DNA from: Rhodospirillales bacterium
GTDB lineage: Bacteria > Pseudomonadota > Alphaproteobacteria > Rhodospirillales > Defluviicoccaceae
Length of the DNA stretch: 35,799 nucleotides
Direction: 5' to 3'
Assembly: GCA_025458035.1 (NCBI GenBank)
Contig: JALOTH010000034.1
Span: 1 to 35,799, forward strand
In this document: piece by piece, positions 1 through 35,799 of the stretch
Numbering within the stretch: position 1 is the first letter of the stretch
Layout of the letters: each line of letters starts with the position of its first letter
Notes under the pieces: model-generated
What the model was told of the DNA's origin: nothing
The model's database searches: none
Seen by the model: only the letters and a program-made list of their open reading frames with translations
Made by a program: the position numbers and the translations under genes

Positions 1-441
1 CCTGAAGACACGCCTTGAACATATCCGCGATCAGCGCCTGCGCGATATGGTGATGGCGGACATCGGGACGCTGAAAGCGCGCCGGGCCGATGAACTTCGT
101 CGCTTGACCGCCGCTCTCCACAGTCATGCCGACCTGGCGCGGCGCTTCACCCTGGTGCTCAGCGTACCGGGGATCGGCGAGCGCACTGCGCTGGCGCTCG
201 TGCTGCGCATGCCGGAGCTGGGCAGGGTCAGTCGGGAACAAGCGGCAGCGCTCGCCGGCCTCGCGCCATTCGTCCAGCAGAGCGGACGCTGGACCGGCGA
301 GACGCACATCGCCGGTGGCCGACGCCGGCTGCTGGCGCTCACTCTACGCCGCCACCCTGCCCGCCGCCTTCCGCTGGAACGCGGCGCTCAACGCCCTCTA
401 CCGCCGCCTCACCGAACGCGGCAAAATCGAGATGATTGACC
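1..441 (+). pseudogene. IS110-family transposase, 3' remnant (frameshifted, cut by window edge)
   Basis: An open frame runs in from the left edge (frame of position 2) and encodes the C-terminal Transposase_20 (helix-hairpin-helix) part of an IS110-type transposase: SVPGIGERTALALVLRMPEL, then LAGLAPFVQQSGRW and a GGRRR motif, as in that family. At about 330-346 the similarity moves to another frame, which continues with LYAATLPAAFRWNAALNALY and RRLTERGK. The gene therefore carries a frameshift there. Similarity ends near 426 and the usual last part of the protein is missing. IS110 elements have no clear terminal inverted repeats, so the element boundary cannot be placed. This is a dead insertion-sequence remnant; the 5' part lies outside the window. 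Confidence 0.75.
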
Positions 442-461
442 CCGGGGATTTTCGGCACGGA

Positions 462-659
462 TCACAACGAGACTTCGATCTCGCGAACCCCCTCGGATCG
501 AAGCAGATCATCGACGACAGCGAGATAATCGCGAATGGCGTCCTTCGCGTTCTCGATGGCCTCCGCCTCCGTCGCCCCCTGCGACCAGCACCCGGGCAGC
601 CCCGGAACCGACACGGCGATGCCTTCCTTGGAACGGTGCAAGGCTATTCGGTACTGCAT
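462..659 (-). CDS. HicB-like antitoxin, orphan
   Basis: A 65-residue protein with the HicB antitoxin N-terminal fold pattern: MQYRIALHRSKEGIAVSVP, then LPGCWSQGATEAEAIENAKD and AIRDYLAVVDDLL. The LPGC and G-T-EEA-ENA-EAI motifs are those of HicB-like proteins, which usually neutralise the HicA mRNA interferase and repress their own operon. No DNA-binding domain follows, so this is the short form. No HicA-like gene (about 60 residues, with the catalytic His in a dsRNA-binding fold) is seen on either side. Downstream lies the broken IS110 gene and upstream is AT-rich DNA. It is probably a solitary antitoxin left after loss of its toxin, or a stand-alone HicB-fold protein. Confidence 0.65.
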   Translation of the reverse strand: MQYRIALHRSKEGIAVSVPGLPGCWSQGATEAEAIENAKDAIRDYLAVVDDLLRSEGVREIEVSL

Positions 660-750
660 GGTTTTCCTGACCCTTGCTCAAACCCTACCGCAAGCCGACG
701 ACTCGGCAAAGCGCGTTACCTATCGCACAGCCATTAAGTGTAGGCTGAAG

Positions 751-948
751 TTATCCGCTTGCCGTCGCAGCTACAACAGCGCATATAAGCGAAAGCAACA
801 ATATTAAGATCTCTTCCCAAGCGGCGTACTTGTAATCACCATCAGCATTGGTGGGCCGCTTCTTTCTAAATAGCCCATAATGGCAAGCCATAGTGAGCGG
901 ATGGAAGGCAATAAGAATTGCCGAAGCGCCTAGCATTTTTTTAGACAC
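751..948 (-). CDS. Possible small membrane protein, unrecognised
   Basis: A 65-codon ORF with a GTG start at 948 (an in-frame ATG lies at 936). It has two hydrophobic stretches, around residues 5-20 (MLGASAILIAFHPLTMA) and 47-62 (ILILLLSLICAVVAATA), with a basic stretch between (FRKKRP). This would suit a two-pass inner-membrane peptide. Its codons are AT-rich (TTA, ATA, TTG, CTA), unlike neighbouring genes, and no ribosome-binding site is evident. I do not recognise a family. It may be a foreign gene brought in with the IS remnant, or chance. Confidence 0.25.
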   Translation of the reverse strand: MSKKMLGASAILIAFHPLTMACHYGLFRKKRPTNADGDYKYAAWEEILILLLSLICAVVAATASG

Positions 949-996
949 TACGCAGGAATGACCGCAAAAAAAGTGGAACTGCGATACATAATATGA

Positions 997-1257
997 CTAA
1001 AAATAGCATGGAAAAATATTCACGTAGTCTGGCAGCGGAAACCACGCCCGCCGACGTTGATCTACGACCACGATTTCGCGGTTGACCCTCCAACCGAACG
1101 CCGCAAAATGGAGCGCGAGGACCGTGGTGGTTCGTGGCGTTAATGAGATTTCCTGCAATTTATACCCTTGCGTCGTGCGAACGTGCTGAACGTACCTCGC
1201 ATAGTCTCGCCATGTCTCCTTCCGGGGATGCTGAGCAATCGGGCGACGAAATGACAC
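997..1257 (-). CDS. Hypothetical protein, doubtful
   Basis: An 86-codon ORF from a GTG start, about 44 nt downstream of the fumarase stop on the same strand. The product is soluble, basic and rich in aromatic residues (WRDYARYVQHVRTTQGYK; RRRAWFPLPDYVNIFPCYF). No domain is recognised, the start has no clear Shine-Dalgarno sequence, and the 3' half lies in the AT-richer patch. It could be the end of a decayed gene. It is listed because nothing else explains this stretch. Confidence 0.22.
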   Translation of the reverse strand: MSFRRPIAQHPRKETWRDYARYVQHVRTTQGYKLQEISLTPRTTTVLALHFAAFGWRVNREIVVVDQRRRAWFPLPDYVNIFPCYF

Positions 1258-1260
1258 GCG

Positions 1261-1300
1261 GCGGCCGTCGCGCGAGGCAACGGCCGCCCGCCCTGCGGGC
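1261..1300 (-). terminator. Hairpins downstream of the fumarase gene
   Basis: Two GC-rich inverted repeats lie just past the fumarase stop: 1286-1291 with 1295-1300 (GCCCGC/GCGGGC, 3-nt loop) and 1261-1268 with 1280-1287 (GCGGCCGT/ACGGCCGC, 11-nt loop). They share two bases, so only one forms fully at a time. No U-run follows, so intrinsic termination is uncertain; an mRNA 3'-end stabiliser is equally possible. Confidence 0.35.
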
Positions 1301-2938
<1,638 letters not shown>

Positions 2939-3063
2939 CGGATCCTCGCAAGCGTTCCGGTTACGGCGGCAGGGGCGAACCGCGAAAGAGGCGTCGGCCG
3001 CAGCAGCGAGCGGCCGTGCCGCCCGCGCGCCGGCGACGGCCCCGCCGTGCGGTTCCTTATCTG

Positions 3064-3543
3064 TTACTTTTTTCGGAATCTGTCGAGAGTGATGACTTCC
3101 CCCGGCGCGTCGGTGGAAATCCCGCCATCGGCCGCCGGGCTCAGCGCCGGCGCCGCTGACACCGCATGGTCACCGGCGGCCGTGCTGGACGGACGGAATT
3201 GCAGCGCGAAGTTGACCGACGGATCGACGAAGGCGGAGACGGCCGCATACGGCACGACCAGCCGATGCAGGCGCCCATGGAATTTCAACGTCACCTCGAA
3301 GCGGTCTTCGTCGGCGGCGAGGTCCCAGAACTGGTGCTGCAGGACGATCGTCATCTCCTCCGGATAGCGGGCCCGCAAGTCGTCGGCGAGGCTCACCCCC
3401 GGCGCGCCGGTGATGAACGAGACATAGAGGTGATGGGCGCCCGGCAGTCCTTCGTCGGCAACCTCGCGCAGCGCCCGCCGGACGACGCCGCGCATCGCCT
3501 CCTCAATCCAGTGGTCGTAGGGCAATGTTGGTACTACGTTCAT
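3064..3543 (-). CDS. sspB: SspB-type ClpXP proteolysis adaptor
   Basis: A 159-residue protein matching the alphaproteobacterial SspB family: helix [18 protein letters not shown], then [36 protein letters not shown] and [21 protein letters not shown]. SspB binds the SsrA degradation tag and delivers tagged proteins to the ClpXP protease. The tail is a flexible linker rich in Ala, Ser and Asp that ends in a short basic-hydrophobic segment ([11 protein letters not shown]), as expected for the ClpX-docking motif. The frame is open further upstream, but that extension would translate tmRNA sequence. The ATG at 3543 starts the conserved region and has AGGA upstream. It directly follows ssrA on the same strand. 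Confidence 0.92.
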
Positions 3544-3583
3544 GCCAATGGATCCTACCAGTTGGCCGCCCCACCCCAAATGA

Positions 3584-3869
3584 AGTGGGAGGCTTCTGTT
3601 GCCAGGTGCCTCCCGAACCCCGCTCACGCCTTAAGCGGCGAGAGCGAATGCCTCATTGTCGTTGGCATTCTCAGATTGGCCCGATAACGGTGGTACCATA
3701 CCGAGCGAAGACCGCACCTTTACCACGCACGTCGATCCTGGTTCGCCCCCTTAAAGCCGCGCCCTCGTCCGGCGAGGTTCGCGAAAGACTGGTGGAGGCG
3801 CCGGGTACTGCCCCCGGGTCCGTAACGCTTATTCCATGCAGCGTTTATCGCCATAGTCGGTTGCCCGAC
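3584..3869 (-). ncRNA. ssrA: tmRNA (SsrA), circularly permuted two-piece form
   Basis: The gene reads in permuted order on the minus strand. The acceptor piece (about 3869-3790) comes first and ends in ACCCGGGGGCAGTACCCGG then CGCCTCC-ACCA, with CCA encoded and its last base at 3790. A 39-nt intervening segment follows (3789-3751, containing CCTCG-ccgga-CGAGG). The coding piece starts with GGGGGCGAACCAGGATCGAC at 3750. The 5' GGGGGCG pairs with 3' CGCCUCC over 7 bp (one G-U) to form the acceptor stem. The tag frame at 3666-3631 encodes ANDNEAFALAA then UAA. The coding piece ends with a GGGAGGC...GCCTCCC hairpin at 3614-3587. tmRNA rescues stalled ribosomes together with SmpB, which is not in this window. 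The outer ends are estimates. Confidence 0.93.
3631..3666 (-). other. SsrA tag-encoding frame of tmRNA
   Basis: Eleven sense codons beginning with GCC, then UAA, encode A-N-D-N-E-A-F-A-L-A-A. With the alanine supplied by the charged tmRNA, the tag would be AANDNEAFALAA. The terminal LAA is the ClpX-recognised end, and the AANDN part corresponds to the region SspB contacts in other bacteria. The tag is shorter than the Caulobacter one (AANDNFAEEFAVAA). Confidence 0.9.
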
Positions 3870-3875
3870 TTTTCG

Positions 3876-3905
3876 AATATACGTCTAAGCGCGGTCGTGC
3901 CGCAA
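3876..3905 (-). promoter_or_regulatory. Probable sigma-70 promoter of ssrA
   Basis: On the minus strand, TTGCGG (3905-3900) and TATATT (3881-3876) are separated by 18 bp. This predicts a start near 3869, right at the stem GTCGG-gcaa-CCGAC that opens the acceptor piece. Position and strength fit an abundant stable RNA. The divergent thyX start is about 60 bp away. Confidence 0.6.
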
Positions 3906-3963
3906 GTCCGCCCCGCACCGTCGGGAATTTTGTTGCCGCGGCAGCCGAGGAGACTGACGGGTC

Positions 3964-4902
3964 ATGCCGTTGACGCAGGAACAGTTGGCAGAGATTGACG
4001 GGCTGCGGGAGAGCCGATCGCCGACCCGGCGCGCGACCGTTCCGGCGATCGAGGACCTGCTGTACACGCCGGTGCCGGTGCTGGATCACGGCTTCATTCG
4101 CGTCATCGACTACATGGGCGATGATGCCGCCATCGTGCAGGCGGCGCGCGTCTCCTACGGACGTGGCACCCGCCGCGTTCAGGACGATGCCGGACTGATC
4201 AACTATTTGATGCGACACGGCCATACCACGCCATTCGAGATGTGCGAGATCAAGTACCACATCAAGCTACCGATTTTCGTCGCGCGGCAGTGGATCCGCC
4301 ACCGCACCGCGAACGTGAACGAGTACTCGGCTCGCTACTCCGTACTCGACAAGGAATACTATGTTCCAGCTCCGGACCAGCTTGCGTCGCAATCGGGAAG
4401 CAATCGCCAAGGCCGCGGCGATGCGCTCAGCGGCGAGGAAGCGGCGCATGTGCTCGCCATTCTCAAGGGCGACGCGGAGCGCTGCTACGCGCACTACGAG
4501 GAGTTGTTGAACGAGGACGAGGCGGGCGAGCGCCGTGACCCGGCGCGCGCCGGCCTGTCACGGGAGTTGGCGCGGATGAACCTGACGCTGTCCACCTACA
4601 CCCAGTGGTACTGGAAAATCGACCTGCATAACTTGATGCACTTTCTCGCGCTGCGCGCCGACGGCCATGCCCAGTACGAAATCCGCGTCTATGCCGAGGC
4701 GATGTTGGAAACGCTACGGCGCTGGGTGCCGTTGACCGCCGCCGCCTTCACCGAATATCGCCTCGGCGGCGCCAGGCTGTCGGCGACGGCACTTGCCGTC
4801 GTCCGGCGGCTGCTGGCGGGAGAGACGCTGACGGCTGCGGACAGTGGCCTGTCGGCGCGGGAATGGCGGGAATTGATGACGACCCTTGGCCGCCTGCCGT
4901 GA
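3964..4902 (+). CDS. thyX: FAD-dependent thymidylate synthase ThyX
   Basis: A 312-residue flavin-dependent thymidylate synthase, which makes dTMP from dUMP with methylenetetrahydrofolate as carbon donor and FAD/NADPH as reductant. The ThyX signature is clear at residues 112-124, [13 protein letters not shown], followed by [29 protein letters not shown] precedes it and [16 protein letters not shown] follows, both typical of the longer alphaproteobacterial form. A GGAG-like sequence lies before the ATG at 3964. The gene diverges from ssrA, so its promoter must lie within about 90 bp. No ThyA-type synthase is seen here. Confidence 0.96.
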
Positions 4903-4997
4903 GTGACGCCATGATTGGCGGGAGCGGGACGCCGGCGATGGGTGGCGACGGCAGCATTGCGCGCGATCCGCGCGGCCATGGTGAGGGAGGGGCGGCG

Positions 4998-5585
4998 ATG
5001 AGACGCTATGGAAAGCTTTCGGTATCGGCGGCCCTGCTGGTTGCGGGTCTGTCCATGGGCGCCGCCGCAGCCGAGGCGCCAAAGCCGCTGACACCGCAGC
5101 CGACGACGGCGGAGCTGGCCGACGGGCTAAGGGCGCAGATCTACGTCGCGCGCTTTCAGCATATCGATGATCTTCTGCGGTTCATCGAGGCGGCTCCCAA
5201 GCCATCGGAAACACGAACGCTGCCCGAGCTGAACTTCGCCTGGGGCGATGGCAACGTGCTGGGCACCACCTCCAGCGACCTCGTCGGCGCGAAAATCAGC
5301 GGCTTCATTCGCTTTGATCAAGCCGGCACCTGGCATCTGAAGGTCACCTCCAACGATGGCGTACGCCTGGTCGTTGGCGGCGTGCAGCTGTTCGAAGACC
5401 CGGAGATCCACGGCGATTCCGACAGCCCGCCGCTGTCGGTCAACATCGCCGCGCCGGGCTGGTATCCGATCGACATCCTGTATTATGAGAAAAAAGGCAC
5501 GGCGACGCTGAAGCTGTTCTGGCAGCCGCCGAAGCAGGCCGACTTTGCTCCGGTGCCGGCGGCGGCGTTCGCGCACCGGCGGTAA
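4998..5585 (+). CDS. Secreted PA14-domain protein
   Basis: A 195-residue protein with an N-terminal signal peptide (MRRYGKLSVSAALLVAGLSM, cleavage probably after GAAAAEA) and one PA14-like beta-barrel: LRAQIYVARFQHIDDLLRFI, then ISGFIRFDQAGTWHLKVTSN, DGVRLVVGG, PGWYPIDILYYEKKGTATLK and LFWQPP. PA14 domains usually bind carbohydrate or act as modules in extracellular enzymes. Here the domain stands alone, so it is probably a small periplasmic or secreted ligand-binding protein. The frame is open upstream, but the ATG at 4998 begins the signal peptide and has GGGAGGGG before it. It lies 95 bp after thyX and ends about 20 bp from the convergent apbC. Confidence 0.8.
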   Translation: MRRYGKLSVSAALLVAGLSMGAAAAEAPKPLTPQPTTAELADGLRAQIYVARFQHIDDLLRFIEAAPKPSETRTLPELNFAWGDGNVLGTTSSDLVGAKISGFIRFDQAGTWHLKVTSNDGVRLVVGGVQLFEDPEIHGDSDSPPLSVNIAAPGWYPIDILYYEKKGTATLKLFWQPPKQADFAPVPAAAFAHRR

Positions 5586-5605
5586 TGGACGAACCCGCGG
5601 CTGTC

Positions 5606-6739
5606 CTACTGGATGACGATGCGCGGTGCGGCGGCGGTTCGCTCAGCGATGGCGTGATCCAGTTTCGCCACCAGCCGCTCGGCAATGGCGAGATACGCCT
5701 TCGCATGCTCGCCGTCGGGATCGGCGGCGACGATCGGGTGGCCCCCGTCCGATGTCTCGCGAATCACGATATCGAGCGGGATCTCGCCGAGGAAATCGAG
5801 CCCCATTGCCGCCGCCTCGCGGCGCGCACCACCGTGGCCGAAGATTTCCGTGCGATGCCCGCAGTTCGGGCAGCAAAAATAACTCATGTTTTCAATCAGC
5901 CCGAGCACCGGCACGTCCACCTTGCGGAACATGTTCAGCCCTTTGCGGGCATCGATGAGCGCGATGTCCTGCGGCGTCGAAACGATCACCGCCCCCGCCA
6001 GCGGCACCCGCTGCGCCATCGTCAACTGGGTATCGCCGGTGCCGGGCGGCATGTCGACGACGACGACGTCGAGCGGTCCCCAGGCGACGTCGCGCATCAT
6101 CTGCTCCAGCGCCGATTGCACCATCGGGCCGCGCCAGACGATCGGCGTATCCTCCTCGACCAGGAACGCCATCGACATCGCCTTGATGCCGTAGCGCTCC
6201 ATCGGATCGAGTTTCTGGCCGTCCCGTGACGATGGATTGCCGGTGATGCCCAGCAGCCGCCGCACCGATGGGCCGTAAACGTCGGCGTCGAGGAGGCCGG
6301 TGCGCTGACCCAGCCGGGCGAACGCCAACGCCAGATTGACGGCGGTCGTGGACTTGCCGACCCCGCCCTTGCCGGACGCAACGGCGATGATCGCTTTCAC
6401 TTCAGCGAGCAGTTCGGGCGCGGCTTGCCGCGGGGCTTGTCCCCCGCCGGCACGGGAGGCCGGCCCCTGCGCGGCGGCCGGCGCCGGCTGGCGCTGCGCC
6501 GTCAGCACGACGGTGGCGGTCAGTACGCCGGGAAGCCGGTGAATGAGCTGCTCAACCTGTTTGCGCAACGGTTCGAGCTTGGGGCCGCGCTGTGGCTCCA
6601 CTTCGAGGGCCAATGCGACGTGCCCGTCCTTGACGCGCAGGCCCTGCACCATGCCGAGGCTGACGATATCCTGCTTGCGCTCCGGATCGGGAACGCACTT
6701 CAGCGTGTCAAGAATTTGTTGTTCCGTAATTTCAGCCAT
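5606..6739 (-). CDS. apbC: Mrp/ApbC-type iron-sulfur cluster carrier P-loop ATPase
   Basis: A 377-residue Mrp/NBP35-family protein. Residues 1-85 form the MIP18-like domain ([33 protein letters not shown]). A Pro/Ala/Gly linker follows at about 85-110, then the ParA-like ATPase with deviant Walker A GKGGVGKS at 123-130, DADVYGPSV, and [12 protein letters not shown] near 229-240. The cluster-bridging CxxC pair is C290 and C293 (CCPNCGH). These proteins hold [4Fe-4S] clusters as dimers and pass them to apoproteins. Fumarase and LeuC in this window are plausible clients by chemistry only. It is transcribed divergently from hflK. Confidence 0.93.
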
Positions 6740-6921
6740 TTCTCACCCATCCTGAGTGCGACGCCGCCCGCGTTTGCCGTTCGCCGGCGTATACGCCGCG
6801 CTCTCGGGGCACTAGCCTTGCACGATCCCTTAGACCATATATGCGCTATCGATCGGATCGCCAACGGGCGCGATGATCCCGTCGGCGCACGGAGCAGATT
6901 AGCACACAAGGAGCTTTCGGT

Positions 6922-8028
6922 TTGGCTTGGAATCCCAAGGGAGGACCGTGGGGTGGCGGCGGTGGCGGCGGCGGCGGTCCATGGGGCAGCGGCCCATCGT
7001 CCTCACCCCAACCTGACATCGAGGAGATGCTGCGCCGCAGTCAGGAGCGCCTGAAGCAATACATGCCCGGCAGCTTCGGCGGCGGGCGCGGCCTGCTGCT
7101 GGCGTTGCTCGCGATCGTCGGCATCTGGCTGGCAACCGGGTTTTATCGGGTGCAGCCGGGCGAACAGGGCGTCGAGCTGTTATTTGGCCGGTATGCGAAG
7201 ACAACCACTCCCGGTTTGAACTGGTGGTTTCCGACACCGATTGGTGAGGTCCTCACACCGAACGTCGAGCAGACCAATCAGATCACCGTTGGCTTTCGCG
7301 GAGGCGGCGAAGGACCTCGTGGCAGCGGCGTGCGCAAGGTGCCGCAGGAAAGCCTGATGCTGACTGGCGATCAGAACATCGTCGACATCGAATTTATCGT
7401 GCAATGGCGCATCAAGAATGCCGCCGACTACCTGTTCAATATGCGCGACCCGGAAGGCACGGTTAAGCTCGCCGCCGAAAGCGCGATCCGGGAAACCATC
7501 GGGCAGACGTCGCTGGAGGACGCGCTGACAGCCAAGCGGCAGGAGGTTGACGACCGTACGCGGGAACTGCTGCAACAAATTCTCGACAGATACCAGTCTG
7601 GCATCATCATCGTCGAGGTCAAGCAGCTGAAAGCCGACCCGCCACCCGAAGTCATCGATGCCTTCAACGACGTGCAAAGGGCTCGGCAAGATCAGGAGCG
7701 CTCGGTCAACGAGGCGCAAGCCTATCGTAATGACATCGTGCCCCGCGCGAAAGGTGAGGCGGAAAAGATCATTCAGGATGCCACCGCCTATCGCGAGAAG
7801 GTTACGCGCGATGCGGATGGTGAAGCTCAGCGATTCCTGTCGGTTTACGACGCTTACCTGTCGGGTCCCGACGTGACGAAGCGCCGGCTTTATTTGGAAC
7901 GCATGCAGGAGATCATGAGCAAGACCCAGAAGGTGATCATCGACAGCGGTGAAAACGGCGGTCCCGGGGTCGTCCCTTATCTTCCGCTTCCGGAAGTGCA
8001 AAAGCGCGCACAGGAGGCGCGGCGATGA
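6922..8028 (+). CDS. hflK: HflK, membrane protease modulator subunit
   Basis: A 368-residue SPFH/prohibitin-family protein. With HflC it forms a periplasmic cage around FtsH that controls turnover of membrane proteins. It starts with TTG at 6922, eight bases after AAGGAG, giving the typical MAWNPKGG opening. Residues 10-19 are a run of glycines encoded by GGC-rich repeats, common in HflK. One transmembrane segment lies at about 57-73 (GLLLALLAIVGIWLATG), followed by the SPFH domain (FYRVQPGEQGVELLFGRYAK; IVDIEFIVQWRIKNAADYLF) and a long charged helix (about 245-320). The stop overlaps the hflC start (ATGA), so the two are translationally coupled. Confidence 0.95.
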   Translation: MAWNPKGGPWGGGGGGGGGPWGSGPSSSPQPDIEEMLRRSQERLKQYMPGSFGGGRGLLLALLAIVGIWLATGFYRVQPGEQGVELLFGRYAKTTTPGLNWWFPTPIGEVLTPNVEQTNQITVGFRGGGEGPRGSGVRKVPQESLMLTGDQNIVDIEFIVQWRIKNAADYLFNMRDPEGTVKLAAESAIRETIGQTSLEDALTAKRQEVDDRTRELLQQILDRYQSGIIIVEVKQLKADPPPEVIDAFNDVQRARQDQERSVNEAQAYRNDIVPRAKGEAEKIIQDATAYREKVTRDADGEAQRFLSVYDAYLSGPDVTKRRLYLERMQEIMSKTQKVIIDSGENGGPGVVPYLPLPEVQKRAQEARR

Positions 8029-8942
8029 AGAAAACCGTATTGGTCGCCATCGTCATCGGCGTTGCGGTGGTCGCCGTCCTCGTCTACAGCGCGATGTTCA
8101 CGGTTCGTCAGTCTGAGCAGGCGCTCGTGCTTCAGTTCGGCAACCCGGTTCGGGTCGAACGGGATCCGGGCCTCAAGTTCAAGGTGCCATTCCTGCAGAA
8201 TGTGGAATTCTATGACAAGCGCATTCTTGACCTCGATCCGCCGACACAGGAAGTGCTGGTGGCAGACCAGAAACGTATCAATGTCGATGCATTCGCTCGC
8301 TATCGCATCGTCGATCCGCTGCGCTTCCGTCAGCGCGCCGTGACCGACGCCAACTTCCGGCAGATTTTCGGCGGCAGGCTCAACTCGGTGATCCGCACGG
8401 AAGTCGCGAAGGTCGCCTTGGCTGACCTCCTTTCCGATAACCGTGACGACATCATGCAGAAGATCAATCGGCAGTTGCAGGAACAGGCGCCCGACTTTGG
8501 CGTCGAACTGGTGGATGTCCGCATCGGTCGCACGGACCTGCCGGAGGCGGCGATCCAGGCCGTGTACAACCGGATGCGCTCGGCGCGCATCGCCGAAGCG
8601 GCGCAACTGCGCGCGCAGGGCGAAGAACAGCGGGCCCGCATTCAGGCGGAAGCCGACCGCGAGCGCACGGTCATTATCGCCGACGCAACCCGCACCGCGC
8701 AGGGGCTCAAGGGTATCGGTGATGCCGAGCGGATCAGGACCCTCAACGAAGCCTACGGCCGTGATCCGGCCTTCTTCGACTTCTATCGCTCGCTGGAGGC
8801 GTATGGCGCGCTCGGCGGCGATGGCTCGACCATGGTGCTCAGGCCGGATTCGGATTTCTTCCGCTTCTTCCTGAGCCAGGAAGGCGCGCCGCTCACGGCG
8901 GCACCGGGCGCCGAAACGCGGGCGGCTCAGGCACCGCGATGA
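8025..8942 (+). CDS. hflC: HflC, membrane protease modulator subunit
   Basis: A 305-residue SPFH protein and partner of HflK in the FtsH-associated complex. The N-terminal anchor is residues 4-22 (TVLVAIVIGVAVVAVLVYS), followed by FTVRQSEQALVLQFGNPVRV, RILDLDPPTQEVLVADQKRI and VDAFARYRIVDPLRF, all typical of HflC. The helical part (RMRSARIAEAAQLRAQGEEQ) and a DPAFFDFYRSLEAY motif follow near residue 250. The start overlaps the hflK stop by four bases. A strong hairpin follows the stop. Confidence 0.95.
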   Translation: MKKTVLVAIVIGVAVVAVLVYSAMFTVRQSEQALVLQFGNPVRVERDPGLKFKVPFLQNVEFYDKRILDLDPPTQEVLVADQKRINVDAFARYRIVDPLRFRQRAVTDANFRQIFGGRLNSVIRTEVAKVALADLLSDNRDDIMQKINRQLQEQAPDFGVELVDVRIGRTDLPEAAIQAVYNRMRSARIAEAAQLRAQGEEQRARIQAEADRERTVIIADATRTAQGLKGIGDAERIRTLNEAYGRDPAFFDFYRSLEAYGALGGDGSTMVLRPDSDFFRFFLSQEGAPLTAAPGAETRAAQAPR

Positions 8943-8948
8943 CGTGCT

Positions 8949-8989
8949 GATGCCCTTGGCCAGAAGCCACTCCCTCCGCCAAGGGCATC
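8949..8989 (+). terminator. Perfect 12-bp hairpin after hflC
   Basis: GATGCCCTTGGC (8949-8960) pairs fully with GCCAAGGGCATC (8978-8989) across a 17-nt loop, seven bases after the hflC stop. There is no U-run. It may be a terminator or an mRNA-stabilising or processing hairpin that sets hflKC expression apart from the protease gene downstream. Confidence 0.5.
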
Positions 8990-9088
8990 GGCGGCGCGCC
9001 ATTACGGCGAGGCGCTGCCATGAGGCGGTTGCTCACCGCCTTGCCTTCGTATAGCAGAAAGCAGGTTTCAACTCAGGAGACGCTCGCC

Positions 9089-10606
9089 ATGAGCCGTGTC
9101 GTTCGCCCCGACGCGAACCGCCCCGGGCAACGCGATGCCGGTGCCGACACCGTGACGCGCGGTCGACGCCATGCCGTGTTGGCGACAGTCCTGGCGTTGG
9201 CGGTCGGGTTCGCCACCACGGCGCCGGCCGGCGCCAAGACCGCCCCGGACACCTTCGCCGATCTCGCCGAGCAGCTGTTACCATCGGTGGTTAACATCTC
9301 GACGACGCAAGTGGTCGAAGGAAATACCGGCATTGAGGTGCCGGTTCTGCCGCCGGGCTCGCCGTTCGAGGAGTTCTTCAAGGAGTTCATGGAACGAGGG
9401 CAGCCGCGGCAGCGCCAGCGGCGAGCCACCTCGCTCGGCTCCGGCTTTGTCGTCGACACCTCCGGCCATGTGGTGACCAACAACCACGTCATCGCCGACG
9501 CCGACGAGATTTCCGTCATTCTCGCCGACGAGACACGGCTGCCGGCGCGGGTGGTCGGCCGCGATCCGAAGACGGACATCGCGGTGCTGAAGATCGAGCC
9601 GACGCAAAAGCTGCGGGCCGTCCGCTTCGGCAACTCCGACCAGGTGCGGGTCGGCGACTGGGTCATCGCCATCGGCAATCCGTTCGGCTTTGGCGGCACC
9701 GTCACCGCCGGCATCATCTCGGCACGCGGCCGCGACATCAACGCCGGCCTCTATGACGACTTCATCCAGACCGACGCATCCATCAACCGCGGCAACTCCG
9801 GCGGGCCGATGTTCAACCTCGCCGGCGAGGTGGTCGGCATCAATACCGCCATCTTTTCCCCATCGGGCGGCAGCGTCGGCATTGGTTTCGCCATCCCCGT
9901 CAACGGCGCCAAGCCGGTGATCGACCAGCTGATCCAGCACGGCCAGGTGCGGCGCGGCTGGCTCGGCGTGCGCATTCAGGGGGTGACCGACGAAATCGCC
10001 GAAACCCTGGGGTTGAAAGGCGCCCACGGCGCCCTTGTCGCCAGCGTCATGGACGGCGGGCCGGCTCAGGCGGCGAACATTCGCCCCGGTGACGTGATCA
10101 TCGAGTTTGACGGCAAGACGGTGGATCAGATGCGCGGACTGCCGCGGCTGGTTGCCGAGACGGAGGTGGGCAAGACCGTCGACGTGAAGCTCTGGCGTGA
10201 GAACCGCGAGATGACCGTTCGCGTCAAGGTTGGCACCATGGAGGATGAGGAAACCAAGGCCGCGACCGCTCCCGTTAAGCCGGAGGGGGCGCGCGGCGCC
10301 GAAAAGGTGGCCGCCCTCGGCATCTCCGTCGCGGCGATCGACGACAAGCTGCGGCAGACGTTCGGGATCAGCGGCGATGTCCAGGGCCTTGTCGTCACCC
10401 AGGTCGATCCGGCCGGCACCGCCGCCGCCGAAGGCATCAAGGCGGGCGACGTCATCGTTCAGGTCAGCAAGGAAAAGGTCGACCAGCCATCGCAGCTGAT
10501 GGACAAGCTCAATGCGGCAAAAACCGCCGGCCAGCGATCGCTGCTCGTTCTGATCGAGAGCGATTCGGGCATGCGCTTCATCGCCATCCGCATCGACCGT
10601 GGCTGA
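9089..10606 (+). CDS. degP: Do-family periplasmic serine endoprotease (DegP/MucD-like)
   Basis: A 505-residue HtrA/Deg protease that degrades or refolds damaged envelope proteins. An N-terminal hydrophobic segment (residues 29-48, AVLATVLALAVGFATTAPAG) serves as signal or anchor. The trypsin-like domain holds H133 (VTNNHVIADA), D163 (KTDIAVLKI) and S237 (RGNSGGPM). PDZ1 is at about 285-375 (RRGWLGVRIQGV) and PDZ2 at about 410-500 (LVVTQVDPAGTAAAEGIKAG). ATG 9089 has CAGGAGA eight bases upstream, better than the ATG at 9020. It sits downstream of hflKC, a common arrangement in Rhodospirillales and other proteobacteria, linking membrane and periplasmic quality control. Confidence 0.93.
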   Translation: MSRVVRPDANRPGQRDAGADTVTRGRRHAVLATVLALAVGFATTAPAGAKTAPDTFADLAEQLLPSVVNISTTQVVEGNTGIEVPVLPPGSPFEEFFKEFMERGQPRQRQRRATSLGSGFVVDTSGHVVTNNHVIADADEISVILADETRLPARVVGRDPKTDIAVLKIEPTQKLRAVRFGNSDQVRVGDWVIAIGNPFGFGGTVTAGIISARGRDINAGLYDDFIQTDASINRGNSGGPMFNLAGEVVGINTAIFSPSGGSVGIGFAIPVNGAKPVIDQLIQHGQVRRGWLGVRIQGVTDEIAETLGLKGAHGALVASVMDGGPAQAANIRPGDVIIEFDGKTVDQMRGLPRLVAETEVGKTVDVKLWRENREMTVRVKVGTMEDEETKAATAPVKPEGARGAEKVAALGISVAAIDDKLRQTFGISGDVQGLVVTQVDPAGTAAAEGIKAGDVIVQVSKEKVDQPSQLMDKLNAAKTAGQRSLLVLIESDSGMRFIAIRIDRG

Positions 10607-10611
10607 CGCCG

Positions 10612-11850
10612 ATGGCTGCACCCTTGCTGGAACCGTTTGCCGCGATCCGGCCGCGGCCGGATCGGGCGGCGGATGTCATCGCCCGACCGTATGACGTCAT
10701 CAGCTTTGCGGAGGCACGGGCCGCGGCCGCCGGCCGGCCGCTCAGCTTCCTGCACGTCTCACGGGCGGAGATCGATCTGCCGGACGCCACCGATCCGTAC
10801 GCGCCAGCGGTGTACGGGCAGGCGGCAGCCGCCTTCGCGGCGCTGCGGGACAGCGGCACGCTGGTTAAGGACGAGACGCCTGGCTATTACGCCTACCGTA
10901 TGGATGCCGCCGACGGGCACAGCCAAACCGGCATCGCCGGCGCCGCGACGGTCGCCGCGTACGAGAGCAACCATGTGCGCCGGCACGAGCACACGCGCCC
11001 GGACAAGGAGATGGACCGCACGCGGCAGATCCTGGCGGTCGCGGCCCATACCGGCCCGGTGCTGACCGCCTACCCGCCGGAGCCAACGTTGGCGGCGCTC
11101 CTCGCCGACGCCATCGCCGAGACCGCCGATGCCGATGCCGATGCCGTCACCGATGATGGGACCCGCCATCGCATCTGGCGTATCGGCGATTCCAGTCGCG
11201 TCGCCGCCCTCAAGGCGGTGCTGGCGCGATTCGAAGCCCTCTACATCGCCGACGGCCATCATCGCTCGGCAGCCGGCGCGCGCGTATTCCGGGAGTTCGG
11301 CGCCGGTGACGGCCATTTCCTGACCGTGGCGTTTCCCGCCGATCGGTTGCGCATCCTCGGCTATCATCGTCTCGTCAAAGACCTGGGCGGGCTTTCGGCC
11401 GAGGCGTTCCTTGATCGCTGCGGTGATGCGTTTGCCATTGCCCCTGCCGCTGCGCCGGTGGCGCCCGAACGACGCGGTGTCTATGGACTGTTCGTTGGCG
11501 AACGCTGGTACCGGTTGGAGCTGAAGGCGTTGCCCGCCGCCTCGGCGGCGCCCGTTGCCAGGCTCGATGTGACGCAGTTGAGCGCGTGCCTGCTGCGTCC
11601 GATTCTCGGCATCGGCGATGAACGCACCGATCCCCGCATCGAATTCGTCGGCGGCGGCCGTGGGCTCGGCGAGCTGGAGCGGCGCGTTCGCTCGGGCGAA
11701 GCGGCGGCGGCGTTCAGCCTGTTTCCGACCGCTTTCGCCGATGTCATCGCCGTCGCCGACGCCGGCCAGGTGATGCCGCCCAAGTCCACCTGGTTTGAGC
11801 CCAAGCTCGCCGACGGCCTGTTGTCACTACCGCTCGGCGAGGCCACCTGA
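10612..11850 (+). CDS. DUF1015 family protein
   Basis: A 412-residue protein that matches the DUF1015 family from start to end: PFAAIRPRPDRAADVIARPY (DVI), FLHVSRAEIDLP, YYAYRMDA, GIAGAATVAAYE, HEHTRPDKEMDR, and the signature YIADGHHRSAAGARVF. The biochemical role is not established. In many genomes it sits beside serine-biosynthesis genes, but none is seen here. The start is only five bases after the protease stop, so the two may be co-transcribed. The repeated GCCGAT at 11126-11146 encodes a short DADADAD run and is the only low-complexity part. Confidence 0.85.
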   Translation: MAAPLLEPFAAIRPRPDRAADVIARPYDVISFAEARAAAAGRPLSFLHVSRAEIDLPDATDPYAPAVYGQAAAAFAALRDSGTLVKDETPGYYAYRMDAADGHSQTGIAGAATVAAYESNHVRRHEHTRPDKEMDRTRQILAVAAHTGPVLTAYPPEPTLAALLADAIAETADADADAVTDDGTRHRIWRIGDSSRVAALKAVLARFEALYIADGHHRSAAGARVFREFGAGDGHFLTVAFPADRLRILGYHRLVKDLGGLSAEAFLDRCGDAFAIAPAAAPVAPERRGVYGLFVGERWYRLELKALPAASAAPVARLDVTQLSACLLRPILGIGDERTDPRIEFVGGGRGLGELERRVRSGEAAAAFSLFPTAFADVIAVADAGQVMPPKSTWFEPKLADGLLSLPLGEAT

Positions 11851-11861
11851 GGCAGCCGCGC

Positions 11862-12671
11862 TCACGGCAGCCAGGTGACGCGCCCGCAGACGCCGAAATG
11901 GTCACTGGCATAGGTGTCGCTGACGGGATCGCGGGCGTCGAGAACCCGGGCTGCACTCGACCATTGCGCCGTGCGTGGCGGCCGCTGCGTCATGATGAAC
12001 AGGTGATCGACGCAGCGGCGCCCGGGATGGCGGCCATCGACGGTGGTCAGCGTCGGCTGCGGCCCGCCCGCCGCATGCCAGGCATCCTCGGCGACGACGC
12101 CGCTGGCGGACCGCAGCCACGATAGCGGCGGACTGTGCGGCTCGCAGCCAAAGTCGCCGCCGAAGATCGCGGCATCACCGAGCGGCCAGCCTTGGAATGC
12201 CTGCATGACGGCATCGAGTTGGCGCTGGCGCAGGAGATCCGCCCCGGCGAGCGGCGTCAGGTTGACATTGACGATGATCAGCGCGCCAAACGGGCCGGTC
12301 AGCGTGGCGATTTGCGCGATCCGCTCCCCGTCATGGGGATCCGCTGGCAGCGTGACCGCGCGCGTGCGAACAATTGGCCAGCGGCTGAGCAGGGAGAGAC
12401 CGGTCGTCGAGAACATCCGATGGCCGAGGACGACCCGCCGTTTCGCTCGCGCCGGGTGATGGAGGTGAGAAAAGCCGAGATGCCTTGCGAGGTGCTCGCC
12501 GGTGTCCACCGCCACCGCTGGCGCGGCGATTGCCTCCTGCAGCAGCACGATATCGGGAGCGAGCGCCCGCAGGCCGTCGGCCATCAAGGTCAGCCGCCGC
12601 CGATAGTCGCCCGACGCCTTCCAGGTGTTCAACGTGACAATGCAGAAATCGTCCGCCGCAGCCATAGCCAT
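11862..12671 (-). CDS. Endonuclease/exonuclease/phosphatase-fold hydrolase
   Basis: A 269-residue protein of the EEP superfamily (DNase I/AP endonuclease/sphingomyelinase-like metal-dependent phosphoesterases). The motifs in order are FCIVTLNTWKASGDYRRR near the N-terminus (metal/active-site Asn), DIVLLQEA (metal-binding Glu), TGLSLLSRWPI, VNVNLTPL, GGDFGCEPHSPP (the usual GDFN has Gly for Asn) and a final YASDHFGVCGRV with the catalytic Asp-His. No signal peptide is seen, so it is probably cytoplasmic. The Asn-to-Gly change in GDFN touches a catalytic motif, so activity is uncertain. The substrate cannot be read from sequence. It converges with the DUF1015 gene and diverges from miaA. Confidence 0.8.
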   Translation of the reverse strand: MAMAAADDFCIVTLNTWKASGDYRRRLTLMADGLRALAPDIVLLQEAIAAPAVAVDTGEHLARHLGFSHLHHPARAKRRVVLGHRMFSTTGLSLLSRWPIVRTRAVTLPADPHDGERIAQIATLTGPFGALIIVNVNLTPLAGADLLRQRQLDAVMQAFQGWPLGDAAIFGGDFGCEPHSPPLSWLRSASGVVAEDAWHAAGGPQPTLTTVDGRHPGRRCVDHLFIMTQRPPRTAQWSSAARVLDARDPVSDTYASDHFGVCGRVTWLP

Positions 12672-12754
12672 GAGCGCGTGCCGTTCCCCCGGTGTCTGGC
12701 CGACTGTCGCCGCCGTAATCGCCCAGCCTCATCGGCGAGGAGTGGGTCCTTTCG

Positions 12755-13495
12755 ATGAGGACCGGGGCGGACCGCCCGCTGCCGCTGATCATCGCCGGTC
12801 CCAGCGGCAGCGGCAAGTCGGCGCTGGCGATCGATGTTGCCGAGGCCACGAATGGCGTCATCATCAACGCCGACAGCATGCAGCTGTATCGCGAATTGCG
12901 GATCCTGACGGCGCGCCCATCGCCCACCGATGAAGCGCGGGTTCCGCACCGCCTGTATGGCATCTTGCCGGCAGCGGAGGCCGGCTGCGTCGCCGACTGG
13001 TTGGGGCGAGCGCTCGCCGAAATCGAAACGGCCCGTGGCGGCGGCCGAACGCCGATCATCGTCGGCGGCTCGGGACTGTACCTGAGAGCGCTGCGGCAGG
13101 GCCTGTCGCCGATGCCGCCGATCCCGGCGGACGTCCGCGCCGAGGCGCGGACCCTCTTCGCCGATCTGGGAGAGGCCGAGTTTCGTCGCCGCTTGTCCCG
13201 TCTCGATGCCGAGGCGGCAGCCCGCCGCCAGCGGCTCATCCGCGCCTACGAAGTGGCGGCGGCTACCGGCCGCACCGTCTCCGCTTGGCAGCGGATGGCG
13301 CCACCGGTACCGCCGTTGAACGGGCCCGTGCTCGCCGTCGCGCTGTTGCCCGCGCGCCCGCCGCTGGCCTCGATCCTCGATCACCGCTTCGACGCGATGA
13401 TCGACAGCGGCGCCGTCGCCGAGGTCCGTGCGCTGCTGGACTTGCGGCTGGACCCGACATTGCCGGCGATGAAGGCGCTCGGCGCCACCAGATGA
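12755..13495 (+). CDS. miaA: tRNA dimethylallyltransferase MiaA, C-terminally truncated
   Basis: The 246 residues match MiaA, which prenylates A37 of tRNAs reading U-starting codons: P-loop at 15-22 (GPSGSGKS, usually GPTASGKS), NADSMQLYRELRILTARPSP, PHRLYGILPA, IVGGSGLYLRALRQGLSP and LDHRFDAMIDSGAVAEVRAL. The protein stops at LPAMKALGATR, where the family continues for about 55-65 more residues (V-EL or VGYR region, then the RRYAKRQLTWFR-like tRNA-binding segment). Neither reading frame after 13495 restores them. The L-P-D stretch normally found before QRLIRA is also missing (AEAAARRQRLIRAYEV). It may be a pseudogene or a shortened, altered enzyme. Confidence 0.75.
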   Translation: MRTGADRPLPLIIAGPSGSGKSALAIDVAEATNGVIINADSMQLYRELRILTARPSPTDEARVPHRLYGILPAAEAGCVADWLGRALAEIETARGGGRTPIIVGGSGLYLRALRQGLSPMPPIPADVRAEARTLFADLGEAEFRRRLSRLDAEAAARRQRLIRAYEVAAATGRTVSAWQRMAPPVPPLNGPVLAVALLPARPPLASILDHRFDAMIDSGAVAEVRALLDLRLDPTLPAMKALGATR

Positions 13496-13591
13496 TCGGC
13501 GCGACCCTGTTCAATGAGCAATATTCGGAAAGGAGCGGTGCACAAATTCGTTCGTTTATTCGCCAGCAGCTATTGATTTTGTCCGGCTGAG
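13493..13591 (+). CDS. Possible short ORF / leader peptide upstream of ilvB
   Basis: A 32-codon frame whose ATG overlaps the miaA stop (ATGA). It ends QQLLILSG, in which Leu-Leu-Ile-Leu is coded CTA-TTG-ATT-TTG, using Leu codons that are rare in the GC-rich neighbours. Branched-chain residues just before the stop are what a leader peptide controlling ilv genes would show. No good Shine-Dalgarno sequence is visible, and the frame could equally be debris of the lost miaA end. Confidence 0.25.
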
Positions 13592-13617
13592 CCACTAGCT
13601 TGCCGATTGTGTGCCGG

Positions 13618-13641
13618 GCACGGATGAACGTGCGGTCCGTG
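13618..13641 (+). promoter_or_regulatory. Overlapping alternative hairpins in the ilvB leader
   Basis: GCACG (13618-13622) pairs with CGTGC (13629-13633), while CACGGA (13619-13624) pairs with TCCGTG (13636-13641). The two stems share bases and exclude each other, as in an attenuator, about 80-100 nt before ilvB. No U-run follows at once. Only suggestive. Confidence 0.25.
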
Positions 13642-13720
13642 GCGGGAGTGTTCGTCCAATTTTCAGCACGGCTTTCGCATCGCAGTCATGGCACACAGCC
13701 AATCGATGGAGAAAAACAGG

Positions 13721-15484
13721 ATGGCGTACGAGCAGTTTACAGGAGCGAAGATTCTGATCCAGGCGCTGATTGATCAAGGCGTCAAGGATGTATTCGGCTA
13801 CCCGGGCGGCGCCATCCTTCCTGTATACGACGAACTGTATCAGCAGAACCAGATCCGCCATATCCTTGTCAGGCAGGAAGGCGGCGCCGTCCACGCCGCC
13901 GAAGGCTATGCCCGCTCCACCGGCAAGGTTGGGGTCGTCTTTGTCACCTCCGGCCCCGGCGCCACCAATGCCGTCACCGGGTTGACCGATGCGCTGATGG
14001 ACAGCGTGCCGATCGTTTGCATCTGCGGCCAGGTGCCGACACACCTGATCGGCAATGACGCCTTCCAGGAGTGCGATACCACCGGCATTACGCGGCCATG
14101 CACAAAGCACAACTATCTGGTGAAATCGACCGCCGACTTGGCGCGCGTCGTGCATGAAGCCTTTTACGTGGCGCGCAGCGGCCGGCCCGGTCCGGTCCTC
14201 ATCGACTTGCCGAAGGACGTTTCGCTCGGCATGGGGCCCTATATCCCGCCGGGAGATATCCAGCACCGCACCTACCAGCCGCGGGTCAAGGGCGAGCGTT
14301 CGCTGATCGAGCAAGCGGTCGATATGATCGCGGCCGCGAAGCGGCCCATCTTCTACGGTGGCGGCGGCATCATCAACTCCGGGCCTCGCGCGTCCGAACT
14401 GATGACGCGCTTTGTCGAGATGACCGGCTACCCGGTGACGCTGACACTGATGGGTCTCGGCGCCGTGCCGGCCAGCCACCCGCAGTTCCTCGGCATGCTC
14501 GGCATGCATGGCACCTACGAGGCCAATCTTGCCATGCACGGCTGCGATGTGATGATCGCCATCGGCTCGCGCTTTGACGACCGGGTGACGGGCCGTCTCA
14601 ACGCCTTCTCACCGGGTTCCCGCAAGATCCACGTCGATATCGACCCGTCGTCGATCAACAAGAACGTGCTTGTCGACATCGGCATTGTTGGCGATGTGAC
14701 GCATGTCCTCGAAGAAATGATCGAGATCTGGCAAGCCAAAGGCTACCACTCGGACAAGAAGGCCCTCAAGGACTGGTGGCGGCAGATCGATCAATGGAAG
14801 GCCCGTGATTGCCTCGCGTTCCATCATTCCAAGGACATCATCAAGCCGCAGCAGGCGATCAAGCGGCTGTTCGAACTGACCCGCGATCACCAGAACTGCT
14901 TCATCACCACCGAGGTCGGCCAACACCAGATGTGGGCGGCGCAGTTCTATGGGTTCGAGAAGCCCAATCGCTGGCTGACCTCCGGCGGCCTCGGCACGAT
15001 GGGCTACGGCCTGCCGTCGGCGATGGGCGTGCAGGTGGCGAACCCGGACGCCCTCGTCATCGACATCGCCGGCGAAGCGTCGATCATGATGAACATCCAG
15101 GAGATGTCGACGATCAGCCAGTATCGGCTGCCGGTCAAGGTGTTCATCCTGAACAATGAATACATGGGCATGGTGCGGCAGTGGCAGGAACTGCTGCACG
15201 GCGGCCGGTATTCGGAGAGCTACATGGATTCGCTGCCCGATTTCGTGAAGCTCGCGGAAGCCTTTGGCGCCGTTGGTCTGCGCGCCGAGAAGCCGGACGA
15301 CCTCGACGACGTGATCCGCGAGATGATCCGCGTGCCGAAGGCGGTGATCGCCGACATCCGCGTCGACAAGGCGGAGAACTGCTTCCCGATGATCCCGTCC
15401 GGCGCCGCTCACAATGAAATGTTGCTGGGTCCCGCCGATAAGGCGGAACGGCCGATTTCCGAAGAGGGCATGGTCCTCGTATAA
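13721..15484 (+). CDS. ilvB: Acetolactate synthase (acetohydroxyacid synthase) large subunit
   Basis: A 587-residue thiamine-diphosphate enzyme that condenses pyruvate with pyruvate or 2-oxobutyrate, the first common step of valine, leucine and isoleucine synthesis. Visible are FGYPGGAILPVYDEL, the catalytic Glu in RQEGGAVHAAEGYA, SGPGATNAVTGLTDALMDS, the FAD-binding middle domain, and the C-terminal ThDP domain with IDIAGEASIMMNIQEMSTI and FILNNEYMGMVRQWQELLHG. The usual GDG of the ThDP motif is GEA here, a variant I associate with alphaproteobacterial IlvB. ATG 13721 has GGAG nine bases upstream; ATG 13688 and 13706 are in-frame alternatives that add 11 or 5 residues. It is followed by ilvH and ilvC. 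Confidence 0.95.
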   Translation: MAYEQFTGAKILIQALIDQGVKDVFGYPGGAILPVYDELYQQNQIRHILVRQEGGAVHAAEGYARSTGKVGVVFVTSGPGATNAVTGLTDALMDSVPIVCICGQVPTHLIGNDAFQECDTTGITRPCTKHNYLVKSTADLARVVHEAFYVARSGRPGPVLIDLPKDVSLGMGPYIPPGDIQHRTYQPRVKGERSLIEQAVDMIAAAKRPIFYGGGGIINSGPRASELMTRFVEMTGYPVTLTLMGLGAVPASHPQFLGMLGMHGTYEANLAMHGCDVMIAIGSRFDDRVTGRLNAFSPGSRKIHVDIDPSSINKNVLVDIGIVGDVTHVLEEMIEIWQAKGYHSDKKALKDWWRQIDQWKARDCLAFHHSKDIIKPQQAIKRLFELTRDHQNCFITTEVGQHQMWAAQFYGFEKPNRWLTSGGLGTMGYGLPSAMGVQVANPDALVIDIAGEASIMMNIQEMSTISQYRLPVKVFILNNEYMGMVRQWQELLHGGRYSESYMDSLPDFVKLAEAFGAVGLRAEKPDDLDDVIREMIRVPKAVIADIRVDKAENCFPMIPSGAAHNEMLLGPADKAERPISEEGMVLV

Positions 15485-15509
15485 GGACATAACCGCTTGA
15501 CAGCCGGCC

Positions 15510-15530
15510 CGGCGCCGCGTTAAGGCGCCG
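15510..15530 (+). promoter_or_regulatory. Strong hairpin between ilvB and ilvH
   Basis: CGGCGCC (15510-15516) pairs with GGCGCCG (15524-15530) around a 7-nt loop, GCGTTAA, 26 bases after the ilvB stop. There is no U-run. It may stabilise the upstream mRNA or reduce read-through into ilvH. Confidence 0.4.
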
Positions 15531-15616
15531 CGCCACGCTGCTCATCGGTTGCTTTTCGGGGTCTCGCCCTCGCCGGCGTCCCTACCCGCCCTCATCCGCT
15601 TGCGGAGCCTTACATC

Positions 15617-16129
15617 ATGCCTGAACCAGTGCCCCTGGAAACGCATACCCTGTCCGTCTTCGTCGACAACGAACCGGGGGTGCTTGCGCGGGTCATCGGC
15701 CTGTTTTCCGGCCGCGGTTACAACATCGAAAGCCTCACCGTCGCCGAAACCGATCCTGCCGCGCGGCGGTCGCGCATCACCGTCGTCACCTCCGGCACCC
15801 CGCAGGTGATCGAGCAGATCAAGGCGCAACTGGGCCGCCTGGTCCCGGTGCACCGGGTCAGCGACCTGACCGTCGAGGGGCCGCACGTCGAGCGGGAGAT
15901 GGCGCTGATCAAGGTGCAGGGCACCGGCGAGAAGCGCGTTGAAGCCCTGCGCATCGCCGACATTTTCCGCGCCCGCGTCGTCGATTCGACCAACGAGTCC
16001 TTCGTCTTCGAGATCGTCGGCCGCACGGAAAAACTGGAAGCGTTCATCAAGCTGATGCAACCACTCGGGCTCGTCGATCTGGCACGCACCGGCGTGGCGG
16101 CCATCAGCCGCGGATCGGCTGGCTGGTGA
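15617..16129 (+). CDS. ilvH: Acetolactate synthase small (regulatory) subunit
   Basis: A 170-residue regulatory subunit of acetohydroxyacid synthase. The N-terminal ACT domain (residues 10-85) has HTLSVFVDNEPGVLARVIGL, then FSGRGYNIESLTVAETD, where feedback by valine normally acts. The C-terminal ALS_ss_C domain has EREMALIKVQ, RARVVDSTNESFVFEIVG and KLEAFIKLMQPLGLVDLART. It activates the large subunit and makes it valine-sensitive. The length is typical. It lies 132 bp after ilvB and 72 bp before ilvC in one direction. Confidence 0.96.
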   Translation: MPEPVPLETHTLSVFVDNEPGVLARVIGLFSGRGYNIESLTVAETDPAARRSRITVVTSGTPQVIEQIKAQLGRLVPVHRVSDLTVEGPHVEREMALIKVQGTGEKRVEALRIADIFRARVVDSTNESFVFEIVGRTEKLEAFIKLMQPLGLVDLARTGVAAISRGSAGW

Positions 16130-17221
<1,092 letters not shown>

Positions 17222-17250
17222 CGGCCGGCGATCTCGCGCGGCGGCGATCC

Positions 17251-17275
17251 GGCGGCACGCCAAGGGCGCGCCGCC
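17251..17275. terminator. Bidirectional hairpin between ilvC and asd
   Basis: GGCGGCACGCC (17251-17261) and GGCGCGCCGCC (17265-17275) form an 11-bp stem with one mismatch and a 3-nt AAG loop. It sits in the 61-bp gap between convergent genes, where a shared terminator is expected. It has no U-run on either strand. Confidence 0.45.
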
Positions 17276-17282
17276 GCCGCCA

Positions 17283-18320
17283 CTAGACCTCGATGCGCTC
17301 CTTCAGGTATTCGCGCGCCAGTTCCTCGGCGATCTGCACCGCGTTCAGCGCCGCGCCCTTGCGCAGGTTGTCCGATACGCACCAGAACGCCAGTCCGTTG
17401 GCGACGGTGGGATCCTTGCGCAGGCGGCTGATATACACGGCGTCCTCGCCAACGCATTCCACGGGCGTGACGTAACCCTCATTCGCACGATAGTCGATGA
17501 CGCTGACGCCCTCCGCATCCGCGAGGGCTTGACGCGCCGCGTCCTCGCTGATCGGCCGCTCGAACTCGACGGTGATCGCCTCCGCGTGGCCGATGAACAC
17601 GGGCACGCGCACGCAGGTGGCGATGACGTCGATATCGGGATCGAGGATCTTCTTCGTCTCCGCCGTCATCTTCCATTCTTCCTTGGTGGCGCCGCCATCC
17701 ATGAAGATGTCGATGTGGGGAATGACGTTGAAGGCAATCTGCTTGGTGAACTTTTTTTGATACTTCTGCGCCGGCTCGTTAACGTAAATGCCCCGGGTCT
17801 GCTCGAACAACTCGTCCATCGCCTCCTTGCCGGCGCCGGAAACCGACTGATAGGTGGCAACGACAACCCGGCGGATGCGCGCCAGATCATGCAGCGGCTT
17901 CAACGCCACCACCATCTGGATCGTCGAGCAATTGGGGTTGGCGATGATGTTGCGCTTGCCATAGCCGGCGATGGCATGGGGGTTAACTTCGGGCACCACC
18001 AGCGGCACATCGGGATCCATGCGGAAATGGCTGGTGTTATCGATCACCACCGCCCCGGCGGCGCCGGCGCGCGGACTGTGCTGAGCGGAGATCTTCGCCC
18101 CCGGCGATGACAGCACGATGTCGACGCCGCGAAAATCGAAGGTGGCAAGATCGTGGACCTTCAAGGTTCCCCTGTCGCCGAAGGAAACCTCGCGGCCGAC
18201 CGACCGTTCGGAGGCCAGCGCCACCACGTCCTTGACCGGAAACGCGCGCTCATCAAGGATTTCCAGCATCTGCCGGCCGACGTTGCCGGTGGCCCCGACA
18301 ACAGCTACGCGATACCCCAT
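17283..18320 (-). CDS. asd: Aspartate-semialdehyde dehydrogenase
   Basis: A 345-residue enzyme that reduces aspartyl phosphate to aspartate semialdehyde, the branch point to lysine/diaminopimelate, threonine and methionine. The Rossmann motif is at residues 5-16 (VAVVGATGNVGR). The catalytic C131 sits in ANPNCSTIQMVVALKPLHDL. SVSGAGKEAMDELFEQTR, KFTKQIAFNVIPHID and VPVFIGHAEAITVEFERPIS follow, as in the proteobacterial short type. ATG 18320 begins the conserved MGYRVAVVGATG and has GGAG upstream; the open frame further upstream is not conserved. It is the last gene of the ffh-to-asd run, 141 bp after leuB, perhaps with its own promoter in that gap. Confidence 0.96.
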   Translation of the reverse strand: MGYRVAVVGATGNVGRQMLEILDERAFPVKDVVALASERSVGREVSFGDRGTLKVHDLATFDFRGVDIVLSSPGAKISAQHSPRAGAAGAVVIDNTSHFRMDPDVPLVVPEVNPHAIAGYGKRNIIANPNCSTIQMVVALKPLHDLARIRRVVVATYQSVSGAGKEAMDELFEQTRGIYVNEPAQKYQKKFTKQIAFNVIPHIDIFMDGGATKEEWKMTAETKKILDPDIDVIATCVRVPVFIGHAEAITVEFERPISEDAARQALADAEGVSVIDYRANEGYVTPVECVGEDAVYISRLRKDPTVANGLAFWCVSDNLRKGAALNAVQIAEELAREYLKERIEV

Positions 18321-18437
18321 GGGACCGTGATCTCCGTACCGAGAGGACCTTGGCGGCCACCCTTTCAACGGGCAGCCCCCCGCATTCCATCTGGTAGCGA
18401 TGGGGATCGGAGATTACAAGCGGCCAGCGCCCAAATT

Positions 18438-18453
18438 TGCCACGGCTGTGGCA
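18438..18453 (-). terminator. Small hairpin after leuB
   Basis: On the minus strand, TGCCAC-agcc-GTGGCA is followed by AATTT, 8 bases past the leuB stop. A 6-bp stem with a short U-containing tail suggests a weak intrinsic terminator, giving partial read-through to asd. Confidence 0.4.
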
Positions 18454-18461
18454 GAAAGCCC

Positions 18462-19580
18462 CTAGCCGCCAGCCTTGTCGAGGGCGCGCAGGATCGATTC
18501 CCCCATCACCCGTGTCGAAACGCGGGCGCGGCCCGGCTGCATCAGGTCGGCGGTGCGCATGCCGCCATCAAGCACTTGGCGGACCGCCGTTTCGATCAGC
18601 AGCGCCTCGGCGCCGCGGTCGAACGAGTATCTCAGGCACATCGCCAAGCTGAGAATGACCGCCAGCGGGTTGGCGATCCCCTTGCCGGCAATATCCGGCG
18701 CCGAGCCGTGCACCGGCTCATACAGCGCCCGCCGCCGCCCGTCGGCAGCCGGCGCGCCGAGGGAGGCGGACGGCAGCATGCCCAGCGAACCGGTGAGCAT
18801 CGCCGCCTCGTCCGACAGGATGTCGCCGAACAGGTTGTCGGTGACGATGACGTCGAATTGGCCCGGGTTGCGGACGAGCTGCATGGCGCAGTTGTCGGCG
18901 TACATGTGGGTCAGTTCGATGTCCGGGAACTCCTGGTCGTGGACCCACTGCACCTCTTCCCGCCACAGCACGCCCGATTCCATGACATTGGATTTTTCCG
19001 CCGAGCAGACCCGGCGCTGGCGCTTCGCTGCCAGCTCGAAGGCCACCCGCGCGATACGGCGGATCTCCTCGGTCGTGTAGACCTGGGTGTTGATGCCGCG
19101 GCGGCTGCCGTCGGCCAGCGTCTCGATCCCGCGCGGCTCGCCGAAGTAGACGCCGCCGGTCAACTCGCGCACGATCATCAGGTCGAGACCGCGAATGATG
19201 TCCGACTTCAGCGGTGAGGCGTCGACAAGGGCCTCGAAGACGATGGCGGGGCGCAGGTTGGCGAACAGCGCCATCTCCTTGCGCAGCCGCAGCAGGCCGC
19301 GCTCCGGCTTCTGGGCAAACGGCAGGCGGTCCCATTTCGGGCCGCCGACGGCGCCCAGCAGCACCGCATCGACGGACAGCGCCTGCGCCATGGTGCCGTC
19401 CGTCAGTGGCACGCCGTCGGCATCGATCGCGGCGCCACCAACGCGTCCCTCGCTGATTTCGAGTTGCAGACCGCGACGCTTCTCCAACCAGTCGATGATG
19501 CGCCAGACCTCTCCCATCACCTCGGGGCCAATCCCGTCGCCCGGCAGCACCAGCAGCTTGAAGCGTCCCACCATGTCCAT
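18462..19580 (-). CDS. leuB: 3-isopropylmalate dehydrogenase
   Basis: A 372-residue NAD-dependent decarboxylating dehydrogenase, the third step of leucine synthesis. The motifs are [20 protein letters not shown] at the N-terminus, [28 protein letters not shown], the substrate-binding [33 protein letters not shown] and [20 protein letters not shown], then [16 protein letters not shown] (NAD-binding). Full length for the family. ATG 19580 and 19574 are both possible starts. It lies 52 bp after leuD in the same direction. Confidence 0.97.
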
Positions 19581-19632
19581 TCACACCCGATCTCGGAGCA
19601 TCCGCCGGCCGGACGCTCGTCCGCAGTTCCGC

Positions 19633-20238
19633 CTATCCATACAGCCAGGGGCATGCCGCCCGCTGCCGAGCCTCGAACGCGGCGATGGTTGGCGCCTTTT
19701 GCAGCGTGAGGCCGATTTCGTCGAGGCCGTCCAGCAGACAGGCCTTGCGGAACGGATCGATGGTGAAAGGCAGCGACCGGCCGTCGGCCAGCGTGATCGT
19801 CTGCGCCCGCAGATCGATGGTCACCGGCTCCGCGGCGACGGCGGCGGCCATCACCTGGTCAACCTGCTGCGCCGGCAGCACGATGGGCAGAATGCCGTTC
19901 TTGAAGCAGTTGTTGAAAAAGATGTCGGCGAACGACGGGGCGATCACGCAGCGGATGCCGAAATCGAGGAGCGCCCATGGCGCATGCTCTCGCGAGGAAC
20001 CGCAGCCGAAATTTTCGCCGGTAACAAGAATGCAGGCCCGATCGTATGGCGGTCGGTGCAGAATGAAATCGGCATTGCGTGCGCCCGATGGATCGTACCG
20101 GAGTTCGTAAAACAGCCCGGAGCCGAGCCCGGAGCGCTTGATCGTCTTCAGGAACTGCTTGGGGATGATCATGTCGGTATCGACGTTGATCATCGGCAGA
20201 GGCGCCGCGATGCCGTTCAGGCGGCCGAAGTTTTCCAT
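19633..20238 (-). CDS. leuD: 3-isopropylmalate dehydratase small subunit
   Basis: A 201-residue swivel-domain subunit that pairs with LeuC to interconvert 2- and 3-isopropylmalate. The motifs are [26 protein letters not shown]-like [40 protein letters not shown] and [16 protein letters not shown]. The length is typical of the proteobacterial LeuD. The start is 37 bp after the leuC stop. Confidence 0.97.
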
Positions 20239-20275
20239 GGATCCCTCGTCGATGCCGAGATGCGCCGGATGGGGC

Positions 20276-21682
20276 TCAGGTCAGATCGCGGACATCGGTC
20301 AGACGACCGGTGATCGCCGCCGCCGCCGCCATCGCCGGGCTGACCAGATGGGTGCGGCCGCCCCGGCCCTGACGGCCCTCGAAGTTGCGGTTGGATGTGG
20401 ACGCGCAGCGCTCGCCCGGCTCAAGCCGGTCCGCGTTCATGGCAAGGCACATGGAGCAGCCAGGCTCACGCCACTCGAATCCCGCCTCCATGAAAATCCG
20501 GTCGAGGCCTTCAGCCTCCGCCTGGCGCTTGACCAGGCCAGAGCCCGGAACGACCATCGCGCCGACGCCTTCGGCAATCCGCCGCCCCTTCGCGATCGCC
20601 GCCGCGGCGCGCAGGTCCTCGATGCGGCCATTGGTGCATGACCCGATGAACACCCGGTCGACGGCGATCTCTCGCATCGGTGTGCCCGGTGCCAACCCCA
20701 TGTAATCGAGAGCGCGCTGCATCGCCTCGCGCTTGACTGCTGTCGCGGCAGTGCTGGGATCGGGAACGTGGCCGGTGATCGGCACGACGTCCTCGGGACT
20801 GGTCCCCCAGGTGACCAGTGGCGGGATCGCCGCCGCGTCGAGCTGGATCTCCCGATCGTAGGTGGCGCCCGGATCGGACGGCAGCGTCCGCCAATAGGCG
20901 ACGGCTTGCCGCCACGCTTCGCCCTTCGGCGCCATCGGCCGGCCCTCCAGGTAGGCGAACGTCGTCTCGTCGGGGGCGATCAGACCGGCGCGTGCCCCGG
21001 CCTCGATCGACATGTTGCACACCGTCATCCGCCCTTCCATCGACAGCGACCGGATCACCTCGCCCGCGTACTCGATCACGTAACCGGTGCCACCGGCGGT
21101 GCCAAGCTTGCCGATGATGGCAAGAATCACGTCCTTTGCGGTGACGCCGAGCGGCAGCGTCCCGTCAACGCGCACGCGCATGTTCTTTGCCGGCGATTGC
21201 AGCAGCGTTTGCGTCGCCAGCACGTGCTCCACCTCCGACGTGCCGATGCCGAAGGCGAGGGCGCCGAACGCGCCGTGGGTGGAGGTGTGAGAATCGCCGC
21301 AGACGATGGTCATGCCCGGCAGCGTGAACCCTTGCTCCGGACCGATGATGTGGACGATGCCCTGGCGGACATCCGACATCGGAAAGTAGGTGATGCCAAA
21401 GCGGCTGGCGTTATCCGCCAGCGTGTCGACCTGCAACCGTGACTCCTCATCGGCGATCGCGACGGAACGGTCGGTCGTCGGCACGTTGTGATCGGCGACC
21501 GCCAGGGTGGCGTCCGGCCGGCGCACCCGCCGGCCAGCGCTGGCCAATCCCTCGAAGGCTTGCGGGCTGGTCACCTCGTGCACGAGATGGCGATCGATGT
21601 AGATCAGACAGGTGCCGTCGTCCTGACGATCGACGAGGTGACTGACCCAGATTTTGTCGAACAGTGTCTTCGGGCCCTGCAT
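20276..21682 (-). CDS. leuC: 3-isopropylmalate dehydratase large subunit
   Basis: A 468-residue aconitase-family subunit carrying a [4Fe-4S] cluster. The cluster ligands are C349 (FIGSCTNGR) and C409/C412 ([11 protein letters not shown]). [50 protein letters not shown] and [12 protein letters not shown] complete the active-site motifs. Typical length. AAGGA lies about eight bases before the ATG. It directly follows rplS after 68 bp, so leucine synthesis genes here continue a ribosomal-protein transcription unit unless a promoter lies in that gap. Confidence 0.97.
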
Positions 21683-21695
21683 CCTTCGGGGTCCT

Positions 21696-21716
21696 TACGG
21701 TCTCTATACGGTCTCT
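21696..21716. repeat. 10-bp tandem repeat in the rplS-leuC gap
   Basis: TACGGTCTCT occurs at 21696-21705 and again at 21707-21716, an 11-bp period, inside the 68-bp gap before leuC. One helical turn of spacing could suit a protein-binding site. The function is unknown. Confidence 0.5.
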
Positions 21717-21750
21717 TGCGATCGCCAGCGAGGTCGGGGGCTTGCGCGGA

Positions 21751-22245
21751 TCAGGCGGGCCCGGCCGCGGACTCCGCCGCCTCCTTGGCCTCGCGCGCGG
21801 CCGCCGCACGCTCCTGCTGCGCGGCGAGCTTTTCCTGCTGCGCCGCTTCCCGCTCCATGGCGTCGATCTTGGCGGCGTAGCCGTCGGTCTTTTCCGAGAT
21901 GCGCGCACTCTTGCCGCGGCGCGAGCGCAGATAATACAGCTTCGCGCGGCGGACGTCGCCACGACGGATCACCTCGATCTCGGCGACGTTGGGCGAGTAG
22001 AGCGGGAACACCCGCTCAACGCCCTCGCCGTAGGAGATCTTGCGGACGGTGAACGAGGAATTGAGGCCGCGGTTGCGGCGGGCGATGCACACACCCTCAA
22101 ACGCCTGCAGGCGTTCCCGGGTGCCCTCGACGACCTTGACCTTGACCCGCAGCGTATCGCCCGGCGCGAAGAACGGCACCGCTCGCTTCGCTGCCAGCTT
22201 ACGGATCTGCTCCTGCTCGAACTGCTCGATGATGTTCATCGCCAC
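21751..22245 (-). CDS. rplS: 50S ribosomal protein L19
   Basis: The 164-residue protein starts [20 protein letters not shown] and has [60 protein letters not shown] and [20 protein letters not shown], the whole L19 fold near the 30S-50S interface. About 45 residues beyond the usual bacterial length form an Ala/Glu/Lys-rich, probably helical tail ([20 protein letters not shown]), an extension also seen in other alphaproteobacteria. The start overlaps the trmD end by ten bases. Confidence 0.97.
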
Positions 22246-23000
22246 CCACCTTCATTGTCATGGGGTTGTGCCTTCGACGCCGCCACGGTGGGGCGCCGGG
22301 TGTGAACGTAGCGCTGCCAAAGATCGGGCCGGCGTTCGCGCGTGATCCGTTCCGCTTCCGCCAGCCGCCATTCGGCAATGCGGCGGTGATGACCGGACAG
22401 CAGGATCTCCGGCACGTCGCGCCCGGCCCACAGGCGCGGCCGGGTATAATGGGGATACTCCAGCAGGCCGTTTTCAAAACTTTCATCGAGCAGCGATCCG
22501 GCCTCGCCAACCACCCCCGGTCGCAAGCGCAGGCAGGCATCGAGGAGCACGAAGGCCGCCGGTTCGCCGCCGGAAAGGACGAAATCACCGACGCTAACCT
22601 CCCGCGGCCGCCACGCATCGACGATCCGCTCGTCGACGCCCTCGTAGTGCCCGCACAGAAGGATCATCCCGGCGCCGCCGGCAAGCTCGCGCACGTCGGC
22701 CTGTTCGAGCCGGCGGCCGCGCGGTGTCAGATAGACGAGCGGCAGCCCCGGAAAGCGGCCGACCGCGTCGCTGACGGCCGCGTCCACCACGTCGGGCCGC
22801 ATCACCATGCCCGGGCCGCCGCCAAACGGCGCATCATCAACGGCGCCGTAGCGGTCGTCGGCATACGTCCGGATATCCATCGCCGACAGTGCCCAGTGGC
22901 CTGCGGCGAGCGCCTTGCCCGCCAGGGCAAAGGCCAGCGGGCCGGGAAACATGCCGGGGAAAAGGGTGAGGACGACGGCCTGCCAGGGCATGGCGGTCAC
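22236..23000 (-). CDS. trmD: tRNA (guanine37-N1)-methyltransferase
   Basis: A 254-residue SPOUT (knotted) methyltransferase that makes m1G37 in tRNAs reading CNN-type codons and prevents +1 frameshifting. The motifs are [69 protein letters not shown] and [20 protein letters not shown] (the trefoil knot and SAM site), then [13 protein letters not shown]. It overlaps rimM by four bases (ATGA) and rplS by ten, so the three are translationally coupled. Confidence 0.97.
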
Positions 23001-23590
23001 CCGGCCTCCGCCAGCCGGGAGGCCGCAACCGGCTCGCCATCGCCATCGGCCGAAATCAGCCCCGGCAGTTCGGCGATCGCGATGCGGCCCGCCGCAAGGT
23101 CGACGACGGGAACGGCGGCGCGGCTGAACGGCACCAGCAGGTCCTCGCCGGACGGCCGAACGATGTCGAGCAGAGGTCCGCCGCCGACGTCGACCACGTC
23201 GCGCACCCGTCCGAACGCCGCCGTGACCAGGGCCCCGCCGGCGTCCCGCAGATCGGCGGTCAGGCCGATCAGATCCGCGATGTAGAATTCGTCCGCCGCC
23301 GGCGCCGGCAGCGCCGAGCGCTCCACGAACAGGTGCAGCCCGCGCAGCGCTTCCGCATCGCTGCGGCCGGTGACGCCGTCGATGGCGGCGATCACCTCGT
23401 CCCGCCGGCAGGCCCGCACCGTGAGCCGGAACCGGCGCGTTCGCGCGGCATCGGTCAGCCGCCCGTAGCTGGCAATGGCTGCCGGCTCGCCGGTGAAGCT
23501 GCGAACCCTCACCTCGCCGTTGAGGCCGCGCGCGCCGGCGATGACGCCTAAGCAGACCATCCGTGCTGAGCCCTCATCGCCGCTCGCCAT
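22997..23590 (-). CDS. rimM: 16S rRNA processing/ribosome maturation factor RimM
   Basis: A 197-residue RimM, which binds S19 and aids 30S head assembly. The N-terminal beta-barrel has [20 protein letters not shown] (FTG), and the C-terminal PRC barrel has [20 protein letters not shown], then [36 protein letters not shown] at 23611 would add seven residues. I prefer ATG 23590, which has AGGTGAG upstream. It lies between rpsP and trmD, overlapping trmD by ATGA. Confidence 0.93.
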
Positions 23591-23612
23591 GCCGGTGTCT
23601 CTCACCTGCACG

Positions 23613-23957
23613 CTAGGCGCCAGCCGCCTCTGCGGCCGCCTTCATCCGTTCCTGCGCCTTCTTCTTCGGCTGCGGCTTGAGGGTTTGCTGCCAGCGCGCC
23701 GGCGGCTCCATCAGCCCCTGCGCGGCGCACACGCGAGCGACGCGATCCGTGGCGGTGGCACCGACACCGAGCCAGTGGCGGATCCGCTCGCTCTGCAGCC
23801 GCACCCGATCGGGGTGTTCGTGTTCCAGCATCGGATTGTAGGTGCCGAGAATTTCGATAAAGCGGCCGTCGCGCGGGCTGCGCGAATCGCTCACTACCAC
23901 CCGATAAAACGGGCGTTTCTTTGTGCCGCCCCGCGCCAGTCTGATCCGCAATGCCAT
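23613..23957 (-). CDS. rpsP: 30S ribosomal protein S16
   Basis: The 114-residue protein opens with the S16 signature [20 protein letters not shown] ([20 protein letters not shown]), then NPMLE and [21 protein letters not shown] Lys/Ala-rich C-terminal extension follows ([20 protein letters not shown]), common in this class. The frame is open upstream into ffh, but ATG 23957 begins the conserved protein and has GAGGAAG ahead of it. Confidence 0.97.
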
Positions 23958-24009
23958 GGCTCGTCTGCTTCCTCGCTCGTGTGATGAACCGTCTAGGGGA
24001 AACGCCGCG

Positions 24010-25404
24010 CTAACGGGGCGGCATCGGCGGCAACAGGCCGGGCGGCAGCCGCCCGCCCAACAAGCCGCGTTTTCCGAGTTTGCCAACCTTCTTCATCATC
24101 TCAGACATCTGCTGGTGCTGTTTGAGCAGCCGGTTGACATCCTGGACCGTCGTACCGGACCCGGCAGCAATGCGACGGCGGCGCGAGCCGTTCAGCAGCC
24201 TCGGGTTCCGCCGCTCCTTGGCCGTCATCGACAGGATGATCGCTTCCTGGCGGGCAATCATCCGATCGTCGATGTTTGCATCTTCGATCTGCTTCTTCGC
24301 CTTGGCGATGCCGGGGATCATCCCGAGCAACCCCTTCACGTCGCCGATCTTGCGCAACTGCCGGAACTGGTTCGCCATGTCGTCCAGCGTGAACTGGCCC
24401 TCCATCACCTTGCGCGCCAGCTTCTCGGCGTCTTCGTGCTCGATGACTTCCGCCGCCCGCTCCACCAGACCGACGACGTCGCCCATGCCGAGGATCCGTC
24501 CGGCGATCCGGTCCGGCTGAAACGTCTCCAGCGCGTCGATCTTCTCGCCGACACCGATGAGGCGGATGGGACAGCCGGTGACCGCACGCATCGACAGTGC
24601 CGCGCCGCCCCGCGAGTCGCCATCGACGCGGGTCAGCACGATGCCGGAGACGCCGACCCGTTCGTGAAAGCTGCGCGCCACCGTCACCGCATCCTGCCCG
24701 GTCAGCGCATCGGCGACCAGCAGGGTTTCGACGGGCCGCACACAGGCCTTGACCGCCGCCGCCTCGTCCATCATCGCCTCGTCGAGGTGCAACCGGCCGG
24801 CCGTATCGAGGATCAACACGTCGAAGCCCTGCTTGCGCGCGGTGTCCAACGCCCGTTCGGCGATGGCAAGGGGGGCTTCGCCGGCGACGATGTCGAGCAC
24901 CGCCGTATCCGTCTGTTGTCCCAGCAGCGCCAGCTGCTGTTGCGCCGCAGGCCGGTACACGTCGAGGGAGGCCATCAGCACCCGCCGGCGCTCCCGCTTT
25001 TTCATGCGCGCCGCGAGTTTCGCGGCGGTGGTGGTTTTGCCGGACCCCTGCAGTCCAACGATGAGCACCGGCACCGGCGCCGCACCAGCGAGGTTGAGGC
25101 CGCTGCCGGTGGCAGCCCGCAGCTTCTCGTCCTCCTCGTCGCCGCGCAGCATCGCGATCAGGTGGTCGTGAACGATCTTGACGACCATTTGCGCCGGCGT
25201 CACGGACCGCAGCACCTCGTGACCGATGGCCCGTTCGCGCACGCTGGCAACGAAATCCTTGACGACCGGCAGCGCGACATCGGCCTCCAGCAGGGCGACG
25301 CGCACCTCCCGCAAGGCTTCGTTGACGTCGTCTTCGCTCAGCGCTCCGCGTCTGCGCAAGCGGTCGAAGATCCCACCCAGGCGATCGCTCAGGCCCTCGA
25401 ACAC
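24010..25404 (-). CDS. ffh: Signal recognition particle protein Ffh (SRP54)
   Basis: The 464-residue GTPase subunit of SRP targets nascent membrane proteins to FtsY and SecYEG. The N domain is residues 1-90 ([20 protein letters not shown]). The G domain has G1 [15 protein letters not shown] at 117-131, [41 protein letters not shown] and [12 protein letters not shown]. The Met-rich M domain starts near 325 ([37 protein letters not shown]) and ends Gly/Pro-rich. It has a GTG start at 25404 with GGAAG seven bases before. It is the first gene of a nine-gene minus-strand run, so a promoter is expected just upstream. Confidence 0.97.
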
Positions 25405-25751
25405 GCGAAACTTCCAATCAGCATCAAAAAAGCCGAGAGCGGCCGGGCGTCATTTCGACACCCCCGTTCCCGGCTCGACAATTAGAGGGCGCAAGCTAAA
25501 GATGCCGAACGGCCAAGTCAAGACCAACCATCGCCGCATTGCCCCCGGTCGACCGCTGCGATCCCGTCAGTGAACAGGCGCCGGTCGAGCCGCTCCGCCA
25601 AATTACACGGCATTGGGGGGTGACAAACCGAATAACAATCTTTATTACAGAAGGGGGAGGTGAAGCGAAACGGCATTGCGCCCCGGTATTCCTGGGATTG
25701 GATGCCGGACGATCGTGCGAACCTCGACAACAAGCCACAATTTGGCGTACC
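25405..25751. other. Intergenic region between ffh and the XRE gene
   Basis: These 347 bp separate the divergent ffh and XRE genes and should hold both promoters. No RNA gene or convincing ORF is seen. The middle (25595-25660) is relatively AT-rich, with AATAACAATCTTTATTACAG and a purine-rich GGGGGAGGTGAAG. No sigma-70 pair is clear enough to place. Confidence 0.5.
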
Positions 25752-26237
25752 ATGAACATCATGAAAAAGCCTATGCCAGAAGACGGCCCGGATCCCATAG
25801 ATCGCCATGTCGGTACGCGCATACGCGGCCGACGCGTCGGCCTAAGGATCAGCCAGACCAAACTGGGACAGTCAATCGGCGTTACGTTTCAGCAGATCCA
25901 GAAATACGAAAGCGGGACGAATCGGGTCGGCGCGAGTAATCTCTTCAAGATTGCGAAGGCGCTGAACGTCGATGTTTCGTTCTTTTTCGACGGCCTCATC
26001 TCGCAACTCGGCGAGGAGCGCGGTTCCATGCCGGCGTATGGCCTTGCCGATTCGGCAGCGCCAACGTTCGACTTTAACCCGATGAACTCGCGCGAGGCTT
26101 TCGAATTGATGCATAATTATTTCCGGATTCCTGATCCGACCGTGCGCAAGCGGCTGTTTCAGTTGATTCGCGTCCTCAGCTATGGTGAGCCGGAAGCCCC
26201 GGTGCACGTGGAGGAGTCGGCCGAAAAGGTGGGCTGA
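25752..26237 (+). CDS. XRE-family transcriptional regulator
   Basis: A 161-residue DNA-binding protein. Residues about 17-75 form a Cro/CI-type helix-turn-helix: VGTRIRGRRVGLRISQTKLG, then QSIGVTFQQIQKYESGTNRV, GASNLFKIAKALNVDVSFFF. The last 75 residues have no known domain but end in a helix-rich segment, AFELMHNYFRIPDPTVRKRL (FQLIRVLS), seen in a group of alphaproteobacterial HTH_3 regulators. ATG 25752 is chosen because upstream codons are not conserved in type; ATG 25761 is also possible. No strong Shine-Dalgarno sequence is present. Targets are unknown; the SpmAB-like gene follows after about 117 bp. Confidence 0.85.
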   Translation: MNIMKKPMPEDGPDPIDRHVGTRIRGRRVGLRISQTKLGQSIGVTFQQIQKYESGTNRVGASNLFKIAKALNVDVSFFFDGLISQLGEERGSMPAYGLADSAAPTFDFNPMNSREAFELMHNYFRIPDPTVRKRLFQLIRVLSYGEPEAPVHVEESAEKVG

Positions 26238-26354
26238 GCGGGCGAGGAGATCCAAGGGAGGGCGGTTCCGGGGACAACGGGGAGCGCCCGAGGGGATGCG
26301 TTGCGCACTGTGGCGGCGCTGGTTGGGACGCTTGCGCCGGCGGTGTCATGAGAC

Positions 26355-27710
26355 TTGCATGCTTTCAGACTCCCGCCGCTGCCGCTTGTGAACCGGGTTT
26401 TTTTCGCCATCATCGCGGCGGCCTACGCCTTTGCCGCCGGGCAAGCGCTGTTTGATGGCAGCACGTCCGCCATGGAGGCGTTGGCGCGCGCCAGCCTTGA
26501 GAGTGCCGCAGACGGCGTCAAGATCGCCATCGGGCTGATCGGCATCCTCGCTCTGTTTCTCGGCCTGATGCGCGTCGGCGAGCGCGCCGGCATCGTCGTC
26601 GCCGTCGCCCGACTGCTGCAGCCGCTGATGCTCCGGCTGTTTCCCCGCGTGCCCGCCGGCCATCCGGCGATGGGCGCGATGATTTTCAACATGTCGGCGA
26701 ACGTGCTGGGGCTCGGCAACGCGGCGACGCCATTCGGCATCCGCGCCATGCAGCAGTTGCACCGGTTGAACCGGCAGCAGGGCGAAACCGATCCTGCCAC
26801 CGCGACCGACGCGATGGTCCTGTTCCTCGCCATCAACACCGCGAGCATAACGCTGCTGCCGACATCGGTGATTGCGCTGCGTGCGGCGGCGGGATCTGCG
26901 GACCCCGCTGGCGTGCTGCCGACGACGCTGTTCGCCACCCTGTGCTCAACGGTGACCGCGATCCTCGTCGCCCGCATCGGCGCCAAGTGGTGGCCCGCCA
27001 AGCCACCCGGCGCTGACGCGCGCGCGGCGCTGGCGGCACCCGGCGACGGAGCCATGGCCGATGAACCCGATGACGCCGAAGCGGGGACGAGCACACGCGT
27101 CGAAACCGGGTATCCCGCCGCGGTCGGCATCGCCGCCGCCGTCGCCGTCGTTGCCCTCATTCCGCTGACGATCCTGTTTGGCCAGCAACTGGCCGCCTGG
27201 ATCATCCCGACCCTCATCTTCGGCTTTCTCGCCTACGGCATGATGAGGAACATTCCCGTTTATGCGGCATTCGTCGATGGCGCGCGCGAGGGCTTCGACA
27301 TCGCCGTGAAGATCATTCCCTATCTCGTCGCCATCCTCGTCGCCATCGCCATGCTGAAGGCGTCGGGCGCCGTCGATCATCTGCTGATGCCGCTCGGCCG
27401 CTTGACGGCGCCGCTTGGCCTGCCGCCGGAAGGCCTCATCATGGCGGTGTTGCGCGCCCTCTCCGGATCCGGCGCCTTCGCCTACCTGGCGGCGTTGCTC
27501 AACGATCCGGCGATCGGCCCCGACAGCTACACCGGCTATCTCGTCAGCACCATACAAGCCTCGACGGAAACGACATTTTACGTCATCGCCGTCTACTTCG
27601 GCGCCGTCGGCGTGATCCGCTTTCGTCATGCGGTCATTGCCGGCCTCGCTGCCGACGCCGTCGGTCTCGTCGCCTCGGTGGTCATCTGTCGCCTGCTGCA
27701 TGGCCCATAG
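26355..27710 (+). CDS. SpmA-SpmB fused nucleoside-recognition (Gate) domain membrane protein
   Basis: A 451-residue, highly hydrophobic protein with two Gate-domain halves. The first (about 10-200) resembles spore maturation protein A, with GVKIAIGLIGILALFLGLMR, then FPRVPAGHPAMGAMIFNMSA and NVLGLGNAATPFGIRAMQQL. A charged Ala/Asp/Glu linker follows at about 215-250. The second (about 250-448) resembles SpmB, with NIPVYAAFVDGAREGFDIAV (KIIPYLVAILVAIAML), LSGSGAFAYLAALLNDPAIG and STIQASTETTFYVIAVYFGA. In Bacillus, SpmA and SpmB act in spore-core dehydration; in non-spore-formers the role is unknown, though transport is likely. Starts: TTG 26355, or GTG 26388 with a cleaner membrane N-terminus. 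Confidence 0.85.
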   Translation: MHAFRLPPLPLVNRVFFAIIAAAYAFAAGQALFDGSTSAMEALARASLESAADGVKIAIGLIGILALFLGLMRVGERAGIVVAVARLLQPLMLRLFPRVPAGHPAMGAMIFNMSANVLGLGNAATPFGIRAMQQLHRLNRQQGETDPATATDAMVLFLAINTASITLLPTSVIALRAAAGSADPAGVLPTTLFATLCSTVTAILVARIGAKWWPAKPPGADARAALAAPGDGAMADEPDDAEAGTSTRVETGYPAAVGIAAAVAVVALIPLTILFGQQLAAWIIPTLIFGFLAYGMMRNIPVYAAFVDGAREGFDIAVKIIPYLVAILVAIAMLKASGAVDHLLMPLGRLTAPLGLPPEGLIMAVLRALSGSGAFAYLAALLNDPAIGPDSYTGYLVSTIQASTETTFYVIAVYFGAVGVIRFRHAVIAGLAADAVGLVASVVICRLLHGP

Positions 27711-27925
27711 CCCCGGTCCGGGGCGCCGTCGCGCGAATCAGCCGACAGAATCTGACGCCCCCCGACCCCCCAAATGTGCCATATAGACGAAAAAATGGGC
27801 ACAAAATCAACGACTTTCAACCCCCGCTTGCTCGCTTAACCGAATCATGGTTGCAAAGTAAATCTGGATTTGTTACTCTTTATGCGTGTTTTGAGTGAGT
27901 TGTATATCGTATAGCGAGCACAGCG

Positions 27926-28132
27926 ATGAACAGCAACCTCTTCGTCAGCACAATCGCCTACGAACAACGTCATGGCCGGAAGCCGCGGGGTTATGGCCTT
28001 TGGTACTTTCGCATGCCCGGCGGCCTGACCTTCAGCTACCCTGGCGGCTACCATGCGGCGGCCCGTGCCGCCTCCGCGTTCGCCAGCCGGCTGCATTACG
28101 GCGTGGACGAGCCGATCCGTCTATACGCCTGA
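27926..28132 (+). CDS. Small basic aromatic protein, unrecognised
   Basis: A 68-residue protein, MNSNLFVSTIAYEQRHGRKP followed by RGYGLWYFRMPGGLTFSYPG and an Ala-rich helix (YHAAARAASAFASRL). Its codon use is typical of the genome, unlike the AT-rich 150 bp before it (27765-27920), which could carry its promoter; a weak TTGCAA-17-TACTCT pair lies near 27850-27878. The GRKPRGYGLWYF core looks like a compact conserved fold, but I cannot name a family. It is convergent with the HD-GYP gene. Confidence 0.5.
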   Translation: MNSNLFVSTIAYEQRHGRKPRGYGLWYFRMPGGLTFSYPGGYHAAARAASAFASRLHYGVDEPIRLYA

Positions 28133-28212
28133 CGGCGTTTGACCCGCCCGCGGACGCCGCCACCGTTCCGCAGGGTTGGGGGGATCCGGATCGCCGGCCG
28201 GGGGTGCGCCGC

Positions 28213-29865
28213 CTACTCGGCGAAGCACGGGTGCAGGGATACCGGAACGTCGGGCAGGCCGCCTTCATCGACGCGGATGCGCCCGCCCTTGACCCCATCA
28301 ACGAAGGCGCGGACGACCACGGGATCGAACTGTGACCCCGCCTGCTCTTCGAGGAAGCGAAGGGCATCGTCCACCGTCCACGGCGCCTTGTAGGGTCGGC
28401 GCGTCGTCAACGCATCGAAGACATCGACGACACTCAAGATCCGCGCCGCCAGCGGGATGTCCTCGCCAGACAGTTGGCGCGGGTATCCCTGCCCATCGAA
28501 CCGCTCATGGTGGGCGGCGGCAATCTCGGCGCCGACGGAGAGATACGTCGCGCCGTCGACCATCGCCGCCGCCTGCTTCAGGATGCTTTCGCCGATTTCC
28601 GGATGCTGCCGCATCCGCTTGAACTCGCCGTCGTCGAGGCGGTCCTGTTTGCCGAGGATCGCATCGGGAATCCCGACCTTGCCGACATCGTGCAGCACGC
28701 TGGCAAGGCCGGCGAGTTCGGCGACCGCATCGGTCAGGCTGCCGGCAAAGTCACCGCGCAGGCGCAATTCGGCGATCAGCGCGCGGGTATACCCGCAGAC
28801 GCGCAGCACGTGGCGGCCGGTGGTATCGTCCTTGAATTCGGCGCACTTGGCGAGCGCGAGAACCGACGCCTGTTCGCTCCGTTTCAACTGCTCAAACAGA
28901 TAGATGTTATCGAGGCCGACGGCGGCCTCGGCACAAAACAACGCCGCCAACTCCTGCTCGAGGTCCGACAGACCGCGGTCGTGCTCCAGCAGCATGACCA
29001 CTTCGTGCCGGCTCTGGGTGCGCTGGAAGATGGTCGATCGCCGCGGCTGATGCCGGCTCTCGCCGCGGCGAAACGCCGCCTGCAAACGATCGCGGAGATC
29101 GGTTGCGGTGATCTCCGCCAGCCGCTGATGGAGGCATGCGGTAAAGCCGCCGCTCGCCGCCACGATCTGCGCCGCTTCCACCGGCTGCCCCTCGCTCCGC
29201 CAGCAGACGAGCTTGTCGTCGGTCAGTGCGAGCACGCGGCACAGGCTGTCCGGCAGCGCGGCGAGAAAGCTGGCCAGCGAGCGCAGCTTGAACAGCTCGG
29301 CGGTTTCCGCAAGGATCGCGGCGAGTCCGCGGCGGCTGCGCTCGATCGTCGTCAGATCCACGTAGGCGCGCAGCGCGGTCGTAATCATCGTGAACAGGCG
29401 CGTTGCCGTCAGCTCGGACTTTTCCCGGTAGTCATCGATGTCATACGCCAAGATAACGTCGCGTTCCGGCGCCGAGCCCGGCTGGCCGGTACGCAGGACG
29501 ATGCGCGCCAGCCGGTCTCCCCGTTCATCACGAATATGGCGGACGAGGTCGAGACCGGCGCGCTCCGTCTCCATCACCACATCGACGATGATGACGGCGA
29601 GATCATCGATTTCGGCGAGCCGCCGACGCGCCTCCGCCGCCGAATAGGCGCTGATCAGGGTCAGGCCGCGACCGCGAAACCGGTAATCGCCGAGGACCCG
29701 CGCCGTGATGCGATGCACATCCGGCTCGTCGTCGACGACCAGCACGCGCCACGGCGGCAACGCCGGCGCCGCCACTTCGCCACGCGGCGCCGTTTCCGGC
29801 GCGAACACCAGTTCATCATCGGCGGCATGCACGCACGCACCTGCGTTCCGCTGCTCCCTATTCAT
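28213..29865 (-). CDS. Response regulator with REC, DUF3369 and HD-GYP domains
   Basis: The 550-residue protein has a receiver domain at residues 38-160 (acid pocket D45/D46, phospho-acceptor D95 in VIIVDVVM, T126, K149 in YREKSEL). DUF3369 spans about 165-325 (LAALPDSLCRVLALTDDKL; HDRGLSDLEQELAALFCAEA). The HD-GYP phosphodiesterase domain is at about 335-535. Metal ligands are visible: H351, the HD pair H392-D393 in LHDVGKVGIP, H421, H452/H453, the GYP triad 460-462 in HHERFDGQGYP, and D481. HD-GYP enzymes with these residues hydrolyse cyclic-di-GMP. It is translationally coupled to the kinase gene upstream by ATGA, so the kinase is its likely phosphodonor. Confidence 0.92.
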   Translation of the reverse strand: MNREQRNAGACVHAADDELVFAPETAPRGEVAAPALPPWRVLVVDDEPDVHRITARVLGDYRFRGRGLTLISAYSAAEARRRLAEIDDLAVIIVDVVMETERAGLDLVRHIRDERGDRLARIVLRTGQPGSAPERDVILAYDIDDYREKSELTATRLFTMITTALRAYVDLTTIERSRRGLAAILAETAELFKLRSLASFLAALPDSLCRVLALTDDKLVCWRSEGQPVEAAQIVAASGGFTACLHQRLAEITATDLRDRLQAAFRRGESRHQPRRSTIFQRTQSRHEVVMLLEHDRGLSDLEQELAALFCAEAAVGLDNIYLFEQLKRSEQASVLALAKCAEFKDDTTGRHVLRVCGYTRALIAELRLRGDFAGSLTDAVAELAGLASVLHDVGKVGIPDAILGKQDRLDDGEFKRMRQHPEIGESILKQAAAMVDGATYLSVGAEIAAAHHERFDGQGYPRQLSGEDIPLAARILSVVDVFDALTTRRPYKAPWTVDDALRFLEEQAGSQFDPVVVRAFVDGVKGGRIRVDEGGLPDVPVSLHPCFAE

Positions 29866-31079
29866 GATACCGGCCCGGCAACGACGGCGCGAGGAATGAT
29901 GATGATGAATGTCGTCCCTTCGCCGACATGACTTTCGCAGCGGATCTGGCCTTCCAGTTTCCCGCGCACCAGCGTTTCGACGATGAACAAGCCGAGCCCG
30001 GTGCCACCGGCGTGTCCACTGCGGGTAAAGAAGCGCTCGAAGATCCGCGGCACGTCCTCCGGTGGTATGCCTTTGCCATCGTCGCTCAGTCGGATCTCGA
30101 TATCGCCATCGAGAGCGCGGGCGGAGATCAGGATATGGCCAGGCGCGCCGGTCGTGAACGCATGCTCGAGGGCATTGATAATCAGGTTGATGACGATCTG
30201 GGATACGGCACCCGGATAGCTGTCGAGGGCGAGATCGGGCGGGCAGTCGATGGTGATCTGGTGTGGCGTGTGCCGGAGCCGCGGGCGAAGGTTGAAGACG
30301 ATATCCTGAAGGTAGGCTTTCAGGAGGAAGCCGCGGCGGGCCTCGCTGCGTTCGTCGGCGGCGACTTGCTTGAAGCTGCGGATCAGGTCCGCCGCGCGCA
30401 TCAGGTTGCCCTGCACGAGCTTCGCTTCCTCGCCGACGGTATCAAGGAAACCCACCAGTTCCGACCGCTTCAGGCTGCCGGCATCGAGCTTCGCCGACAC
30501 ATCCGCCGCCGTCTCCGCGAGATGCGAGGCGCAGGTGATCCCGTTGCCGATGGGGGTGTTGATCTCGTGGGCGATGCCGGCGACGATATCGCCCAGCGCA
30601 GCCAGCTTGCGCGCCTCCACGAGATCATCCTCACGGCGCTTTAGGTCGGCGAGGGTGGCTTCGAGCAGCCGGCACATCGCGTGTAGCACCGCTTCGGCGT
30701 GCACCAGCGCCTGCTGGCCGTCGGGCAGCGTGACCACCAGCGGCAGCTCCCGTTCCGACGGCGGCCGGCTGAGGACGATGTGGGCCGCCTCATCGATGGT
30801 AACGCCGGCGGCGACGATGGTCGGTCGCGGCTCCAGATGCACCATCAGCGTGCGGATCGGCCGATGCAGGTAGAGCGCGTGGCCGAAGCGATGGCTGAGC
30901 TTGTCAAGGAAAGCGGTGCGTTCGACGACGCCGGCGATGCTGCCGTTCTTGTCCTTGACGATGACGCCGGGAAGATCGGGATCGGCGCGGAGCAGTTTGT
31001 CCACGTCTTCGCCGGGCGTGTCCGCATCGACCGTTGCCATGTGCAGCGGCAGGTCGGCCAGTATCGGCTTGGCAGCCAT
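29862..31079 (-). CDS. Soluble sensor histidine kinase with CBS-like N-terminal domain
   Basis: A 405-residue kinase with no transmembrane segment. Residues 1-135 look like a CBS-pair or CBS-like regulatory module (ADLPLHMATVDADTPGEDVD, DLPGVIVKDKNGSIAGVVER, RPIRTLMVHLEPRPTIVAAG, LPLVVTLPDGQQALVHAEAV). A linker helix leads to HisKA with H171 (LAALGDIVAGIAHEINTPIG). The HATPase_c domain has the N box INLIINALEHA, the G1 box DDGKGIP, the F region RIFERFFTRSG and the G2 box GGTGLGLFIVETLV. HEINTPIGNG is typical of the HisKA subgroup with long coiled dimer helices. It starts 9 bp after the mscS-like stop and overlaps the HD-GYP regulator. Confidence 0.9.
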   Translation of the reverse strand: MAAKPILADLPLHMATVDADTPGEDVDKLLRADPDLPGVIVKDKNGSIAGVVERTAFLDKLSHRFGHALYLHRPIRTLMVHLEPRPTIVAAGVTIDEAAHIVLSRPPSERELPLVVTLPDGQQALVHAEAVLHAMCRLLEATLADLKRREDDLVEARKLAALGDIVAGIAHEINTPIGNGITCASHLAETAADVSAKLDAGSLKRSELVGFLDTVGEEAKLVQGNLMRAADLIRSFKQVAADERSEARRGFLLKAYLQDIVFNLRPRLRHTPHQITIDCPPDLALDSYPGAVSQIVINLIINALEHAFTTGAPGHILISARALDGDIEIRLSDDGKGIPPEDVPRIFERFFTRSGHAGGTGLGLFIVETLVRGKLEGQIRCESHVGEGTTFIIIIPRAVVAGPVS

Positions 31080-31088
31080 GCGGTCGCG

Positions 31089-33707
31089 TCAGATGCCGTC
31101 GAGGGGCGGGCGGACGGACCGCTTCAGCAGCCGCGTCAGGTCGCTGTCCCGAGGCGACATCGCGGCGTCGGCGGCGGCGACGGCCGGCGGTACGGCCGCC
31201 GGCGGCGCCCCGGCGGATTCCGCCGCCGGTTCCAGGAGCGAAGCGGCGGGCGGCGCGGCTTCCGGCGACGGCGGTGGCGCACCGGCTGGCGACCGCAGCG
31301 CCTCGATCATCCTGTCCAAATCGCGGATATGGACATCGCTCTGCGCGTACGGGATCTCGATCCCCGCCTCGCGGAACGCCTTGTCGATGGCGAAGCGCAG
31401 TTCGCTGCTGACCGTCAAGCGCTTCTCGACGTCGCTGAGATAGGCGTAGAGGACGAAATCCAGAGAGCTGGGGCCGAAGTCAACGAAGAACACCGCCGGC
31501 TTTGGCCAGGATACGACCTCGGCGTGCGCCTCGGCACAATCCAGCAACGTCTTGCGCACTCTTTCCACGTCCGAGCCGTAGGACACGCCGATGCGGATTT
31601 CGACCCGGCCAGACTTGTCCTTATGCGTCAGGTTAAGCACCGACTGCGACAGCAGCTCCGAGTTGGGCAGGATCACCGTCGAGCGATCAAACGTCTGAAT
31701 TTCCGTGGCCCGCACGCTGATCTTCCGCACGTAGCCCTGCTGGCTGCCAACGACCACCCAGTCACCCACCTTGATCGGCCGCTCGGCCAGCAGGATCAGG
31801 CCGGAAACGAAGTTGTTGACGATGTTCTGCATGCCGAAGCCGATGCCGACCGACAGGGCGCCGGCGACGATCGCGATATTGGACAGGTCGATGCCGGCGA
31901 CGCCGATGGCGATCAGCGCGGCGACGACGACGCCGGCGTAGCCGGCCGCCGTTGCCAGCGAGTTGCGCACGCCGGCATCGAGGTTGGTGCGCGGCAACAC
32001 CCGCTGATCCAGGGTCTGGCGCAGCCGGCCGGCGATGATCAGTCCGACGGCGAAGACGAGGATGGCCGAACCGATGTCGATGAGGGAGATGTTCACGCCG
32101 CCGATGGCGAAGCCGCTGACGGCGCGGCCCAGCCAGAGGTTGAGATCGTTTTCCGGCACGCCCCAAACGAGGAGCAGAGCGTAGGCAGCAAGGCCATAGA
32201 ACAGCAGGGTCGCGGCGCCACCGAGCCAGAAGCGAAGGTTGCTGCGCTCCCGTCCGTCGAAGGCGAGGCGCCCCTCGCGGAGATGCGCGGAGCTGAGGAC
32301 CGCGATCGTTTCCTCGATGAGCCGCTTGAGGACGTAGATGACCGCCAACACCACTGCGGAGTTGAGCAACCCCTGCATGATAAAATTGCCGAGTGCCGCA
32401 TAGCCGGCGGCGATGGCGGCAATGCTGCCGAGGGCGAGGACGGCGACGCCGATGCGCAGCCCTTGGCCAATGCGCGAGGGCACGGCCGTCGCCGCTTCGG
32501 CCGACGCGGGCGGGGTGATCGCGGTCTCGGTCTCGCCGGCGGGCGCCGTCGCGGCTTCGGTCAGCCACAGGCCGGGGCGAATCAACAGCAGCAGGCCGAA
32601 CGCCAGGATCGAATCACTGAACAGGGCCCACGTCGCCTTGGTCGCCACCGACAGGTTGAGCGAGCCGGCCGAGCCGATGACCATCCGATCGAGGGCGTAC
32701 GCGGCGGCGAGGAACAGAATGGTCCGGTCGAGGCGGCGGGCGGCGCGCGCCGTCTGCGGTGTCAGCCGCCAGCCCGGATGCCTCGGCGCCAGTGCGGCGC
32801 TCGACAGCGCCGCCGTCATGATCAGGAAGATCAGCCCGATGCAAACCTGGGTGATGATGTCCGCCGCCAGCCCGGCGTTGAGCTTGAGGTCCACCTTGAT
32901 GCGAAAGTAGATGGCACCGAGCAGCACCGCGGGGATCAGTCCGTCGGCAACGGCGACGGCGAGCGCGGCGACGAGCCGGCGGGCGTAGGTCGGGTGTCCC
33001 GAGTCCTGATGCGGCCCGAGCCGGCGCACCAGCCAGCGCCGAACCGGCCACGCCGCCAGCGCGACGACGAAAACCCCGATCGTACGCCAGTCGTAAAGGA
33101 AGCCGTCCCGCTGTTCCGGCGTCAGCGCGCGATACCAGTGGACCGGCGCCAAGGCGAGGGCGTTGAGGGCGGCACCGATGCCGGCGAGGCCCTCACGCAG
33201 CGTTGCCGGCAGCAGCGGCGATGGGCTGCGCGCCAGCATGCGGGAACGGAAATCACTGCGATAGGCCTTGGAAAGCTCCTCCTGCAGGGCCTTTGCCCGC
33301 GTCGCCGCCAAGTCCGTCTGCGCCACGCGCGCCCGCGCGTCGGCAAGCGCGGCGTTCAGATCCTTGCGCTGCTTGGCGATCTCCGACGTTTCCGGCGGCT
33401 GCCCGTCGGCCGGCGGCGGCCCGAGCGCATCCAACAGCCGCTGCTGCGACAGCAGCTCGGCTTCGGTGATCTCGCGCAGTTGGGCCGCCTCGATGATGAT
33501 GGCGCGCAAGGTGTCGGCATAGGCCTGCTGCGCCCGCTTCGATCGGTCGGGTGATCTCAGATCGGCCTCGATGGCCGTGAACGCCCGCGTCCAGTCCTTC
33601 GCCGCCTCAGCCATCGAGCGCGGGCCGCTTTGCGCATCGGCGGCCACGGCAGTGAGGGCAACGACACCGATGATGACGAGGCTCGCGAGCAGCCTGTGCA
33701 GCGCCAT
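31089..33707 (-). CDS. Large MscS-family mechanosensitive channel with DUF3772-like periplasmic domain
   Basis: An 872-residue membrane protein. The signal peptide is residues 1-25 (LLASLVIIGVVALTAVAADA). A periplasmic coiled-coil segment at about 30-160 (DUF3772-like: EAELLSQQRLLDALG, AKQRKDLNAALADARARVAQ) is followed by about ten hydrophobic helices (190-600). The MscS core is near 600-770: pore helix IAIVAGALSVGIGFGMQNIV (NNFVSGLILLAERPIKVGDW), then VRKISVRATEIQTFDRSTVI and LPNSELLSQSVLNLTHKDKS. The C-terminal tail is Pro/Ala-rich. Such channels release solutes on membrane tension. It is the first gene of the tight mscS-kinase-HD-GYP set, with the transglycosylase gene 114 bp upstream. Confidence 0.9.
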   Translation of the reverse strand: MALHRLLASLVIIGVVALTAVAADAQSGPRSMAEAAKDWTRAFTAIEADLRSPDRSKRAQQAYADTLRAIIIEAAQLREITEAELLSQQRLLDALGPPPADGQPPETSEIAKQRKDLNAALADARARVAQTDLAATRAKALQEELSKAYRSDFRSRMLARSPSPLLPATLREGLAGIGAALNALALAPVHWYRALTPEQRDGFLYDWRTIGVFVVALAAWPVRRWLVRRLGPHQDSGHPTYARRLVAALAVAVADGLIPAVLLGAIYFRIKVDLKLNAGLAADIITQVCIGLIFLIMTAALSSAALAPRHPGWRLTPQTARAARRLDRTILFLAAAYALDRMVIGSAGSLNLSVATKATWALFSDSILAFGLLLLIRPGLWLTEAATAPAGETETAITPPASAEAATAVPSRIGQGLRIGVAVLALGSIAAIAAGYAALGNFIMQGLLNSAVVLAVIYVLKRLIEETIAVLSSAHLREGRLAFDGRERSNLRFWLGGAATLLFYGLAAYALLLVWGVPENDLNLWLGRAVSGFAIGGVNISLIDIGSAILVFAVGLIIAGRLRQTLDQRVLPRTNLDAGVRNSLATAAGYAGVVVAALIAIGVAGIDLSNIAIVAGALSVGIGFGMQNIVNNFVSGLILLAERPIKVGDWVVVGSQQGYVRKISVRATEIQTFDRSTVILPNSELLSQSVLNLTHKDKSGRVEIRIGVSYGSDVERVRKTLLDCAEAHAEVVSWPKPAVFFVDFGPSSLDFVLYAYLSDVEKRLTVSSELRFAIDKAFREAGIEIPYAQSDVHIRDLDRMIEALRSPAGAPPPSPEAAPPAASLLEPAAESAGAPPAAVPPAVAAADAAMSPRDSDLTRLLKRSVRPPLDGI

Positions 33708-33821
33708 GCGCGTCCCTTGTCGCGTCTAACTCTTCGTTCGGTGATCGTTATCGCAAGCCGCGGCGCGCCGGGCAACGGCCGGAAGGACGGGACGCCGCGG
33801 GCGCAGCGCTAAGCCGGAGCG

Positions 33822-34883
33822 CTAGCGGGTCTGCACCCGCTCGACGGTGCGGCCGTCCCCGCGCAGGACCGAAACGTTGCGCCCCGAAGCGGCCCTTGCC
33901 GATTTCGCCGCGTCCTGGTCCCGCTGCTGCTGCTCCCGCCATGCCTGCAGGTAGGCGACCCGCTGCTCGGTAAATGCCTTGCCGTCCTGACCAGCCTTAC
34001 CCCCGCCCGCATCCTTTGCGGTCTGTGGCCGGGTGACACGCACCACCAGTGGCGGTGTCGAAGCGCCTTTCGGCGCCGTCAGCGCCACCGTCGGCTGACG
34101 CGATCCCGGCGTGATCATCACCGGTTGCTCGGCGGTGCGCAGCCAGATCTCACGCAGCGGAATCGGCCGATCCTCCGACGGCGTCGCCGCCAGCGCCTGG
34201 CGCATCGCCTCGATGCGCTGCTCGAGCGTCAGCTGCCGGCCGGATTTCGCGTTCAGCGGTAGCAGCCGAAGCTGCCGCTGCTCGGCGGCAAGACCGCGCA
34301 GCCCGAGCCGCCGCTGATCATTCCAGGCGGCAAGCACCCGCGCCTTGTAGGGGCCGTTCAGTTCCGGAGTCGCCGAGTGATAGCGGCCGGTCGCTTCCGT
34401 CCACGAGCCCGTCTGCTGGTACAGGGTCTTGAGAAAGTCGGCGGCGTAGGCGACGTTGGTTGCGGGCTCGAACGCTTCCGTCAGATCGGAAAAGGCATCG
34501 CCGTGGTAGCGCAGATTCACCTGCATGCAGCCGACGTCGATGCTGTTGACGCCGCGCGCCTTCAGGGCGCGCACCGCCGCGATCGCCGCGCCCATGCTCG
34601 GAAAGTATCGCCCTTCGCCCTCCGCGTTGATGGTCCACGGCCAGGCGATCTTGGTCTGCCGATGCGCGTCCCAGCGCCCCGACTCCGTCAGCGCGATCGC
34701 CTGCATCAGCCGCGCCGGAATGCCTTGCTCGCGCTCCTCGCGGGCGATGGCTTGGGCGCAGAGGTCGCGCGGATCACCGAAGGAGGCGGCGTCCAGCGAC
34801 GTCGCCGTGCGCGCGGCCGAGGCCTCGTTCGCCCCGCTCAGCACACCGATCAAGGCCGCTGCCACAACCTTAAATCGCATCAC
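33822..34883 (-). CDS. Periplasmic lytic transglycosylase (SLT domain)
   Basis: The 353-residue protein has a signal peptide (about 1-23, KVVAAALIGVLSGANEASA) and a Slt-type lysozyme-like domain at about 40-190: catalytic E67 in QAIALTESGRW, GCMQVNLRYH at 118-127, ATNVAYAADFL at 141-151 and TGRYHSATP at 166-173. It would cleave peptidoglycan glycan strands to leave 1,6-anhydromuramic ends. The second half (about 200-353) is a charged, partly coiled region (QRVAYLQAWREQQQRDQDAA) with no recognised domain. It is co-directional with the channel gene after 114 bp, but whether they share a transcript is open. Confidence 0.88.
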   Translation of the reverse strand: MMRFKVVAAALIGVLSGANEASAARTATSLDAASFGDPRDLCAQAIAREEREQGIPARLMQAIALTESGRWDAHRQTKIAWPWTINAEGEGRYFPSMGAAIAAVRALKARGVNSIDVGCMQVNLRYHGDAFSDLTEAFEPATNVAYAADFLKTLYQQTGSWTEATGRYHSATPELNGPYKARVLAAWNDQRRLGLRGLAAEQRQLRLLPLNAKSGRQLTLEQRIEAMRQALAATPSEDRPIPLREIWLRTAEQPVMITPGSRQPTVALTAPKGASTPPLVVRVTRPQTAKDAGGGKAGQDGKAFTEQRVAYLQAWREQQQRDQDAAKSARAASGRNVSVLRGDGRTVERVQTR

Positions 34884-35155
34884 GCAACCTTTGGTTCACC
34901 AAGCCCGTTATAGCAGACCGCGTCATTGCCGGCACCCCCGTTCGCGAACCCGACCGCAAATTTCTTGTTCAGTTTTCGTTCGTCCGCAATACCGGCCGAC
35001 GTCGATCCCAACGCCAACGAGGGCATCGAAAGTCTCGCCGGCCCCCGTGGCGTGCCGTTTCGCCGCGGCTCGGCGCCACCCCAGACCGGAACACCGTCTC
35101 AATAGCAGGATTTTATTCCTCGACAAACCGACCCCGACCGTGTATGCATCGTGGC

Positions 35156-35659
35156 ATGAGCCTATCAGAGCGGTGGAAACAGATGGTTGACGACGACGAA
35201 ATCCTGCGTCGAAGCTGGGCGCGCTTCCGCGACCTTCCCGATGACATCCTGAAGGACTTGCCGCTGCATGTGCGCATCGCCTTCGCCGGGGCGCGCCGTT
35301 ACGACTTTGCCATCGAGCTTCTGGCGGCGGGGGTGACGGTGCCCGCCCACATCCGCTCGCCGCGCCGCCTGGTGCTGATATCCGACGACGGCGGCATGGG
35401 CGAGCCGGCGGGGCCGGTCGCCTTCGACCTGCGGGCGATCGAGCAGGACGTGCGCGCCGCCCGCCGCATCTTCATCATCAGCCAGGCGACGGAGATCGCG
35501 ATCTTCGAAGCGGCTTACACCGCCGCCGTTGCCGATCTGGCGGAGGGCGCCGACGTGGCGCTCGTCGTCGAGACGGAGCCGGAACTGGAAAGCGCCTGGG
35601 TACGGACGCTGACGTCGTTACGCAGCGCCGTCGCCGCGGCGGGGTGCAGCGCCGCGTAG
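35156..35659 (+). CDS. Hypothetical soluble protein, unrecognised
   Basis: Counted from ATG 35156 this is a 167-residue acidic Ala-rich protein. ATG 35144 would add four residues, and ATG 35183 gives a shorter form. It starts MSLSERWKQMVDDDEILRRS and has RYDFAIELLAAGVTVPAHIR, then SPRRLVLISDDGGMGEPAGP and ARRIFIISQATEIAIFEAAY. Alternating beta-strand and helix patterns (LVLISDD, IFIISQA, VALVVET) suggest a Rossmann-like alpha/beta fold. No catalytic motif or signal peptide is evident, and I do not recognise a family. Codon use is typical of the genome. It diverges from the transglycosylase across about 270 bp that show no other gene. Confidence 0.6.
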   Translation: MSLSERWKQMVDDDEILRRSWARFRDLPDDILKDLPLHVRIAFAGARRYDFAIELLAAGVTVPAHIRSPRRLVLISDDGGMGEPAGPVAFDLRAIEQDVRAARRIFIISQATEIAIFEAAYTAAVADLAEGADVALVVETEPELESAWVRTLTSLRSAVAAAGCSAA

Positions 35660-35799
35660 GGAAACCAGGCTTTCGCCACCCTTTCCTCAACAACCTCCCA
35701 CATTTGGGCCTCTTGCGAGTTGCATGACCATTATATAACGCTCATGCGTGCTGGCGGGCTCCTTCCTGGCAAGTGACATGACATGGAACCTTGCTGGCC

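Follow-up and report, generated by a model that had tools for sequence, protein, structure and literature searches.

According to the available part of PMC9756655, DUF3369 ranks with the most prevalent accessory domains of HD-GYP proteins in Alphaproteobacteria. By domain make-up, the regulator studied here resembles VCA0210 of Vibrio cholerae, in which DUF3369 accompanies a receiver (REC) domain and an HD-GYP domain; in the available portion of PMC4212101, VCA0210 is described as hydrolysing cyclic-di-GMP in vitro and as a phosphodiesterase in vivo. It also hydrolyses 3'3'-cGAMP, as stated in an excerpt of a review (PMC8177086). The same excerpt gives the HD-GYP motif as H..HD..H..HH..D, and states that dinuclear HD-GYP enzymes perform one hydrolysis step and that trinuclear enzymes proceed to monophosphates. 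It names E185 of PmGH from Persephonella marina as the glutamate ligand for the third metal. On the channel side, the MscS homologue CmpX of Pseudomonas aeruginosa has a reported effect on cyclic-di-GMP-linked traits (available parts of PMC10965496 and PMC7641640). CmpX is encoded in the operon cmaX-cfrX-cmpX, for which the part of PMC7641640 at hand mentions neither a kinase nor an HD-GYP gene. In the one literature collection that was searched, no paper joined a mechanosensitive channel, an HD-GYP protein, a histidine kinase and a CBS domain, two papers mentioned DUF3369, and the available parts of PMC8846402 and PMC8320348 held nothing on a channel-kinase-regulator arrangement.

In this study, we analysed one stretch of DNA of 35,799 nucleotides (the window), and found three minus-strand genes that encode, in transcription order, an MscS-type channel, a soluble histidine kinase and a REC-DUF3369-HD-GYP regulator. 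The channel gene (872 aa) spans 33707-31089. Its TGA stop codon is separated by 9 nt (31080-31088) from the ATG of the kinase gene (405 aa, 29862-31079), which in turn shares an ATGA stop/start overlap (29862-29865) with the regulator gene (550 aa, 28213-29865). The composition, spacing and coordinates agree with those given by the sequence-only reading of this DNA.

A lytic-transglycosylase-like gene (SLT domain in Pfam) lies directly upstream of the channel gene on the same strand (33822-34883), and the strand opposite the cassette encodes, at 26355-27710, a protein in which Pfam finds two stretches of Gate (nucleoside recognition). Within the HD-GYP gene, ARAGORN called a tRNA (28309-28388) whose assignment could not be read; this call is probably false. 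Contamination is unlikely: the contig carries SRP54, ribosomal L19, aconitase/isopropylmalate-type, acetolactate synthase and Band-7 genes, and the codon usage of the cassette is that of the window.

To characterize the regulator, we combined Pfam searches, alignments and a structure model. DUF3369 (3e-35) and HD_5 scored above their Pfam cut-offs, and REC fell just below (28.8 vs 30.2 bits). Among 12 regulator sequences, the acidic pair of REC and the residues Asp95, Thr126 and Lys149 do not vary, and no membrane segment was found by a simple hydropathy scan. The regulator has HD..GK and HHE..DG.GYP, and alignments with relatives, PmGH and PA4781 revealed the complete H..HD..H..HH..D metal motif and the GYP triad, which identify a predicted HD-GYP phosphodiesterase. 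In contrast to PmGH, the regulator has Thr in the column of the third-metal glutamate, which sets it apart from the trinuclear enzymes. The same Thr occurs in the regulators of two related loci, L133 and L134, and glutamate was read at this position in 39 of 65 rows by a text pattern, which put some of the rows out of place.

The regulator model (mean pLDDT 82.1, 12 sequences) was compared with solved structures. The part comprising DUF3369, a linker helix and HD-GYP (residues 172-538) aligned with PmGH (4mcw; Z 26.2, rmsd 4.0, 334 residues aligned), a match that excludes REC. Residues 36-326 aligned with a fragment of a dual-sensor kinase (6oaq; Z 18.8, rmsd 5.6, 264 aligned). Both of these structures hold a GAF domain in the aligned part, and on this basis DUF3369 (29385-28885; regulator residues about 160-326) is probably a GAF-like domain, the comparison of this part resting on few rows as one domain fills most of them.

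The kinase has the features of a sensor histidine kinase. HATPase_c was detected by Pfam (7e-27), and both CBS (0.006) and HisKA (0.012) were below their cut-offs. The phospho-acceptor His and the ATP-binding motifs are present: in an alignment of 25 kinase sequences H171, N302, D333, G335, G337, G361 and G363 are invariant and G359 is nearly so. In the AlphaFold2 model (mean pLDDT 85.1 from 25 sequences), residues 1-135 have the strands and helices of CBS-type repeats, residues 128-199 form a long helix, and a kinase core is present. A structure comparison that covered the core, with one domain filling most rows, gave 3d36 as the first row among known kinases (Z 20.6, rmsd 3.1, 210 aligned). 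No membrane segment was found by the hydropathy scan, as had been claimed.

We also examined the sensor domain, which the sequence-only reading had called CBS-like. The profile of the N-terminal region (residues 1-135; 30675-31079), built from five relatives including the window's kinase, matched solved CBS-pair proteins (such as CBSX1/2 and AcuB) with E values from 4.8e-6 to 0.0055. The Pfam CBS cut-off was passed by a relative in locus L140 (37.4 vs 24 bits) and three other relatives scored below it. The profile match, the L140 hit and the secondary structure of the model together identify two CBS repeats, the window copy itself being below the Pfam cut-off, and the CBS-like assignment is thereby upheld.

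In typical CBS domains, a Thr and an Asp at the end of the repeat are nucleotide-binding positions. In an alignment of 48 copies, the window kinase, unlike the CBSX1/2 and AcuB type, carries His and Ala in their place where repeat 2 ends, and it has three extra residues before repeat 2 that are missing from the other 47 copies. By sequence, a canonical nucleotide sensor in this CBS pair is not supported. Since 19 of the 48 copies have the Thr and 22 have the Asp, each being missing from over half, the loss in the window only mildly weakens the earlier guess that the kinase senses a nucleotide.

The CBS pair is one case of a widely reused module. At an E value of 0.01, a threshold that lets in weak matches, the module was matched in 99 of 317 genomes searched in the order and 155 of 398 in the phylum. 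It was found in kinases, in proteins with GGDEF/EAL motifs and before a SpoIIE phosphatase domain (L246 and L295), and Arg R54 of the window kinase (region 31079-30675) is constant in 48/48 aligned copies. The two SpoIIE loci (L246 4699-10071; L295 2482-7770) consist of a CBS + SpoIIE phosphatase gene, a DUF6272 gene, a GGDEF-motif gene and, at the end, a REC-DUF3369 gene with an EAL motif. We take the DUF6272 gene to be SiaB-like, and the row is presumably Sia-like. A DUF6272 gene also occurs in L003 (2943-3632), upstream of a kinase and a REC-DUF3369-histidine-kinase hybrid.

For the channel, Pfam detected DUF3772 and the MscS beta and C-terminal domains above their cut-offs, and the hydropathy scan predicted several membrane segments. 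The channel core aligned with solved channels of the MscK/MscS type (7uw5, 6rld; residues 520-810 with MscK), which, together with the MscS domains, assigns the protein to the MscS family. It differs from MscK/MscS in its DUF3772 N-terminal region, and its score is below the NCBIfam MscK cut-off (236.6 vs 991 bits).

To evaluate how often the kinase and the regulator are paired, we surveyed 132 neighbourhoods of DUF3369 genes, each at most about 12.5 kb long, consisting of 52 places from one search and 80, mostly stronger matches among those listed, from another. After L213-L218 were dropped for having no regulator above 100 bits, 126 were kept. These gave 130 regulator rows, two regulators being counted twice owing to the overlap of L126 and L140. 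A kinase of the window's type, as set by a profile seeded with the window kinase, was present within 300 bp of the regulator in 69 of the 130 rows (62 on the same strand, 54 upstream as in the window), and no such kinase was present within that distance in the other 61. The output domains of the regulators were HD-GYP (65), EAL (29), kinase (12) and GGDEF (3), and 21 were unrecognised by the motif patterns. An MscS domain, counted with a purpose-built profile, occurred in only 1 of the 126 neighbourhoods, on the other strand and 3.9 kb from the nearer regulator.

The converse survey started from 17 CBS-kinase neighbourhoods, which are not independent, 12 belonging to one family and 5 to another. 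A DUF3369 regulator was found in 11 of them; in eight it lay within 300 bp, five times on the same strand and three times on the opposite strand (L140, L299 and L300). In the other six there was no DUF3369 gene in the surrounding stretch; on short contigs such as L163, L110, L114, L305 and L310, a missing neighbour is weak evidence. In L140, L149, L299, L300 and L310, the gene next to the CBS-kinase encodes a REC-DUF3369 protein with an EAL motif. An MscS domain was present in 0/17 of these neighbourhoods. The pairing of such a kinase with a DUF3369 regulator, which the window's genes show with their ATGA overlap, is thus common and not universal. In L140, the gene that ends 23 nt before the CBS-kinase (9181-10077) encodes a peptidoglycan-binding domain according to Pfam, indicating that the upstream neighbour of such kinases varies.

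Among the rows compared, the nearest relatives of the pair were found in L133 and L134, which belong to one genus. Here, a CBS-kinase is followed by a REC-DUF3369-HD-GYP gene with a 1-nt overlap; a universal-stress gene precedes the pair and mreB lies close by (identified in L133 with Pfam). No channel was found in the 12.5 kb around the pair. The window kinase is nearest to those of L133/L134 by tree path (support 93/83, 75 rows), in a tree of moderate support that carries long-branch warnings elsewhere and leaves out the loci of the contig scan, including L022. Among the matches listed, core identity is as high or slightly higher elsewhere (48% to L149; 49% to the cyanobacterial L022). The best match of the regulator, by BLAST score and tree path, is also L134/L133 (47% identity; tree support weak, 0.64). 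The L134 kinase DNA is identical to that in L026, an alphaproteobacterial MAG. In L309 (8287-9857), a close relative of L133/L134, the REC-DUF3369 gene loses its frame within the HD-GYP part, which is either an assembly error or a broken gene.

Furthermore, we searched 60 genomes near the window's, its own included, among them four others of the genus and six more of the family. Near-full-length relatives of the channel (42-45% identity) were found in 6 of the 10 genus/family genomes. The kinase was not found in these 10, where no match was better than E 1.7e-20, the level of kinases in general; the matches listed covered the kinase core wholly or in part at 29-35% identity, apart from one 113-residue match at 45%. 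DUF3369 was likewise not found in the 10, including the six with a channel relative. In 18 channel neighbourhoods from the genus, family and order, some of them on short contigs, the kinase or the regulator occurred in 0/18; the only other window gene matched was a protease-like gene, in two, and the SLT gene was unmatched. Since genus and family genomes are few and some are incomplete (3 of the 10 below 90%), a young but real three-gene linkage could be missed. The codon usage and G+C of the kinase and regulator genes match those of the window's other genes, so there is no compositional sign of a recent foreign origin of the pair; the kinase and DUF3369 are still missing from the 10 genus/family genomes.

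Across the 18 channel, 126 DUF3369 and 17 CBS-kinase neighbourhoods, the row of three genes did not turn up a second time, and no conservation beyond one genome was seen. This absence of the linkage in relatives is the outcome that the sequence-only reading had itself set beforehand as speaking against its proposal. That proposal was a pathway from membrane tension through the channel, the kinase and the regulator to cyclic-di-GMP hydrolysis. The predicted steps from the kinase onward are supported by the recurrent pairing and the intact motifs; the surveys lend no support to the channel as input (0/17, 0/18, and 1/126 in a non-adjacent position).

We therefore consider it likely that kinase and regulator work on their own as a two-component pair, which lowers cyclic-di-GMP, and that the MscS channel is a separate osmotic valve with no specific signal for the kinase. 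This explanation builds on the gene layout, the domains and motifs, the pairs without a channel and the channels without a pair; phosphotransfer, the substrate, the product and the nature of the signal are predictions. The CBS pair of the kinase would read a cytoplasmic state. The kinase would autophosphorylate on His171 and pass the phosphate to Asp95 of the regulator, and phosphorylation of Asp95 would switch the HD-GYP domain through the GAF-like DUF3369. The HD-GYP domain would then hydrolyse cyclic-di-GMP, and its residues make a single cleavage step, with pGpG as the product, probable. Substrate could come from the proteins behind the nine GGDEF matches in the genome. Counting against this reading, PilZ, a candidate cyclic-di-GMP receptor, was not matched in the genome, and VCA0210 acts on 3'3'-cGAMP as well. 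Compared with VCA0210, the proposed system differs in having a soluble partner kinase that carries a CBS pair, and in the Thr that its regulator has for the third-metal glutamate. The channel would act as a safety valve against osmotic stress, encoded ahead of the pair in this lineage and perhaps on the same transcript, and it probably plays no functional part in the pair's signalling. That operon partners are often functionally linked counts against regarding the valve as separate.

Such a link could lie in expression only: one envelope- or osmotic-stress promoter would drive both the valve and the pair, and cyclic-di-GMP would fall without direct signalling between them. The genes are on the same strand with 9-nt spacing, and a consensus scan found no promoter-like or terminator-like site in the gap, which suggests that the channel and the kinase are possibly on one transcript. 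However, the promoter scan used the sigma-70 consensus only and returned zero sites anywhere in 27700-34100, so it says little and a shared transcript of channel and pair is rated as possible. The row is also not conserved in the genus or family, and we regard shared expression as the whole explanation as unlikely.

A direct signal from the channel is highly improbable. Under the tension pathway, opening of the channel would alter the ions or solutes of the cytoplasm, or the channel would make contact with the kinase; the CBS pair would register either event, and the cyclic-di-GMP level would drop. The tight cassette in this genome would fit such a route, as would the finding that overexpression of CmpX raised the expression of cyclic-di-GMP-linked genes in P. 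aeruginosa (available part of PMC10965496). However, the three genes were seen linked in this genome only, and repeat 2 of the CBS pair ends without the usual nucleotide-binding residues. The idea that the channel has a conserved tail for docking was also considered and rejected, as the C-terminal tails of the three relatives compared (eight loci were tried and three gave a row) are unlike the window's. Slightly less probable still is a lineage-specific arrangement, in which the MscS channel became the membrane input of the kinase, by its opening or by contact of its cytoplasmic part with a CBS pair from which the usual nucleotide-binding residues have been lost, and cyclic-di-GMP falls on osmotic downshift.

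On the preferred explanation, a self-contained pair beside a separate valve, the arrangement looks ordinary, as the pair and the channel were found apart in the relatives examined. The locus illustrates how closely spaced genes in a single genome can point to a pathway for which a broader comparison gives no support. If the channel did feed the kinase, turgor would be linked directly to cyclic-di-GMP. For the wider family, the CBS pair belongs to a module with a constant Arg that is reused in kinases, GGDEF/EAL enzymes and SpoIIE-type phosphatases, and a GAF-like DUF3369 would mean that regulators of this kind may carry a second intracellular sensor.
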